64,000 nucleotides of DNA, taken from positions 1,054,001-1,118,000 of the forward strand of contig NZ_JAEMNW010000002.1 of the NCBI RefSeq assembly GCF_016481275.1. The letters run 5' to 3'. Numbering within the stretch: position 1 is the first letter of the stretch; each line of letters starts with the position of its first letter. Source of the stretch: Antrihabitans auranticaus (GTDB lineage: Bacteria; Actinomycetota; Actinomycetes; Mycobacteriales; Mycobacteriaceae). Made by a program: the position numbers and the translations under genes. Below are positions 1 to 64,000 of this stretch, one piece after another. Under the pieces are notes generated by a model. The model saw only the letters and a program-made list of their open reading frames with translations, was not told where the DNA came from and did no database searches.

Positions 1-749
1 GCGAGCGCGAGCGCGAGCATCGAGAACGGATCCTGACCCGGGGTCGCGACTGCGGCGAACACGAACATCGCCATGATCAGCCCGCGACGCCACGACTTGA
101 GCTTCCGGTACGGCAGCACGCCGACAACATTGAGTCCGACGATGAGAAGCGGAATCTCGAAGCTCACACCGAAAATAATCAGCAGATTGATGATGAAGCC
201 GAAATATTCAGCACCGCTCAGCGCGGTGACCTGAACATTGTCGCCGATCGTCAACAGGAAGTGCAGTGCCTTCGAGACGACGACGTAGGCGAGTACGGCG
301 CCCGCAACGAACAGCACGGCCCCCGACGTCACGAACGCGAGCGCGTATCGCCGTTCCTTCGCGTACAGGCCGGGCGTAATGAACGCCCACAGCTGGTAGA
401 GCCAGAACGGGCAGGCCATGACGATCCCGGCGGTGAATCCGACCTTGAACCGCAGCATGAATTGCTCGAACGGGCCGGTCGCGAGCAGGCGGCACGCGCC
501 GTCGTTGCTGAGATCGGCGCGGCTGGAATCAGGGAGAGAACAGTACGGTCCGCGGAGCAGTTCGCCGAGACTCTCCAGGCCGAAGATCTGATGGGAGTAC
601 CAGAAGAAGCCCAGAATGCTGGTGATCGTGATCGCCAGCAAAGACAGCAACAGGCGAGTACGCAGTTCATGCAAATGATCGACGAGCGACATGGTGCCGT
701 CGGGATTTGTTCTGCGCTTGCTTCGTCGCGGATCGAACGGGATACGCAA
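1..749 (-). CDS. tatC: Sec-independent protein translocase TatC (3' end outside window)
   Basis: Polytopic membrane core of the twin-arginine translocase; with TatA it exports folded proteins bearing RR signal peptides. The start is taken as TTG at 749, because GGAG lies 6 bases upstream and because the extra basic N-terminus ([12 protein letters not shown], then [16 protein letters not shown]) is typical of actinobacterial TatC. The usual minimal start is the ATG at 692. The family motif HLHELRTRL lies near residue 25, and FMLRFKVGF and the hydrophobic segments follow. About 249 codons are present; the family has roughly 300, so the C-terminus is lost at the window edge. It lies 66 bases downstream of tatA, in the same orientation and probably the same operon. 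Confidence 0.93.
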
Positions 750-815
750 GTGATCTCCAGATCAGCTCTCACCGCCCAGGCATCGGCGTGCCCAGGAATC
801 GATGCAGTCTACGGG

Positions 816-1070
816 CTAAGCCGACCGCGGATCTGCGTTCTCTGTCGACGTTTGCGCAGTAGGCGGCGCCGACGGCGGGAGTTGCTGCGGAGCCGGGTCC
901 GGAGTGGCGTCCTTACTGTCGGACTGCATCTCCTTGACCTCGCTCTTCAGGATCCGCAAAGACCGCCCCAAGCCGCGTGCAGCGTCCGGCAACCGCTTGG
1001 AGCCGAACAAAATCACGACCACGAGCAGCACTATCAGCCAGTGCCACCATGACATCGCGCCGGTCATCAT
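816..1070 (-). CDS. tatA: Sec-independent protein translocase TatA
   Basis: Small single-span subunit that oligomerises to form the Tat pore. The 84-residue product has one N-terminal transmembrane helix (about residues 8-22), the hinge [14 protein letters not shown], an amphipathic helix ([12 protein letters not shown]) and a Pro/Ala-rich acidic tail, which is the full TatA plan. The start may be either of the tandem ATGs at 1070/1067 or ATG 1055 (MSWWHW), which resembles the usual TatA N-terminus best. It sits between panE and tatC on minus. In M. tuberculosis tatA directly follows pafC, so panE is an insertion here. Confidence 0.95.
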
Positions 1071-1146
1071 CTACCTCCAGGTTCGGTATTCCCGATGCTA
1101 CCGGACCGTTACGGACACAAAACCCGCCGATGCTGGGAATTCGCTC

Positions 1147-2196
1147 TCAAACAGCTGTATTCGCGTTGTCCGCGTCACGCGCGGCGAGCAGAGTGCGCAA
1201 CAACTCTTTCCCCGTCCACTCCCGGCGACCGCCGCTTTCGGCAACCTTGATCAAGGCGGTAAGTCGGGCATTCACCGGCGCAGTCGTACCGACTTTTTCC
1301 GCAAGCCGGACGATCTCGCCGCTCAGGTAGTCGATCTCCGTGATCCGGCCACGCTCGAGGTCCTCCCACATCGAGGACCGAGCTACCGGGTCGACGGCAA
1401 GGACCTTGCCGGCAACGCGCTTGAACACGACGCTCGGTGCGCCGAGCATTTTGACCATGACGCCCGGCGGGACACCGATGAGCTGGGTCGGCCGAATGTC
1501 GGCACGCTTCATGACCTCGAGGGCCTCACCTTGCGCGAGGGCGAGGCAACGGCGGTAGCTGCGCTGGGAAAGCTCCTCGAGCAGCGGCACGTTCGACAGC
1601 GCGTTAATCGGGTTGTTGAGGTTGAGCAGAAGCTTGCCCCACTGCGTGGGAACAAGGTCTGCACGGCGCAGCAGCGGCAGACCAGCGTTCCGGAACGGGA
1701 CCGCGAACCGTTCCAGCTCCGGGTCGTCCTGGGCGATCAACTCCCCTTCGGTGCCCTGATGGAAATGGCCGTTGCCGCGCGGCAGGACATTGAAGGTCGC
1801 AATACCGGGCACGACCACACAGTCCGGCAGCCCCCCGCGAAGCACGTCGGCGTTGGAAATGCCGTTCTGGATGCTGATCACAACGGTCCCGCGGCGGAGC
1901 AGCGGTTGCAGTATTCGCGCCGCCTCCGCGGTGTCGGCGGACTTGACGGTGACCAGGACGAGGTCCGCACGGTCGGCGTGCACAGGCGCGGTCTCGACGC
2001 GGATCTGCGCGGGCAAGGCTCTCAGATCGCTGCCGTGCAGGTCGGTCAGGTGCAATCCGTTCGTCGCGATTTCCTCTGCGATTCTGGGCCTGGCGACCAG
2101 CGTGACCCGTGCGCGTGATGCGGCAAGCCTGCCCCCGACGTAACAACCGATACTGCCCGCGCCGAACACACAGATCTCGACGTCGTTGAGCATCAC
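1147..2196 (-). CDS. panE: 2-dehydropantoate 2-reductase family protein
   Basis: Predicted NADPH-dependent ketopantoate reductase (PanE/ApbA fold), which would make pantoate for coenzyme A. The N-terminal Rossmann motif GAGSIG lies at residues 12-17. The family segments QNG, QWGKLLLNLNNPINAL (catalytic Lys region) and the helical C-terminal domain ending in TALIKVAESGGR follow; 349 residues is slightly long for the family. Translation begins with GTG 2196 or ATG 2193 and overlaps the pafC stop, so the two are translationally coupled. Some members of this superfamily act on other 2-keto acids, so the substrate is inferred. Its place inside the paf-tat operon is unusual. Confidence 0.8.
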   Translation of the reverse strand: MMLNDVEICVFGAGSIGCYVGGRLAASRARVTLVARPRIAEEIATNGLHLTDLHGSDLRALPAQIRVETAPVHADRADLVLVTVKSADTAEAARILQPLLRRGTVVISIQNGISNADVLRGGLPDCVVVPGIATFNVLPRGNGHFHQGTEGELIAQDDPELERFAVPFRNAGLPLLRRADLVPTQWGKLLLNLNNPINALSNVPLLEELSQRSYRRCLALAQGEALEVMKRADIRPTQLIGVPPGVMVKMLGAPSVVFKRVAGKVLAVDPVARSSMWEDLERGRITEIDYLSGEIVRLAEKVGTTAPVNARLTALIKVAESGGRREWTGKELLRTLLAARDADNANTAV

Positions 2197-3179
2197 GCCA
2201 CCCCGACATCACCATAGGCAGCAATCGCCGCGCTCGCGCGGTCCCGCACGACCCGCACCAGGTCCGGCGGGCTGAGAACTTGGATTCCGGAACCGAACCC
2301 CAGCACCAATCGCGCCATCCACTCCAGCGTCGCAAACCGCATGGTCGCCTCGATGCTCCCGTCCTCGTTCACTGCGAGCTGATTCATCGGGTAGTGGTCG
2401 AACACCCACGCATATTCTTTCGCGATTCTAAGTTTTGCGAGGGGAAGTGCGGGATCGTCGCTGAACAACTCGAGCGAGCTGCGATCCCGGAGGGCGTCGG
2501 CGGGCGGGCGGGATCGTTCGGCCAATTCGGTTGCGCTGTCGATTCGGTCGAAGCGGAACAACCGCATGCCCTCGGCCTGGCGGCACCAGGCCTGCAGATA
2601 GCTGTGGTTGTCGACGAGGACGATTCGGATGGGGTCGACGATGCGCTCCGACACAGCATCGCGGCTCGCAGAGTAATAGACGAGCTGCAAGGCATGCGAG
2701 TGGTCGAGTGCGGACCGGACCGTCGTCGCAAGCGGGTCTTCCAGCGGCGATTCGTCGGGATCGAGCGGAGCGGTTCGAGGGCGCTGGCTGTGCGCAACCA
2801 GTGCAGCGCCTGCCGCGTACTCGATCTTCGCCATTGCACCGTGCGCGGCCGACGGATCGACCATTCCGGGCATCTCGACGATCGACCGCAGCGCGACGAG
2901 CAGGGCGGTCGCTTCCGTCGACGTAAGCCGCAACGGTCGCTCGATACCTGCCGTGAACGTGACCTCGATGCTCTCCTCGGAAAAAGACAGGTCGATCAGA
3001 TCGCCCGGGCCATACCCCGGCAGACCGCACAACCACAGCTGACGCAGGTCGTCCATCAACTGCTTGGTCGTGACGCCGAGTTCGCCCGCCGCCTGTTCCG
3101 CGGGAATGCCCGGATTGGCGAGAAAGTACGGGACAAGATTGAGCAGCCGCGCGAGGCGGCTGGACAGCCGTGAGGTCAT
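2193..3179 (-). CDS. pafC: WYL-domain transcriptional regulator PafC
   Basis: Second half of the PafBC heterodimer, which in mycobacteria activates the RecA-independent DNA-damage response. The N-terminus (about residues 8-60) is a winged-helix segment with LGVTTKQLMDDLRQLWLCGLPGYG. The WYL-type domain reads SYL at 193-195 (NHSYLQAWC) rather than canonical WYL, and the arginines of RLFRFDRI follow. A C-terminal WCX-like region ends the protein. Its first codon overlaps the pafB stop by 4 bases, so the two subunits are translationally coupled. The order pafA-pafB-pafC matches mycobacteria. Confidence 0.93.
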   Translation of the reverse strand: MTSRLSSRLARLLNLVPYFLANPGIPAEQAAGELGVTTKQLMDDLRQLWLCGLPGYGPGDLIDLSFSEESIEVTFTAGIERPLRLTSTEATALLVALRSIVEMPGMVDPSAAHGAMAKIEYAAGAALVAHSQRPRTAPLDPDESPLEDPLATTVRSALDHSHALQLVYYSASRDAVSERIVDPIRIVLVDNHSYLQAWCRQAEGMRLFRFDRIDSATELAERSRPPADALRDRSSLELFSDDPALPLAKLRIAKEYAWVFDHYPMNQLAVNEDGSIEATMRFATLEWMARLVLGFGSGIQVLSPPDLVRVVRDRASAAIAAYGDVGVA

Positions 3180-4174
3180 CGGCGGACCTCGCTCGGAGTG
3201 CCGACCACTCCGCGTAGCCGGGCGACCACGTCGTCACGTAGCTGTACCGGCTCCAGAACCACCGCGTCCGCGCCGTGTCCGGTGATCGATCGCGCGATCC
3301 AGTCCCACGAACGCACGGGGATCTCGAAGACGTTTCCGGGACGGCCCCCTAACTCGCGCTCCCCTTTGTCGGTACCGATGCGGCGCAGTTCGTACGCGCG
3401 CCCCGCAGCAACCCAGACAGTTGCGGTGCCGCTGACACCCGCCGAACCCGTGACGGTGTCGACGATCTTGCGGAGATCCACACCATCAGGCTTTCGAACG
3501 GCACCCGCGGGACCGAATGCGGCAACGTCGTCGCCGATGCGGGAGAGCCGGAAGGTCCGAACTGCATCGCGATCGAGGTCGTGTCCGACGAGGTACCAGC
3601 GGCCGCGGTGTGTGACGACACCCCAGGGCTCGACCCGCCGTTGCCGATACGGTTCGTTCGCTGCGACCCGATGGTCGAACGCGACCGATTGTCCGTTGTC
3701 GATCGCGGCAAGGAGCTTGCCCATCGCCGGTTCCGAACCGCGGGTCCGCGCGGGTACTGCCGGCACAGCGGCGGCCGCCGATTCCTGATCCACCTGAACT
3801 CCCGCTGCGCGGAGCTTGAGCAGCGCGCTCTGCGCGGCAGATGCAAGCTCGGGTGATTCCCACAACCTGACCGCGATCGCCACGGCCGTGGCTTCCGCGC
3901 TCGTCAGATCGATGTCGGGCAGTTCGTAGGCGTCGCGATTGATCCGGTAGCCCTCGACAGTCGAGAACCGCGACGACTGTCCCGTCTCGAGCGGTACTCC
4001 GAGATCGCGCAATTCGTTCTTGTCGCGTTCGAACATTCGGCTGAACGCCTCGTAGCTCACCGAATCGTCGTATCCGGCGACACTTTCACGGATTCGCTCC
4101 GCCGTCAGGTACTGCCTGGTCGAAAGCAGCGCGATGACAAGGTTCACCAGCCGCTCGACCTTGGAAATCGCCAC
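3176..4174 (-). CDS. pafB: WYL-domain transcriptional regulator PafB
   Basis: Partner of PafC in a DNA-damage-responsive activator encoded with the Pup ligase. Residues 1-75 form the DNA-binding winged helix (MAISKVERLVNLVIALL, then FERDKNELRDLGVPLE). The WYL domain carries a canonical WYL at 193-195 (GRWYLVGHDL) and the following RTFRLSRI, a proposed ligand-binding surface. The C-terminal extension is the WCX region. The 332-residue length is usual. It starts 54 bases after the pafA stop and overlaps pafC by 4 bases. Confidence 0.93.
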   Translation of the reverse strand: MAISKVERLVNLVIALLSTRQYLTAERIRESVAGYDDSVSYEAFSRMFERDKNELRDLGVPLETGQSSRFSTVEGYRINRDAYELPDIDLTSAEATAVAIAVRLWESPELASAAQSALLKLRAAGVQVDQESAAAAVPAVPARTRGSEPAMGKLLAAIDNGQSVAFDHRVAANEPYRQRRVEPWGVVTHRGRWYLVGHDLDRDAVRTFRLSRIGDDVAAFGPAGAVRKPDGVDLRKIVDTVTGSAGVSGTATVWVAAGRAYELRRIGTDKGERELGGRPGNVFEIPVRSWDWIARSITGHGADAVVLEPVQLRDDVVARLRGVVGTPSEVRR

Positions 4175-4228
4175 CCTGACAGAGTAGTTGGCCGGTCGAA
4201 CTACGGTTGGAACGCCACGTCTACGGCG

Positions 4229-5587
4229 TCACATCGACGCGATCAGACGCTCCACGCGTTCGTCGACCGAGCGGAACGGGTCCTTGCACAGCACCGTGCG
4301 CTGGGCCTGGTCGTTCAACTTGAGGTGCACCCAGTCCACCGTAAAGTCGCGGCCGGCAGCCTGAGCAGCGGTGATGAAGTCACCGCGCAGCTTGGCACGG
4401 GTCGTCTGCGGCGGCGTATTGACCGCGTCGTCGACGGCGTCGTCCTCGGTGACCCGCTTGGCCAAGCCCTTCCGCTGCAGGAGATCGAACACACCACGAC
4501 CGCGCTTGATGTCGTGATACGCCAAGTCGACCTGCGCAATCTTCGGATCGGACAACTCCATGCTGTAGCGATCCTGGTAGCGCTGGAACAGCTTGCGCTT
4601 GATCACCCAGTCGATCTCGGTATCGACCTTGGCGAAGTCCTGTGCCTCGACGGCGTCCAGAGTGCGACCCCAGAGGTCGAGCACCATGTCGATCTGCGGA
4701 TCCGCGTCACGCGTCCGGACGTGGTCGACAGCGCGTGCGAAGTACTCACGCTGAATATCCAGCGCACTCGCCTGCCGACCACCGGCGAGGCGAACCGGGC
4801 GGCGGCCCGTCAGGTCATGGCTGACTTCGCGAATCGCGCGGATCGGGTTGTCGAGCGCGAAGTCCCGGAAGGACACCCCCGCCTCGATCATTTCGAGCAC
4901 CAGCGCGGCGGTCCCCACCTTCAGCATCGTCGTCGTCTCGGACATGTTCGAGTCGCCCACGATGACGTGCAAGCGACGGTACTTCTCGGCGTCGGCATGG
5001 GGCTCGTCGCGAGTGTTGATGATGGGCCGGGAACGTGTCGTCGCCGACGACACGCCTTCCCAGATATGTTCGGCGCGTTGCGACAGACAGAAGGTCGCGG
5101 CCTTCGGCGTCTGCAGCACTTTGCCTGCACCGCAAATCAGTTGGCGCGTGACAAGGAACGGCAGCAGGACGTCGGAAATACGGGAGAACTCACCGGCGCG
5201 GACGACGAGGAAGTTCTCGTGACAACCGTAAGAGTTGCCAGCAGAGTCGGTGTTGTTCTTGAACAGGTAGATATCGCCGCCGATACCCTCTTCCGCGAGC
5301 CGCTGCTCGGCGTCGATCAGCAGCTCTTCGAGGACGCGTTCGCCAGCGCGGTCATGCGTGACGAGCTGTACGAGCCCGTCGCATTCTGCGGTCGCATACT
5401 CCGGATGCGAACCGACGTCGAGATACAGCCGAGCGCCGTTGCGCAGGAACACGTTGGAACTACGCCCCCACGACACAACTCGGCGGAACAGATAGCGGGC
5501 GACCTCGTCCGGGCTCAAGCGCCTGTGCCCATGAAAGGTGCAGGTGACACCGAACTCGGTCTCGATCCCCATGATTCGTCGCTGCAC
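4229..5587 (-). CDS. pafA: Pup--protein ligase PafA
   Basis: Ligates the C-terminal glutamate of Pup to substrate lysines, using ATP, in the carboxylate-amine/glutamine-synthetase superfamily. The start is GTG 5587, although the reading frame is open to 5629. From there the protein begins [13 protein letters not shown] and is 452 residues, the length of the M. tuberculosis protein. Metal/ATP-binding Glu9 (IETE) and the proposed catalytic base Asp57 ([11 protein letters not shown]) are present, as are [16 protein letters not shown] and [17 protein letters not shown]. It heads the minus-strand pafABC-panE-tatAC run. The 131 bases to the divergent PAP2/DGK gene must hold both promoters. Confidence 0.97.
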
Positions 5588-5718
5588 ACTTCGACAGTAC
5601 AACCAGCGCGCACGCTTGGAAGTCGGCACGCAACAAACCTGGTTGCATTTTGCTCACCCGATATAGGACCCGGCGTCGCTGGGCAGGGTGCATAGTCGAA
5701 CGCGGCGTTGGGTAAGTA

Positions 5719-7251
5719 TTGGATGTGCGGGGGGTGCCCGCGTTTGCCGCGACGATCGGAGCAGTCACGAAAACCAGGAAATCCCGCCGCTTCCGCGCGC
5801 TCGGCGACCGGTTGGCGCTGCTCGACGACCTGCTCATCGATCGCAGCGCGCGCATTCCGCCCACCAACGTGGACCGATCGCTGGTTCTGCTGACGACCGC
5901 AGCGAATCACAGCGCCCTGTGGGCCGCTGTTGCGGGCGCGCTCGCTGTCTCCGGCCGACGTAACCGGCGCGCTGCCGTTCGCGGCTTACTCGCTATCGGT
6001 AGTGCCAGCCTCGTTGCGAACGGCATTGCCAAGCCACTGTTTCCACGGCGACGACCGCCGGACGAATCGGTCCCGTTCGTCAGACGACTGCTGAAGCCGC
6101 CGGTGTCCTCCTCGTTCCCGTCCGGCCATGCCGCGTCCGCTGCGGCGTTCGCCACCGCGGTCGCAATCGAATCCCCCGTGGCTGGAGCCGTTGTCGCTCC
6201 GCTCGCCGCAGCTGTGGCGTACTCCCGCGTCCATGTCGGTGTGCACTGGCCGTCCGACGTCGTCGTCGGCGCGGCACTCGGCGCTACCCTCGCACTAGCG
6301 ACCAGACGCTGGTGGGCCGTGCGCGACGACGAACCAGCCACCCTCGGACCGCAGGTCGAGGTGGCCGCCCAGCCTGGCGGGGCGGGTCTGCTCGTATTCG
6401 TCAACCCTGCCGCAGGAAACGGCGACGGGGTCATCGCCGACGACGTGCGCGAGTTGCTGCCCGAAGCGACCCTTGTCGAACTCGACGTCGACGCAGACAT
6501 CGTCGATCAACTCGACCGGGCGACCAAGGAACACTCGCCTGCCGCCATCGGCGTCGTCGGCGGCGATGGGACCGTCCTCACAGTTGCGAAACATGCGGTC
6601 CGGCTGGGACTTCCGTTGGCGGTGTTCTCCGGCGGCACGCTCAACCACTTCGCCCGGGACGCCGGCGTCGAGGAAGCAGACACGACCGCGCGCGGAGTTG
6701 CCGGCGGCTACGCGGTGACTGTCGACGTCGCGAGCGTGGAGATCGACGGTGCCGAAGGTGAACCGTTCGTCAACACCGCAAGCCTCGGTGGCTACCCGGA
6801 CGTGGTCCGGCTACGCGAGAAATGGGAGCCGCGATTCGGCAAGTGGCCGGCTGCGGCGTTGGCGATGATTCGCGTCCTCGGCCAGGCCGAGCCGTTGGCT
6901 GTGCACATCGACGGTGTACCGACTGCGATCTGGATGTTGTTCGTGGGCAACGGGCGCTACAGCCCCTCGGACAAGGTGCCGATGTCGCGCCCGGATCTGC
7001 ACAACGGGACCTTGGACGTTCGCTATCTGCTCGCGGACATCCCCTTCTCGCGAACGAGGCTCATCGGTGCAACGCTCGCCGGAACGCTGGCCGAGTCGAA
7101 GACCTACCTACATCGGACCGTCGAGAAGCTCGAAGTCCTCGTCGACGGCTCCGCTGTCGGACTGGCGACCGACGGAGAAGCTCCCCACAGCGGTCGCCAG
7201 TTCCAGTTCGCCAGCCGACGGGGAGCGCTGACCCTGTTCCACGAACCCTAG
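5719..7251 (+). CDS. PAP2 phosphatase-diacylglycerol/sphingosine kinase-like fusion
   Basis: Two-domain lipid enzyme. The N-terminal half is a PAP2-type phosphatase with motif 1 (KPLFPRRRP, 105-113), motif 2 (PSGH, 134-137) and motif 3 ([12 protein letters not shown], 169-180) amid hydrophobic helices. The C-terminal half is a DAG/LCB kinase-like domain with VNPAAGNG (228-235) and GGDGT (281-285), then the lid region [24 protein letters not shown]. The fusion is known in actinobacteria; its lipid substrate is not fixed by sequence. Numbering is from TTG 5719; GTG 5725 or 5734 could be the real start. It lies between pafA and prcA, facing prcA tail to tail. The two stop codons share four bases. 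Confidence 0.88.
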
Positions 7252-8018
7252 GTCGCGGAAGGACCCTCGCTGTCCGTGCTGTCGTCGGTTGTCGTCTCTA
7301 CGGCCGCCGCCGGCGTCAGTACGGATTCGAGTGCAGCGCCGTTGATCCGGCGGAAAGCGCGCCGCGGGCGGGTCTGTTCGAGGACAGCCACTTCCAGCGC
7401 CGAAACGCCGATCGTTCGCTTTTCCTTGTCGGTGCTCTCGGCGACTCCGGCTTGCAGCGCCGCGACGGCGATCCCGATGCCGGCGTCCAAGCTGAGACCC
7501 TGCTTGTAGGAGCCCTTCAGCGCGGTCAGGATCGGCTCGGTCGTACCGCCCATGACGACGTACTCGCGCTCGTCGACGATCGAGCCGTCGTAGGTGATGC
7601 GATAGAGCTGCGGCTGCTTCGGATTCTCCGGATAGCCGACCTCAGCAACACAGATCTCGACCTCGTACGGCTTGAGCTGATCGGTGAAGATCGCGCCGAG
7701 GGTCTGCGCATACGCGTTCGCCAACGTCCGGCCTGTGACGTCCCGCCGGTCGTATGCGTATCCGCGGGTGTCGGCATGCACGATCCCCGCTCGCCGCAGG
7801 TTCTCGAACTCGTTGTACTTGCCGACCGCGGCGAAGCCGATGCGGTCGTACAACTCGCTCACCTTGTGCAACGCGGTGGACGGATTCTCGGCGACGAACA
7901 GCACGCCACGGTCGTAGGTCAGCACCACGACGCTTCGACCGCGGCCGATGCCCTTGCGCGCCAGTTCCGAGCGATCGCGCATGATCTGCTCGGCAGACGC
8001 GTAATACGGCAAGGTCAT
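7248..8018 (-). CDS. prcA: 20S proteasome alpha subunit
   Basis: Non-catalytic outer-ring subunit of the actinobacterial 20S proteasome; it gates entry and receives the Mpa C-termini. The 256-residue product starts [23 protein letters not shown], the gating N-terminus and H0 helix of PrcA, followed by the alpha-type fold ([26 protein letters not shown]). The acidic, low-complexity C-terminal tail ([12 protein letters not shown]) is usual. Its ATG overlaps the prcB stop (4 bases), so the two core subunits are translationally coupled. The stop overlaps that of the convergent PAP2/DGK gene. Confidence 0.97.
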
Positions 8019-8875
8019 CGTGCTGTACCTTCCTGTTCCGTCCGGTCGGCAATAACGGCACGCGCAACTTCTTCGGCGCGATCCCCCGAAATTTCGACTG
8101 CACCGTCGGCCGTGATGTACACCGCCGCCGGGTAGATCCGGCGGGCCAGGTCGGGTCCGCCCGTTGCCGAGTCGTCGTCGGCCGCGTCGTAGAGGGATTC
8201 GACCGCGACGCGCAGGGCCTCGTCGACCGTCAGGCCCGGCCGATAGAGCTTCTTGATCGCAGACTTCGCGAACATCGAGCCCGATCCGACCGCGTGGTAA
8301 CCCTTTTCCTCGTTCCGGCCGCCGACCACGTCGTAGGAAACGATGCGGCCACCGTTGCTGGGGTCGGGATCGGACGTGTCGTAGCCGACGAGCAGCGGAA
8401 TTGCCGCGAGCCCCTGCATCGCCGCAGGCAGATTGCCACGCACCATCGAGGAGAGCTTGCTTGCCTTGCCGTCGAAGGTCAGTGGAATGCCTTCGATCTT
8501 CTCGTAATGCTCGAGTTCCACGGCGAACAGCCGAACCAACTCGATCGCGATTCCGGCAGTCCCCGCGATGCCCGCCGCCGAGTACTCGTCGGTGACGTAG
8601 ACCTTCTGGACGTCGCGATTGGCGATCAGGTTACCCATCGTCGCGCGCCGGTCACCGGCGAGCAGTACGCCGCCGGCGAAGGTCAGCGCGACGATCGTCG
8701 TCCCGTGCGGCGCGATATCGACGGCTGACGGCGCGTCGGATCGACTGAAGCGGTTGACGGGCAACAGTTCCGGAGCATGCAGCCGCAGGTGTTCCGATAG
8801 CGACGAGAGGTTGGACCCGAGGTGCAACCCGGAACTGAAACCGATCGACGGAAAGCCGGAGCCGTCCTGTGTCAC
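8015..8875 (-). CDS. prcB: 20S proteasome beta subunit (catalytic)
   Basis: Catalytic inner-ring subunit. A propeptide of 58 residues precedes the processing site HG|TTIV, so Thr59 becomes the N-terminal nucleophile after autocleavage. The Thr-protease core follows ([21 protein letters not shown], with the catalytic Lys region in the downstream beta strands). The GTG start at 8875 overlaps the pup TGA (GTGA), and the end overlaps prcA, giving a tightly coupled pup-prcB-prcA operon. Confidence 0.97.
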
Positions 8876-9066
8876 TGGCCGCCCTTCTGCACGTAGGCGC
8901 GAACGAAGTCCTCGGCATTCTCCTCGAGCACGTCGTCGATCTCGTCGAGCAGGTCGTCGGTTTCCTCGGCGAGCTTCTCGCGACGTTCCTGGCCCGCACT
9001 GCCGTCGCCGACCGGACCCTCGTCCTCGTCGCCGCCACCGCTGCGCTTGGTTTGTTCCTGCGCCAT
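8872..9066 (-). CDS. pup: Prokaryotic ubiquitin-like protein Pup
   Basis: Small disordered modifier that is attached to substrates and threaded into the proteasome. The product is 64 residues from ATG 9066; the frame is open further upstream to 9165, but AGGAGGT 8 bases before ATG 9066 settles the start. It is Glu/Asp-rich, with the central Mpa-binding coiled segment ([21 protein letters not shown]), and ends in KGGQ. The C-terminal Gln must be deamidated to Glu by Dop before PafA can use it, and dop is the next gene upstream. The 148-base gap to the dop stop probably contains a promoter. Confidence 0.97.
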
Positions 9067-9214
9067 AGCAGCCGACCTCCTAATTACCGTGCATTCGCAA
9101 ATGCAACTCTTGTCTGACGTATCGAAACTCGTCTGGTCGAGCTGCGAAACGACTCTGGACCTCAACCCTACCGATCTGGACCGCCATAGTGGTGGAAAGA
9201 TCGGTTCGGCGCGG

Positions 9215-10714
9215 TCACGTCGTCAGCTGATCGACCAGCTCCGCAGCAGTGCTGACCGAGTCCAAAAGCTTTCCCACGTGGGCTTTACTGCCTCGATGCG
9301 GTTCCAGCGTAGGGATTCGGACCAGTGAATCGCCACCCAGATCGAAGATTACCGAGTCCCAGCTTGCGGCCGCGATGTCGGCACCGAATCGGCGCAGACA
9401 CTCGCCACGGAAGTACGCGCGCGTATCGGAAGGCGGGTTCGTCATCGCGTCGAGCACCTGCTGCTCGCTGACGAGTCGCTTCATCGAGCCACGCGCGACA
9501 AGTCGGTTGTACAAACCCTTTTCGAGCCGCACGTCGGAGTACTGCAAGTCGACGAGCTGCAACTTGGGCGCGGCCCAACCGAGCCCCTCGCGGTTGCGAA
9601 TCCCCTCCAGCAGTCGCAATTTGGCGGGCCAGTCCAGCAGGGTCGCGCACTCCATCGGATCGCGTTCGAGCAGATCGAGAACCATCGCCCAGTTCTCGAG
9701 GATGTCGTTCGCGCGCGCATCATCGGAACTGTTCTTCGCCACGAACTTCGCGGCGCGCTCCAGGTAGATCCGCTGCAGCGCAAGGCCGGTCAGCTCCCTG
9801 CCGTCGGCAAGAGCAACCGCGCGCCGCAGTGTGGGGTCGTGGCTTATCGCATGAACCGCTGTCACCGGTCGGGCCAGTTGCAGGTCGGAGAGGTCGACGC
9901 CTGCTTCGATCAGGTCCAGCACCAAGGCGGTCGTACCCACCTTCAGGTAGGTGGACATCTCCGCGAGGTTCGCGTCGCCGATGATCACGTGCAAGCGCCG
10001 GTACTTGTCCGCGTCGGCGTGGGGTTCGTCGCGGGTGTTGATGATCCCGCGTTTCAGCGTCGTCTCGAGCCCGACCTCGACCTCGATGTAATCGGACCGC
10101 TGCGACAACTGGAAGCCCGCTTCGTCACCGGACTGGCCGATGCCGACCCGGCCGGAACCGCAGATCACCTGGCGGGACGCGAAGAACGGCGACAAACCGA
10201 GAATGATCGAGTTGAACGGCGTGTCGCGGCTCATCAGGTAGTTCTCGTGCGTGCCGTAGGAGGCACCCTTGCCGTCGACGTTGTTCTTGTAGAGGTTGAG
10301 TCGCGCCGTCCCCGGCACGCTCGACGCGTACCGTGCGGCCGCTTCCATCACGCGCTCACCGGCCTTGTCCCAGATCACGGCGTCGAGCGCGTCTGTGACC
10401 TCGGGCGCGGAGTACTCCGGATGGGCGTGGTCGACATAGAGCCGAGCGCCGTTGGTGAGGATCATGTTTGCGGCGCCGACCTCGTCCGCGTCGATCACCG
10501 GCGCGGGCCCGCTGAGCCGGCCGAGATCGAATCCACGGGCGTCACGCAACGGCGATTCGACCTCATAGTCCCATCGTGTGCGCTTGGCGCGTGGCACTCC
10601 CTCCGCGGCCGCATACGCGAGCACGGCTTGCGTGGAAGTCAGGATCGGGTTCGCTGAGGCCTCGGTCGGCGACGAGATGCCGTACTCGACCTCGATGCCG
10701 ATGATTCGCTGCAT
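9215..10714 (-). CDS. dop: Pup deamidase/depupylase Dop
   Basis: Homologue of PafA that deamidates Pup-Gln to Pup-Glu and removes Pup from proteins. The start is ATG 10714 ([12 protein letters not shown]), although the frame is open to 10852; this gives 499 residues, close to the M. tuberculosis enzyme. ATP/metal-site glutamates lie at 8 and 10. The Dop-specific loop (about 42-80, [20 protein letters not shown]) and Asp95 in [14 protein letters not shown], the proposed nucleophile region, are intact. [21 protein letters not shown] and [17 protein letters not shown] are also present. It is transcribed toward pup-prcBA and diverges from the DUF418 gene. Confidence 0.97.
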
Positions 10715-10794
10715 AGACCTGAGCCTATTCGACTCGCGCGCGGCGCCTCGCGCCGACCGAATGTCATACCCGCGATCATCCTTTCGGCTGATGT

Positions 10795-12060
10795 GTGGAC
10801 GCGGTGCCGGTTGGCACGTTGGAGGGTATGGCAGCGGTTCGAATTCAGGCACTCGACGTCCTTCGCGGCATCGCCATCCTCGGCACCCTGGCCACGAACA
10901 TCTGGATCTTCACCGACCCCGAGGGCCTGGTCGGATACATCAACGGCACAGCAACGCTCGACGGCGCCTGGCAGTGGATCGAGAAGGTGCTCCAGCAACT
11001 CTCGCAAGGCAAGTTCCTCGGTTTGCTGACCATTATGTTCGGGATCGGCCTTGCGATTCAACAGAATTCGGCGGTCCGGCGCGGTCGGCGCTGGCCAGGG
11101 AACTACCCGTGGCGAGCCGGCCTGCTGTTCCTCGACGGCCTCGTCCACTTCGTGCTCGTCGTCGAGTTCGACGTGCTCATGGGCTACGCAGTGACCGGTC
11201 TGGTGGTCGCGTTTCTGCTCGCGACTTCCGAACGCGCACAACGCCGTTGGATGTGGATGACGGCAGTGGTACACGTGGCGTTCCTGTCGCTCGTGACCGT
11301 CGCGATACTCACCGCGCCCGAGCCGGAACCACCGAAACCGCTCGACCCCAACCTCTACGCGGACGGTTCCTGGGTCAGCCTCGTCGGATTCCGGCTGGAG
11401 AATGCTGTCCTCTTCCGCATCGAAGCGGTGTTCATCTTTGCGATGTCGATCGCGCTGTTCGTTGCGGGCGCCCGGCTCTATCGCGCCGGCGCGCTCGGCC
11501 CGGAGGGTGGCGCAATCCGGCGCCGTTTGCTGATCGCCGGCGCCATCGCGTGGCCGATCGACATGGCGCTCGGCCTGTTCGGTGGCGACGCCGGACTCAT
11601 CCTCAGCCGGTACGGCACCGCGGCAATCGTTGCTCTCGGACTCCTCGCCCTGGTGGCCGAGTTCTACGTCCGGCGCGAACGCATCGGCGTGGTCGGGCGG
11701 CGATTGTCCGACGTCGGCCGAATGGCGCTGAGCAGCTATGTCCTGCAGAACATCGTCGCGTCGGCCGTGTGTTACGGCTGGGGCCTCGGCGTGGCGGCTC
11801 GCCTCACCGGCAATGCGCGGGTCCCTGTCACCGTCGGCGTCTATCTGGCGGTCTGCGCAATCGTTGTCGCTTTCGCGCACCTGTGGCTACGGCGCTTCCA
11901 ACGCGGACCGGTCGAGTGGCTGTGGAACGAGAGCTACCGCGCGATCACTGCGCGAGTTGGAGTTGGACGTAGTACGGCGCATCGAGCGCAAGCAGAATCT
12001 GGCGAACACCCAACGGCGCCCAACTCACGTCAGGATCGTGAATCACCTGCGGCGCGGTGA
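10795..12060 (+). CDS. DUF418/YeiB-type polytopic membrane protein
   Basis: Predicted inner-membrane protein with about eight hydrophobic helices. The N-terminal signature [20 protein letters not shown] and the C-terminal [22 protein letters not shown] are typical of the DUF418 family, some of whose members are linked to acyl or small-molecule transport. Function is unproven. The start is uncertain: GTG 10795, or ATG 10828 directly behind a GGAGGG that sits unusually close. After the normal family end (about residue 385) the frame runs on for some 35 polar residues, antisense to the neighbouring reductase gene, so the two genes overlap tail to tail by 116 bases. Confidence 0.78.
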
Positions 12061-12325
12061 GTGCCACCCGGCTCCCCCGGTGATCCAGCTCGCAACCGTT
12101 GTCCGCGAGCACGTTCTTGATCCAATCGGCGTCCGAACCGTATGTCAGCGCGATTCTGTAGCCCGCGTCGTTCTGGAACGCGTTGACGGGGGTCCGGTAC
12201 TCACGACCGGAATTGCGACCCTTGTGCACGACGATCGCGAAGCCAGGCATGCGGCCCGCGATCAGACCCGATATGCGGTTGGTAGCCCGTCGGTTGATCC
12301 GGGCAAGTCGTCGTGGCAATGGCAT
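11945..12325 (-). CDS. Nitroreductase-family (F420/deazaflavin-type) reductase
   Basis: Small split-barrel protein of 126 residues related to the deazaflavin-dependent nitroreductase (Ddn) family, expected to bind F420 or a flavin. The motif HKGRNSGREYRTPVNAF (about residues 31-47) corresponds to the family's G-x-x-S-G-x-x-R-x-T-P. WIKNVLADNGCELDHRG follows, a common segment in this group. The start is ATG 12325, preceded by AAAGGAG seven bases upstream; the longer open frame to 12502 has no support. The substrate is unknown. Its 3' end overlaps the DUF418 run-on. Confidence 0.82.
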   Translation of the reverse strand: MPLPRRLARINRRATNRISGLIAGRMPGFAIVVHKGRNSGREYRTPVNAFQNDAGYRIALTYGSDADWIKNVLADNGCELDHRGSRVALTAPQVIHDPDVSWAPLGVRQILLALDAPYYVQLQLAQ

Positions 12326-12381
12326 GCCTACTCCTTTCGTTCCGCCGTGAACCATAAACCCGCCCCGATCGCAGTGCGACG

Positions 12382-12915
12382 ATGGCTGACATGAGACCGA
12401 ATGCACTCGACGAAGTGATTGCCGTCTACGACCGTTCCGGCGCAGTGACAGGCACTGCCACCCGCTCGACCGTGTACGCAGAAGGCTTGTGGCACGCCAC
12501 ATCCGGCGTGCTCGTGCGGTCGACCGACGGCGAGCGCATCTACGTGCACCGCCGAACGGACATCAAATCGGTCTACCCGGGAATGCACGATTGCCTGGCA
12601 GGTGGCGTCGTCGACCCCGGCGAGACGATCGAAGAAGCTGCAGTCCGGGAACTGGCGGAAGAGCTCGGGATCACGGGCGTGGCGTTGCGACCCCTGGCCG
12701 ACGCATCGTGGGACGGCGAATGGAACGACAGACCGATGCGTTGCCACCTGTTCGCGTTCGAAGCCCGCTACGACGGACCCATCCGCCACCAGGCCAGCGA
12801 AATCGCCGACGGCTGGTGGTGGACCGATCGAGAACTCGCCGACCATCTCGCCGATCCCGAATGGGCCTTCGTGCCGGACACCCGAATCCTCGTGCCCGAC
12901 ATGCTGCGGGGCTAG
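12382..12915 (+). CDS. NUDIX hydrolase
   Basis: Hydrolase of a nucleoside-diphosphate-linked compound. The complete Nudix box spans residues 75-97: Gly75, Glu81, Arg89-Glu90, Glu93-Glu94, Gly96. The surrounding segments (HATSGVLVRSTDGERIYVHRR, YPGMHDCLAGG) resemble IPP-isomerase-like NUDIX proteins of actinobacteria, but the substrate cannot be read from the sequence. The start is ATG 12382 or ATG 12391; neither has a strong ribosome site. It diverges from the F420-type reductase gene by 56 bases. Confidence 0.87.
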   Translation: MADMRPNALDEVIAVYDRSGAVTGTATRSTVYAEGLWHATSGVLVRSTDGERIYVHRRTDIKSVYPGMHDCLAGGVVDPGETIEEAAVRELAEELGITGVALRPLADASWDGEWNDRPMRCHLFAFEARYDGPIRHQASEIADGWWWTDRELADHLADPEWAFVPDTRILVPDMLRG

Positions 12916-12963
12916 CGTCACGAATTCGTCATCCCCGCGCGGCCCCGGGACGCGCACAGTGGA

Positions 12964-13689
12964 GTGGTGGACACGCCCGAGCCGATCGCCGGTGCGCCCG
13001 TCGGCCGACGGGTGGTGCTCGGCCTGCTAGGTCTCGGCGTGGCAGGTGTCTTCGGCGGCGCGCAGATCCAGAAGCAGCTCGCGAAGGTGTTGGGGCCGCT
13101 CGGCAACCACGACCCCACCGGCTTGGTCGGCCTCATTCCGGTCGGCAACTCGTTCCGGTTCTACTCGGTCACGCGCGGGGCGCCGCGAAAGACCGCCGAC
13201 ACCTACCGCCTCGAGGTGACCGGCCTCGTGGAGACGCCGCGGACTTTCACCCTCGCCGATCTCGACGCAATGCCACAGACCGACCTCGTTCGCGACTTCC
13301 AGTGCGTCACCGGTTGGCGGGTTCCCGAAGTGCCCTGGCGCGGAGTGCGACTCGATCACATTCTCGAGCTGGTGCGGCCGGCGAGAGTGGCGACTGCGGT
13401 GCGGTTCACATCGTTCGACGGCACCTACACCGAGAGTCTCACGCTCGAACAAGCTAGGCGTTCCGATGTTCTGGTCGCATTGGAGATGATCGACGGACCG
13501 GTTACCCACGACCACGGCGGACCGGTCCGGCTGTACGTCGCGCCCATGTACGGATACAAGAGCCTCAAGTGGTTGTCGGGCATCGAGCTCACTGCCGATG
13601 TCGAACGGGGTTACTGGGAAGAACGCGGCTACGACGTCGACGCGTGGGTAGGCGGATCGAACGGCCGTGGTGATGACCCCACAGCATGA
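12964..13689 (+). CDS. Molybdopterin-dependent oxidoreductase (sulfite-oxidase fold)
   Basis: Predicted membrane-anchored or exported Mo-cofactor enzyme. Residues 15-33 form a double-Arg N-region and hydrophobic segment (GRRVVLGLLGLGVAGVFGG), a possible Tat signal or anchor. The cofactor domain has the Mo-ligand cysteine Cys114 (RDFQCVTGW), then PWRGVRLDHIL and HGGPVRLYVAPMYGYKSLKWL, all standard for this family. The start is GTG 12964. The stop lies inside the start region of the next gene, a cytochrome b, which suggests a two-component redox pair comparable to MsrP/MsrQ or YedY/YedZ. The physiological substrate is unknown. Confidence 0.87.
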   Translation: MVDTPEPIAGAPVGRRVVLGLLGLGVAGVFGGAQIQKQLAKVLGPLGNHDPTGLVGLIPVGNSFRFYSVTRGAPRKTADTYRLEVTGLVETPRTFTLADLDAMPQTDLVRDFQCVTGWRVPEVPWRGVRLDHILELVRPARVATAVRFTSFDGTYTESLTLEQARRSDVLVALEMIDGPVTHDHGGPVRLYVAPMYGYKSLKWLSGIELTADVERGYWEERGYDVDAWVGGSNGRGDDPTA

Positions 13690-14311
13690 CGACGAACTGC
13701 GCCGCTTCGACCGCGTCGAACGATGGGTGCACTGGCTCACCGGCGCCCTGGTTCTGGTCTGTATCGCGACTGCGGCAATTCTCTACAACTCGCCGCTCGC
13801 TGTCCTGGTCGGCAACCGGCACATCATCGAAACAATCCACGTCTATTGCGGTTTCGCGCTGCCCGTACCACTCGTTGCCGGATACGTCTCGCTCGCCTAC
13901 CGACGAGATCTGCGGCGGCTGAACAGGTTCACCCGTGCCGATTGGCACTGGTTGCGCTCCAAGAGGCACCGCCGAAGCGGTATCGGCGTCGGCAAGTTCA
14001 ACGCCGGTCAGAAGCTCAACGCTGCCTTCAGCGCCGGTTCGATCTTCGTTCTGCTCGGGACGGGAATCGTCATGTACTTCCCCGATTGGACGCGCTTGGT
14101 GTTCCGGACCGGCGCGACCTTCGTGCACGACTGGTTCGCGTTGGCCTTCGGTCTTCTCGTCGTCGGACATCTGGTGTACGCATTCAACGATCGGGAGGCG
14201 ATGCGGGGAATGAGATCCGGTGTGGTGACCCGCCGTTGGGCACGGCAGGAACATTCGCGCTGGGCCGGTGAACACGAGTCCGGCAGCGCCGAAGCACGCT
14301 CGGGTTCGTGA
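13667..14311 (+). CDS. Cytochrome b561/formate-dehydrogenase-gamma-type membrane subunit
   Basis: Four-helix heme b membrane protein that probably passes electrons between the quinone pool and the upstream Mo enzyme. Likely heme-ligand histidines are His22 (RVERWVHW), His52/His58 (HIIETIHVYCG), His154 (FVHDW) and His168, one per helix end. Translation starts at GTG 13667 or, better, ATG 13673, both inside the 3' end of the preceding gene (17-23 base overlap), so expression is coupled. The tail (RWAGEHESGSAEARSGS) is hydrophilic. Confidence 0.85.
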   Translation: MVMTPQHDDELRRFDRVERWVHWLTGALVLVCIATAAILYNSPLAVLVGNRHIIETIHVYCGFALPVPLVAGYVSLAYRRDLRRLNRFTRADWHWLRSKRHRRSGIGVGKFNAGQKLNAAFSAGSIFVLLGTGIVMYFPDWTRLVFRTGATFVHDWFALAFGLLVVGHLVYAFNDREAMRGMRSGVVTRRWARQEHSRWAGEHESGSAEARSGS

Positions 14312-14321
14312 AAGTCCTGTG

Positions 14322-14340
14322 TTAGGGTCGCCTTACCTCG
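14322..14340. promoter_or_regulatory. Iron-box-like (IdeR/DmdR) operator
   Basis: The 19-base site TTAGGGTCGCCTTACCTCG matches the actinobacterial iron-box consensus TTAGGTTAGGCTAACCTAA at 13 of 19 positions, including the TTAGG half and CT.ACCT of the other half. It lies 40 bases before the Mtb12-like lipoprotein start. Iron control is an inference; no scan of the genome background was possible. Confidence 0.4.
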
Positions 14341-14361
14341 CTCGAATACCAGTTTCGAGCG
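14339..14361 (+). repeat. Inverted repeat upstream of Mtb12-like lipoprotein
   Basis: Perfect 8-base arms CGCTCGAA / TTCGAGCG around TACCAGT, 18 bases upstream of the GTG start of the lipoprotein and touching the iron-box-like site. It could be an operator or a 5' leader hairpin, or a weak terminator of the cytochrome gene; there is no T-tract after it. Confidence 0.4.
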
Positions 14362-14379
14362 CCGATCGAAAGGCGGAAT

Positions 14380-14889
14380 GTGATTCCGACCGGCCCGAAA
14401 TCAATCCTGTTCAAGACCATGGTCGCGTCCGCGGCCGCGGTCGTCGCGCTGGGCATCAGCGCGTGCGGGTCCGACGACGACTCCTCGAGCGACGCAACGA
14501 CGACCAGCGCCGCTGCTGCGGCCACGACCACCACCACATCGGCGGCAGCCGCCGCGGGACCGTCGGCCGAAGAACTGCAGGCGCCGCTGGTGGCACTGGC
14601 GGACCTCACCAAGCCGGCCGCTGATCGGGCCGTCCTCCTGGTGAACGGCGAAGCGCGGATTCCGAACATCGACACGATGACCGCGGCGCTGCAGTCCTAT
14701 GGGCAGATTACGTTTGCCGTCCGCGACATCACCACTGCGGGAACGACCGCAAACGCGACCACAGACGTCACCACCGTGCACGGCACCGCGCCGATGCCGT
14801 TCACGTGGGAGAACGTCGACGGCACCTGGAAGCTGTCCGACGCGAGCACGTGTCAGCTGCTCGCTCTGGGCCAGGCGCCCTGCGCGTAG
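14380..14889 (+). CDS. Mtb12-like lipoprotein (low-molecular-weight antigen family)
   Basis: Predicted secreted lipoprotein of 169 residues. A signal peptide ends in the lipobox GISAC, with Cys29 the lipid-modified residue. A Ser/Thr/Ala-rich linker (about 30-60) follows, then a globular domain of the Mtb12 antigen type ending in FTWENVDGTWKLSDASTCQLLALG. Two paralogues lie at 17023 and 58065. The start GTG 14380 has AAAGG upstream. M. tuberculosis has lppK in the corresponding neighbourhood beside mpa, but orthology is not shown here. Upstream lie an iron-box-like site and an inverted repeat; downstream is a strong hairpin. Function unknown; probably cell-envelope associated. Confidence 0.8.
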   Translation: MIPTGPKSILFKTMVASAAAVVALGISACGSDDDSSSDATTTSAAAAATTTTTSAAAAAGPSAEELQAPLVALADLTKPAADRAVLLVNGEARIPNIDTMTAALQSYGQITFAVRDITTAGTTANATTDVTTVHGTAPMPFTWENVDGTWKLSDASTCQLLALGQAPCA

Positions 14890-14895
14890 TACCGA

Positions 14896-14935
14896 CAAGA
14901 AGGTCCCCGGCGCGAATGCGTCGGGGACCTTCTTG
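14896..14935. terminator. Rho-independent terminator between convergent genes
   Basis: Perfect 14-base-pair stem (CAAGAAGGTCCCCG at 14896-14909 and its complement at 14922-14935) with a 12-base loop, followed by TTT on plus. It sits between the lipoprotein stop (14889) and the mpa stop (14948), so it can end both transcripts. The T-run is better for the plus strand. Confidence 0.85.
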
Positions 14936-14947
14936 TTTCAGAGCGTG

Positions 14948-16708
14948 CTACAGGTACTGGCCGGTGTTCGACTCCGTGTCGATCGCCCGGCTTGCACTCG
15001 CATTCTTTCCGGTGACGAGCGTGCGGATGTAGACGATCCGTTCGCCCTTCTTGCCGGAGATGCGCGCCCAGTCGTCCGGGTTCGTCGTGTTCGGCAGGTC
15101 CTCGTTCTCGGAGAACTCGTCAACGATCGAATCGAACAGGTGCTGGATCCGCAGACCGGGTGAGTTGGTCTCCAGAACCGCCTTGATCGCGTACTTCTTC
15201 GACCGGTCCACGATGTTCTGGATCATGGCGCCCGAGTTGAAGTCCTTGAAATACAGAACTTCTTTGTCACCGTTGGCATAGGTGACTTCGAGGAACCGGT
15301 TGTCTTCGCTCTCGGCGTACATCCGCTCGACGACCTTCTCGATCATCGCCTGGATGCACGCTGTCCGGTCTCCGCCGAATTCGTTCAGGTCGTCGGCGTG
15401 CACCGGCAGGCTCTCGGTGAGGTACTTCGAGAAGATGTCCTGTGCCGACTCGGCGTCCGGACGCTCGATCTTGATCTTCACGTCGAGCCGACCGGGGCGC
15501 AGGATTGCGGGGTCGATCATGTCCTCGCGGTTCGACGCACCGATCACGATGACGTTCTCGAGGCCTTCGACGCCGTCGATCTCGCTCAGCAGCTGTGGCA
15601 CGACCGTCGTCTCGACGTCGGACGAGACGCCCGACCCACGAGTACGGAAGATCGAGTCCATCTCGTCGAAGAACACGATCACCGGAGTGCCTTCGGACGC
15701 CTTCTCCCGGGCACGCTGGAAGATGATCCGGATATGGCGTTCGGTTTCGCCGACGAACTTGTTCAGTAGCTCGGGGCCCTTGATGTTCAAGAAGAAGGAC
15801 TTGGCTTCCTTGGCATCCTCGCCTCGCGACTCGGCGATCTTCTTCGCCAGCGAGTTTGCGACGGCCTTCGCGATGAGCGTCTTTCCGCAGCCGGGCGGGC
15901 CGTAGAGCAGGACACCCTTCGGCGGTCGCAGCGAGTACTCGCGGAACAGTTCCTTGTGGAGGAACGGCAGCTCGACGGCGTCGCGGATCTGCTCGATCTG
16001 GCGACCGAGACCGCCGATGTCGCTGTAGTCGACGTCGGGCACCTCTTCGAGCACGAGGTCCTCGACCTCGGCCTTCGGTATCCGCTCGTACGCGTAACCG
16101 GCCTTCGTATCGACCAGCAGCGAGTCGCCCGGACGCAGCTTTCGGATCGGCGAGTCGGGATCGTCGATGTCGTCGATCTCCGCCACGCGCGCCAAGGGCT
16201 CGGCCAGGAGCACGACGCGCTCTTCGTCGGCATGCCCGACGACCAGGGCACGCGTGCCGTTGTCGAGAATCTCCCGCAGCGTGGTGATCTCGCCGACGCG
16301 CTCATACTTACCGGCCTCGACAACCGTCAGCGCCTCGTTCAGGCGGACCGTCTGGCCGAGATTCAGCGTCTCGGTGTCGATGTTCGGCGAGCACGTCAAC
16401 CGCATCTTGCGGCCCGAGGTGAACACGTCGACCGTCTCGTCCTCGTGGACGGACAACAGCACGCCGTATCCGCTCGGCGGCTGACCGAGCCGGTCGACCT
16501 CCTCGCGCAACGCGACGAGTTGCTGGCGCGCTTCCTTGAGGGTGTCCATCAGCTTCGTATTGCGGATGGTCAGGGAATCGACGCGTGTTTCGAGTTCACG
16601 TGACCGATCCGGTGATTCCGCGAGCTGACGGCGAAGTCCAGCAGCCTCGGCGCGCAAAGCCTCGAGTTCTCTCCAAGCCGCCGAATCCGAACTATCGATG
16701 GGGCTCAT
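14948..16708 (-). CDS. mpa: Proteasome-associated AAA ATPase Mpa/ARC
   Basis: Hexameric unfoldase that captures pupylated proteins and feeds them to the 20S core. An N-terminal coiled coil (about 10-75) binds Pup, OB domains span about 75-225, and one AAA module follows with Walker A GPPGCGKT (270-277), Walker B VIVFFDE (343-349) and SRH-type [15 protein letters not shown]. The C-terminal GQYL (583-586) is the motif that docks into PrcA pockets. The start is ATG 16708, preceded by GGAGGAG eight bases away; the frame is open to 16831 without support. At 586 residues it is slightly shorter than M. tuberculosis Mpa, with the difference mostly at the N-terminus and in an OB loop. Confidence 0.97.
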
Positions 16709-17022
16709 GCTCGACTCCTCCCAGTACCGGTCTATCCACGCTACCGGGGTTACCCCGTTTGCGCTTTCCGACACTGCTAGCGATCTGGTCACAAACGTGG
16801 TGGGGAACCTCGTTGTGCGGAACCTGTGCAATCGGGTTGTTCAGTTGTGCTCGCCCAGGTCGGCACGAGCAGCGCCCGGCGGCACTCCGCAATCGTGGTA
16901 TCGCCGGACTAGCCATTGTCGTTGCGGCGAGGCCCCCTGGCTAGTGCATTCTTTTCACGCCCGTAACTTGGTCCCCTGTCGCGACAGTGTTCGTACACTG
17001 TCCCCGTGAAGATTGGTGGCAT
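16709..17022. promoter_or_regulatory. Divergent intergenic region mpa / Mtb12-like gene
   Basis: No credible gene is seen in these 314 bases. A -10-like TACACT at 16994-16999 lies 23 bases before the GTG start of the plus-strand gene, with the palindrome TGTCGCGACA just upstream (16978-16987). The mpa promoter must lie toward 16720-16900 on minus, but no clear pair of hexamers stands out. Confidence 0.4.
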
Positions 17023-17649
17023 GTGAATCCACAGCCTGCGCCAGGCAAAATCGAAAACCGTCGCGTGTGGTTGCGGCCGTCGCCGAAGCTCGTGTTGCTC
17101 GGTGCCGTACTCGGCCTGCCCTTCGTCATCGGCGCTGTCCTTGCGTTCGTGTTCTCGTTCTCCGCCGACGATTCGGCACCCTCGGCGCTGCGCGACTCGG
17201 GGTCCGAAGCCGCCACGCCGAACAACGCGCAGCCCGCGCCGCAGCCCACGACCACGGCCGTCGTTCCGGACCTGCCTGCACCCACCACCGAATTTCTTCA
17301 GGATTCCCTCGCAAGATTCGTCGACCCCGCTATACCCGCCGATCAGAAGGTCGGGCTCGTGGTCGACGGCTTGCAGTTCGTTCCACTCATCGACTCGATG
17401 AACACCGCGCTCGCCGACTACGGGCGAATTACGTTCGCTGTCAACGCAGTCGAGGTCCAAGGCAACCAGGCGATCGCGGCCGTCGAGGTGACGACGCCGT
17501 TGACCCCACCCATTCCGCTGCGCAATGTGACGTGGGAAAACAGTGACGGCACATGGCGTTTGACGCCTTCGACGACCTGCAACCTGCTCGCATTCGGCCG
17601 GACCAGTTGCCAGAACATGCTGCCGGGAGCTGTGCCCGCGCCGCGCTGA
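17023..17649 (+). CDS. Membrane-anchored Mtb12-like protein
   Basis: 208-residue protein: a cytoplasmic N-terminus of about 22 residues, one transmembrane helix (KLVLLGAVLGLPFVIGAVLA), a Pro/Ala/Thr-rich extracytoplasmic linker and a C-terminal domain. That domain ends VTWENSDGTWRLTPSTTCNLLAFG, the same pattern as the Mtb12-like lipoprotein at 14380. Unlike that gene it has no lipobox, so it is anchored by the helix. The start GTG 17023 follows GGTGG; the frame is open from 16987. Function unknown. The pair flanks mpa on both sides in opposite orientation to it. Confidence 0.72.
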   Translation: MNPQPAPGKIENRRVWLRPSPKLVLLGAVLGLPFVIGAVLAFVFSFSADDSAPSALRDSGSEAATPNNAQPAPQPTTTAVVPDLPAPTTEFLQDSLARFVDPAIPADQKVGLVVDGLQFVPLIDSMNTALADYGRITFAVNAVEVQGNQAIAAVEVTTPLTPPIPLRNVTWENSDGTWRLTPSTTCNLLAFGRTSCQNMLPGAVPAPR

Positions 17650-17740
17650 CGGCGCCCGTGCCCACACGTCGAAAATTGCCCGCCGACCTGCAGTGACGAT
17701 ATTTCCCGATCACCCGCTGTACTGAAGTAGTGTCCCCTCC

Positions 17741-18274
17741 ATGAACGAAGGTGATCAGGCGCCGAATTTCTACCTGTTCGATCACACGGGCACCCGACGT
17801 TCGCTCTACGCGTTTCTCTCCGACGGCCCTGTGGTCCTGTTCTTCTATCCGATTGCGAACTCGCCGATCTGCAGCGCGGAGGCCTGCCACTTTCGGGATC
17901 TCGCAAGCGAATTCGCCGCAGTGCACGCGCAACGGGTCGGCATCAGTACCGACACGGTCGACCGCCAGGCGCATTTCGCGCAGCAGCGCGCCTTCGACTA
18001 TCCGTTGCTGTCCGACGAGCACGGTGCCGTAGCCGAGCAATTCGGTGTCAAGCGCGGAATCCGGCGCGCGCGAGCCAAGCAAACCCAACGCCACCGGCGC
18101 CGAAACAAGCGGCCCGGGTTGTTCGCCCGTTTGGTCCCGACCAAGCGGAAGACATTTGTCATCGACGTGGACGGGACCGTTCTCAAGGTCGTCTCGAGCG
18201 AACTTCGCGGCAGCATTCACGCCAATCAGGCTCTGTGGTACCTGCAAACGCAGTACCCGACCTTGCGCCGCTAG
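17741..18274 (+). CDS. Peroxiredoxin (AhpC/TSA, BCP type)
   Basis: Thiol peroxidase. Peroxidatic Cys44 and a likely resolving Cys49 lie in FYPIANSPICSAEACHFRD, where the usual TPxC is SPIC. The C-terminal thioredoxin-fold strand TFVIDVDGTVLKVVSSE is conserved. Residues 104-137 form an unusually long basic insertion (RRARAKQ...RHRRRNKR...PTKRK) where other BCP proteins have a short loop. It could bind nucleic acid or an acidic partner; this is inference only. 177 residues. The stop abuts the trmI stop with no spacer. Confidence 0.85.
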   Translation: MNEGDQAPNFYLFDHTGTRRSLYAFLSDGPVVLFFYPIANSPICSAEACHFRDLASEFAAVHAQRVGISTDTVDRQAHFAQQRAFDYPLLSDEHGAVAEQFGVKRGIRRARAKQTQRHRRRNKRPGLFARLVPTKRKTFVIDVDGTVLKVVSSELRGSIHANQALWYLQTQYPTLRR

Positions 18275-20051
<1,777 letters not shown>

Positions 20052-20052
20052 C

Positions 20053-20904
20053 TCAGAAAGCGCGGCAGGACCGGATATCCGACGCGAGGATCGCTTTGGC
20101 GCCGAGCTCGGCCAGCTGATCCATGACGTCGTTGTGCTCCTTGCGCGGCACCATCGCGCGCACGGCGATCCAGTCTTCGTCGGCAAGTGGCGACACGGTC
20201 GGCGACTCGAGGCCCGGCGTGATCCGGACGGCTTCGTCGAGAAGCGTTCGGGGGCAGTCGTAGTCGAGCATCAAATACTGCTGCGCGAAGACCACGCCCT
20301 GGACGCGTGCGATCAGCTGGTTCCGGGCGCGATCGTCGTTGGTCGAACCGGCGCGTTCGATCAGCACGCCTTCCGAGTCGCACAGGGATTCCCCGAAGGC
20401 GACGAGGTTGTGCTGCCGCAGGGTCCTGCCGGAACCGACGACGTCGGCAATCGCATCCGCGACACCGAGCTGGATGGAGATCTCGACGGCACCGTCGAGC
20501 CGGATGACTTCGGCTTCGAGGCCACGGGCCGCGAGGTCCACGCGCACGAGGTTGGGGTAGGACGTGGCGATTCGCAGACCACCGAGGTCGTTCGCGGTCC
20601 ACTCCCGACCGGCGGGCGCTGCATAGCGGAACGAGGATCGCCCGAAGCCCAGCGCTAGGCGCTCCGCGACCGGTGCGCCCGAGTCGAGCGCCAGATCGCG
20701 TCCGGTGATGCCGAGATCCAACTCACCGGAACCGACGTAGATCGCGATGTCCTTGGGCCGGAGGAAGAAGAACTCGACCTGATTCGACGGGTCGAGCACG
20801 GTCAGGTCGCGCGAGTCGGTCCGGCGGCGGTAGCCGGCCTCGGACAGTATTTCGGCAGCGGACTCGGACAGTGCGCCTTTGTTGGGTACTGCTACTCGCA
20901 GCAT
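20053..20904 (-). CDS. hisG: ATP phosphoribosyltransferase (long form)
   Basis: First, feedback-inhibited step of histidine synthesis (ATP + PRPP). It begins [20 protein letters not shown]. The PRPP-site region is [18 protein letters not shown]. The extra C-terminal regulatory domain ([19 protein letters not shown]) makes it the long HisG form, which works without HisZ. At 283 residues it has the usual length. It lies 51 bases downstream of hisE, in the same operon, and ends 1 base from the convergent nuclease stop. Confidence 0.96.
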
Positions 20905-20955
20905 CGTGATGTCTCTTTCGGTAGCGGCGGTCGTGTGCTGTGCGGGGACGTCGTC

Positions 20956-21219
20956 CTACAGATGTCGGTAGACGTCCTCGAGCTTCAGCCCCCGACCGAC
21001 CAGCAGCACCTGCACCCAATAGAGCAGCTGCGAGACCTCACCAGCGAGCGCCTCGTCGCTCTCGTGCTCGGCGGCCAGCCATACTTCGCCAGCTTCTTCG
21101 AGGATCTTCTTGCCCTGGAAATGAACCCCGGCGTCCAACGCTGCAACGGTGCCGGAACCCTCGGGGCGAGTGGCGGCACGGTCCTGTAGCTCGGTGAACA
21201 GGGATTCGAAGTTCTTCAC
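20956..21219 (-). CDS. hisE: Phosphoribosyl-ATP pyrophosphatase
   Basis: Second step of histidine synthesis. It is an 87-residue all-alpha NTP-pyrophosphohydrolase with the metal-binding signature [18 protein letters not shown] and the C-terminal [21 protein letters not shown]. The start is GTG 21219. It is a stand-alone HisE (not fused to HisI), as in other actinobacteria, and is coupled to hisG downstream. Confidence 0.95.
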
Positions 21220-21240
21220 GAGTAGCTATTCTTGCAGCTC

Positions 21241-21759
21241 CTACTCGCCGCCCTGCAAAGTGATCTGGAATGAGGGAGCGCCCTCACCCTGATCGCCCGC
21301 GCAAACGATGCTGGCGCTGAACCCGTCGCGTTCGTAGACATGCGCGCAACCGCTCGACGTGGATTCGTTGAGCGTCCAGCCCAATCCGGGCAGTCGGCTG
21401 TCGTAGAACGTCTGGATCGCGTCGTCCGCGCCGGGCAACGTGCCGGCGACAAGTGCTGTCACGGCTTCGTCGCGAGTTTCGGTGACTTGCATATCCGGTG
21501 GGAACGGCCAGTCGTCGGGAAAGAGTGCCGGAATGGCACCCGCCGCTGTCGTAGTTGTTGCCGACGGGTCCTCGCTCGATGTCGTCGACTCTGCCGCAGT
21601 CGGGCGATTGCCGGTCAGTCGCGCGCCACCGCTTTGCGACTTCGACGTCGCCGCGCTGGTGCTCGCGGCAGAACTGCTATCGCCGCTGTCGCTGCTACAA
21701 CCGGCAAGCGCGCACGTAAGTGCCGCGGCCGCAACCACACACGCGATACGTCGATTCAC
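21241..21759 (-). CDS. Putative secreted lipoprotein
   Basis: Start is GTG 21759 with a strong GGAGGAAAG ribosome site directly before it. A 20-residue signal ends LTCALAGC with Cys21 as the lipobox cysteine. A Ser/Thr/Ala-rich linker to about residue 80 leads into a small domain (DDWPFPPDMQVTETRDEAV, TFYDSRLPGLGWTLNES) containing two cysteines. The domain resembles actinobacterial lipoproteins of unknown function. 172 residues. It sits 21 bases before hisE and 66 bases after the HAD gene. Confidence 0.75.
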   Translation of the reverse strand: MNRRIACVVAAAALTCALAGCSSDSGDSSSAASTSAATSKSQSGGARLTGNRPTAAESTTSSEDPSATTTTAAGAIPALFPDDWPFPPDMQVTETRDEAVTALVAGTLPGADDAIQTFYDSRLPGLGWTLNESTSSGCAHVYERDGFSASIVCAGDQGEGAPSFQITLQGGE

Positions 21760-21825
21760 ACTTTCCTCCACTGCGCTCGGCTGACCTACTGACGATAGCC
21801 CTGCGATCACCGAGCCGTGAGGTCG

Positions 21826-22485
21826 TCAGCCGAAGCAGGCGTGCATCTCTGCCAACGTCATTCCGATCAGCGTGTCGCGCATGACCCTGCCGGGTCCCGG
21901 CGGAACAGGGACTTCGCAGGGGACGACGAGCAGGCGACACCCTGCAGCTTCGGCAGCGAGCGCGCCGGTCGCCGAGTCCTCGATCGCCAGGCACTGCGAC
22001 GGTTCCAGGTCCAGCAACTCCGCAGCCCGCAGATAGACGTGCGGCGCCGGCTTTCCGTCGACCACCTCGTCACCACACACGCTCGCGTCGAAGTACTCCC
22101 GGCCCATTGTGTCCAGTCCGTACTCTGCGAGATCGCGCTTCGTGTTGGTCACCAGCGCCATCGGCAAACCCGCGTCGCGGGTCATCGCGAGCGCATCTCG
22201 CGCGCCCGGGCGCCACGGGATGCCGCCTTCGAACAGGCCGGTGATGCGCTTTTCGAGCCACGCACCGGCAGCACCGACTGCCTCGGGGTGCGGCTCGAGT
22301 TCCAACGAGTCGAAGATGATCGCCAAGGCGTTGGGACCCGACGCGCCGATCAGCGCATGCCGAATCTGTGGCGTCATCGTCCCACCGAGATACTCGGCCA
22401 GTTCGTATACCGCTATGTCCCAGAGCTTCTCGGAGTCCAGGAGCGTACCGTCCATGTCCCAAAGGACACCGGCGAGTTGCGACAT
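21826..22485 (-). CDS. HAD-superfamily hydrolase (beta-phosphoglucomutase-like)
   Basis: 219-residue phosphatase of HAD subfamily IA. Motif I is DMDGTLLDS (Asp10 nucleophile, Asp12 acid/base), motif II VTNTK, motif III region GKPAPHVYL and motif IV IEDSATGALAAEAAG. The four-helix cap lies between motifs I and II. Substrate unknown: a sugar- or nucleoside-monophosphate is likely for the group. Its start is 2 bases after the stop of the Ser/Thr kinase gene, so the two are probably cotranscribed. Confidence 0.88.
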   Translation of the reverse strand: MSQLAGVLWDMDGTLLDSEKLWDIAVYELAEYLGGTMTPQIRHALIGASGPNALAIIFDSLELEPHPEAVGAAGAWLEKRITGLFEGGIPWRPGARDALAMTRDAGLPMALVTNTKRDLAEYGLDTMGREYFDASVCGDEVVDGKPAPHVYLRAAELLDLEPSQCLAIEDSATGALAAEAAGCRLLVVPCEVPVPPGPGRVMRDTLIGMTLAEMHACFG

Positions 22486-22487
22486 AC

Positions 22488-24008
22488 TCAGAACGTCTCC
22501 GAGTCGTAGAGCACCAGACCGCTGCCCTCGTCGATGACGGCGACCCAGCGATTCTCGCTCGTACTTTTGCCGTTCTTGTCGACGTACGTCAGCGCGACGT
22601 TGACGCTCGACGTGCCCGACGTACCCTCCGTCACCGAATCCACGGTGACCGATTTGATGCCACCCCAGAAACTGTCGTAGCTGGACCGCGGGTTCTTGCC
22701 CTGGTAGTTGGCGGCGAGTTTCGCGTAGGCGGCGTCGGTGTCGTCAGGCAGCAGCGAGTAGTAGTCACGCACGAATTCGCTCATCGTGTCGAAATTGACG
22801 TCGCTGGACGAGCCGCCGTTGCTCGGATCGATCTGGCTGGTCGTGTTCGAACCACCGGACGTGTTGTCGCGATTGTTGACAATCATCGCCACAACGACGC
22901 CGACCGCGACCAATCCGGCCAACAACAACACTGCGACCGCGAGTCCGATGCCCCGGCGCGGCTTCTCGAGCTGCTGCGGTGCCTGCCGTGGGGCGAGCCG
23001 CTGCGGCGGCACCGGTGCGTGCCGCTGCTGCGGCGCGAGCGCCGGTTCGACAGTGGTGCGGGGCTGTTGCCGCGAAGGGGACGCCTGCTGGACCCGCTGC
23101 GGCGGAGCTTCGCGCCGCGTTGGTTCGGGCTTCGCACGTTCTTGAGCGGGAGCGGCGATCAATGCGGTGCGCGCTTGTCCGGTGTTGTCCTGAGTTGCAG
23201 CGACCCGCTCGAGCACATCCTGGGCTTGCCGCATGGTCGGGCGTCGCTCCGGGTCCTTGGCGAGCATGTCCAACAGCAAACGCGTCAGCGGACCGGTCGA
23301 CCGGGGCTGCTCGATCTCCCCCGCCGCAACGGCGTGCAGCAGGGCGAGCGTGTTGTCCCGATTCCCGAAAGGCGGATTGCCCTCGATCATCATGTACAGG
23401 ACGGCACCGAGTGCGAATACGTCGGCCGGGGACTCCGGATAGTCGCCGCGGGCAACTTCGGGCGCGAGGTAGGCCGGTGTACCTGCGACCATCCCCGTCG
23501 CGGTCACCGTGACGTCGCCGGTCGCGCGGGAGATTCCGAAGTCGGTGATCTTCACACTGCCGTTGTCGCCGATGAGAATGTTTGCCGGTTTGACGTCGCG
23601 GTGGACGATCCCGGCCTCGTGAGAGGCCGCTAGCGCAGATGCGACCTGGGCTCCGATCGCTGCCGTCTCGATGTGCCCGATCGGACCCGTTTCTTCGAGC
23701 ATGTCGGCCAGGCTGCGCGACTGCAGATACTCCATGATCAGCCACGGCATGCCGTCTTCTTCGGCGACGTCGTAGACCGCGATCGCGTGCGGATGATGCA
23801 GACGAGCGGCGATTCGCCCCTCGCGCAGGGCGCGATGGTTCGCTTCTTCCGCTGCCGCAGCCGAGAGCCCCGGGGTCAGCAACAGCTGTTTGACGGCCAC
23901 CATCCGGTCGAGACGGTTGTCGTGGGCGAGCCAGACCACGCCCATCCCACCGCTACCAATACGGTCGGTGAGCCGATAACGACCCGCGACCAGCCTGCCG
24001 GCGACCAT
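22488..24008 (-). CDS. Membrane Ser/Thr protein kinase (PknB-like)
   Basis: Start ATG 24008 is preceded by GGGAGG; the upstream open frame to 24140 lacks support. The 506-residue product has a Hanks-type kinase domain (about 10-270). It shows the Gly-loop GSGGMG (18-23), catalytic Lys40 (VAVK), HRDVKPAN (136-143), DFG (156-158) and the activation-loop TGMVAGTPAYLAPE. A Gln/Pro/Arg-rich juxtamembrane stretch, one transmembrane helix (GIGLAVAVLLLAGLVAVGVVVAMIV) and an extracytoplasmic domain (SEFVRDYYSLLPDDTDAAY, NTF2-like in character) follow. PASTA repeats are absent, so it is not PknB itself. It heads a run kinase-HAD-lipoprotein-hisE-hisG. Confidence 0.92.
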   Translation of the reverse strand: MVAGRLVAGRYRLTDRIGSGGMGVVWLAHDNRLDRMVAVKQLLLTPGLSAAAAEEANHRALREGRIAARLHHPHAIAVYDVAEEDGMPWLIMEYLQSRSLADMLEETGPIGHIETAAIGAQVASALAASHEAGIVHRDVKPANILIGDNGSVKITDFGISRATGDVTVTATGMVAGTPAYLAPEVARGDYPESPADVFALGAVLYMMIEGNPPFGNRDNTLALLHAVAAGEIEQPRSTGPLTRLLLDMLAKDPERRPTMRQAQDVLERVAATQDNTGQARTALIAAPAQERAKPEPTRREAPPQRVQQASPSRQQPRTTVEPALAPQQRHAPVPPQRLAPRQAPQQLEKPRRGIGLAVAVLLLAGLVAVGVVVAMIVNNRDNTSGGSNTTSQIDPSNGGSSSDVNFDTMSEFVRDYYSLLPDDTDAAYAKLAANYQGKNPRSSYDSFWGGIKSVTVDSVTEGTSGTSSVNVALTYVDKNGKSTSENRWVAVIDEGSGLVLYDSETF

Positions 24009-24387
24009 CGTCCTCCCAAGAATTGCAACGTGAACCGGTCCAGAGTAGCCCTGTAGCGACACTGTCCTCATCGTTCTTGCCCGCATAAGTGAAGGACCCC
24101 ACATCCGCAACATCCGGGCAATGAACGCTGGGTGGGACACGGGGGCAGTCTGCAGTCACGTACGTCACAACTGGCGTCACCCCTGCTCACACCCATGTTC
24201 GTTCGAACGTGAGGTCCGTCACCGATTCGGCTGCGGATCAGGCCGAATTCCGTGCTTACACTCCATAAACAGGGAGAAAAAGACCGCAAGACGGTTTCTG
24301 CCGAGATGGCACCTGGAATACAAATTGCTCAGCATTTGCTGAGGCTAGGGACAGTGAACGATGCAAACGCGGACGGGAGGACCTGAC
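24009..24387. promoter_or_regulatory. Divergent intergenic region, kinase / exported protein
   Basis: 379 bases with no convincing gene. It holds a partial palindrome GTTCGTTCGAAC near 24194, a TACACT hexamer near 24259 that could be a -10 for the plus strand, and a 6-base-pair hairpin CTCAGC-ATTT-GCTGAG at 24328-24343 that would lie in the 5' leader of the exported-protein gene. Confidence 0.35.
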
Positions 24388-25008
24388 ATGTCGTGGATAC
24401 GACATACCTCGGTCGTGCTCGCCGGTGTCACGAGTGTGACGCTGACGGGTGCCGCAGCATCGGTCATTCTGTCGGCGCTCGGTGCCGGCCTGCCCACCGA
24501 CAACATCTTCGATTTCGCGGCGCCGCCCGTGACTCGCGCGGCCGAGCCGGCGACGGTCGAGCCGTCCCTAGCCGCGCCGGTGTTGACGGCGCACGTCACT
24601 CGAAACGAGAACGCCGTTGTATCCGAGTACGCGCTGGAGAACGGCGTGACTGTCACTATCACCCAGTCCGACGGTCCGGGGGCGCTCGCCGCAACGGTGA
24701 AAGTGGACGACTACTACGTCGACGCGTCTGTCGCCAAGGTGCGCACGAAGGTTGTGGGCGTCGATCTGGCGACGAACATCTTCGACCTGATCCCCGACTT
24801 CATCAAACAGTGGTACGACCTCGACCCCGATATCGACGGCCCGACGGTCATTCACTCCGAGAACGATTTGCGTCGTGGCGAGATGACCGTGACGGCGTCG
24901 GATCCGGAAATCGGCGAGCACACGCTCGACATTCAACGCCGAAACGCCGCTGCCGAAGTCGCGCCTGCGGAAACCGCACCTCAGCAACCAGAGGTTGACG
25001 GCGCCTAG
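24388..25008 (+). CDS. Exported protein of unknown function
   Basis: Start ATG 24388 (MSWIRHTSVVLAG) is preceded by GGGAGGACCTGAC, better than the in-frame ATG 24361. The 206-residue protein has an N-terminal signal or anchor (about 7-30, Ala/Val/Thr-rich, no lipobox). The acidic extracytoplasmic part contains FDLIPDFIKQWYDLDPDIDGP and ends in a Pro/Glu/Ala tail. I do not recognise a family. It stands alone, transcribed away from the kinase gene. Confidence 0.6.
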   Translation: MSWIRHTSVVLAGVTSVTLTGAAASVILSALGAGLPTDNIFDFAAPPVTRAAEPATVEPSLAAPVLTAHVTRNENAVVSEYALENGVTVTITQSDGPGALAATVKVDDYYVDASVAKVRTKVVGVDLATNIFDLIPDFIKQWYDLDPDIDGPTVIHSENDLRRGEMTVTASDPEIGEHTLDIQRRNAAAEVAPAETAPQQPEVDGA

Positions 25009-25336
25009 TCAGGCGTACGTGGGCCGCGATGCGCGGGCCGGATTGCGTAACTGCATTGGGGCGCCCAACGCTGCCGAACAGGACGACGTCACCCGTCGGA
25101 GCATTCGCCTGACACACCTGCCGACATATCTGGCCTGTGCCGTACCTGCCCGTCCGCTAGTACGGCGGGTGACATTGACCCTGTTTCCAGTCTTTCCGCC
25201 GTGCGAGCGGGGATGTGCGAACGACAGTGCTCAGTGAGCGCGGCAGCACATGAACACTGGGTTCCCGTCTACTTCGCGACCGGATCAGCAGGTGTATTCG
25301 TAGCTATACCAACAGTATTCGGGTAGACTCGAATAC
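25009..25336. other. Intergenic region before 13E12-type gene
   Basis: 328 bases with no supported gene. The first 280 bases show nothing I can name. The last 45 bases hold three heptamers: GTATTCG at 25294-25300 and 25315-25321 (21 bases apart, same strand), and its complement CGAATAC at 25330-25336. The last two form a hairpin-capable inverted repeat around GGTAGACT. Confidence 0.5.
25324..25329 (+). promoter_or_regulatory. Possible -10 element (leaderless promoter) of HNH gene
   Basis: TAGACT ends 7 bases before the ATG of the HNH gene, and no ribosome site is present. Transcription would start at or next to the ATG, giving a leaderless mRNA, which is common in mycobacteria-like organisms. 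No good -35 is visible at 17 bases. Confidence 0.4.
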
Positions 25337-25344
25337 ATGTTCGA
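25329..25344. promoter_or_regulatory. LexA (SOS) box-like operator over the start codon
   Basis: TCGAATACATGTTCGA matches the mycobacterial LexA consensus TCGAAC-N4-GTTCGA at 11 of 12 defined positions (T for C in the left arm). It overlaps the end of the -10-like hexamer and the ATG at 25337, so LexA binding would block both. SOS control of 13E12-type genes is known in M. tuberculosis; here it is inferred from the site. Confidence 0.6.
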
Positions 25345-26749
25345 GAAGTTGCTGCAGTCACTCAGCGGAGCCGGGATACCCGACCCTGAAGTGGCGCCGA
25401 CCCCGGACATGGTCGACGCGGTGTCGGACCTGCACCGGTTCGAAGCCGCCGTGTGCGCCCGCAAACACGCACTCGCCGCCGCGGTGTATCAGCGATGCGT
25501 GGATCAGGCGCCCGCCGATCCCGATCCGGTCTCCGCGATCGATCCGTGGGACACCGCCGAAGCCGAACTGTCCGCCGCGTTGACCATCACCGGGTTCGGA
25601 GCGTCCGCGTTGATCGACATCGGGCACAACCTGATCACCCGGCTACCCAACGTGTGGGCCGCGTTCGCCCGCGGTGATCTGGATCTGTACCGGGTGAAGA
25701 TCATCGTCAACGCCACCCGCAACGTCGCCGAGGAGCACCTCAAAGAGGTCGAACGCCGCATCCTCGCTGCCGCGGTGGACGGTCGGGCCGCGTTGACCGG
25801 GCGCCGGTTACGCGGTGTGGTCGACAAAGTCATCGCACAGATCGATCTCGCCGGGCTCCGCTCCCGCCGCGAAGCCGCCACCAAGGGGCGTCATGTGTGG
25901 ATCGGACCCGGGCAAGACGGGATGGCCGAACTGGCCGGGTCCCTACCCGCGGCGGACGCCATGTTCGTGTCGGGTCGGATCGGGGAAATGGCGAAAGCGG
26001 TCTGCGCCCAGGACCCACGGACCTTCGCGGCGCGGAAGGCGGATGCGTTGATCGCGTTGACCCGTGGACAGTCCCAACTGGCGTGCGAATGCGGGCGTGA
26101 GGTGTGCCCGATCGGCGGTGTGTCGAAAGTCGGACGCAAAGCGTTGGTGCATGTGATCGCCACCCACGCCACCGTGACCGGTAGCAGTGATCAGCCGGGG
26201 TGGTTGGACGGGTTCGGCATCGTCGACGCCGACCAGGTGCGTGACATCGCCAAGGATGCGATCGTGCGGCCACTCGTGGACCCCGACGAAAAGGAGGCCA
26301 CCGACTCCTACACACCGTCCGAGCAGGTGCAGGACTATGTCCGCGCGTTGTGGGGGTCGTGCATGTTCCCCAACTGCGATGTGCCGGCGTGGGAGTGCGA
26401 TCTGGATCATCGCGACCCCTACAACCACGAGAATCCCACCGCGGGTGGTCGAACAACAGCCGAGAATTTGGGTCCGTTCTGCCGCAAACACCACCGGGGC
26501 AAGACCTTCGGCGGGTGGGACCTCACCAAAGGCGCGGACGGGTCACTGTCGATCACCTCCCCGCACGGCAAGACGTACCCGGTCCCCGAAACCGGTCCGA
26601 TCCCACTGCTGGGCGGGACCGAACCCGACCGCCCGATGCCCGACACGGCACCGGACCCCAAGCAACGCACCAGAATCCAGCAACACGAAGCCCGCGCCCG
26701 CAGCGAGCGCGCCCAAAACGAAGGCGACTACGAACCGCCACCCTTCTAG
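25337..26749 (+). CDS. 13E12-repeat/DUF222 HNH endonuclease-domain protein
   Basis: 470-residue member of the multi-copy actinobacterial DUF222 family. The helical DUF222 part (about 1-330) contains the typical DLHRFEAAVCARKHALAAAVY and the Cys pair CECGREVCPIGG. The C-terminal HNH module has CMFPNC, DLDHRDPYNHENPTAGG, TTAENLGPFCRKHHRGKTFGGW, with the Asp-His metal/catalytic residues and a second His-His pair intact. A charged Pro-rich tail follows. Biological role unresolved; the family is often mobile and damage-inducible. It has the LexA-like box over its start and lies next to an IS481 remnant. Confidence 0.9.
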   Translation: MFEKLLQSLSGAGIPDPEVAPTPDMVDAVSDLHRFEAAVCARKHALAAAVYQRCVDQAPADPDPVSAIDPWDTAEAELSAALTITGFGASALIDIGHNLITRLPNVWAAFARGDLDLYRVKIIVNATRNVAEEHLKEVERRILAAAVDGRAALTGRRLRGVVDKVIAQIDLAGLRSRREAATKGRHVWIGPGQDGMAELAGSLPAADAMFVSGRIGEMAKAVCAQDPRTFAARKADALIALTRGQSQLACECGREVCPIGGVSKVGRKALVHVIATHATVTGSSDQPGWLDGFGIVDADQVRDIAKDAIVRPLVDPDEKEATDSYTPSEQVQDYVRALWGSCMFPNCDVPAWECDLDHRDPYNHENPTAGGRTTAENLGPFCRKHHRGKTFGGWDLTKGADGSLSITSPHGKTYPVPETGPIPLLGGTEPDRPMPDTAPDPKQRTRIQQHEARARSERAQNEGDYEPPPF

Positions 26750-26768
26750 CAAACCCAAGCCCGCTCAA

Positions 26769-26790
26769 CCCGTCACCACCCGGTGACGGG
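26769..26790 (+). terminator. Hairpin after HNH gene
   Basis: Perfect 9-base-pair stem CCCGTCACC / GGTGACGGG with a 4-base loop, 20 bases after the HNH stop. There is no T-tract, so it would be a tail-less terminator of the kind proposed for mycobacteria, or a repeat at the edge of the IS remnant. Confidence 0.45.
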
Positions 26791-26800
26791 CCAAACGGGC

Positions 26801-27143
26801 GTGCCTAACTGTTCTTCTCAGTGACGTTGTGAACGTTGACTCGGTCGATGGGTGCGATCGGCAGTAGTAGGCGAGGCGGTGAGGTCCCACCGACGAGTTA
26901 AGCGCACCTTGATGATTCGCCTTCGATTCCTGTCGGTGTCTGGATCGGCGAGGTGTTCGCTCTACTCGATCTGTCATGCCTCGCGGCTTCTCCGCCGATT
27001 CGGAACCGGTCGGCCCAGGTCCTGGCAGTGGGCGGCGAGCACTGGAAGCGATCCACTAGGCGGCTGATCGACCAACCTTGCTCCACTAGGAGGCGAGCCA
27101 GCTTCAAACGTCCACGCGCAGTCAACGAGGCATGTAACTACAC
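26801..27143 (-). mobile_element. Internally deleted IS481-family element
   Basis: Only the two ends of an IS481-like element remain in about 343 bases. The left end (27143 inward) reads GTGTAGTTACATGCCTCGTTGAC, followed directly by the transposase start. The right end (26801 inward on plus) contains CTCAGTGAC, which resembles the inner part CTCGTTGAC of the left end, as expected of terminal inverted repeats. Exact borders and target duplication cannot be fixed by eye. Confidence 0.55.
26805..27125 (-). pseudogene. IS481 transposase remnant (N- and C-termini only)
   Basis: Begins TTG ACT GCG CGT: LTARGRLKLARLLVEQGW, then DRFQCSPPTARTWADRFR and HDRSSRANTSP, the helix-turn-helix N-terminus of IS481 transposases. 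The first frame stops after 75 codons. The expected continuation RRIIKVRLTRRW lies in a second frame, and GPHRLAYY, which normally follows RRW, in a third, so there are two frameshifts. The sequence then ends PIDRVNVHNVTEKNS-stop, resembling the extreme C-terminus of the same family. The whole DDE catalytic core (some 200 residues) is therefore missing. Not functional. Confidence 0.72.
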
Positions 27144-27173
27144 CGAGCCAGAGCGAGAAGCGACACATTCAAC

Positions 27174-30100
27174 TCACGCGTTGAAGTACTTCGCTTCCGG
27201 GTGATGCAGGACGAACGCGTCCGTCGACTGTTCCGGGTGAAGTTGCAACTCTTCGGACAGCTTCACGCCGATTCGTTCGGCGTCGAGCAATGCGACGAGC
27301 TTTGCCCGATCCTCGAGTTCGGGGCAGGCGCCGTAACCGAAGGAGTAGCGCGCGCCGCGATAACCGAGTTTGAAGTAGTCGAGCACGTCGGACGGATCGT
27401 CTTCGGCGAGGCTGTGGCCGCTGAGGACGAGTTCTTCGCGCACCCGCCGATGCCAATATTCGGCCAAGGCCTCCGTCAGCTGCACACCGATGCCGTGCAC
27501 CTCGAGGTAGTCCCGATAGGAGTTGGCCGCGAAAAGTTCGTTTGCGAAGTCCGCGATCGGCTGGCCCATGGTGACCAACTGGAACGGCAGTACGTCGACC
27601 TGCCCGGATTCTTTCGCCGCGGTTCGCGAGCGGATGAAGTCCGCGACGCACAGGAACCGGTCCCGTTGCTGCCGCGGGAACGTGAACCGGTAGCGCTCTT
27701 CGGCGTCCGGCGTCGGTTCCGCAAGCACGACGACGTCGTCGCCTTCGGAGACCGCCGGGAAGTACCCGTAGACGACGGCCGCGTGCGCGAGAATTCCGTC
27801 GGTGCTCAGCCTGTCCAGCCAGTACCGCAGCCGCGGCTTGCCTTCGGTCTCGACCAACTCTTCGTAGCTGGGGCCTTCGCCACCCTTCTGCCCACGGAGC
27901 CCCCACTGTCCGAGGAACAGGGCGCGCTCGTCCAGCAGGCCTGAATACTCCGACAGTGCAACGCCTTTGACGATGCGATTGCCCCAGAAGGGCGGCGTGG
28001 GGACCGGCAGGTCTGCCGCGACGTTGGAGCGTTCTGGAATGACGACCGGAACCTCGGCTGCTTTGCGCTTCTCGGCAATTTTGCGAGACCGCTCGTGCCG
28101 GGCCTTGCGCTCTTCCGCCTTCTTCCGCTCGGCGATCGCCTCTTCGCTGTCGGGATCGGGACCACCGCCGCGCTTGCGGGTCATGATCGTGTCCATCAAG
28201 CGCAGACCCTCGAAGGCATCCCGCGCATAACTGACGTCGCCGTCGTACACCTCGGTCAGGTCGTTCTCGACATAGGACCGCGTCAGCGCCGCACCACCGA
28301 GAAGCACCGGGAACTGCTCGGCGACGCCCTTGGCATTGAGCTCCTGCAGGTTTTCCTTCATCACGACAGTCGACTTGACCAGCAGACCTGACATGCCGAT
28401 GACGTCGGCCTTCTTGTCGATCGCTGCATCGAGAATCGTCGCGATGGGCTGCTTGATGCCGAGGTTGACGACCTCGTAGCCGTTGTTGGACAGAATGATG
28501 TCGACGAGGTTCTTGCCGATGTCGTGCACATCGCCCTTCACGGTGGCAAGCACGATCCGGCCCTTGCCGTCGTCACCCGTGCTCTCCATGTGCGGTTCGA
28601 GGTAGGCGACAGCGGCCTTCATGACCTCAGCGGACTGCAGCACGAACGGCAGCTGCATCTGGCCGGATCCGAACAGCTCGCCGACCGTCTTCATCCCGGA
28701 CAACAGGGTCTCGTTGATGATTTCCAGAGGCGGCTTCTCGTCCATCGCGGAATCAAGGTCTGCTTCGAGCCCGTTGCGTTCGCCATCGACGATGCGTCGC
28801 TCGAGTCGGTCGAACAGCGGCAACCTGCCCAACTCTTGAGCTCGCGACTCCCGCGCTCCCGCGGCGGAAACCCCCTCGAACAACTGCATCAACTTCTGCA
28901 GCGGGTCGTAACCCTCGGATCTGCGGTCGTAGACCAGGTCGAGCGCTGTCTCGCGCTGCTCGTCCGGAATCCGCGCCATGGGCAGAATCTTCGACGCGTG
29001 CACGATCGCCGTGGTCAGCCCGGCTTCGACGCACTCGTGCAGGAACACGGAGTTGAGCACCTGGCGCGCAGCAGGATTCAGACCGAAGGAGATGTTCGAC
29101 AGGCCGAGTGTCGTGTGCACCTCGGGGTGCTTCGCCTTGATCTGGCGAATTGCCTCGATCGTCTCGATGCCGTCGCGGCGGACCTCTTCTTGACCGGTCG
29201 AGATCGGGAAGGTCAGGGCGTCGATGATGATGTCGCTCTTGTCGAGACCCCAGTTGGTCGTGATGTCTTCGATGAGCCGGTCGGCGATCCGGACCTTCCA
29301 CTCCGCGGTCCGCGCCTGCCCCTCCTCGTCGATGGTCAGGGCGACGACAGCCGCACCGTGCTCCTGGACCAGCTTCATGATCTTCTGGAAACGCGAATCC
29401 GGCCCCGCGCCGTCCTCGTAGTTCACGGAGTTCACGGCGCAGCGACCGCCGAGGTGTTCCAGCCCCGCCTCGAGCACGGCGGGTTCGGTGGAGTCGAGCA
29501 TGATCGGCAACGTCGATGCCGTCGCCAATCTGCTTGCGAGAGCGGACATATCGGCCGCGCCGTCGCGTCCCACGTAGTCGATGTTCAGGTCGAGCATGTG
29601 TGCGCCGTCGCGAGTCTGGTCCTTCGCGATATCGAGGCACTTCTGATAGTCGGCCGCGAGCATCGCGTCACGAAATGCCTTGGAGCCGTTCGAGTTCGTG
29701 CGTTCACCGATCATCAGGATGCTGGCATCCTGCTGGAACGGGACAGCCGTGTAGATCGACGACACACCGGGCTCGTGAATATGTGTGCGCTTGCCCTTTT
29801 CGACCTCGCGCACCGCTTCGGCGACCTGGCGGATGTGTTCGGGCGTCGTGCCGCAGCAGCCCCCGACGAGTGCTAGACCGAACTCGCGCACGAACCCACT
29901 GAGCGCGACTGCAAGTTCTTCGGGTGTCAGCGGGTACTCGGCGCCGGTCGGACCGAGTTGCGGCAGACCGGCATTCGGCATTACCGAAACGGGAAGCTTC
30001 GAGTACTTGGAGAGGTGGCGGAGGTGTTCGCTCATCTCGTCGGGACCGGTTGCGCAGTTGAGGCCGATGAGATCCACGCCGAGCGGTTCGATCGCTGTGA

Positions 30101-30740
30101 GTGCCGCGCCGATCTCGCTACCCACGAGCATCGTGCCGGTCGTTTCGACTGTCACGTGCGTGATGATCGGCAGGCGACGGCCGAGTTTCTCCATGGCGCG
30201 CTGGCTGCCGATGATTGCGGCCTTGACCTGCAGGAGGTCCTGGCAGGTCTCGACCAGGATCGCGTCCGCACCGCCGTCGATCATGCCGAGGGCGGACTCG
30301 GTGTAGGCGTCGCGAAGGATTGCGAACGGTGCATGACCGAGCGTGGGCAACTTGGTGCCCGGTCCCATCGAACCCAGGACGAAGCGAGCCATTCCGTCCC
30401 GGCCGGGGCCCATCTCGTCCGCGACGTCACGCGCGATTCGGGTGCCTTTTTCCGACAGTTCGCGAATACGGTCCGAAATGTCGTAATCGGCGAGGTTCGG
30501 CAGATTGCAGCCGAAAGTATTGGTCTCGACGGCGTCCGCGCCGGCCTCGAAGTACGCGCGATGGATATCCGCGAGCACGTCGGGGCGCGTGGCGTTGAGA
30601 ATCTCGTTGCAGCCCTCGAGCCCGAGGAAGTCGTCGAGCGAAAGGTCCGCAGCCTGCAGCATTGTTCCCATGGCACCGTCGCCGATCACAACGCGCTGGC
30701 TGAGCGCATCGAGCAGGGCACTGTGGAATGGAGCAGGCAT
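27174..30740 (-). CDS. metH: Cobalamin-dependent methionine synthase
   Basis: Transfers methyl from methyl-THF to homocysteine via B12. It is 1188 residues with all four modules. The homocysteine domain (GDGAMGTML at the N-terminus, zinc cysteines in GLNCATGP and GGCCGTTPEHI) spans about 1-320. The pterin domain (GERTNSNGSKAFRDAM, DLNIDYVGRDG) runs to about 610. The B12 cap and binding domain has DVHDIG with the cobalt-ligand His739. The C-terminal AdoMet activation domain (about 850-1188) includes RYSFGYGACPELEDR. A Lys/Arg/Glu-rich linker (RKKAEERKARHERSRKIAEK) joins the last two. ATG 30740 has a poor ribosome site, and no B12 riboswitch fits in the 47 bases upstream. Confidence 0.97.
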   Translation of the reverse strand: MPAPFHSALLDALSQRVVIGDGAMGTMLQAADLSLDDFLGLEGCNEILNATRPDVLADIHRAYFEAGADAVETNTFGCNLPNLADYDISDRIRELSEKGTRIARDVADEMGPGRDGMARFVLGSMGPGTKLPTLGHAPFAILRDAYTESALGMIDGGADAILVETCQDLLQVKAAIIGSQRAMEKLGRRLPIITHVTVETTGTMLVGSEIGAALTAIEPLGVDLIGLNCATGPDEMSEHLRHLSKYSKLPVSVMPNAGLPQLGPTGAEYPLTPEELAVALSGFVREFGLALVGGCCGTTPEHIRQVAEAVREVEKGKRTHIHEPGVSSIYTAVPFQQDASILMIGERTNSNGSKAFRDAMLAADYQKCLDIAKDQTRDGAHMLDLNIDYVGRDGAADMSALASRLATASTLPIMLDSTEPAVLEAGLEHLGGRCAVNSVNYEDGAGPDSRFQKIMKLVQEHGAAVVALTIDEEGQARTAEWKVRIADRLIEDITTNWGLDKSDIIIDALTFPISTGQEEVRRDGIETIEAIRQIKAKHPEVHTTLGLSNISFGLNPAARQVLNSVFLHECVEAGLTTAIVHASKILPMARIPDEQRETALDLVYDRRSEGYDPLQKLMQLFEGVSAAGARESRAQELGRLPLFDRLERRIVDGERNGLEADLDSAMDEKPPLEIINETLLSGMKTVGELFGSGQMQLPFVLQSAEVMKAAVAYLEPHMESTGDDGKGRIVLATVKGDVHDIGKNLVDIILSNNGYEVVNLGIKQPIATILDAAIDKKADVIGMSGLLVKSTVVMKENLQELNAKGVAEQFPVLLGGAALTRSYVENDLTEVYDGDVSYARDAFEGLRLMDTIMTRKRGGGPDPDSEEAIAERKKAEERKARHERSRKIAEKRKAAEVPVVIPERSNVAADLPVPTPPFWGNRIVKGVALSEYSGLLDERALFLGQWGLRGQKGGEGPSYEELVETEGKPRLRYWLDRLSTDGILAHAAVVYGYFPAVSEGDDVVVLAEPTPDAEERYRFTFPRQQRDRFLCVADFIRSRTAAKESGQVDVLPFQLVTMGQPIADFANELFAANSYRDYLEVHGIGVQLTEALAEYWHRRVREELVLSGHSLAEDDPSDVLDYFKLGYRGARYSFGYGACPELEDRAKLVALLDAERIGVKLSEELQLHPEQSTDAFVLHHPEAKYFNA

Positions 30741-30787
30741 ATGTCAAGAGTAGTGGGCCGATACGACACATCCGGCCATGGCTACCT

Positions 30788-31243
30788 TTAGGCGACCTGC
30801 GCCTGCCGATAGAGCGTCTCGACGTTGGTGCGAACGTGCTTGTCGCTGTGCCTGATCGCGGTCGCCGTCATAGCCTTGATCAGCGCACCGAGGGCGCGGC
30901 CCGCGATGCCGAAACCGACGCGGTAGTCGACCGTCGTCTTGATCTCCGTGCGATTGCCCGGCAGTGCGCGGAACGTCCACCTGACCTGGCCCTCGATCCC
31001 CCGGATCGACTTCATCGTAACCGCTGAGTTGGCAACCCACTCAATGGCTTCGACGAGCAGCGGTGTCGATCCGATCCGAACGTCGGTGTCGAAAACGGCG
31101 CCTTTTTCACGAACTTTGTCGCTCATCGGCACCAGTCGGGTCAACCCGAACATCCAATCGGGCGCGTTCCGGTAATCGGTCGCGTAGTCGAACGCGAACT
31201 CGAGCGGAGCAGCGACGATCGAGACGTGTTCGGCGTGGCCCAA
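30788..31243 (-). CDS. SRPBCC-family (START/polyketide-cyclase-like) protein
   Basis: 151-residue helix-grip ligand-binding protein. It starts at TTG 31243 (LGHAEHVSIVAAPLEFAFDYATDYRN) behind GAAGGA; the in-frame upstream codons to 31354 look non-coding. The family pattern of N-terminal V-x-I-x-A-P-x-E, then DWMFGLTRLVPMSD and a C-terminal long helix (RALGALIKAMTATAIRHSDKHVRTNVETLYR), is clear. Ligand unknown. It lies 47 bases upstream of metH, in the same direction and possibly cotranscribed. Confidence 0.75.
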   Translation of the reverse strand: MGHAEHVSIVAAPLEFAFDYATDYRNAPDWMFGLTRLVPMSDKVREKGAVFDTDVRIGSTPLLVEAIEWVANSAVTMKSIRGIEGQVRWTFRALPGNRTEIKTTVDYRVGFGIAGRALGALIKAMTATAIRHSDKHVRTNVETLYRQAQVA

Positions 31244-31392
31244 TTCGTGTCCTTCTTCGGTTCCGGCAGAGCTGTCCAGGGTACGTGCCCAATGTTTCGT
31301 GACGGTTATGCCGAGGGCTGAATGTGGCGGATGACACGAGGGCGCAGCCCGCATCGGCTCGAAGTTGGCGACCTGCGTCGTAGTCTGTCCAG

Positions 31393-32274
31393 GTGAGTCC
31401 AGACGAGCCCGACCCGATTCTGCCTGCGCTGCGCAACCCCGTGCTGGTTGCCGCGTTCGAGGGCTGGAACGACGCGGGCGACGCGGCGAGCGGGGCGGTC
31501 GAGCATCTGGAACTCATCTGGGACGCGGAACCATTGGCTGAGCTGGACTCCGAGGACTATTACGACTACCAGGTCAACCGCCCGACCGTGAAGCAGGTCG
31601 ATGGGGTCACGCGCGAAATCCAGTGGCCGTCGACGTTTCTGTCTGTGTGTTCGCCGCCCGGTAGCCAGCGCGACGTCGTACTGCTGCGCGGCATCGAGCC
31701 GAATATGCGCTGGCGCAGCTTCTGCGACGACCTGCTCGAGTTCGTCGAGCAACTCGGTGTCAGCACCGTGGTCATTCTCGGCGCACTGCTGGCCGATACC
31801 CCCCACACGCGGCCTGTGCCCGTGACCGGCTCCGCCTACAGCAAAGAGGCCGCCGAGCAGTTCAAACTCGAACAGACCCGGTACGAGGGACCCACCGGGA
31901 TCACGGGCGTCCTGCAAGACCACTGTGTGAAAGCGGGCGTTCCAGCCGTGTCGTTCTGGGCCGCCGTGCCGCACTACGTCTCGTCGCCGCCCAATCCGAA
32001 GGCGACGATCGCTCTGTTGCAGCGAGTCGAAGACGTCTTGGACATAGAGGTTCCGCTCGGCGAACTGCCCGGTCAGGCGGAGGACTGGGAGGAGGCGGTC
32101 ACCGAAATGACGAAGGAAGACGAAGAGATCGCCGAATACGTGCGGACGCTCGAAGAGCGTGGCGACGCCGAGACAGACATTTCCGACGCCATCTCGAAGA
32201 TCGACGGCGACGCGCTCGCCGCGGAATTCGAGAAGTATCTGCGCAGACGCGGCCCGGGCAGCTTCGGGTTGTAA
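31393..32274 (+). CDS. PAC2-family protein
   Basis: 293-residue member of the PAC2 (proteasome assembly chaperone 2-like) family, M. tuberculosis Rv2125 in the same neighbourhood. Motifs: NPVLVAAFEGWNDAGDAASGAVEHL at the N-terminus, WRSFCDDLLEFVEQLG, GALLADTPHTRPVPVTGSA, and SFWAAVPHYVSSPPNPKATIALL. The acidic C-terminal helix is DEEIAEYVRTLEERGD. The link to proteasome assembly is by fold only and is unproven in bacteria; that it lies close to a Pup-proteasome locus is suggestive but not evidence. Confidence 0.87.
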   Translation: MSPDEPDPILPALRNPVLVAAFEGWNDAGDAASGAVEHLELIWDAEPLAELDSEDYYDYQVNRPTVKQVDGVTREIQWPSTFLSVCSPPGSQRDVVLLRGIEPNMRWRSFCDDLLEFVEQLGVSTVVILGALLADTPHTRPVPVTGSAYSKEAAEQFKLEQTRYEGPTGITGVLQDHCVKAGVPAVSFWAAVPHYVSSPPNPKATIALLQRVEDVLDIEVPLGELPGQAEDWEEAVTEMTKEDEEIAEYVRTLEERGDAETDISDAISKIDGDALAAEFEKYLRRRGPGSFGL

Positions 32275-32312
32275 GTGCGGACCGCGCACGACCTGCAAGT
32301 ACGATCCTCCCC

Positions 32313-32843
32313 ATGACGTCGGACACGAGTGGGGTGCTGCGACTTCGCGGCGCCCTCGTCGGGTCGGCGTCGGGCGTGGTCAGCGTCGGTGCGCACCTTT
32401 TCGGTGGCGGCATGGTTCCCGGCGATTCGACGCTCGTTCTCACGGTGGCCGCGTGTTCGGCGGTAGGTGCCGCGGTCTCGGGGATCAGACGTGAGCAGAT
32501 CTCAGCCACCCTGCTACTGGCGTTGCTCGCGGCCGGCCAGCTCATCGGCCACACCGCACTCACCGTGTCGTCCGACCACATGCATCAACCGTTGCTCAGC
32601 ACCCAGATGCTGGCCTTCCACACACTTGGGATTCTCGTCGCGCTGACCCTCGTGCGCGGTGTCGAGCACGCGTATCACGTTGTCGTGCAAAAGGTTCTGC
32701 GCGTCCTCCCGATGCTGCTGCGGCTACCGGTGGCACCGCTCCCCGCAACCGTCTCCGATACTCCGGTCTACCGCTGCGTCTTTTCCCGGTGGCTGCTTGT
32801 CAGCGCGGGGACTGGGACTCGCGGTCCGCCCGCGCTCGTCTAG
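32313..32843 (+). CDS. Small polytopic membrane protein, Met/His-containing
   Basis: 176 residues with about four hydrophobic helices. SDHMHQPLLSTQMLAFHTLG and RGVEHAYHVV place several Met and His near the membrane surface. With the PepSY gene 112 bases downstream this suggests metal (perhaps copper) handling, but I do not recognise a named family. ATG 32313 has no strong ribosome site. Confidence 0.55.
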   Translation: MTSDTSGVLRLRGALVGSASGVVSVGAHLFGGGMVPGDSTLVLTVAACSAVGAAVSGIRREQISATLLLALLAAGQLIGHTALTVSSDHMHQPLLSTQMLAFHTLGILVALTLVRGVEHAYHVVVQKVLRVLPMLLRLPVAPLPATVSDTPVYRCVFSRWLLVSAGTGTRGPPALV

Positions 32844-32955
32844 CGAACTCGTACCCGGCGCGGCGCCGCTCTGGCCCGCGCAATTCTCTCGTGCCACCTG
32901 CGGCACGCCCTTTCGCTGACGCGTCTTCGGCGCGACCGATTCCGAAACGAGCAAC

Positions 32956-34380
32956 ATGTCCACGTTCGAACTGGAGCGCGGCCCCGCCGTGCCCGAACAA
33001 CCAACCGATCTCGCCAAACCCCCACGAAAAGCTGCACGCAGCCTCCAGCCGTTGATGCTGCGCCTGCACTTCTACGCCGGCGTGCTCATCGCGCCTTTCA
33101 TCCTGATCGCGGCCGTCACCGGTGGCCTCTACGCGATGGCACCGACCATCGACAGGTTCGTCTACGCCGACCTCACACACGTCAGAGCCGACGGTCCGGA
33201 GCTTCCGCTCACGACCCAGGTCGAGAATGCTGCGGCGGCATATCCAGACCTCACACTCAGCGGCGTGCGACCGCCCGAGACGTCAGAGGAATCGACACGC
33301 GTCTACTTCGCGGATCCGGAGCTGACCGGCGACAAGCAGCGAGCGGTGTTCGTCGACCCGTATTCCGGCGAAGTTTTGGGCACCGAACCCGTGTGGTTCG
33401 GCTACCTACCGCTCAGCACCTGGCTCGACGACTTCCACCGCAACCTTCAGCTCGGCGAACCGGGCCGTGTGTACAGCGAAATGGCGGCGTCCTGGATGTG
33501 GGTCGTCGCACTCGGTGGTCTGTACCTGTGGTTCGTGAAGGCGCGCAAGGATCGGGCACGGGAAAAGAAGCCACGCTTCTTCACGATCGACCGGTCCGCG
33601 ACCGGGCGCGCCCGAACGCTCAATTGGCATGGCGTTGCTGGAATTTGGATCGTCCTCGGTCTGCTGTTTCTCTCCGCGACCGGCCTCACCTGGTCGAAGT
33701 ATGCGGGCGAGAACGTCACCGAGCTGCGTACCGAGATGAGTTGGGAGCGGCCGAGTCTCGACACCGAACCGGCGGCTTCGGGCCACGAGGGTCATGGTGG
33801 TTCGCACGAGCACGGTGCGCAGGCGCAGCAGATCGACTACGACAAGATTCGCGACACAGCAGCACGCAGCGGTGTGACCGTCCCGATGGAGATCACGCTG
33901 CCGACCGAGCCCGGGGGCGCCGTCTCGGTTGCGGAGATCGAGAAGGCGTACCGCGTCGCTCAGGACTCGGTTGCCATCGATCCCGCCACGAACGACGTGA
34001 CGTCCAAGCTCGACTACTGGCGTGACTACACGGTCGTTGCGATGCTCGCGGACCTCGGCATTCGCATGCACATGGGCTTCCTGTTCGGATTCCTGAATCA
34101 GCTGCTGCTGCTGGTTGTCGTCGGCCTCCTGACGACGGTGATCGTCCGCGGCTACCTGATGTGGTGGCGTCGCCGGCCGACGCGTGGGTCGGCATGGGCG
34201 GTCGGCCGACCTCCGGCGCGCGGCGGAGTCCGACGTATGCACCCCGCGTTCGCGGTCGGCCTCGGCGCCGCGGCTCTCGCCGTGGGCTGGTTCTTCCCAC
34301 TGCTGGGACTGAGTCTGCTCGCCTTCCTCGTCGTCGACCTTCTGATCGGCGCAGGCAAGCGAATTCGGGCCCGGGCGTAG
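32956..34380 (+). CDS. PepSY-domain transmembrane protein with His-rich loop
   Basis: 474-residue PepSY-associated TM protein. The first helix follows LMLRLHFYAGVLIAPFILIAAVTGGLYAM, the family signature. PepSY regions lie in the extracytoplasmic loops (VFVDPYSGEVLGTEPVW and VSVAEIEKAYRVAQDSVAIDP). The cytoplasm-facing motif WLDDFHRNLQLGEPGRVYSEMAASWMWVVALGGLYLW and LNWHGVAGIW follow. Residues 276-287 (GHEGHGGSHEHG) form a His-rich loop likely to bind metal. Relatives are linked to iron-siderophore reduction or to copper; no choice can be made here. Confidence 0.85.
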   Translation: MSTFELERGPAVPEQPTDLAKPPRKAARSLQPLMLRLHFYAGVLIAPFILIAAVTGGLYAMAPTIDRFVYADLTHVRADGPELPLTTQVENAAAAYPDLTLSGVRPPETSEESTRVYFADPELTGDKQRAVFVDPYSGEVLGTEPVWFGYLPLSTWLDDFHRNLQLGEPGRVYSEMAASWMWVVALGGLYLWFVKARKDRAREKKPRFFTIDRSATGRARTLNWHGVAGIWIVLGLLFLSATGLTWSKYAGENVTELRTEMSWERPSLDTEPAASGHEGHGGSHEHGAQAQQIDYDKIRDTAARSGVTVPMEITLPTEPGGAVSVAEIEKAYRVAQDSVAIDPATNDVTSKLDYWRDYTVVAMLADLGIRMHMGFLFGFLNQLLLLVVVGLLTTVIVRGYLMWWRRRPTRGSAWAVGRPPARGGVRRMHPAFAVGLGAAALAVGWFFPLLGLSLLAFLVVDLLIGAGKRIRARA

Positions 34381-34478
34381 CCGAATGGGCGCAAAACGGC
34401 GAGCACGGCCATCGAAAAGCAGCCGGTCGACCCCTGACACACATTCGAAACGCATCGAGAGGTCTTCCTGATCCCCCG

Positions 34479-34505
34479 GTAACACGGAGGCAGTCGTTGC
34501 GTTAC
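34479..34505. promoter_or_regulatory. Possible GlnR site upstream of nirB
   Basis: GTAAC (34479-34483) and GTTAC (34501-34505) stand exactly 22 bases apart, matching the two a-site pentamers (GTnAC) of the actinobacterial GlnR box. The interleaved b-site (GCAGT at 34490) is a poor match to GAAAC. The same bases also form an inverted repeat GGTAAC / GTTACC. GlnR control of nirB is established in related genera. Confidence 0.35.
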
Positions 34506-34527
34506 CAGGAGCGCCGACCCTTCAGGT

Positions 34528-37017
34528 ATGCGCAAACTACTGGTCGTCGGAAACGGTATGGCCGGTGCTCGAACTGTCGAGGAGATACTTTCACGCGGGG
34601 GGCGTGAGCTGTTCGAGGTCACGATGATCGGCGACGAGCCCTACGGCAACTACAACAGGATCATGCTGTCCCACGTCCTGTCGGGCGAGACCGACTTGAC
34701 CGAGCAGGGCCTCGACGACTCGGAAATGATGCTCAACCCGATGAGCTGGTATCGGGAAAACGGCGTGAAGCTGCACGTGGGCGACCGCGCACTGCAGCTT
34801 GACCGTTTCGCCAAACAGGTCACGTGCGAGAGCGGCCGTGTCGTCGATTACGACGTGCTGGTCGTGGCGACGGGCAGCAACACCTTCTTCCCGAACATGG
34901 ACGGACTGCGCGAGCCGGACGGCCGACTGGCGCGCGGGGTCTTCGGCTTCCGCACGATCGCGGACACGAACGGCATGCTGCAGATGGCGCAGGCGCAGGA
35001 CGACGTCACCGCGGTCGTTATCGGCGGCGGTCTGCTCGGCCTCGAAGCGGCGTACGGGCTGCGGATCCAAGGTCTCAACGTCAGCGTCGTGCACTCCCCC
35101 GGCCACTTGATGAACCAGCAGCTCGACGCGCGCGGTGGCCGCTTGCTGCGCAACAAGATCGAGCAGCTCGGCGTCGGAGTGCACACCTCGAAGCGCACAA
35201 CTTCTGTCGTCCGCGACGAGCACGGCGACGTGACCGGTGTCGGCTTCGCAGACGACTCATCGCTGCCGGCGGACATGGTTGTGGTCACCGCGGGCATTCG
35301 GCCCAATGTCGAGTTCGCCCGCGCGGGCGGATTGGTGGTCGAGCGCGGAATCGTCGTCGACGATCAAATGCGCTGTGAAGACGAAGGTTCCGTGTATGCG
35401 GTCGGCGAATGCTGCCAGCACCGCGGCGAGCTCTACGGCCTGGTTGCACCTCTCTGGGAGCAGGCGAAAGTCTTGGCGGAGGTATTGACCGGCGCGAATC
35501 CCGATGCTGCGTACCAAGGTTCGCGGTCGTCGACCAAACTGAAGGTCGCAGGTATCGACGTCGCGGCGATGGGTGTGCAGGGACCCGAACTCGACGACGA
35601 CGAGTTCGTGCAGTACTTCGAGCCCAGTACCGGCACGTACAAGAGCGTCGTCGTACGCGATGGCAAGCTCATCGGTGCAACACTTCTCGGTGACGTCAGC
35701 AAGATGGGTTTCCTGTCGCAGGCGTTCGACGACAAGGTTCCGCTCCCCGCCGACCGGATCAGCATGCTGTTCGACCTCGGAACTGCCGATGCCGCACCGA
35801 ACATCGCCGATCTCCCCGACGAACTGCAGGTCTGCAACTGCAACGGTGTCACCAAGGGCCAGATCGTGGCGTGCGTACACAACGGCGCAAGCTCTGTCGC
35901 CGACGTCGTCGCAAAGACCCGCGCCGGCAAGGGCTGCGGTTCCTGCAAGGGTCTCGTCGGGGACATCGTCGCGTGTGCGGCGGGCGGTGCCTTGGTCGCC
36001 GACCCGTCCGCCGACTGGTACGTGAAGGCGATTCCGTTGACGAAGTCGGAACTCATTGCCGCCGTGCGCGATCAGGGCCTGCGTTCGGTATCGGAAGTGT
36101 TTGCCGAGCTGGCGCCCGAGGGTGAGGACGCGACCGCGAAGATGCCGCTGGCCTCCCTGCTGCGCGTCGTGTGGGGTCCGGACTGGGTGGACGAGCCCGG
36201 CGCGTTGTTCATCAACGATCGCGTCCACGCGAATATTCAGCGCGACGGCACGTTCTCCGTCGTGCCGCAGATGAAGGGTGGCGTGACAACACCCGACCAA
36301 CTGCGCAGGATCGCTGACGTCGCGGACAAGTACAACGTGCCACTCGTCAAGGTCACCGGTGGGCAGCGCATCGATTTGCTCGGCATCAAGAAGGAAGACC
36401 TGCCGAAGGTGTGGGGCGATCTCGACATGCCGTCGGGCTACGCGTACGGCAAGAGCTTCCGAACAGTGAAAACCTGTGTCGGCACTGACTTCTGCCGCTT
36501 CGGGCTGGGCGATTCGACGGCGTTGGGTATCGCCATCGAGGAACGGTTCCAAGGCTTGGAGACGCCGGCGAAGCTGAAGCTCGCCGTCGCCGGTTGTCCG
36601 AGAAACTGCTCCGAGGCACTGTGCAAGGACTTCGGGGTGGTCGCCGTCGGTGACGGCCGATGGGAGATCTACATCGGCGGCGCGGCCGGCGCGCACATCC
36701 GCAGGGGGGATGTGCTCGCAACCGTCGACTCGCCCGAAGAAGTTCTCACACTGGCCAGCCGATTCATCCAGTACTACCGCGAGAACGCCAAGTGGCTCGA
36801 ACGCACCTACGACTTCGTCCCGCGGGTGGGAATCGAAGAGCTGCAACGCCTCCTGGTCGCCGACGATGCCGGCATCGCCGCGGGGTTGGAAGAGCGGATG
36901 CAGACCGCCGTCGACGGCTACCGAGACCCGTGGCAGCAACGAAACGCGCCGCTGTCACCCGCACAGTTCACACCCTCGCTGCCCTTGCTCCCGTTGCCGC
37001 AGGTACCGGTCCGATGA
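34528..37017 (+). CDS. nirB: Assimilatory nitrite reductase [NAD(P)H] large subunit
   Basis: Reduces nitrite to ammonium with NAD(P)H in the cytoplasm. 829 residues. The FAD Rossmann fold (VVGNGMAGARTVEEI) and NAD-binding AVVIGGGLLGLEAA lie in the first 300. The BFD-type [2Fe-2S] cysteines are Cys436/Cys438 (CNCNG) and Cys470/Cys473 (GCGSC). The siroheme/4Fe-4S cysteines are Cys650, Cys656 (CVGTDFC), Cys690 and Cys694 (CPRNC). All cofactor ligands are present. ATG 34528 gives the family N-terminus MRKLLVVGNGMAG. It overlaps nirD (ATGA). Confidence 0.96.
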   Translation: MRKLLVVGNGMAGARTVEEILSRGGRELFEVTMIGDEPYGNYNRIMLSHVLSGETDLTEQGLDDSEMMLNPMSWYRENGVKLHVGDRALQLDRFAKQVTCESGRVVDYDVLVVATGSNTFFPNMDGLREPDGRLARGVFGFRTIADTNGMLQMAQAQDDVTAVVIGGGLLGLEAAYGLRIQGLNVSVVHSPGHLMNQQLDARGGRLLRNKIEQLGVGVHTSKRTTSVVRDEHGDVTGVGFADDSSLPADMVVVTAGIRPNVEFARAGGLVVERGIVVDDQMRCEDEGSVYAVGECCQHRGELYGLVAPLWEQAKVLAEVLTGANPDAAYQGSRSSTKLKVAGIDVAAMGVQGPELDDDEFVQYFEPSTGTYKSVVVRDGKLIGATLLGDVSKMGFLSQAFDDKVPLPADRISMLFDLGTADAAPNIADLPDELQVCNCNGVTKGQIVACVHNGASSVADVVAKTRAGKGCGSCKGLVGDIVACAAGGALVADPSADWYVKAIPLTKSELIAAVRDQGLRSVSEVFAELAPEGEDATAKMPLASLLRVVWGPDWVDEPGALFINDRVHANIQRDGTFSVVPQMKGGVTTPDQLRRIADVADKYNVPLVKVTGGQRIDLLGIKKEDLPKVWGDLDMPSGYAYGKSFRTVKTCVGTDFCRFGLGDSTALGIAIEERFQGLETPAKLKLAVAGCPRNCSEALCKDFGVVAVGDGRWEIYIGGAAGAHIRRGDVLATVDSPEEVLTLASRFIQYYRENAKWLERTYDFVPRVGIEELQRLLVADDAGIAAGLEERMQTAVDGYRDPWQQRNAPLSPAQFTPSLPLLPLPQVPVR

Positions 37018-37376
37018 GCGTCGATACGTGGGTTCCGGTGGGCTCGGTCGCCGAACTGACGCCCGGTGAGGGTCGCACGTACGTGGTCGACGGGCGTCAG
37101 GTCGCGGTGTTCCTCCTGGGCGATGGAACGGTGCGGGCCACCGACGCGACGTGCCCGCACAAGGGCGGTCCGTTGGCCGATGGCCAGACCGACGGCAAGG
37201 TCGTCGTGTGTCCTCTGCACCTGTACGCGTTCTCGCTCACGGACGGCACCTGCGGCGACGGGATCGATTCGGTCAGGGTGTACGAGGCGCGCGCAGTGGA
37301 CGGCGTGATCTCCGTGGGGCCTGCGGCCCCGCGCGCGGTTGACGAGTCCCTGGCCTCTCCTACCGCGCACGGGTAG
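37014..37376 (+). CDS. nirD: Nitrite reductase small subunit, Rieske type
   Basis: 120-residue partner of NirB. It is a Rieske-type barrel with both ligand pairs intact: CPHKGG and CPLHLYAF (C-x-H and C-x-x-H). The start ATG 37014 overlaps the nirB TGA by 4 bases. The next gene (jetA) begins only 38 bases after the nirD stop with no hairpin between, so read-through into the Wadjet operon is plausible. Confidence 0.94.
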   Translation: MSVDTWVPVGSVAELTPGEGRTYVVDGRQVAVFLLGDGTVRATDATCPHKGGPLADGQTDGKVVVCPLHLYAFSLTDGTCGDGIDSVRVYEARAVDGVISVGPAAPRAVDESLASPTAHG

Positions 37377-37414
37377 CTTGCTGCGCCCCGCCGCGCGCCA
37401 ACTAGTCTCGTCGA

Positions 37415-38890
37415 GTGCCCGAACCCGCCGACCGACTCCTTCGCGACGAGCGGCTCCGGCTGTTCTCGTTTGCGACGGCGGAGAAGCGGGCCGACTATCT
37501 CGTGGTCCTCAGGGCCTTCGACAACGCTCGGACCAGGTACGTTGTCCTCCTCCATGCCGGTGATGTCGAAGAGTTGGTTGCGCGAGACGGTGGCGAACTG
37601 AGCGCCAGCGAAGCGACTCCCCTGCTCGAACAGCTGCACACCTGGGGCGTTCTCGAGCGGAGTTACGACGGCAGCCGCGCCGCGAACCTCGCCGAATATC
37701 GCAACCGGCATTACGTCTACCAGTTCGCCCAGGCCGGGTTCGAGGCCTACCGCGCGGTGGAGGCAGTCCTCGATACGCGCGTCGAAGATGCCGCCCTGTC
37801 GCGACTCGTGCTGCCCGAGCTGCTCGCCGACCTCGAGCAACTCGCTGCGGCCAACCGGGCAGCCGACGCCGACGCCGTCTACCGCAAACTCAGTCGGCTC
37901 GACTCGGCACTGTCGGACATGGCGACCCGCGCGGCCCATTTCTATCTGTCGCTCGGTGACCTCGTCCGCACTACCGAGGTGACGCCAAAATCGTTCTTGG
38001 CCCACAAGGACGCCTTGTTGTCGCACATGCGCGAGTTCAGCCTCGACCTCGCCCGGTATGCACCCAAGCTCGCCGCGGCGATCGGTGCCGTCGAGGCAAC
38101 GGGCCTGGCACGCATGCTGGATCGAGCGGCGGCCAGTGACGAGCGGGTACTGCTGTCGTTGGACGAACGTCGCGAAGACTGGGCCGCCCGTTGGCTCGGC
38201 CTCACGAAATGGTTCGTCACCGCGGAAAGCGAACTGAGCGAATCGGATCGGCTTCGCGAGGGCACGATGAGTGCGATCGCGGCCGTCTTGTCGTTGCTGC
38301 GCCGCGTGACCGAGAGTCGCAAGGGTGGTGTCAGCCGCGAATCGGCACTGCGGCACCTCGCGGGCTGGTTTGCTGCCGCACCGACGGACGACGCCGCCCA
38401 TGCACTGTTCGGCGCCGTATTCGGGCTGACGAAGCCGCGCCACCTTGCCCTCGAACACCCCGATGCAGAGTTGGTTCCTTGCACGCGATCGTGGTGGGAG
38501 GCGCCACCTGTCGAGATCTCGCGCACACTCGCAGAGACCGGTCGCGCCCCAAGCCCGGGCGCACCTGGCCGCATCCAGCGCAATGACGCCAGTATTCGGC
38601 GCCTTCGCGACGCCCAACTGCAAGCGCAACGGTCGCGGGCGGAAGCGGCGGCGTCACTGCGGGCGGGCGGTGTCTACGACCGAATTCTCGACGAGGAGGA
38701 GACGGAAGTGTTGCTCGGCCTGCTCAACGCAGCCCTCGGTGCGCGTGTTCCGGTGAGTGGTCGCACGCAAGGCTCGACCGGTTCCGGAAGCGGCGTAAAG
38801 CTCACTGTCACACCGCATCCCCGATCGACGATCGTGCAGACCGCTCGCGGAGTCCTGCATCTGGATGGCCTCGAGGTCAGCGTCTCGTGA
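37415..38890 (+). CDS. jetA: Wadjet type II component JetA (DUF2397/TIGR02677)
   Basis: 491-residue kleisin-like subunit of a Wadjet plasmid-defence SMC complex. Family features: N-terminal winged-helix start RLRLFSFATAEKRADYLVVLRAFDNAR, then LLEQLHTWGVLERSYD and EYRNRHYVYQFAQAGFEAYRAVEAVL. A long helical middle contains HFYLSLGDLVRTTEVTPKSFLAHKDALLSHM. The C-terminal LHLDGLEVSVS follows a variable basic segment. The start is GTG 37415. It overlaps jetB by 4 bases (GTGA). Assignment rests on recognition of the family pattern plus the neighbouring jetB/jetC. Confidence 0.85.
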   Translation: MPEPADRLLRDERLRLFSFATAEKRADYLVVLRAFDNARTRYVVLLHAGDVEELVARDGGELSASEATPLLEQLHTWGVLERSYDGSRAANLAEYRNRHYVYQFAQAGFEAYRAVEAVLDTRVEDAALSRLVLPELLADLEQLAAANRAADADAVYRKLSRLDSALSDMATRAAHFYLSLGDLVRTTEVTPKSFLAHKDALLSHMREFSLDLARYAPKLAAAIGAVEATGLARMLDRAAASDERVLLSLDERREDWAARWLGLTKWFVTAESELSESDRLREGTMSAIAAVLSLLRRVTESRKGGVSRESALRHLAGWFAAAPTDDAAHALFGAVFGLTKPRHLALEHPDAELVPCTRSWWEAPPVEISRTLAETGRAPSPGAPGRIQRNDASIRRLRDAQLQAQRSRAEAAASLRAGGVYDRILDEEETEVLLGLLNAALGARVPVSGRTQGSTGSGSGVKLTVTPHPRSTIVQTARGVLHLDGLEVSVS

Positions 38891-40206
38891 CGGTCATACC
38901 GCCTCTTGCGCTCGGCGATTATCAACGTGCGGCGCGGATCATTCTGGCTAATCACCTTGTGACGCCGCAGTATCCGGACCGCATTGCCTTGCCGCTGTTG
39001 CGCCGCTGGGCGACCGAGTTGCGCGCCGACATGCTCGACCTCTTCGGCTATCGGCTCGAAGTCACCGAGTCCACGGCACGACTGTTCCCAGTCGCGGACC
39101 GCCTCGATCCGACCCAACCGGCCCGCACAGCGACGGACCGCATCTTCGACCGGCGTCGATATGCCTATCTCACTCTGGCATTGGCAGCACTCGGTCGTGC
39201 CGGCGATCAAATTACGTTGTCCGAGTTGGCCGCCCATGTCGCCGCCGAAACGGCACGGGTTCGGGGACTCGAACTTGCCACCGAGCGGTCCGCCGACCGT
39301 GACGCTTTCGTCGACGCGGTTGGCTGGCTCGCGACTCGCGGGGCGATCGCATTGGCAGACGGCGACGCCGGCGGTTGGGCATCCGACCCCGAATCCGGCG
39401 AGGCTTTATACGACATCGACCGAACGGTCGTGTTGGCCCTGTTCCGTCCGCCGCGCGCACTGCAGCATCTGCACAGTGTCGCAGGCCTTCTCGGCAACGA
39501 GGACGGTGCGACGCACGACGGACACGAACCTGCTCGTCGCGTACGCCGGGCGTTGGTGGAAAGGCCTGTCGTCTACGTCGACGACCTCCAACCGGAAGAG
39601 CGCGCACTGTTGACGACGGGGCGCGTGCTCCGTGACGTCGAGCGCCTCACCGGGCTACACGCCGAGCGCCGCGCCGAGGGTGTCGCCCTGATCGATACGT
39701 CGGGCCGGTTCTCCGACACCCGGTTTCCGAGCACCGGCACTCTTGCCCAGGTCGCGTTGCTGCTCGCCGGGGAAATCGCCGAGCGCGTGCTCGATCCGGA
39801 CGTCGAATCGGCGCTGCTCGAGCATGCCGCCGACGACGGCATCCGCGACCAACTCGATTCGGCCATCCCCGATTCGACGGTGTTCGAGGCGCTCGCGGAA
39901 GTGGCCGAACCCGAGGCCACGGCGATCACGCCGGGCGCGTTTCCCTTCGTCGAGGACTCCTGGCTGGCCGAGACGGTGCACGAACTCGTCGCGCTGTACG
40001 GCAAAACCTTTGCCGCGCAATGGCAGGCCGATCCGGACGGGCTGCGTGCCGGGGCCGTTGCGCTACTCGTCCGACTGCGACTTGCCGCGCAGGTCGACGG
40101 CGGCATCCTCGCGCTGCCCGCGATTGCGCGGTACCGCGGTGTCGTCGTCGATGTCCGCTCGCGACCGCCGGAATCCGTACTCTTTGCCGAAAGCGAGGCG
40201 ATATGA
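38887..40206 (+). CDS. jetB: Wadjet type II component JetB (DUF2398/TIGR02678)
   Basis: 439-residue KITE-like subunit. It begins (GTG 38887) with LALGDYQRAARIILANHLVTPQYPDRIALPLLRRWATELRADMLDLFGYRLEV, characteristic of the DUF2398 family. RRRYAYLTLALAALGR follows, then the helical wing region and C-terminal LALPAIARYRGVVVDVR. It overlaps both neighbours by 4 bases (GTGA with jetA, ATGA with jetC), so the three proteins should be made in fixed proportion. Confidence 0.85.
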   Translation: MTVIPPLALGDYQRAARIILANHLVTPQYPDRIALPLLRRWATELRADMLDLFGYRLEVTESTARLFPVADRLDPTQPARTATDRIFDRRRYAYLTLALAALGRAGDQITLSELAAHVAAETARVRGLELATERSADRDAFVDAVGWLATRGAIALADGDAGGWASDPESGEALYDIDRTVVLALFRPPRALQHLHSVAGLLGNEDGATHDGHEPARRVRRALVERPVVYVDDLQPEERALLTTGRVLRDVERLTGLHAERRAEGVALIDTSGRFSDTRFPSTGTLAQVALLLAGEIAERVLDPDVESALLEHAADDGIRDQLDSAIPDSTVFEALAEVAEPEATAITPGAFPFVEDSWLAETVHELVALYGKTFAAQWQADPDGLRAGAVALLVRLRLAAQVDGGILALPAIARYRGVVVDVRSRPPESVLFAESEAI

Positions 40207-43200
40207 CTCGAAGCGCCAGGTTCCGGCCGACCCGCGCCGGGATCGTCAATCTCTGGGACTACCGCGATCAGGAGTTCTCCTTCGCCGACGGACGACTCGT
40301 GCTGCGCGGCCCCAACGGCTCGGGCAAGACGAAGGCGCTCGAAGTCTTGTTTCCGTTCGTGCTCGACGGCCGCATCGAGCCGCGACGGCTGAATCCCTTT
40401 GCGGGCGAAGAGCGCACGATGAAGTCGAACCTCCTGTACCGAAAGCAGGAATCGGCGCACTCGTATGTATGGATGGAGTTCTCTCGGGGCGACCGCGACG
40501 ACCCGGAGGCCGTCACTGTCGGAATCGGCATGCGGGCGATCCGGTCGAGCGACAAGGTCACCCGGTGGTACTTCGTCGCGGACGGTCGTGTCGGCGTGGA
40601 CTTTTCGCTGCTCGGGCCCGACGACCGGCCACTGACCCGCAGGCAGCTTTCCGACGAGTTGGGCTCCGACGCGATCGTCGATCGTCCCGTGGATTACCGA
40701 GCAGCGATCGACGCCCGATTGTTCGGACTCGGCACCCAGCGCTACGACCAGCTGATCAACCTGATTCTCACCTTGCGTCGCCCGCAGCTCGCCAAGAACT
40801 TGGACCCGAAAGGGTTGTCGCAGGCGCTCACCGACGGGTTGCGCCCGCTCGACGAGCAGCTGGTTCTGGATGCAGCGCGGTCGTTCAGCGACATGGAAGA
40901 GGTCGCCCGCACGCTCGAAGGGCTCGTCGCAGCCGACAACGCCGCGAAGCGGTTCGTCGAGATCTATGCGAAATATCTTGGTGTGCAAGCAAAGACGGAC
41001 ATCGACCAGGTGGCCCGGCGACTGACGTCCGTCGAGCACGCAACCACTGCGGTGTTCGCGGCCAAAGCGCTGCGGCAGCGCAGAGAAGGCGAGCGGGTTG
41101 CTGCCGACGAGCGCCTGGACGCGGCTGATCGGGCTCTCGACCACGCCACCGGCGACCGCGACACGCTGCTTCGATCCAGCGCGTACGAAGGCAAGCAGCA
41201 GCTCGACGACCTCGCCGAAGCCGTTCGCAAACTGGAACTTTCGGTCACCCAGCAGGCAGACAAGGCGCGTAAGGCACAAGAATCGCTGGCACAGCGGACC
41301 ATCGACGTGGACCGAACGCGGACCGGTATCCGCGAGGCCGCGGCGGCCCTCGCGAGAAGCGACCAAGAACTCGAGAAGGCGGCAGCCGAAGCGGGAATCA
41401 GCTGGACCGCACCGCCGTCGCACGCACGCGCCGACCAGATCATGGCCGCCGTTCGCGCCCATGCCGAACAACGCGACGGTGACATTCGCGCCGTCCGAAA
41501 GGCTCTCGCCGTCGTGGATTCGGTAACAGCTGAGCGCGTCCGGACGGAGCGTTCAGCCGTGCGCGCGCACGAGCACGCCGACCAGGCCATTGCCGATGTC
41601 GCCGCGGCGGAGTCCGCGGTGGCGGTCGCCCGCGGCGAATGCGCCGCCGCGCTGCGGGATTGGTGGCTCACGCATTCCGAACACTACGGCGACGCAGCCG
41701 AGGAAGTCTTCGCTGCGCTCGACTCCGCTCTGTCTCGGGTCGGTGATGACGATGCACCGTCGCTTGCGGAAGTGCTTGCCGAACTGGCCGAGCCGATCGC
41801 GCAAGCAACGCAGATCGCACGGAGCGAAGCACGCCGGAATGCCGAGTTGGGCGCCGCCGAACTGTCCGCCGTGACTACGCAACGCGACCGCGTGGCCGCT
41901 GAAACAGACGACGCGCCTGCAGCTTTCGCAGCGCGCGTCGGTTCGCGCGACGACCTGCCCGGTGCACCGCTTTGGCAGCTGGTTCGGTTCGCCGACCACG
42001 TCGACTCTGCTGGCGCAGCAGGCATCGAGGCAGCCCTGCACGCGGCGAACATCTTGGATGGCTGGGTGTCGGCCGACCCGCCGATCTCGTTCGAATCCGA
42101 ACAGTTCCTCGTTGCCCTGCCCGAGCCGGACAGGCCGATCGGACCGACATTGGCCGACGTTCTCGTCGTGGACGACGGCGCTTCCGTTCCGGCGGATCTC
42201 ATAGTCGGGGTGCTGAAGTCGATTGCTCTCGACGGCAACGGGGTCAGCGTGCTTGCGGACGGCAGTTTCCGCCAGGGCGTCCAGATCGGTCGGCATACGA
42301 AGCCCGAGGCAGAGTTCATCGGCGCAGCAGCGCGCGCCCGTCGTCGCGTCCACCGGATCGGCGAGCTCGATGCGGCCAGCGCGACACTGTCTGCGGCGAT
42401 CGACGCCGCCCGGGTGGACGAATCAACGTCAGCAGCGACTCTCACGCAAATATCTTCGGCTGCGAAGGCCTTGCCTCGGACAAACGGCATTCAGGTCGCG
42501 CTACGGAAAGTAACCGAAGCTGCCGGCGCACTTCGTTCGCGCACCGAGGCGGCGACCGTCGCCGATCGCGAACTGGACCACGCCGTCGCCGAATTGTCAG
42601 CTGCGCAGAAGCGGCTGCGCGCTGCTGCGGTGGAGCATCGTGCACCGACCACGGCACGCGAGCTGGACGCACTAGCAGCCGCCATCCGGCACTTCGAGAA
42701 CACGGGCTCCGCGCTGTTGCGGCGGCGCGGCGAGTACGACCGGGAAGCCGAGCGCGAGCTCGAAGCGCAGCATCGCCTGGATGAGGCACGCGGCCTCGCC
42801 GAAGAACTTGCCGAAGAACAGGCCATCGCGCAGGAAAGTTTCGAGCAGCAGCGCCACAAACTGGACACTCTGAGCGAATCGCTGGGTGCGAGTAGCGATC
42901 AGATCGACGCCGAACTCGATCGCGCCCGAAACCGGATCGAGGCGTGCAAGGCGGAACAGCGGGCGGCGCGAAAGGCCGATCGCGAGGCGGGCGAAGCGGT
43001 CGGGCAGGCCGAAGGTGCGTATCACACTGCCGTCGAAGGTATTCGGAATGCGTTGACCGAGGCGCTCGCCGACGCGCGCCGCCTCGAGCCGTACGCACAG
43101 CGCGACATCCTTGCCCTGCTCGCTGTTTCGGCCGAATGCGCGTGGCCGTCGAGCGACGCGGCGTGGTCGACGGTGGATCAACTGCTGTACCGAATCGAAG

Positions 43201-44348
43201 CGGCAACCGGCCCAGACGATTTCGTGAGTGTTCTGCCGCCAGAGGTGCACGAACTGTTCACCGGCCTCGCAACCGCGACCGACGCTGTGCGCGTCACCGA
43301 CGCAGCCCGGAAACCGACACGCACCGCGGTCACCTCCGCTTTGCAGGAGTTCGACGCACAACTTGCGGCATCGGGCCAACATTTCCGGCTGAACTGGGAT
43401 GCCGCCGACGGTCTTACGGTCGTTCGCGTCCAGGACGAACAAGGCATGTCGTCGATGGCCGATTTCGCAGCACGCATCGATCGCGCGCGGCGGGAACAGG
43501 AGTTGCTGCTCACCGATGCCGAACGGCGCATTCTCGAGGACGCGCTGTTGACCGGACTGGCGCAGCAGATCCACGAACGAACCGTCGACGCACGGGATCT
43601 CATCGCACGCATGGGGTCGGAGATGAAGCAGCGCCGGATGTCGTCGGGCAACACGATCGGCGTGCACTGGGTTCTCGCCGACTCCCTCGACGAGGATGCG
43701 CGCGCCGTGTGCAAGTTGCTCGACCGGGACGCGTCGGTCCTCAACGCCGACGAACTCTCGCGGATCCGTGCGCATTTCGCGTCCGAGATCCGCTCCGCCC
43801 GCGCGGCGCATCCGGAGCGCTCATATCCCGAAATCCTTTCGGCAACACTCGATTATCGGCAATGGCGGGTATTCTCGTTCACGCTCATCTCCGGCAGTGG
43901 CACCGAAGACCGCCTCACGGTCGCGCGGCACAGCGCGCTGTCCGGCGGCGAGCAGTCGGTCTCGCTGCATCTGCCACTTTTCGCCGCTGCCCACGTCATG
44001 CTGTCCTCCGCGGATCCGCATTCACCACGGTTGCTTGCCCTGGACGAGGCGTTTGCCGGCGTCGATGACAACGGTCGGAGCGAATTGCTCGGGCTCAGTG
44101 TGCAATTCGATCTCGACCTGTTCATGACCGGCTACGACCTGTGGATCACCTACGCGCACGTACCGGGCTGCGCGCACTACGACCTGGCGCACTCGACGGC
44201 CGAAAACACGGTCAGCGCAGCGCTATTGGTCTGGGACAGCGGAGAACTCCTGGCCGAGCACGACGGTTCCGACCTTGCCGCCGCGCTGGGTTCGCCTCTG
44301 CGCCGCCGCGTGCCGACTCCGGTCGAAGGCGGGTTGGAGTTCGACTGA
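40203..44348 (+). CDS. jetC: Wadjet type II SMC-like ATPase JetC (TIGR02680)
   Basis: 1381-residue SMC/Rad50-type ATPase from ATG 40203; the frame is open upstream to 40020 inside jetB. Walker A is GPNGSGKT (36-43) after RPTRAGIVNLWDYRDQEFSFADGRL. The ABC signature LSGGEQ is at 1246-1251 and the Walker B end ALDEAF has Asp1281-Glu1282. Between them lie two long Ala/Glu/Arg-rich coiled-coil arms with a less helical hinge near the middle (about 600-760). Both ATPase halves are intact, so it looks functional. The gene ends 25 bases before the convergent mshC stop; no jetD (DUF2399 nuclease) follows. Confidence 0.92.
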   Translation: MTRSARFRPTRAGIVNLWDYRDQEFSFADGRLVLRGPNGSGKTKALEVLFPFVLDGRIEPRRLNPFAGEERTMKSNLLYRKQESAHSYVWMEFSRGDRDDPEAVTVGIGMRAIRSSDKVTRWYFVADGRVGVDFSLLGPDDRPLTRRQLSDELGSDAIVDRPVDYRAAIDARLFGLGTQRYDQLINLILTLRRPQLAKNLDPKGLSQALTDGLRPLDEQLVLDAARSFSDMEEVARTLEGLVAADNAAKRFVEIYAKYLGVQAKTDIDQVARRLTSVEHATTAVFAAKALRQRREGERVAADERLDAADRALDHATGDRDTLLRSSAYEGKQQLDDLAEAVRKLELSVTQQADKARKAQESLAQRTIDVDRTRTGIREAAAALARSDQELEKAAAEAGISWTAPPSHARADQIMAAVRAHAEQRDGDIRAVRKALAVVDSVTAERVRTERSAVRAHEHADQAIADVAAAESAVAVARGECAAALRDWWLTHSEHYGDAAEEVFAALDSALSRVGDDDAPSLAEVLAELAEPIAQATQIARSEARRNAELGAAELSAVTTQRDRVAAETDDAPAAFAARVGSRDDLPGAPLWQLVRFADHVDSAGAAGIEAALHAANILDGWVSADPPISFESEQFLVALPEPDRPIGPTLADVLVVDDGASVPADLIVGVLKSIALDGNGVSVLADGSFRQGVQIGRHTKPEAEFIGAAARARRRVHRIGELDAASATLSAAIDAARVDESTSAATLTQISSAAKALPRTNGIQVALRKVTEAAGALRSRTEAATVADRELDHAVAELSAAQKRLRAAAVEHRAPTTARELDALAAAIRHFENTGSALLRRRGEYDREAERELEAQHRLDEARGLAEELAEEQAIAQESFEQQRHKLDTLSESLGASSDQIDAELDRARNRIEACKAEQRAARKADREAGEAVGQAEGAYHTAVEGIRNALTEALADARRLEPYAQRDILALLAVSAECAWPSSDAAWSTVDQLLYRIEAATGPDDFVSVLPPEVHELFTGLATATDAVRVTDAARKPTRTAVTSALQEFDAQLAASGQHFRLNWDAADGLTVVRVQDEQGMSSMADFAARIDRARREQELLLTDAERRILEDALLTGLAQQIHERTVDARDLIARMGSEMKQRRMSSGNTIGVHWVLADSLDEDARAVCKLLDRDASVLNADELSRIRAHFASEIRSARAAHPERSYPEILSATLDYRQWRVFSFTLISGSGTEDRLTVARHSALSGGEQSVSLHLPLFAAAHVMLSSADPHSPRLLALDEAFAGVDDNGRSELLGLSVQFDLDLFMTGYDLWITYAHVPGCAHYDLAHSTAENTVSAALLVWDSGELLAEHDGSDLAAALGSPLRRRVPTPVEGGLEFD

Positions 44349-44373
44349 CCTGACCTCCGGTCGCTCGGTCGAT

Positions 44374-45615
44374 TCAGCGAACAGGTACGCCCAGCAACGC
44401 GTCGACTGCGTCGGCAATCTGGCCGGGCGCGGCCGTGTCCGAACCACCGTAGTTCAATGCCTGCGTGGCCCAGCCATCCACCGCATCAAGAGCTTTGGGT
44501 GTGTCCAGATCGTCGGCGAGATGCTGGCGAAGGCGAGCGATCACGTCGTCGGCGACCGGTCCGGAAGGCAGTGCAGCGGCGTCGCGCCACAACGCCAACC
44601 GTTCCTGGGCGGTTTGCAGCACCTCGGCGGTCCAGGCGCGGTCCTGCCGATAGTGCTCGGCCAGCAGGCCGAGGCGAATGCCGCGTGGGTCTACCTGCTG
44701 GCACCGCAACTTCGAAACGAACACGAGGTTGCCCTTGCTCTTGGACATCTTCTCGCCGTTGAGGCCGATCATGCCGGTGTGCACGTAGTGCCGCGCGAAA
44801 CGACGACCAGGAGAGATGCATTCGGCGTGTGCGGCCGAGTACTCGTGATGCGGGAAGATGAGATCGCTGCCGCCGCCCTGGACGTCGAAACCGGACCCGA
44901 TCCGGTTCAAAGCAATTGCCGCACACTCGATATGCCAACCCGGACGGCCCGCACCGAATGGCGATGGCCACGAGGGTTCGCCGGGTCGTTGCGCTTTCCA
45001 GACCAATGCGTCGAGTGGATCACGCTTGCCCGCGCGCGTCGGATCGCCACCGCGTTCGGCGAACAGACGGTCCATGGTCTCGCGGTCGTAGCCGGACTCG
45101 TAGCCGAACTGCTCGGTCGCGTCGGCGCGGAAGTAGACATCGGGGAACTCGGCATCGTCGACCACGTAGACACTGCCGCTGGCCTGAAGTTTTTCGATGA
45201 ACTCGACGACTTCGTTGATCGATTCGACCGCACCGATGTAGTCGCGCGGCGGCAGAACCCGCAACGCCTCCATGTCCTCACGGAACAGCGCCGTCTCGCG
45301 CATGCCGAGAACCATCCAGTCCTCGCCGTCACGGTCGGCACGCTCGAAGAGTGGGTCGTCGACGTCGGTCACGTTCTGTACGTAGTGCACGTCATGACCG
45401 GCGTCGCGCCAGATCCGGTTCACCAGATCGAAGGTCAGATAAGTCGCGGCATGGCCGAGATGCGTCGCGTCGTAGGGCGTGATCCCGCAGACGTACATGG
45501 TGGCTGTCTTGCCTGGCGTGACGGGTCGAACCTGCCGATCTGCGGTGTCGTACAACCGCAACGGCGGACCGACGCCGGGAACAGACGGGACGGCGACGTC
45601 GGACCAAGACTGCAT
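44374..45615 (-). CDS. mshC: Cysteine--GlcN-inositol ligase MshC (mycothiol synthesis)
   Basis: Joins L-cysteine to GlcN-Ins, the third step of mycothiol synthesis. It is a class I cysteinyl-tRNA synthetase homologue lacking the tRNA-binding domain, at 413 residues. Zn-ligand Cys43 lies in [16 protein letters not shown] (HIGH-like motif). The adenylate site has [12 protein letters not shown] and [11 protein letters not shown], and the KMSKS loop is [15 protein letters not shown]-like [11 protein letters not shown] is present. It is last in a minus-strand run from uppP. The cysQ gene that I recall next to mshC in M. tuberculosis is not here. Confidence 0.95.
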
Positions 45616-45668
45616 GACACGAGCCTAGCGAACCGGCTGACCAGACCAGATCGAGGCAGTGTCTCGCC

Positions 45669-46466
45669 TCAGAAAGCCGGCCACGGAATCGGACGCGACG
45701 TGCGTGGTTGCGGCATGACGGGATGCTCGAGAAGTTCCCCGGCCCGCTTGCCGATCGCCGTGATCTCCCAGTCGGTGATATGCGCGGAAAGCTCGTCGGC
45801 GACGCGACCGTCGAGCCGCTGCGTGAAGTTGGCGATGTCCGCCATCAACCCGTCGGGGATCGGCTCGCCAGCCCACCCCCAGAGAACAGTGCGCAGTTTG
45901 AGGTCTTTGTGCAGGCAAATGCCGTGGTCCACGCCGTAGACCTGACCGTCGAGGCCCTCGAGCGCGTGCCCGCCTTTGCGGTCGGCGTTGTTCAGGATGA
46001 CGTCGAGCACCGCCATTCGCTGCAGTCGCGGGTCGTCGGCGTGGACGAGGGCGACCTCGTCGCCGAGCTGGTCGTGCGCGCGCAATATTTCGCGGAAACC
46101 TTCAGGGATCGCGGCGGGCGGGCAGAGGTCGACGAGGTCCATGCGGTCGCCGTCGTCGGTGTGATTGTCGACGGTGTCGACCCAGCGCTGGACCATTCCT
46201 GGCCCGAACGGTCCGTCGCGCAGAATCGTTTCCGGAATCACGTCCCAACCCAGAGCGTCCGAAATCAGATACGACGCGACCTCACGACCGGCCAGTGTGC
46301 CGTCGGGAAAGTCCCAGAGCGGGCGTTCCCCGCGGACGGGCTTGTAGACGCAGCGCACGACCTCGGAACCGGACTTGGCCTCACACACAACGGTGACGTT
46401 GCTGGCCTCCACGACGCGACCGATGACGGACAGCTCGCCCGCGCAGAGAACTTCGCTGTCCGTCAA
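45669..46466 (-). CDS. SCO1664-family protein (PI3/4-kinase-like fold)
   Basis: Conserved actinobacterial protein (TIGR03843 type), distantly like phosphatidylinositol 3/4-kinases. It shows VYKPVRGERPLWDFPDGTLAGREVASYLISDALGW, RMAVLDVILNNADRKGGHAL (the D-x-x-x-x-N-x-D catalytic-like motif) and VYGVDHGICLHKD. The most likely start is TTG 46466 (LTDSEVLCAGEL), just after the stop of the DUF3090 gene; a CTG at 46475 would overlap it. About 265 residues. Substrate unknown. Always found beside the DUF3090 gene, as here. Confidence 0.83.
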   Translation of the reverse strand: MTDSEVLCAGELSVIGRVVEASNVTVVCEAKSGSEVVRCVYKPVRGERPLWDFPDGTLAGREVASYLISDALGWDVIPETILRDGPFGPGMVQRWVDTVDNHTDDGDRMDLVDLCPPAAIPEGFREILRAHDQLGDEVALVHADDPRLQRMAVLDVILNNADRKGGHALEGLDGQVYGVDHGICLHKDLKLRTVLWGWAGEPIPDGLMADIANFTQRLDGRVADELSAHITDWEITAIGKRAGELLEHPVMPQPRTSRPIPWPAF

Positions 46467-46471
46467 TGTGG

Positions 46472-47065
46472 TCAGAGCTCTTCGCCGAACGTCTCGCCGC
46501 CGCCGAAGACCTGTCCGCGGCGGTAGCCGTTCGTCCGGACGCACATGTGGCCGTCGGGTGAGAGGGGCTCACCGCAGAGCGGGCAGGGCGGTCGCCCGGC
46601 GGCGATGACTCGTTCCGACCGCGCCGCAAACTGACGCGCCTGGACAGGGGTCAAGAAGACCCGCACTGCGTCCGGGCCTTCTTCGGCATCGTCGAGCACA
46701 ACGGACTCGTCGAATTCACCTTCGGTGACAGCCAGCAGTTCGACGACCACGGCACCGGCCTCCGCATCCCAGCCGAGACCCATCGTGCCCACTCGAAATT
46801 CCGCATCCACCGGCATCACCAGCGGATTCGTATCGTCGACATCGGCTTCTTCCGGCGGAACATCTGTGCCGAATCTGCGGTGCACTTCGTCGAGCAGCAT
46901 TCCCATTCGGTCGGCAAGTACCCGGACCTGCTGTTTCTCCAGCGAGACACTCACAATGCGTGCTTCGTGGACGGCCTGCAGGTAGAAGGATCTATCGCCC
47001 GGTTCGCCCACAGTCCCTGCGACGAATCGATCCGGGGTGCGAAATACGTGTATTGCGCGTGGCAT
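46472..47065 (-). CDS. DUF3090-family protein
   Basis: 197-residue conserved actinobacterial protein (TIGR03847 type). The N-terminus is PRAIHVFRTPDRFVAGTVGEPGDRSFYLQA. RVFLTPVQARQFAARSERVIAAGRPPCPLCGEPLSP follows, and the C-terminal zinc-ribbon-like cysteines CPLC...C end the fold. The pairing with the SCO1664-like kinase-fold gene downstream is conserved in many actinobacteria and implies a shared function, still unknown. Confidence 0.87.
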   Translation of the reverse strand: MPRAIHVFRTPDRFVAGTVGEPGDRSFYLQAVHEARIVSVSLEKQQVRVLADRMGMLLDEVHRRFGTDVPPEEADVDDTNPLVMPVDAEFRVGTMGLGWDAEAGAVVVELLAVTEGEFDESVVLDDAEEGPDAVRVFLTPVQARQFAARSERVIAAGRPPCPLCGEPLSPDGHMCVRTNGYRRGQVFGGGETFGEEL

Positions 47066-47089
47066 TGCACCTCCTGAACTGGTCCGTAG

Positions 47090-47845
47090 CTACTGAGTAC
47101 CCGATCCACCGTCGAAAGCTTGATTTTTATTATCCCCGACCTCGACGTTACTGACCTCGCCGCCGGGTATCGGTTCCGAAGCCGTACCCGTCGTGTCGGC
47201 GGCGCGCGGTTTCGCGAAGTTCGCGAGGGCACTGAGGTCCGCGCCGGTGTCGTTGAACCGCCACACGTACGGTGACGTCGCCGAATACCGGACCACGCTG
47301 ATCGACGCCGGCTCCGCGACTATCCGCTGGAAGCCATCCAGGTGAATCCCCAGCGCATCCGCGAGAATCGACTTGATCACATCACCGTGGGTGCACGCGA
47401 TCCACAGCACGTCGCGGTCGTGTTGGGCCACCAGACGCGCTTCGTGCTGCCTGATCGCTGCGACGGCACGGATTTGCACCTCTGCAAGTCCTTCGCCACC
47501 GGGAAAGAACGCCCCCGACGCGTGCCGCTGCACCACTTTCCAGAGCGGTTCCTTCAACAGGTCCTTGATCGCCTGACCCGTCCACTCGCCGTAATCGACC
47601 TCCGCCAATCGATCTTCGACCACCGGCGTGAGGCCGAGCTTCTCGGCGAGCGGTGCGACAGTCTGCTCACAACGCAGCAACGGCGACCGCACGACTGCGT
47701 CGATGGGCAGCTGGCTCAGCCGGTCTGCGATAACGAGAGCTTGCTCGCGTCCGCGCTCGGCCAGTTCGACTCCGGGCGCGCGACCCGCCAGCGTGTGCGA
47801 CAGGTTCGACGTCGACACGCCGTGCCGAAGCAGGATCACGGTCAT
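47090..47845 (-). CDS. Histidine-phosphatase-family protein
   Basis: 251-residue phosphoglycerate-mutase-like phosphatase. LLRHGVSTSN carries the RHG motif with phospho-acceptor His8. SPLLRCEQT, EVDYGEWTG and WIACTHGDVIKSIL complete the active site. The C-terminal 40 residues are a variable Gly/Asn-rich tail. Corresponds in position to M. tuberculosis Rv2135c. Substrate unknown. It starts 9 bases after uppP ends. Confidence 0.87.
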   Translation of the reverse strand: MTVILLRHGVSTSNLSHTLAGRAPGVELAERGREQALVIADRLSQLPIDAVVRSPLLRCEQTVAPLAEKLGLTPVVEDRLAEVDYGEWTGQAIKDLLKEPLWKVVQRHASGAFFPGGEGLAEVQIRAVAAIRQHEARLVAQHDRDVLWIACTHGDVIKSILADALGIHLDGFQRIVAEPASISVVRYSATSPYVWRFNDTGADLSALANFAKPRAADTTGTASEPIPGGEVSNVEVGDNKNQAFDGGSGTQ

Positions 47846-47854
47846 GGGACTAGG

Positions 47855-48685
47855 TTATGTCGCCGATACGACGCCGGTTGCGAGCAGGGCAAGGACACCC
47901 GCACCGAGGATGATGCGATAGCCGACGAACCAGTACAGCGAGTGGTCGACAACGAACTTCAACAACCACGCGATCGATGCATATCCCAGGACGAAAGCGA
48001 CGATCGTTGCGACCAGCAGTTGCGGTCCGCTGGCGTTCAAGCCGTCACCCGCGGGCTCGAATGCATCGGGCAGGCTGAACAGCCCTGATGCGGTCACCGC
48101 AGGAATCGCCAGCAGGAACGAGAACCGGACCGCTGCCTCGCGTTCGAGGCCGAGGAACAGCCCCGCACTCGTCGTCGCACCGGATCGAGACACCCCGGGT
48201 ACGAGCGCGAGACATTGCGCCAAGCCCATCGAGATGCCGTCACGACTCGTCAACTTCCCGATCGGGCGCTGTTTGCGGCCGAAACGCTCGGCGGCGGCGA
48301 TCACGAGCGCGAACACGATGAGCATCGTGGCAATCAGCCAGAGATTGCGCGCACCGGTCCGGATCTGGTCCTTGAACAGGAATCCGAGCACTCCGATCGG
48401 GATCGTCGCGATGATCACGTACCAGCCCATCCGGTAGTCGAGATCGCGTTTCCCAGCGTCGAGCAAGCCACGGAACCAGGCCATCACGATGCGGGCGATG
48501 TCTCGTGCGAAGTAGACGAGCACGGCGGCTTCGGTGCCCAGTTGGGTTACCGCCGTGAAGGATGCGCCGGCGTCGTCACCGAAGAAGACCTCCGAAACAA
48601 TGCGGAGATGACCGGACGACGAGATCGGCAGGAACTCCGTCAAACCCTGCACGATCCCGAGGACTATCGCCTGGATCCATGTCAT
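47855..48685 (-). CDS. uppP: Undecaprenyl-diphosphatase UppP/BacA
   Basis: Recycles undecaprenyl pyrophosphate for cell-wall synthesis; overproduction gives bacitracin resistance. From ATG 48685 ([20 protein letters not shown]) it is 276 residues; ATG 48697 is the alternative and the frame is open to 48739. Catalytic motifs are [10 protein letters not shown] (17-26) and [13 protein letters not shown]. Eight membrane helices are expected. It heads the minus-strand operon uppP-histidine phosphatase-DUF3090-SCO1664-mshC and diverges from the aldo/keto reductase gene. Confidence 0.95.
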
Positions 48686-48828
48686 CGACTCGACCATCAG
48701 CGAACCGCCCGCGCGCCCGAAATATGAGCGCGATCCCAATTACCCCAGCTAACTACGTGTTTCACGCTCGCGACCCTACCCGGCGTGCCCGTCCTGCCGC
48801 TCGGCGGCAAGCCGACTACGCTAGCGCG

Positions 48829-49764
48829 GTGATGAAGCAGGTAACAGTCGGGAACAGCGGTTTGCGCGTGTCGCGAATTGGCTTCGGGACGCTGACGTGG
48901 GGGCGCGAGACCGACGGTGACGAAGCTGCTGCCCAACTTTCCGCATTCGCCGAGGCCGGCGGCACGCTCGTCGACACCTCCCCCGCCTACAGCAGCGGGA
49001 CCGCACAGCGCATTCTGGCCGAGTTGCTCGGCGATGTCGTGCCACGCGATGCACTCGTGCTGAGCGGCACGTCGGGGATCGACGCCACAGTCGCGGGCCT
49101 AGAACAGATCGATTGCTCACGACGCGCACTGCTGCACCATCTGGATCGCACGTTGCGCGAACTCGGCACCGATCACCTCGATGTCTGGCAGGTAGCTGCG
49201 TGGGACGACGAGACACCGGTCGACGAAGTCGCCGCAACACTCGAGTACGCGGTGGCGACCGGTCGTGCCCGATACGTCGGGGCCCGCGGCTTCGCAGGCT
49301 GGCAGCTCGCGACCATTGCGCAGACGGTAGGCACAGGCTTCGTCGTCGCCGAGTCGGCGTACTCGTTGCTGGACCGCTCGGCAGAATACGAATTGGTACC
49401 CGCCGCGCAGCACCACGGTGTCGGCCTCTTCGCCGACATGCCACTCGCCGGCGGCATCTTGACAGGTAAGTACCGGTCCGGGATTCCGGCCGACTCGCGC
49501 GGTGCCGACGAGAGCCGCGGGGAGGAGGTCCGCGGACATCTCACCGACCGCACAAATCGTGTCGTCGAGGCTGTCGTCACTGCCGCCGATGGACTCGGCA
49601 CATCGCCGCTGGCCGTCGCACTCGCGTGGGCCCGGGATCGCGCGGGTGTGTGCAGCGCGATCGTCGGTGCGCGCGACAGCGCCCAGCTCACCGGGGTGCT
49701 CGCGGGCGAAGAACTCGAACTCCCCCGCGCCATCTCCTCAGCGCTCGACGACGTGAGCGCTTGA
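48829..49764 (+). CDS. Aldo/keto reductase
   Basis: About 310-residue (alpha/beta)8 NADPH oxidoreductase; start GTG 48829 or ATG 48832 (MKQVTVGNSGLRVSRIGFGTLTWGRE). Catalytic Asp and Tyr are in LVDTSPAYSSG (usually D-x-x-x-x-Y), and the LDVWQVAAWDD strand holds the substrate side. IVGARDSAQLTGVL near the C-terminus binds cofactor. The usual catalytic His of LxLxQxH is replaced by a Gln/Val-Ala segment (DVWQVAAW), so activity or substrate may differ. It ends 13 bases before hmuT. Confidence 0.85.
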   Translation: MMKQVTVGNSGLRVSRIGFGTLTWGRETDGDEAAAQLSAFAEAGGTLVDTSPAYSSGTAQRILAELLGDVVPRDALVLSGTSGIDATVAGLEQIDCSRRALLHHLDRTLRELGTDHLDVWQVAAWDDETPVDEVAATLEYAVATGRARYVGARGFAGWQLATIAQTVGTGFVVAESAYSLLDRSAEYELVPAAQHHGVGLFADMPLAGGILTGKYRSGIPADSRGADESRGEEVRGHLTDRTNRVVEAVVTAADGLGTSPLAVALAWARDRAGVCSAIVGARDSAQLTGVLAGEELELPRAISSALDDVSA

Positions 49765-49777
49765 GTAGGTTGTACTC

Positions 49778-50788
49778 GTGACCCGCCGCCGACTCGCCGT
49801 AGTTCTGTGCACTCTCGCAGCTTTGACAGTCGCCGGGTGTTCGGCCGACGGTCCTGGCGGATCGGCGGAGCAAAAGGGCCATTCGACGGCCATCGTCGCC
49901 AACCTCGACCCCGAACCGATTGCCCCTAACCCGACGCCGCAGCTTCCGGTAACGGTGCGCGGATTCGACGGCACGGAGGTCACGGTTACCGACGTCAGTC
50001 GAATTGTCGCCATCGATCTCTATGGCACGCTCGCGCAGACGGTGTACGGGCTTGGCCTGGGTGACAACCTCGTCGGCCGCAGCACTGCCGCGAGCTTCCC
50101 CGCGGTGCAAGACGTTCCGAACGTCACTGCCGGCGGTCAGAGCGTCAACATCGAGGCGGTCGCAGCATTGCGGCCGACAGTGATCCTCACCGATGCCTCG
50201 ATCGGCGACGCCACGCTCCGCGATCAACTGAAAGCTGTCAGCGGTGCAGTGGTCCTGTTCGACTCGAACCGTACGGTCGATGGTGTGGGTCCCTACATCG
50301 AATCGGTTGCGATCGCGCTCGGCGTACCGACGGAGGGTCGAAAGCTCGCCGAACGGACCACGCAGGAGATCGACGCTGCAATCGAAGGAATCGACAAGCC
50401 GGACAAGCCGATTCGGGTTGCATTCGTCTATCTGCGCGGGACGAGTGTTGCTTTTCTCGCCGGTCCCGGCTCAGGCGCAGATTCCTTGATCGCGGCGCTG
50501 GGTGCCGAGGACGCCGGCACCGCGTCCGGACTCACCAGCCAATTCGTACCGGTCAACAGCGAAGCGATGATCGCGGCGGCGCCCGACGTGTTCCTCACGA
50601 TGTCAAAAGGCCTCGAGACGGTTGGCGGACCCGAGGGACTCGAGAAGTTACCCGGCGTCGGACAGACCCCGGCCGGTCGCAACCAGCGAGTCGTCGACAT
50701 GGACGACGGCGCGATCCTGAGCTTCGGTCCAAGCACCGGCCATGTGCTCGCTGCCCTGGCTGACGCGATCTACCACCCGGCCGAATGA
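49778..50788 (+). CDS. hmuT: Heme ABC transporter substrate-binding lipoprotein HmuT
   Basis: Captures heme at the cell surface for import. 336 residues, GTG start. The signal peptide ends LTVAGC (lipid-modified Cys21). The periplasmic-binding fold of the FepB/BtuF class shows DVSRIVAIDLYGTLAQTVYGLGLGDNLVGRS and VNIEAVAALRPTVILTDASIGD, as in HmuT proteins. The Tyr of LYGTLAQ is a candidate heme ligand. It overlaps hmuU by 4 bases. No clear iron box was found directly upstream, so control may come from before the aldo/keto reductase gene. Confidence 0.9.
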   Translation: MTRRRLAVVLCTLAALTVAGCSADGPGGSAEQKGHSTAIVANLDPEPIAPNPTPQLPVTVRGFDGTEVTVTDVSRIVAIDLYGTLAQTVYGLGLGDNLVGRSTAASFPAVQDVPNVTAGGQSVNIEAVAALRPTVILTDASIGDATLRDQLKAVSGAVVLFDSNRTVDGVGPYIESVAIALGVPTEGRKLAERTTQEIDAAIEGIDKPDKPIRVAFVYLRGTSVAFLAGPGSGADSLIAALGAEDAGTASGLTSQFVPVNSEAMIAAAPDVFLTMSKGLETVGGPEGLEKLPGVGQTPAGRNQRVVDMDDGAILSFGPSTGHVLAALADAIYHPAE

Positions 50789-51852
50789 CCCAGACGACGT
50801 CGAGGCGCACGCTGGTCGACACCAACAGAGCCATTGTCGTCATCGGAATACTTGTCGTACTGCTGCTCGCACTCACGATCGTGTCTGCGTGTGTCGGCCA
50901 GGTCCCGACATCACCGGCTGAAGTTCTCGGGAGCATCGCGCACCGCCTGCACCTCGATATCGGGCCGATGCCCGCGCACCCGGCCGGCGAAGACGTGCTT
51001 TGGTACGTGCGCTTCCCTCGGATCGTGTTGGCGATCGTGGTCGGCGGCGCATTGGGCTGCGCGGGAGCGCTGTTGCAGGGCATCTTCGCGAACCCGCTCG
51101 CCGAGCCCGGGGTCATCGGCGTATCGGCGGGGGCAGCGGTCGGCGCGAGCACAGTGATCGTCATCGGCGGCACATTCGTCGCCGGATGGTCGGTGGCAGC
51201 GGCGGCGTTCTGCGCCGGGCTCCTGACGACGTTGTTGGTGTATGCCCTGGCGAGGTCCGGCGGCAGGACCGAAGTCGTGACACTGGTCCTGACCGGAATA
51301 GCTGTGAATGCGTTCGCAGGCGGACTGATTGCCTATCTCACGTTCGTTGCAACCCCGACCGCCCGCGACCGCATCGTGTTCTGGCAGTTAGGCAGTCTGG
51401 CGAGCGCGACGTGGGAGTCCGTCGCGATCGTTACCCCGATGGCCGCAGTCGGAATCGCAGCGGCACTTGCGATTTCGTCCCGAATCGACCTTCTCGCCCT
51501 CGGCGAGAGTGTGGCGCGAAACCTCGGTGTCGATGTCGAGCGGCTGCGTCAGGTCGCGATCGTCATCGTGGCTCTGCTCGCAGCGGCGAGCGTCGCATTT
51601 ACTGGAATCATCCTGTTCGTCGGACTGGTCGTACCGCATCTCATGCGAATGCTGGTCGGTCCCGCGCATCGAATCCTCATTCCCACCAGTACGCTCGCGG
51701 GCGCAATCGTGTTGCTGGCCGCCGACATCGGGGCCCGCACGCTCGTCGCCAACGCCGATCTGCCTCTCGGCATGTTGACGTCATTGGTCGGTGGACCGTT
51801 CTTCTTCTGGTTGTTGCGACGCACGAGGTCCGAGCAGGGAGGCTGGGCGTGA
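50785..51852 (+). CDS. hmuU: Heme ABC transporter permease HmuU (FecCD family)
   Basis: 355-residue permease with about ten helices. RFPRIVLAIVVGGALGCAGALLQGIFANPLAEPGVIGVSAGAA is the FecCD N-terminal signature, and VGLVVPHLMRMLVGPAHR is the EAA-like loop that meets the ATPase. The start (ATG 50785) overlaps hmuT and the end overlaps hmuV (GTGA), giving a fully coupled hmuTUV unit. Confidence 0.93.
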   Translation: MTQTTSRRTLVDTNRAIVVIGILVVLLLALTIVSACVGQVPTSPAEVLGSIAHRLHLDIGPMPAHPAGEDVLWYVRFPRIVLAIVVGGALGCAGALLQGIFANPLAEPGVIGVSAGAAVGASTVIVIGGTFVAGWSVAAAAFCAGLLTTLLVYALARSGGRTEVVTLVLTGIAVNAFAGGLIAYLTFVATPTARDRIVFWQLGSLASATWESVAIVTPMAAVGIAAALAISSRIDLLALGESVARNLGVDVERLRQVAIVIVALLAAASVAFTGIILFVGLVVPHLMRMLVGPAHRILIPTSTLAGAIVLLAADIGARTLVANADLPLGMLTSLVGGPFFFWLLRRTRSEQGGWA

Positions 51853-52694
51853 TTCCGGCGGCGCTCTCGAGGCTCAAGGGCATGTTCGTGCGGCGCCTCG
51901 ACGTTCCGACGGCGGCAGCACCGGGAACCGTGACGATGTCCGCCACGGGAGTGTCGGTCGACCGGCGTGGTCGGCGAGTGCTCGAGGAGATCGATTTCGA
52001 CGTCGTCGCAGGCGAGATCGCAGCGCTGGTCGGCCCGAACGGCGCCGGGAAATCGACACTTCTGGCCGCACTATCGGGTGATCAACGGATTTCTTCCGGC
52101 TCGATTGCGTTGGATGGCGCGGAGTTACGGTCCTGGGCGCCGATCGAAATGGCGCAACGACGAGCAGTCCTCCCCCAGAGCCACACCGTAGGTTTCGCAT
52201 TCACCGCCCGCCAGATCGTCGGGATGGGTCGGGCGCCGTGGCGCCGCACCCTCCTGCGTGACGAGGACGACCACGCCGTCTCGGCAGCGCTCGCGGCGTG
52301 CGACGCGCTGGAATACGCAGATCGACCGTTCCTGGCGTTGTCGGGTGGAGAGCGAGCGCGAGTCGCGTTGGCGCGCGTGCTGGCGCAGGGAACGGGAACC
52401 CTGTTACTCGACGAACCCACCGCCGCACTCGACCTCGCCCACCAAGAAGCAGTGATGCGACTGGTACGCAATCAAGCCGATGCCGGTGGGGCGATCGTCG
52501 TCGTATTGCACGACCTCGGACTCGCGGCGGCCTACGCCGACCGCGTCGCAGTCCTCGAGAACGGTCGCAAGGTGGCGGACGGTCCCCCGCGCGAAGTCTT
52601 GTCCGCCGACCTGTTGACCAAGGTCTACGGCCATCCCGTCGAAGTACTGGCTCACCCCGAAACCGGCGCGCAGTTGGTGTTACCGCGGCGCTGA
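51849..52694 (+). CDS. hmuV: Heme ABC transporter ATP-binding protein HmuV
   Basis: 281 residues from GTG 51849, which overlaps the hmuU stop by 4 bases; the open frame from 51000 is a shadow of hmuU. Walker A GPNGAGKST at 62-70, Q-loop LPQSHTVGF, signature LSGGERARVALARVL, Walker B LLLDEPTAALD and H-loop VLHDLGLAAAYADRV are all present. The first 30 residues are an extra N-terminal segment not needed for the ATPase fold, so an internal start (ATG 51936) is possible. Confidence 0.93.
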   Translation: MIPAALSRLKGMFVRRLDVPTAAAPGTVTMSATGVSVDRRGRRVLEEIDFDVVAGEIAALVGPNGAGKSTLLAALSGDQRISSGSIALDGAELRSWAPIEMAQRRAVLPQSHTVGFAFTARQIVGMGRAPWRRTLLRDEDDHAVSAALAACDALEYADRPFLALSGGERARVALARVLAQGTGTLLLDEPTAALDLAHQEAVMRLVRNQADAGGAIVVVLHDLGLAAAYADRVAVLENGRKVADGPPREVLSADLLTKVYGHPVEVLAHPETGAQLVLPRR

Positions 52695-52825
52695 GCGGGC
52701 CAGGACGGCGGGGGGGGGCACGGGCCCACTCGCCGAAGCCGACTCACATTGCCCTTGCCGAGCGGGCCACCACAGCGCGATTACACGCCCGCGCCCACCA
52801 GCAGAGCCCACTCGCCGCGCACTCG

Positions 52826-53584
52826 TCAGTCGACGTCGGCTGAGCGATCCCGAACTACAGCCGCCATCGCCCGTTCGATCTCCGCACTTAGATCTGCAGC
52901 GGTCGCTGGCTTTGCACTGATAACGGACCCGCGCTTCAGCAGATATCGCCCGTCCCCGGCGAAATCAATCCAATACGTGATGCGGCCTTTCTCGGTCCGC
53001 CAGTCGACGGCGGGCCCGGCGTACACCCGGACTTCGCCGGCACAGTCCCGCTGCCGGCCGAAGAATTGGCGGGCTTGGTCGGCGACAGAAATCTCGTTTG
53101 CAGGCACCAGATAGTTTCCGGAATTTTCCGCCAGGTCATTTCGATGAACGCGGACACCATTCAGCTTGCCGGCAGCTGTTGCAGGAAGCTCATTAACGAT
53201 GTCACTCGCGACGATGTTCGCCGACCGCCTGCGTACGATCACATCCCCGCCTTCGCCCGGTTCGTCTTCGAATTGTGTTGCCAGGACGGCAGTTCCGCGA
53301 CGGCTACCAGCGTGCATCCTGATTCGTGTCGTGAGGTTTGGCTCGTTGAATCCATATACCTCGATCCGCACGTCCGGGTCGAGAAGAACGTCGAATGCGT
53401 CGACCATTCGTTCATCGACGCGTGCCTCGAGACTCGCAGTGGCTTTCGCCCGCAACATTGCGCGTTGTTCGGGCGAATCGCCCGGGGGTTGGAATGTCAG
53501 CGGATATGGCAGCCGGTCCCGACCGCCGCGCTCACACATCACGGAGAATTCGAGCGGACTGAATCGCCATTCGCGAAGATTCAC
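52826..53584 (-). CDS. ESX secretion-associated protein, EspG family
   Basis: 252-residue cytosolic chaperone of the EspG type, which in mycobacteria binds the tip of PE-PPE dimers for type VII export. It has the start WRFSPLEFSVMCERGGRDRLPYPL and repeated beta/alpha pattern. RRRSANIVASDIVNELPATAAG and TYWIDFAGDGRYLLKRG follow in the second half. The start GTG 53584 overlaps the stop of the PPE-like gene (GTGA), which fits a chaperone made with its client. No eccC, mycP or other ESX core gene lies in the window. Confidence 0.83.
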   Translation of the reverse strand: MNLREWRFSPLEFSVMCERGGRDRLPYPLTFQPPGDSPEQRAMLRAKATASLEARVDERMVDAFDVLLDPDVRIEVYGFNEPNLTTRIRMHAGSRRGTAVLATQFEDEPGEGGDVIVRRRSANIVASDIVNELPATAAGKLNGVRVHRNDLAENSGNYLVPANEISVADQARQFFGRQRDCAGEVRVYAGPAVDWRTEKGRITYWIDFAGDGRYLLKRGSVISAKPATAADLSAEIERAMAAVVRDRSADVD

Positions 53585-54894
53585 GCGCCGATCACCGGCG
53601 GAGCAACTTTACGAATCGGACCGATCAACTCGTTGCCGTTATCGACGTTTACGAGGTAAGAGGGAGTTTTGTGTTCGCTGTCGTCGTCGGCTTTATTGCG
53701 CCCCGCACCGGGTGCCACGCCACCTGGCATGCCATGCATACCTGATCGACCTGCTGCAACGCCGGGGGCAGACTTGGGGACTGGGACTGCCGGCGCCGCA
53801 GGCGTTCCGCGGCCGACGACTGGTCCGCCGTTCGTGCCGGATCGACCGCTTCCCGCCCGGTCTCCCGCGCCGCCGCCCGGCAGAATCCCGCCGTACTGAC
53901 CGGAGGTCTTTTGATTGTTGTCTCCGTTTGCATTTCGGCCGAGCGGGTCTTCCAGCCAACTCTTCGGTGTCACGGCATCGTCGACAAACCCGCTGTTCGT
54001 CCGCGGGTTTACAGTTGCTTGGACTGTTGCGTCCGCTGGCAACAGGCCCGCCACTCCGGATTCGCCCGACTGGCCGTCCGAGCCGACGCCGGTCTGGTCG
54101 GTGGTCACCGAAGTGGCGCCACCGCCGTGTTCGGCGATCTGAGATCCGATGCTGCCGCCAGTCTGTCCGCCTTGGCCGGCCAGGTCGCCGCCGCCGCTCA
54201 CGACCAGGTCATTGCTCGATCCGGCGACTGGATTGAAGGGTGGCGGAAGCAGGATTGTGGTGTTGTCGACGGTCTCGACGCCCGGGCGATACACCGTCGC
54301 CATGGCTGTGCGGGCTCGGTCCATGATCTCGGCGGCTTCGTGCTGAACTTCCTTCGCATCCCCGCCCCACTCAGGCCACCCAGCGCTGGGGTCGACATCG
54401 GTCACGGGCGGCGGTGGAACATTCAGTCGCGCGAATGCCAACTTGGCCTCGAAGACGTCGATGCCGTTCGCAGTCGTGGTCATGGCGGTCGGGAGGTCGG
54501 CGAATCCGGTCAGAAAGTCGGCAATTCCACTGGCGACCGCCTCCGCGGCCCGCCCGGTCCACTTGTCTTCCATCGCAGAGGTTGTCGCGGCTTGGAAGTC
54601 GGCTGCGGCGGTCGAAGCTGTAGTTGCGAGGTCGCGCCAAACGTTCGCGACTGCGTTCAGCCCGTTCGACGAGATCCCCGAGACACGGGCATACATATCG
54701 ACATAGGGCATCGAGACGAAGTCTTCGGGAGTGACAATTGCGGGCGGGTCCGTTGTCCCTGCATATTGGCTTCGCAGCCGCTTATTCTCGCGAGCCAGAT
54801 GCGAAAATTCGCGGCCCATGATTCCGGCGACGTCATCAGTAGACAATGATGCCCGCGTCCCGGGAACGGCATTCAACTCGTCGAAAGTGCTCAT
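53581..54894 (-). CDS. PPE-like/ESX-substrate protein with Gly-rich linker
   Basis: 437 residues. The N-terminal helical domain (about 1-200) contains VANVWRDLATTASTAAADFQAATTS followed by KWTGRAAEAVASG, the W-x-G-type turn of WXG100/PPE-like proteins. A Gly/Ser/Asn-rich disordered region (about 240-400) follows. The C-terminus is a short conserved motif, TPSYLVNVDNGNELIG...VAPPVIGA, seen in other Nocardiaceae proteins of this class. It is likely a secreted ESX substrate with the next gene (EspG-type) as chaperone. It overlaps both neighbours by 4 bases. Confidence 0.75.
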   Translation of the reverse strand: MSTFDELNAVPGTRASLSTDDVAGIMGREFSHLARENKRLRSQYAGTTDPPAIVTPEDFVSMPYVDMYARVSGISSNGLNAVANVWRDLATTASTAAADFQAATTSAMEDKWTGRAAEAVASGIADFLTGFADLPTAMTTTANGIDVFEAKLAFARLNVPPPPVTDVDPSAGWPEWGGDAKEVQHEAAEIMDRARTAMATVYRPGVETVDNTTILLPPPFNPVAGSSNDLVVSGGGDLAGQGGQTGGSIGSQIAEHGGGATSVTTDQTGVGSDGQSGESGVAGLLPADATVQATVNPRTNSGFVDDAVTPKSWLEDPLGRNANGDNNQKTSGQYGGILPGGGAGDRAGSGRSGTNGGPVVGRGTPAAPAVPVPKSAPGVAAGRSGMHGMPGGVAPGAGRNKADDDSEHKTPSYLVNVDNGNELIGPIRKVAPPVIGA

Positions 54895-55274
54895 CTATCG
54901 AACACTCCCGTCACGCTGGAGAGCGCATCACCGATGGCTTCATCCACCTCAATTGTCGTCTTCACAGAATGCGACACGGTCTCGCTGATCAATCTGACGA
55001 TGTCGATGTTCTGCTCGAGACGTTCGATCAATCCGCCTGGTCCGACTGCCTTGTCGACGAACTTGGCAGCCAATTCATTTGCAGAATCAAGGCCCCCGAT
55101 GCCAACTATGTTGCCGAGGAAGGCAGCTTTCTCGCGCGCGATCTGAAGTTCCGAGACAAACGACTCGCAAGCGTCTTGAATTTCGGCCGCTATGGCGGGA
55201 TCGAGGTTGAGCTCGCCCGAAGCCGCCTCCCGCGACAGCCGCCGCCAGTATTCGAGGGTCCCCTCGTCGGTCAT
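54891..55274 (-). CDS. Small helical protein of ESX cassette
   Basis: 127 residues, almost entirely alpha-helical, with no Cys-rich, signal or membrane segment. It contains FLGNIVGIGGLDSANELAAKFVDKAVGPGGLIERLEQNIDIVRLI. Gene position (between a DUF3558 lipoprotein and a PPE-like gene, overlapping the latter by 4 bases) suggests it partners the PPE-like protein much as PE proteins do. There is no WXG or PE motif, so this is inference. Confidence 0.65.
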   Translation of the reverse strand: MTDEGTLEYWRRLSREAASGELNLDPAIAAEIQDACESFVSELQIAREKAAFLGNIVGIGGLDSANELAAKFVDKAVGPGGLIERLEQNIDIVRLISETVSHSVKTTIEVDEAIGDALSSVTGVFDR

Positions 55275-55293
55275 TTCCGCCTTCCCGCGCTCG

Positions 55294-55842
55294 TCAATTT
55301 GGCAACTCGGGGTTCAAGTCATTGGCGTGGCGACGCAAAACTTTGCATGGATCATCCACCTTGTTCGCCGTGTACATAGAGCCCAGACGGAGCATGATGA
55401 GCTTCTCTTTGACTTCGAAGGCAATCAGACACGCGTCCCTTTTTACGTCTGGTGTACCGAAAAATTCGACTGCATTCCGTCCGGGTATTTCGACATCATG
55501 GAAGTCGGTAAGACTCGGGTTGGCTCGAACCTCTTCTATCGTGTGCTCGGCGACGGCGACAGTGAGGAAGTACCACGGTCCTTCCCAGGCGCAGAACTTC
55601 CAGCCAACGAAAGGCACACCGCCAAAGTCCTCAGTCTTCGTGTCCGGGTCGAGCCCCGTGTCGATCAGGGCCTGGTCGGAGATGTCGGTGCACGGGTTGA
55701 ACGTCCCCGCGGGGACGTCGGTGGTCTGGGCCGACGAACTAGCGACCGACGTGACGGACGCCGGCGAACCGGTCACGCCCGAACCGCACGCGGCCACCGC
55801 GACCAGCAGCGCGGCACATGCCGCTACACCCAGAATTCGCAC
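55294..55842 (-). CDS. DUF3558 lipoprotein
   Basis: 182 residues. The signal peptide ends LLVAVAAC (lipid-modified Cys19), followed by a Ser/Thr linker and the DUF3558 domain. FNPCTDISDQALIDTGLDPDTK, GWKFCAWEG and DACLIAFEVKEKLIMLRLG hold the conserved paired cysteines. GTG start at 55842. DUF3558 lipoproteins are confined to mycolic-acid and related actinobacteria; function unknown. It is first in the four-gene ESX-type run, 90 bases after the MmpL stop. Confidence 0.85.
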   Translation of the reverse strand: MRILGVAACAALLVAVAACGSGVTGSPASVTSVASSSAQTTDVPAGTFNPCTDISDQALIDTGLDPDTKTEDFGGVPFVGWKFCAWEGPWYFLTVAVAEHTIEEVRANPSLTDFHDVEIPGRNAVEFFGTPDVKRDACLIAFEVKEKLIMLRLGSMYTANKVDDPCKVLRRHANDLNPELPN

Positions 55843-55932
55843 TCAGCTCCCCCAACAGACCGACGCTCATGTACTAGGACGCCACCGATACCCAATCGGT
55901 TCCCACCTGCCCCCGCGAAAGAATATCGGAGG

Positions 55933-58053
55933 TCAGCTTCGCTGTGCGGGTTGCCTGCGGTGCGAGCGGATCGGCGACCACCAACACCATTCGCCGAGGA
56001 GCTTCATGACGGACGGGACGAGCAGCATCCTGATCAGGGTCGCGTCTAGGACCAGCGCGGCAATCATGCCTACGGCAAGGCATTTCATGAGGACGAGATC
56101 CGACAGCGCGAATGCTCCCGTCACGACGATGAGAATCGACGCTGCCGCAGTAATGACACCGCCCGTGCGCGCGATGCCGAACCTGATCGATTCGGGGGTG
56201 TCAGCACCCTTGTCGTGCGCCTCCACCATTCGCGACATGAGAAAGACCTCGTAGTCGGTCGAAAGCCCGAAGATCACCGTGACGATGACGACCAGCACCG
56301 CGAACATTATTGGGCCAGGGGTGAATCCGAGCAGATCGGCCCCGTGGCCGTCGACGAATATCCACGTCAACATGCCAAGCGTCGCGCCGAGGCTCAGCGC
56401 ACTGACCACGATCGCCTTCACTGCCAGCACCAGCGAACCGAATGCCGCGTACATCAACAGAATCGACGCAACTACGAGAATGGTGACGAGCAGGGGCAAG
56501 CGTTTGATCAGCCCCTGGATACTGTCGTATTCGAGCGCAGGAATTCCGGCTACGTACATGGTCACGCCGTCGGGTATGTCGATCTGCCGCAGCTGCGTGA
56601 CCACCGAATCGGCGTTCGTCTTGTCGACCAATCCTGCACGCAGAACGTTGATTCCGTTGGTAGCCTCTTCGTCCTGCTCGAATGCACCGGTCAGTCCCGG
56701 CACTCCATTCGCCTGATAGGCGATATCGCTGAGTTGCTGGTTGTCGGCGCCCACGATGACCAACCGCAACGGTTCGGTTCGAATCTTGGGGAACAGATCG
56801 TCGAACTCTTCCTGCGCAACACGGGCCGGATCCGTTGGCGACAAATATCTTTCGCTGAGTCCCGCGAACTTCATGTCGCTGAACGGCACGATGAGGGCCA
56901 GCAGGATCAGAATGATCGGCACCGCCACCAGCACTGGCCGACGCATTGCCCACACGGCAAGTCGAGACCAGAATCCGGCGTCGATCTGCTCGGGAGTTTT
57001 GCTGCGCGAGAACCGCTTCCAACCCCACTTATCGATGTTCTTCCCCACTATCGCCAGCAATGCGGGCAAGACGGAAATGGACAACCCCGCCGCGAGGATG
57101 ACCGACACGATCGCACCATAGGGCACAGACTTGAGCACGCCGTGCGGATAGATCAGCAGACCGCCCAGGCAAACGATGATGATCGACGCGGAGAAAACAA
57201 CCGTCCGGCCGGCACTCGCGACAGAAATCGTCACTGCTTCCTCGACGGACCGGCCCCGTGCCATCTCTTCTCGGAAACGCGTGACGATGAACAGTCCGTA
57301 GTCGATCGCCAACCCGAGACTGACCAGCGTCACAACGGCACTCGCGAAGGCGTTGACGTCGACGAAGAACGTTTCTAGCCGCATCAGGCCTTGCGACGCG
57401 ACGATCGTCATCCCGCCGATCAGCACAGGCAGGAAGGCAGCAATCACCCCGCCGAACACGAAGTACAACAGGATCGCGACCAACGGCATCGCGATCACTT
57501 CGGCCCGGCGAATGTCTCGCTGCATTCCGTCGTTCAAGGCATCGACGACAGGCTGGACGCCCGCGAGCTGCAAGTCGAGTCCTTCGATCGCCAGCTTGCC
57601 TTCGATGCCGTTGTAGTCCTCCAGCGTCTGCGACCCCTCGCTGCGCAATCCGATGCTCGCGAACGCCTGGTTGGGACCATTACCCATGAACGACGTCAGC
57701 GTCGAATCCCAGTAGCTGTCGATCTTGAGAATGCGGTCCTTCTCCTCGACGAGCAAGTTCGCGAACAGTGCGCGAGCGCGGTCGCGGATAACGGGGTCGT
57801 CGACGGTCGTTCCGGCGGGTGCTGTGTACAGCGCAATGACGTCTCCGTCGGTCTCCCTACCGAACGTCGAGTCGGCTAGCTTCGACCCGGCGACCGACTC
57901 GCTCGTTTCGTCGAACCAGCCCTCTTGACTCAGCTTCTTGGCCAGATCGAGCCCGTACAGCCCGGATATCGCAACCAGGACCAGCGACACGACGATGATC
58001 CGGTATCGCGCCCGGTAGACGAAGCTCCCCCATCCCGCGAAGATTCTTGTCAC
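55933..58053 (-). CDS. MmpL-family RND transporter
   Basis: 706 residues with two repeats of one helix, large loop and five helices (12 in all). The first helix is RIIVVSLVLVAISGLYGLDLAKKL. LGLAIDYGLFIVTRFREEM in repeat 1 and FGLSTDYEVFLMSRMVEAHDKG in repeat 2 carry the Asp-Tyr pairs of the proton relay. MmpLs export envelope lipids or siderophores; the cargo here is unknown. There is no long C-terminal domain, so it is the shorter type. GTG 58053 follows the lipoprotein stop by 11 bases. Confidence 0.92.
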   Translation of the reverse strand: MTRIFAGWGSFVYRARYRIIVVSLVLVAISGLYGLDLAKKLSQEGWFDETSESVAGSKLADSTFGRETDGDVIALYTAPAGTTVDDPVIRDRARALFANLLVEEKDRILKIDSYWDSTLTSFMGNGPNQAFASIGLRSEGSQTLEDYNGIEGKLAIEGLDLQLAGVQPVVDALNDGMQRDIRRAEVIAMPLVAILLYFVFGGVIAAFLPVLIGGMTIVASQGLMRLETFFVDVNAFASAVVTLVSLGLAIDYGLFIVTRFREEMARGRSVEEAVTISVASAGRTVVFSASIIIVCLGGLLIYPHGVLKSVPYGAIVSVILAAGLSISVLPALLAIVGKNIDKWGWKRFSRSKTPEQIDAGFWSRLAVWAMRRPVLVAVPIILILLALIVPFSDMKFAGLSERYLSPTDPARVAQEEFDDLFPKIRTEPLRLVIVGADNQQLSDIAYQANGVPGLTGAFEQDEEATNGINVLRAGLVDKTNADSVVTQLRQIDIPDGVTMYVAGIPALEYDSIQGLIKRLPLLVTILVVASILLMYAAFGSLVLAVKAIVVSALSLGATLGMLTWIFVDGHGADLLGFTPGPIMFAVLVVIVTVIFGLSTDYEVFLMSRMVEAHDKGADTPESIRFGIARTGGVITAAASILIVVTGAFALSDLVLMKCLAVGMIAALVLDATLIRMLLVPSVMKLLGEWCWWSPIRSHRRQPAQRS

Positions 58054-58064
58054 GACGTCCGGGA

Positions 58065-58550
58065 CTATCCGCAGACTTCGGTGTGATAGTTCGCCTGTCC
58101 CAGGAGGAGGGCGCAGACGTCCTCACGCGTGATTTTCCAGCGTCCGTCGATCGCTTTGAAATGCACGACAGCCGTCTTGATGTCGGTGCCGTCGCCAGTC
58201 TTGTCGAGCCTGAATGTTGCACTGATCGTGCCGTCACGGTTGTCGAGAACCGGATCGACGACCTCGAACTTCGCTCCCGGGTTCTCCTGCACCGCGTTCT
58301 GGAAATCGCCGAGGTAGGGCCGGAAGGCTTCACCGTCTTCGATCACGGCGAGGCGTTCGTCGTCGGGAACATCGCCGAGTGCAAGCCCGATCAGCATCGT
58401 GTCGAGTTGCCCGGCCGACGGCACGGGCGGATAGGTCACGGCAGTCGTCGAACGGATGTAGGTGGGGTTGTCACTGATATTGGAGGAGCAGCCAACGACC
58501 GCAAACAGCAACATTGCGGCGATCGCAACCTTTTTCGTCAAATCCGGCAC
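58065..58550 (-). CDS. Mtb12-like lipoprotein linked to MmpL
   Basis: 161 residues from GTG 58550. The signal peptide ends FAVVGC (lipid-modified Cys21). The domain includes DTMLIGLALGDVPDDERLAVIEDGEAF and ends FKAIDGRWKITREDVCALLLGQ, the same pattern as the Mtb12-like proteins at 14380 and 17023. It lies 11 bases upstream of the MmpL gene, in the same direction, so an accessory role in export at the envelope is likely but inferred. Confidence 0.72.
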   Translation of the reverse strand: MPDLTKKVAIAAMLLFAVVGCSSNISDNPTYIRSTTAVTYPPVPSAGQLDTMLIGLALGDVPDDERLAVIEDGEAFRPYLGDFQNAVQENPGAKFEVVDPVLDNRDGTISATFRLDKTGDGTDIKTAVVHFKAIDGRWKITREDVCALLLGQANYHTEVCG

Positions 58551-58564
58551 AACACCATAGTGAC

Positions 58565-58921
58565 CTAGATCGCGTCGATAACCGAACTGATGCGGCTCAG
58601 GAACGCCCTGACCGTTGCGGACTCGCTGACGACCGACCGCTCGACAGGCTCGGCGGAGGTAACGAGATCGCGGACCATCCCGACGATGCTGCGCTCGTCG
58701 CCCAGATCGATATCGGTCACAGACCCGTCTGCGAGAGCAACGATGTCTTCCTGATCAGGGACGGTGTGGTCCAAATCTTGGCGGTACACCTCTACTCGCA
58801 ACGTCCGCCGCACAACGCGGAAAGCGTACGGCCGACCGTCCGCATCTCGGCCGAATCCATGGGCAAAAGGACCGACAGTGATGTCCTCGACCGTGAACGC
58901 GTGCGTGTCATTGGTATCCAA
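58565..58921 (-). CDS. Conserved hypothetical protein
   Basis: 118 residues, soluble and acidic, with no signal or membrane segment. It contains FRVVRRTLRVEVYRQDLDHTVPDQEDIVALADGSVTDIDLGDERSIVGMVRDLV. I do not recognise a family. It opens the minus-strand run toward the Mtb12-like lipoprotein (14 bases) and MmpL and shares 167 bases of divergent upstream region with the lppL-like gene. Confidence 0.6.
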   Translation of the reverse strand: MDTNDTHAFTVEDITVGPFAHGFGRDADGRPYAFRVVRRTLRVEVYRQDLDHTVPDQEDIVALADGSVTDIDLGDERSIVGMVRDLVTSAEPVERSVVSESATVRAFLSRISSVIDAI

Positions 58922-59088
58922 GCGGACTCCTCGACCGTTTTACCCAACCTGAGTCATCGATCGTCGACCACGTTAACCCCAAAACGGGGCGATTGTTACT
59001 GGTTCCCACGAACACCCATGCACGCAGTCCAACCCCCGACATGGTCAGATATCGGTACACACAATCCGCGAATCACTAGGAGGTACGG

Positions 59089-60102
59089 GTGCCTTTCCCC
59101 GTTTCGCGTGGATTCGCCGCCACTGCGGGCGCTGCGTTGTTGCTGCTCACAGGGTGTTCCTCCGACTCGGACAGCAACGATCTGGCGACCATCGAGCCGG
59201 CTGTCGCGGCGCAGTCGCCGGCACCTCGAGTCGCGCCCGCGGGAGACGTTGCACCCCTGCCAAGCCCTGTAACCGGGGTCACTTTCGACGCGGAAAGCGG
59301 CCTACTAGCCACGCTGTTGACGGACAACATCGTGCTCCTGATCAATCCGCGCGACGCCCAGGCGACCCCGAAAACGGTCGCGCTGGCGGCACGCGCCAAC
59401 GAGATCGGCCCCGGCAAGCCCGGCGAAGTTCTCGTCGCGGGCGACCGCACGGTTTCACGTATCGATCTGAAGACTGCAGCGCGCACCGATCTTGCGGTGG
59501 ACGGCGATGCCCTCAGCGCCGCGCAACTCGCCGACGGCCGGGTTGCCGCCGGACGTGCCGATGGCCGCACCGAAGTCTTCGACGGGAACGGTTCGACCGA
59601 GACGATCGATGGCCTCGCGTCGGTCGACGGTCTGGCGACCGTCCACGATTCGCTCGCCGCCGTCGATCGCCGGCAGACGTCTCTGACCCTCTACGACGTC
59701 GATGCCGGCGATATCGATCTCGCGTTGCGAGCCGGCGAGGGCGCTACCAACCTGGTTGCCGACCATTTCGGTCGTATTCTGGTCACCGACACGACTGGCG
59801 GCGAGCTGCTGGTCTACACATCGGATCCGCTACTGCTCCGCCAGCGCTACCCAGTAGGCTCATCGCCCTACGCTATTGCGTACGACGACAAGGCCGAGCT
59901 GGTGTGGGTGACGTTGACGTCGACCAACGAAGTCGTTGGATACGACCTCTCATCGGGTATCCCAGTCGAAGTGAAGCGATTTCCGACGGTGAGACAGCCC
60001 AACTCGCTAGCCGTCGACAGCGCAGGTGGTCGGTTGTTCGTCGGCTCGGCCACGGGTGACGGAGTTCAGACGATCGGATTGCAGGGATTCGGAGGTCGGT
60101 AG
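59089..60102 (+). CDS. lppL: LppL-like lipoprotein, beta-propeller
   Basis: 337 residues from GTG 59089, with a strong AGGAGGT seven bases upstream. The signal peptide ends LLLLTGC (lipid-modified Cys23). The body is built from repeated short beta segments with YncE/SMP-30-like character (PVTGVTFDAESGLLATLL, LVADHFGRILVTDTTGGELLVY, PNSLAVDSAGGRLFVGSATGDGV), about six blades. Position before DUF5703 and pyrD equals M. tuberculosis lppL (Rv2138). Role unknown. The next gene starts on the base after its stop. Confidence 0.82.
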   Translation: MPFPVSRGFAATAGAALLLLTGCSSDSDSNDLATIEPAVAAQSPAPRVAPAGDVAPLPSPVTGVTFDAESGLLATLLTDNIVLLINPRDAQATPKTVALAARANEIGPGKPGEVLVAGDRTVSRIDLKTAARTDLAVDGDALSAAQLADGRVAAGRADGRTEVFDGNGSTETIDGLASVDGLATVHDSLAAVDRRQTSLTLYDVDAGDIDLALRAGEGATNLVADHFGRILVTDTTGGELLVYTSDPLLLRQRYPVGSSPYAIAYDDKAELVWVTLTSTNEVVGYDLSSGIPVEVKRFPTVRQPNSLAVDSAGGRLFVGSATGDGVQTIGLQGFGGR

Positions 60103-60351
60103 GTGCAGAAGCGCAGCAGCAGGCTGTCTCCGAACTGGGATCTGACGCCGGAGGAGAGAGATGACTACGAGTACGTGCCGCTGCGCTTGCCACCGGACGT
60201 CAGCCGAGTGAGCGCTTCGATGCGAATTGCGATTCAAGCCGAGTTCGGCGGTTGGGAGTTGTCCCGGGTGCGTTTGTACAACGACGGCAGTCGCAGGGTG
60301 CTGCTGAAACGCCGCAAGACCGAACGTCCGATCCCCGAACCGGGGATCTGA
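60103..60351 (+). CDS. DUF5703-family small protein
   Basis: 82 residues, GTG start directly after the lppL stop codon (no spacer). The core [49 protein letters not shown] is the conserved pattern of this short actinobacterial family, in the Rv2137c position. Cytosolic, basic C-terminus. Function unknown. Confidence 0.8.
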
Positions 60352-60358
60352 GCCGCGC

Positions 60359-61432
60359 ATGTACGGACTCCTTCTGCGGTTGATGTTCCTCGTTCCACCC
60401 GAACGCATCCACCACCTCGTCTTTGCGCTCATGCGACTCAGCGCTCGTATCCCACCACTGCGCGCCCTCCTGACAAAGCTGCTCGTTGTCGACGATCCGG
60501 TGCTCCACACCCACGCATTCGGCGTGGACTTCCCTGCCCCACTCGGACTGGCCGCCGGATTCGACAAAGACGCCGCGGGCGTCGACGCCTGGGGCCCGCT
60601 CGGCTTCGGATATGCCGAGGTCGGGACCGTCACCGCACGCGCGCAGCCGGGTAACCCCTCACCGCGGCTGTTTCGGCTACCCGACGACCGCGCCCTGATC
60701 AACCGCATGGGGTTCAACAACCATGGCGCAGGCAACGCGGCCAACAATTTGCGTCGCCGTCGTGCCGGCATTCCGGTCGGAGCCAATATCGGCAAGACGA
60801 AGGTTGTCGCAGCAGAAGACGCTCCCCGCGACTACACCGAGAGCGCACGTCTGCTCGGCCCGCTCGCTGACTTCGTCGTCGTCAACGTCAGCTCGCCGAA
60901 CACGCCCGGCCTGCGCGATCTACAGGCGGTCGAATCACTGCGACCGCTGCTGCAGGCCGTTCAGAACGCCGTTGCGGTGCCGGTGCTGGTGAAGATCGCA
61001 CCGGACCTGTCCAACGAGGACGTCGATGCGGTCGCCGACCTCGCCGTCGAACTCGGGCTGGCCGGAATCGTTGCAACCAACACCACGATCAGTCGAGCCG
61101 GCCTGCGAACCGGCAAGGATCTGATCGACGAAATGGGTGCGGGCGGCCTGTCGGGAGCGCCCGTCGCCGACCGGTCCCTAGAGGTCCTGCGACGTCTGCA
61201 CGCTCGCGTCGGCGGTCAGCTGACGCTGATCTCCGTCGGCGGAATCGAGACGGTGGACCAGGCGTGGGAGCGCGTCCTCGCGGGTGCGGCGCTGCTGCAG
61301 GGGTACACGGGGTTCATCTACGGCGGACCGTTCTGGACCAGAAAGATCCACCGCGGGCTGGCTCGCAAACTCCGCGACGGCGGCTACAACAACATTGCCG
61401 AAGCCGTCGGCGCGGAGTCCGTGAACCGCTGA
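60359..61432 (+). CDS. pyrD: Dihydroorotate dehydrogenase (quinone), class 2
   Basis: Membrane-associated fourth step of pyrimidine synthesis. 357 residues. The N-terminal hydrophobic helices ([25 protein letters not shown]) mark class 2. FMN/orotate site: [46 protein letters not shown] (with the catalytic Ser of class 2), VKIAPDL and [36 protein letters not shown] 60359 is 7 bases after the previous stop, so lppL-DUF5703-pyrD is one unit. Confidence 0.96.
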
Positions 61433-61435
61433 CCG

Positions 61436-61966
61436 CTACTTCTGTTCGTGCGTTCCAACGATGTAGGCGCGCGCAATTGCATGCATGAAGAGGTTGAAGC
61501 CGACGACGGCACCCTTCGCGTCGGCCTCGAGGTCGAGAGTGTCGACGTCGAGTGCGTGTACGGCGACGAAGTAGCGGTGAGGGCCGTGTCCGGCAGGCGG
61601 GTAGGCGCCGACGTACTGGGTGTGCGAGTGGTCGCCTTCCACCGTGAGCGCCGTACTGGGCAGGCCCGTGCCGCCGGCATCGCCCGCGCCCGACACGAGC
61701 GTCGTTGTCGAAGCGGGAATGTTGACGACGATCCAGTGCCAGAATCCCGAGGCGGTCGGCGCGTCGGGATCGTAGACCGTGACGGCGAAACTCTTTGTCT
61801 CCTCCGGGAATCCGGACCACGACAGCTGCGGCGAGATGTCGTGACCACCCGCACCCATGATGCCGCTGACCTGCTCGAGCTTGAGCGGCTCGCCGTCGGT
61901 GATGTCCTCTGACGTGAGGTCGAAGGTCGGGAGCTTCGGGAGTGCGTCGTACGGGTTGTACGCCAT
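61436..61966 (-). CDS. YbhB/YbcL (PEBP) family protein
   Basis: 176-residue phosphatidylethanolamine-binding-like protein, in the position of M. tuberculosis TB18.6 (Rv2140c). The start is ATG 61966 ([25 protein letters not shown]) behind GAAAGGA; the upstream frame to 62284 is a shadow. PEBP motifs: [51 protein letters not shown]. Ligand unknown. It ends 3 bases from the convergent pyrD stop and starts 20 bases after the M20 peptidase. Confidence 0.92.
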
Positions 61967-61986
61967 GAGCGTCCTTTCAGAGTGGA

Positions 61987-63348
61987 TCAGCTGTGCAGAA
62001 GAAAGTGTTCGAGAACTTTGGTGCCGAACTCCAACGCAGAAACGGGTACCCGCTCGTCGACGCCATGGAACAAGGATGCAAAGTCGAGTTCTGGCGGCAA
62101 CTGCAGCGGCGCGAACCCGAAACAGCGAATACCCAAGCGGGCGAATGCTTTTGCGTCGGTACCGCCAGACAACATATACGGGACGGGTCGCCCGTCCGGG
62201 TCGTACGCGAGGATCGCTTCGTTCATCGCGTCGACGAGATGACCGTCGAACGTCGTCTCGTAAGGTTCGAGTTTGGTGATCCATTCGCGCTCGACGTTCG
62301 GACCGATCAATTCGTCGACTTCGCGCTCGAAAGCCTCCTGTCGACCAGGGACGACCCGGCAGTCGACGACGGCCTCGGCAGTCTGTGGGATGACGTTCGC
62401 TTTGTAGCCCGCTTTGAGCATCGTCGGGTTCGCAGTGTCGCGCAGGGTCGCGCCGAGGATGCGCGAGATGCTGCCCAATTTCGCCAAGGTGCCGTCCAGG
62501 TCGGGCGATTTCGGGTCGAAGTCCAGTCCGGTCTCCTCCCCCACGGCCGTCAAGAACTCGGCGACGGAGTCCGAGATCACAAGCGGAAAGGTATGACGGC
62601 CAAGGCGCGCGACTGCCTCAGCGACATTCGTAACGGCGTTGTCCTCGTGGAGGAACGATCCGTGGCCCGCTTTCGCTTTGGCGGTCAGGCGCATCCACGC
62701 CAAGCTCTTTTCGGCCGTCTCGACCAAATACAGGCGCCGTTCCCCGCCCTCTCGGGTTGGCACCGTCAACGAGAACCCGCCGACCTCCCCGACTGCTTCG
62801 GTGACACCCTCGAACAGGTCGGGCCGGTTGTCGACGAGCCAGTGCGATCCGTACTTGCCGCCCGCCTCTTCGTCGGCGAGAAACGCGAACACGAGTTCCC
62901 GAGGCGGAACGGTCCCGTCCACCTTGAACTGCCGGGCGAGCGCGAGCGCCATCCCGACCATGTCTTTCATGTCGATGGCACCGCGTCCCCATACATAACC
63001 GTCCTCGATCGCGCCCGAGAACGGATGGACGCTCCAGTCCGCCGGCTCGGCCGGCACGACATCGAGGTGCCCGTGCACGAGCAGAGCGCCACGATCGGTC
63101 GAACTACCAGGGAGGCGTGCAAACACGTTTCCCCTACCGGGAGCACCGGATTCGATGTACTCGGTTTCGTATCCAACCTCCTCGAGCAGGCCTGCAACCC
63201 ACTCGGCGCATTCGCGTTCGCCCTTGGTCGTTTCGAGTTCGCCCGTGTTCGACGTATCGAATCGAATCAGGCGACTGACGAGATCTACGACCTCGTTCAC
63301 CGCGCGTCCGCTGGATCCCTGCGCTTGCTCGTCCGAGTTGGTCGCCAC
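61987..63348 (-). CDS. M20/M25/M40-family metallopeptidase
   Basis: 453 residues, two-zinc aminoacylase/carboxypeptidase type; in the Rv2141c position. Metal and catalytic motifs: [12 protein letters not shown] (His ligand, Asp), [13 protein letters not shown] (bridging Asp), [16 protein letters not shown] (catalytic Glu-Glu), and C-terminal [10 protein letters not shown] and LFHGVDERV (His ligand). A dimerisation lid of about 110 residues lies between. Substrate unknown: an N-acyl amino acid or dipeptide. Confidence 0.92.
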
Positions 63349-63400
63349 CGGTCTTTCCTACCACCACCCAGCGACAGATGTGCTGATCACGGGGCGGATT

Positions 63401-63428
63401 TTGGCTGCGCGACCAAATCGGATAACCT
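63401..63428 (+). promoter_or_regulatory. Candidate promoter of tRNA-Leu
   Basis: TTGGCT (63401-63406) and TAACCT (63423-63428) are 16 bases apart and resemble sigma-A -35 and -10 hexamers, about 60 bases before the mature tRNA 5' end. No other gene on plus needs this promoter. Confidence 0.45.
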
Positions 63429-63489
63429 TGCTCAGCGCGCACGAAGTGAGCGCAAGAAGTTGCGAAGCGCACGGTGCAGAGCAACGGAA

Positions 63490-63575
63490 GTCCGAGTGGC
63501 GGAATGGCAGACGCGCTAGCTTGAGGTGCTAGTGCCCTATTAACGGGCGTGGGGGTTCAAGTCCCCCCTCGGACA
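63490..63575 (+). tRNA. tRNA-Leu (anticodon GAG)
   Basis: 86-base cloverleaf. The acceptor stem GTCCGAG pairs with CTCGGAC, discriminator A at 63575. The anticodon arm CTAGC-TTGAGGT-GCTAG has anticodon GAG at 63523-63525. The long variable arm (GCCC...GGGC) marks class II Leu, and the T-arm GGGGGTTCAAGTCCCCC is perfect. CCA is not encoded. Its 3' end is shared with the end of the recombinase gene on the opposite strand. Confidence 0.96.
63557..63575. other. Likely attachment-site core in tRNA 3' end
   Basis: The last 19 bases of the tRNA (from the T-loop to the discriminator) are also the last coding bases and stop codon of the recombinase gene. Such a shared segment is expected where an integrating element restores the tRNA. 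The exact crossover and the second copy lie beyond the window. Confidence 0.55.
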
Positions 63576-64000
63576 CGCACGCTAGTTACACGCGGTTCGG
63601 CTTTGACACGCACTGCGTGATCGAAGTGGAAATATCGCATCTGGAGGCGTAACGCCTTGTAGAGCGCGGCCTGGTCCTCCGGATCTCCATCTCGAAGCAC
63701 TTCGGCGATATCCCCAAGCGAGTCGATCAACCTGTCGACGTCCGATGCTGTCAGTCTTGGACCCTTGGCAATGCCTTTCAACTCCGCAAGGGCAGCGGCA
63801 CGGTCCGCTTGTGCAGCATTCATTGCCTCCGCGAGCGCCACGGGGTCAACTCCAGCTTCGATCGCCTTGCTATGCCGACGCAGTCGAGACTCGGCATCCG
63901 AAAGCCGTTGACGCACAAGTTCTCCCCTGAGTTCATCGGCCGACGCGTGTTGAGCTCCGAGCAGCGCTGCAACAGTGCTCTCACGATTTTGATCGTCGAA
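63557..64000 (-). CDS. Serine recombinase/integrase, C-terminal part (5' end outside window)
   Basis: The frame is open from the right edge to a TGA at 63557-63559 (147 codons seen, no start). The sequence is the C-terminal coiled-coil tail of large actinobacterial serine recombinases: RLSDAESRLRRHSKAIEAGVDP, ALAEAMNAAQADRAAALAELKG, LIDSLGDIAEVLRDGDPEDQAALYKALRL, ending VRVRGGT. The resolvase catalytic domain and zinc ribbon would lie beyond 64000. Its last codons and stop are the complement of the tRNA-Leu T-arm and acceptor stem. It marks one end of an integrated element extending to the right. Confidence 0.82.
   Translation of the reverse strand, partial: FDDQNRESTVAALLGAQHASADELRGELVRQRLSDAESRLRRHSKAIEAGVDPVALAEAMNAAQADRAAALAELKGIAKGPRLTASDVDRLIDSLGDIAEVLRDGDPEDQAALYKALRLQMRYFHFDHAVRVKAEPRVTSVRVRGGT

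Follow-up and report, generated by a model that had tools for sequence, protein, structure and literature searches.

The type II Wadjet system JetABCD carries the nuclease JetD (DUF2399) in addition to JetA, JetB and JetC. According to PMC12647877, the type II system nvJET cleaves naked circular DNA, and judging from the title of a reference in that paper, 9qe0 and 9qe1 are probably the structure of this Neobacillus vireti complex. Most of the work so far has been on type I, as stated in PMC10586767, from which the kleisin and KITE roles of JetA and JetB are also taken. The same source describes MksBEF as thought to have derived from JetABCD through loss of JetD. In Pseudomonas aeruginosa, MksBEF has been measured to organise the chromosome (PMC7485682).

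We analysed a jetABC operon of Antrihabitans auranticaus in a window, that is, the whole stretch of 64,000 nucleotides under study. Unlike described type II systems, both this operon and its genome are without JetD. Like MksBEF of P. aeruginosa, it consists of a Wadjet-like SMC, a kleisin and a KITE subunit with no nuclease. However, MksBEF belongs to other sequence families, whereas the probable loss in the window affects a type II system and is repeated across a family; and the chromosomal role of MksBEF has been measured, whereas that of JetABC here is one that we infer. Corynebacterium glutamicum is a fairly close actinobacterial relative. Its MksBEFG resembles the window operon in being the Wadjet of a related actinobacterium, but unlike it carries the MksG nuclease. 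This nuclease-bearing system is reported in PMC7083940 to act on plasmids and not in chromosome organisation or folding, so a chromosomal role of the window operon would be a change of job.

Incomplete Wadjet sets are placed by PADLOC, together with MukFEB-like sets, in 'Wadjet other' (PMC9252829), which is a detection bin and not a described biological class. It has been reported that 73% of Rhodococcus genomes encode Wadjet plus other systems (PMC10482375), and a text search of that paper for JetD came up empty. Searches of an open-access library turned up no account of type II operons that lack JetD.

Gene content of the locus and absence of jetD

The gene content of the locus is certain (Table 1). 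Profile searches matched JetA to PF09660 (E 8.8e-141), PADLOC JetA2 (E 2.1e-180) and TIGR02677 (above cut-off), JetB to PF09661 (E 1e-72), PADLOC JetB2 (E 4.9e-199) and TIGR02678 (above cut-off), and JetC to TIGR02680 (E 1.6e-216, above cut-off) and PADLOC JetC2 (E 0). These three PADLOC models, all of type II, were the best ones for the operon, and the gene order is A, B, C. The genes overlap by 4 bases at each junction, with GTGA at jetA/jetB and ATGA at jetB/jetC. JetC has a Walker A motif (GPNGSGKT, 36-43), a signature motif (LSGGEQ, 1246-1251) and a Walker B motif (LLALDEAF at 1277, with D1281 and E1282). The DUF2397, DUF2398 and TIGR02680 proteins of a type II Wadjet, the last with its ATPase motifs, are therefore all present, and a DUF2399 protein was found neither in the operon nor anywhere else in the genome. 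An earlier note on this DNA, made from the letters alone, had described a type II jetABC set without jetD, the overlaps, the three JetC motifs and an mshC stop 25 bases after jetC, and our analysis agrees with it in all of these.

Table 1. Positions of the jetABC operon and its neighbours in the window.
Feature	Coordinates	Strand	Description
nirB + nirD	34528..37376	+	Nitrite reductase, upstream context; TIGR02374 for nirB; Rieske and TIGR02378 (sub-cut-off) for nirD
jetA	37415..38890	+	491 aa, start GTG; type II, DUF2397/TIGR02677; kleisin-type subunit
jetB	38887..40206	+	439 aa, start GTG; DUF2398/TIGR02678; KITE-type subunit
jetC	40203..44348	+	1381 aa, start ATG; TIGR02680; SMC ATPase
Gap between convergent jetC and mshC stops	44349..44373		25 bases; slot of jetD in jetD-bearing relatives
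mshC	44374..45615	-	Convergent neighbour, context only; TIGR03447 E 3.3e-216

JetC and JetA of the window were similar to the 9qe0 chains that bear the names JetC and JetA (E 2.5e-75 and 9.7e-15, respectively), and JetB had no solved relative at E <= 0.01 in the structure-sequence search. The JetD profile likewise matched no solved structure at E <= 0.01. Type I JetC models were weakly matched by JetC (E 1.6e-14 and 1.2e-4), and no Muk family match was found for the window proteins at E <= 0.001. The operon thus has the SMC, kleisin and KITE composition of a nuclease-free Mks/Muk-type condensin but does not belong to the MukBEF/MksBEF families. A scan for promoters and terminators gave nothing exceeding shuffled controls.

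A profile made from the JetD of 17 relatives had no match at E <= 10 in the six-frame translations of the window, which bears out the earlier statement that no DUF2399 gene lies on either strand. We then considered the whole genome (6.5 Mb, 99.94% complete, 24 contigs). PF09664 (DUF2399) and PF09983 (JetD_C) had 0 matches in it, TIGR02679 had none at E <= 10, and the best result of an 11-row JetD alignment was one stretch of 12.9 bits (E 0.09). The same 11-row search recovered the jetD of A. stalactiti (G002) at E 1.4e-162 and is therefore able to detect jetD in Antrihabitans; JetD_C of C. glutamicum, the control, was detected in the PF09983 searches. A JetD encoded elsewhere, one of four options in the earlier note, is now unlikely. 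Remnants of jetD were not seen either, as the 17-row profile had not even a weak match (E <= 10) in any jetD-less locus examined.

The reading that we favour, with a probability of about 0.6, is that the operon encodes a type II Wadjet motor that cleanly lost its ancestral jetD and has been retained as a functional SMC complex free of nuclease. This corresponds to the nuclease-free extrusion complex, now the preferred one of those four options. A complex of JetA as kleisin, JetB as KITE and JetC as SMC ATPase would bind and clamp DNA, would use ATP for loop extrusion, and would then release or hold the DNA without cutting it.

Distribution of jetA and DUF2399

How common the jetD-less state is in the family is not visible from the window sequence alone. 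Among 301 genomes of the family, 131 matched DUF2397 (129 above cut-off), 45 matched DUF2399 and 39 matched both. DUF2399 was missing from 90 of the 129 genomes with an above-cut-off jetA; a JetD_C protein was present in 16 of these 90, and DUF2399 and PF09983 were both missing from 74 of the 129. By genus, DUF2399 accompanied jetA in 22 of 29 genomes in g6, 2 of 26 in g23, 10 of 23 in g22 (taken as Nocardia), 2 of 18 in g27, 0 of 6 in g21, 0 of 4 in g14 and 1 of 4 in Antrihabitans. All 14 genomes of g10 (taken as Prescottella) had jetA, and none had DUF2399.

In Nocardia, a jetA match was found in 131 of 148 genomes, with a close JetA in 125 and a distant one only in 6; the other 17 had none. 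Of the 125 genomes whose JetA is close, 44 had DUF2399 somewhere, and it lay within 20 kb of that jetA, on one contig, in 0 of the 125, the assemblies being partly fragmented. In L168 and, by coordinates, in G065, G321 and G412 among others, the Nocardia jetD adjoins a second type II jetA of about 30% identity. Divergent type II operons that lack jetD were also seen in g14 (L162-L164), and G145 has one (L167) as a second copy. In both Prescottella and Nocardia, jetA is near-core.

A survey of 296 genomes of the phylum gave 24 outside the family that matched DUF2397. All 19 of these with a near-complete jetA also had DUF2399, in 15 of them no more than about 8 kb away on the same contig and in 4 on other contigs, while the 5 partial or sub-cut-off matches were without it (0/5). 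Set against the pattern within the family, the 19 of 19 suggest that a complete jetA lacking a neighbouring JetD is characteristic of this family.

As the motor persists without the cutter in many related bacteria, the operon probably serves a useful function other than DNA cutting. By analogy with P. aeruginosa MksBEF, this function would most likely be that of an accessory chromosome organiser; non-cutting restraint of small circular DNA would come next. Alternatively, JetABC may still defend against plasmids without cutting them, small circular DNA being compacted or held and then silenced or lost. The window operon retains an intact sensor half of Wadjet, and Smc5/6 has been proposed to compact circular viral DNA, leading to silencing without cleavage (PMC10586767). 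However, suppression of plasmid transformation in Bacillus subtilis needed all four subunits according to the same source, and a near-core distribution is unlike that of sporadic defence genes, so we consider continued defence unlikely.

The jetD slot in related loci

Our comparison of the locus in relatives, which the earlier note had proposed, found jetABC both with and without jetD. The order nirBD - jetABC - (jetD) - mshC is common to many Rhodococcus-type loci, the upstream position of nirBD being shared by part of them. In related loci with jetD, this gene occupies the interval from jetC to mshC or immediately follows jetC. There is only mshC next to jetC in the window, L072, L091, L094 and others, and the same jetC-mshC slot holds jetD in distinct lineages, namely the Rhodococcoides-type rows, L090 and L155. 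This position of jetD indicates that the ancestral operon was probably jetABCD. The jetD-less L072 is the sister of the jetD-bearing L110, both being from Rhodococcoides kyotonense, and its jetABC is intact. By eye, a perfect inverted repeat was seen within bases of the jetC stop in L091, L117 and L094, as if the transcript might end there.

The single Antrihabitans genome with DUF2399, among the four examined, is that of A. stalactiti. Its jetD overlaps jetC by 4 bases, and no mshC was found within its 10-kb flanks. A. stalagmiti (G003) is also among the Antrihabitans genomes with jetA.

No conserved replacement gene was found 3' of jetC in the jetD-less loci, for which genes were called by a simple codon-score script. 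The genes at this place vary between jetD-less groups, and many loci have the convergent mshC instead. Among genes on the same strand, those of family F41 most often come next, standing first after jetC in 5 loci. Nine loci have a longer jetC-mshC gap, and their fillers are unrelated; that of L062 is a homocysteine S-methyltransferase, and that of L068 is a DUF559 nuclease-like gene on the opposite strand, which groups with none of the other called genes. JetB has an FDR motif that resembles a type I motif contacting JetD; with duplicates included, 75 of 76 jetD-less rows retain it, as if a partner site might still be in use.

A different nuclease, encoded elsewhere and replacing JetD in trans, would suit this retained motif, the 16 family genomes with JetD_C but without DUF2399, and the DUF559 gene of L068. 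But no gene is conserved after jetC, F41 being first in so few loci, the L068 gene is a singleton among the called genes, and the genome of the window (G000) itself has neither JetD_C nor DUF2399. Another nuclease was one of the four options in the earlier note; one acting in trans is compatible with the sequence but quite improbable.

Evolutionary history of jetD

A JetC tree of 84 rows was built by a quick method, with L160 left out and the jetD-less L156 as the root row, so that its rooting is weak. On this tree, unordered parsimony puts the minimum for the jetD label at 5 changes; when losses only are allowed, the number is 15, or 12 with weak branches lumped. When divergent outgroups are used, the root of the JetC tree for the jetD-bearing rows falls inside the Rhodococcoides-type rows. 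The JetD tree groups A. stalactiti with L124, whereas the JetC tree places it with Rhodococcoides-type rows, and a JetD tree constrained to join it with the latter fails the AU test (p 0.004, long branches being involved). This conflict suggests that the jetD of A. stalactiti may have been re-acquired, which would remove about two losses near the window.

Such results would also be compatible with a jetD-less state that is ancestral in the family, jetD having been gained several times: the unordered count is low, the root row is without jetD, the JetD and JetC trees disagree on A. stalactiti, and its operon is without mshC in the flanks examined. Against this, every near-complete system surveyed outside the family has DUF2399, and jetD occupies the same jetC-mshC slot in the Rhodococcoides-type rows, L090 and L155. 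We regard ancestral absence as very doubtful. Instead, jetD was probably lost in the lineage of the window, and we infer loss here rather than gain by others.

Integrity and selection of jetABC without jetD

The 84 distinct rows of the tree comprise 66 jetD-less and 18 jetD-bearing ones. Left out before the counts were 13 duplicate JetC rows, L161 (jetD-bearing, with the sole JetC of < 1300 aa), and L134 and L158, in which a contig end truncates jetC. L082 and L139 were counted as jetD-less although their contigs end < 600 bases 3' of jetC; G030, taken as the counterpart of L139, was not among the DUF2399 matches.

JetC of at least 1340 aa and JetB of at least 400 aa were found in all 66 jetD-less and all 18 jetD-bearing rows. 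JetA reached at least 440 aa in 63 of the 66 jetD-less rows, the other three being at contig starts, and in 16 of the 18 jetD-bearing rows, the other two being interrupted. An interrupted jetA despite the presence of jetD was seen in L069, L071 and G286, and an in-frame stop in two jetA matches of the jetD-less type, from G192 (a 79%-complete Prescottella) and G404. With duplicates included, there are 74 jetD-less rows; all 74 share the same Walker A and LSGGEQ, and Walker B reads LLALDEAF in 60 and LLGLDEAF in 14.

The dN/dS of JetC was 0.03-0.15 (median 0.10) in 16 of 16 jetD-less pairs and 0.06-0.15 (median 0.06) in 7 jetD-bearing pairs; all pairs were selected manually, and the two that involve the window approach saturation (dS 1.2-1.8). 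As the values are somewhat higher in the jetD-less pairs, a slight relaxation of selection on jetC without jetD is possible. Of the columns fixed in jetD-bearing rows, 20 of 596 in JetC, 7 of 191 in JetB and 9 of 245 in JetA (interrupted L069 and L071 excluded) were changed in at least 4 of the 14 jetD-less lineages. These columns, sought as a trace of a lost JetD interface, lie scattered and would need an interface structure to be informative.

The maintenance of jetABC without JetD is thus well supported. That the operon is a decaying remnant, with jetD gone first and jetABC to follow, might be read from the missing jetD, the raised dN/dS, the two in-frame stops and the Nocardia genomes with a distant jetA or none, but it is hardly credible given full-length JetC and JetB throughout, intact motifs, dN/dS far below 1, a jetA kept by the whole genus Prescottella and broken jetA genes that also occur where jetD is present. 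The earlier note had listed a decayed system among its options and had envisaged relatives in which a downstream jetD was deleted together with disabling mutations in jetABC. The first is now unlikely, and of the second the deletion holds in part, in view of the jetD slot and the probable loss, while no disabling changes were found in the 66 distinct jetD-less loci.

Implications for the family

For the Nocardia/Rhodococcus family as a whole, we propose tentatively, at a little under even odds, that a type II plasmid-defence SMC repeatedly shed its nuclease and turned into a nuclease-free SMC complex encoded by near-core genes. Closely related genomes that differ in jetD at one and the same locus, such as L110 and L072, offer a direct testing ground. 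As for annotation, JetABC sets of Rhodococcus and Nocardia that are classed as Wadjet defence may leave plasmids uncut. If the proposal is true, the family would hold many natural replicates of the switch from defence to housekeeping that has been proposed for MukBEF/MksBEF.

The jetD slot and the sequence after jetC

In one relative (locus L068), the slot between jetC and the convergent mshC, which jetD fills in jetD-bearing relatives, is occupied by a DUF559 (restriction-endonuclease-like) gene. By eye, shorter and related-looking frames lie at the same position in locus L074 and perhaps also in L122. Long perfect inverted repeats were found immediately 3′ of jetC, in the first 50 bases past the stop, in loci L091, L117 and L094. 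Their sequence differs from species to species, and they may be either insertion scars or terminators.

Coordinates of features in the window and in related jetABC loci
Feature	Location	Coordinates	Strand
jetB (motif at residues 84-95)	window	38887-40206	+
DUF559 gene	L068	14222-15217	opposite
jetC, in two pieces	L161	7656-11688	

Features of JetB and JetA

JetB carries a (D/E)RxFDRxRYAYL stretch that is kept in type II JetB proteins both with and without jetD. It resembles the type I IFDR motif, for which PMC10586767 reports contact with JetD. In JetA, the close match in a few dozen Nocardia genomes (e.g. G370, G220 and G392) does not reach the start of the window protein but sets in at about residue 53-61; the N-terminus of these proteins is therefore different.

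Broken jetA reading frames were seen in two jetD-bearing loci, L069 and L071, and the jetA matches of genomes G286 (jetD-bearing), G192 and G404 (both with jetA of the jetD-less type) each hold one in-frame stop. These interruptions could be either real breaks or sequencing errors.

Divergent operons and the JetD of A. stalactiti

The split jetC of L161 belongs to a divergent operon with jetD. Like the operon in the window, other, divergent type II jetABC operons (L162, L163, L164 and L167) have no jetD. Among the matches listed by a JetD_C search of the family genomes are proteins of G061, G077 and G145, and none of G043. Antrihabitans stalactiti (L065/L143) possesses jetABCD, with mshC not nearby, and its JetD tree is at odds with its JetC tree. 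Its JetD is possibly a re-acquired nuclease.
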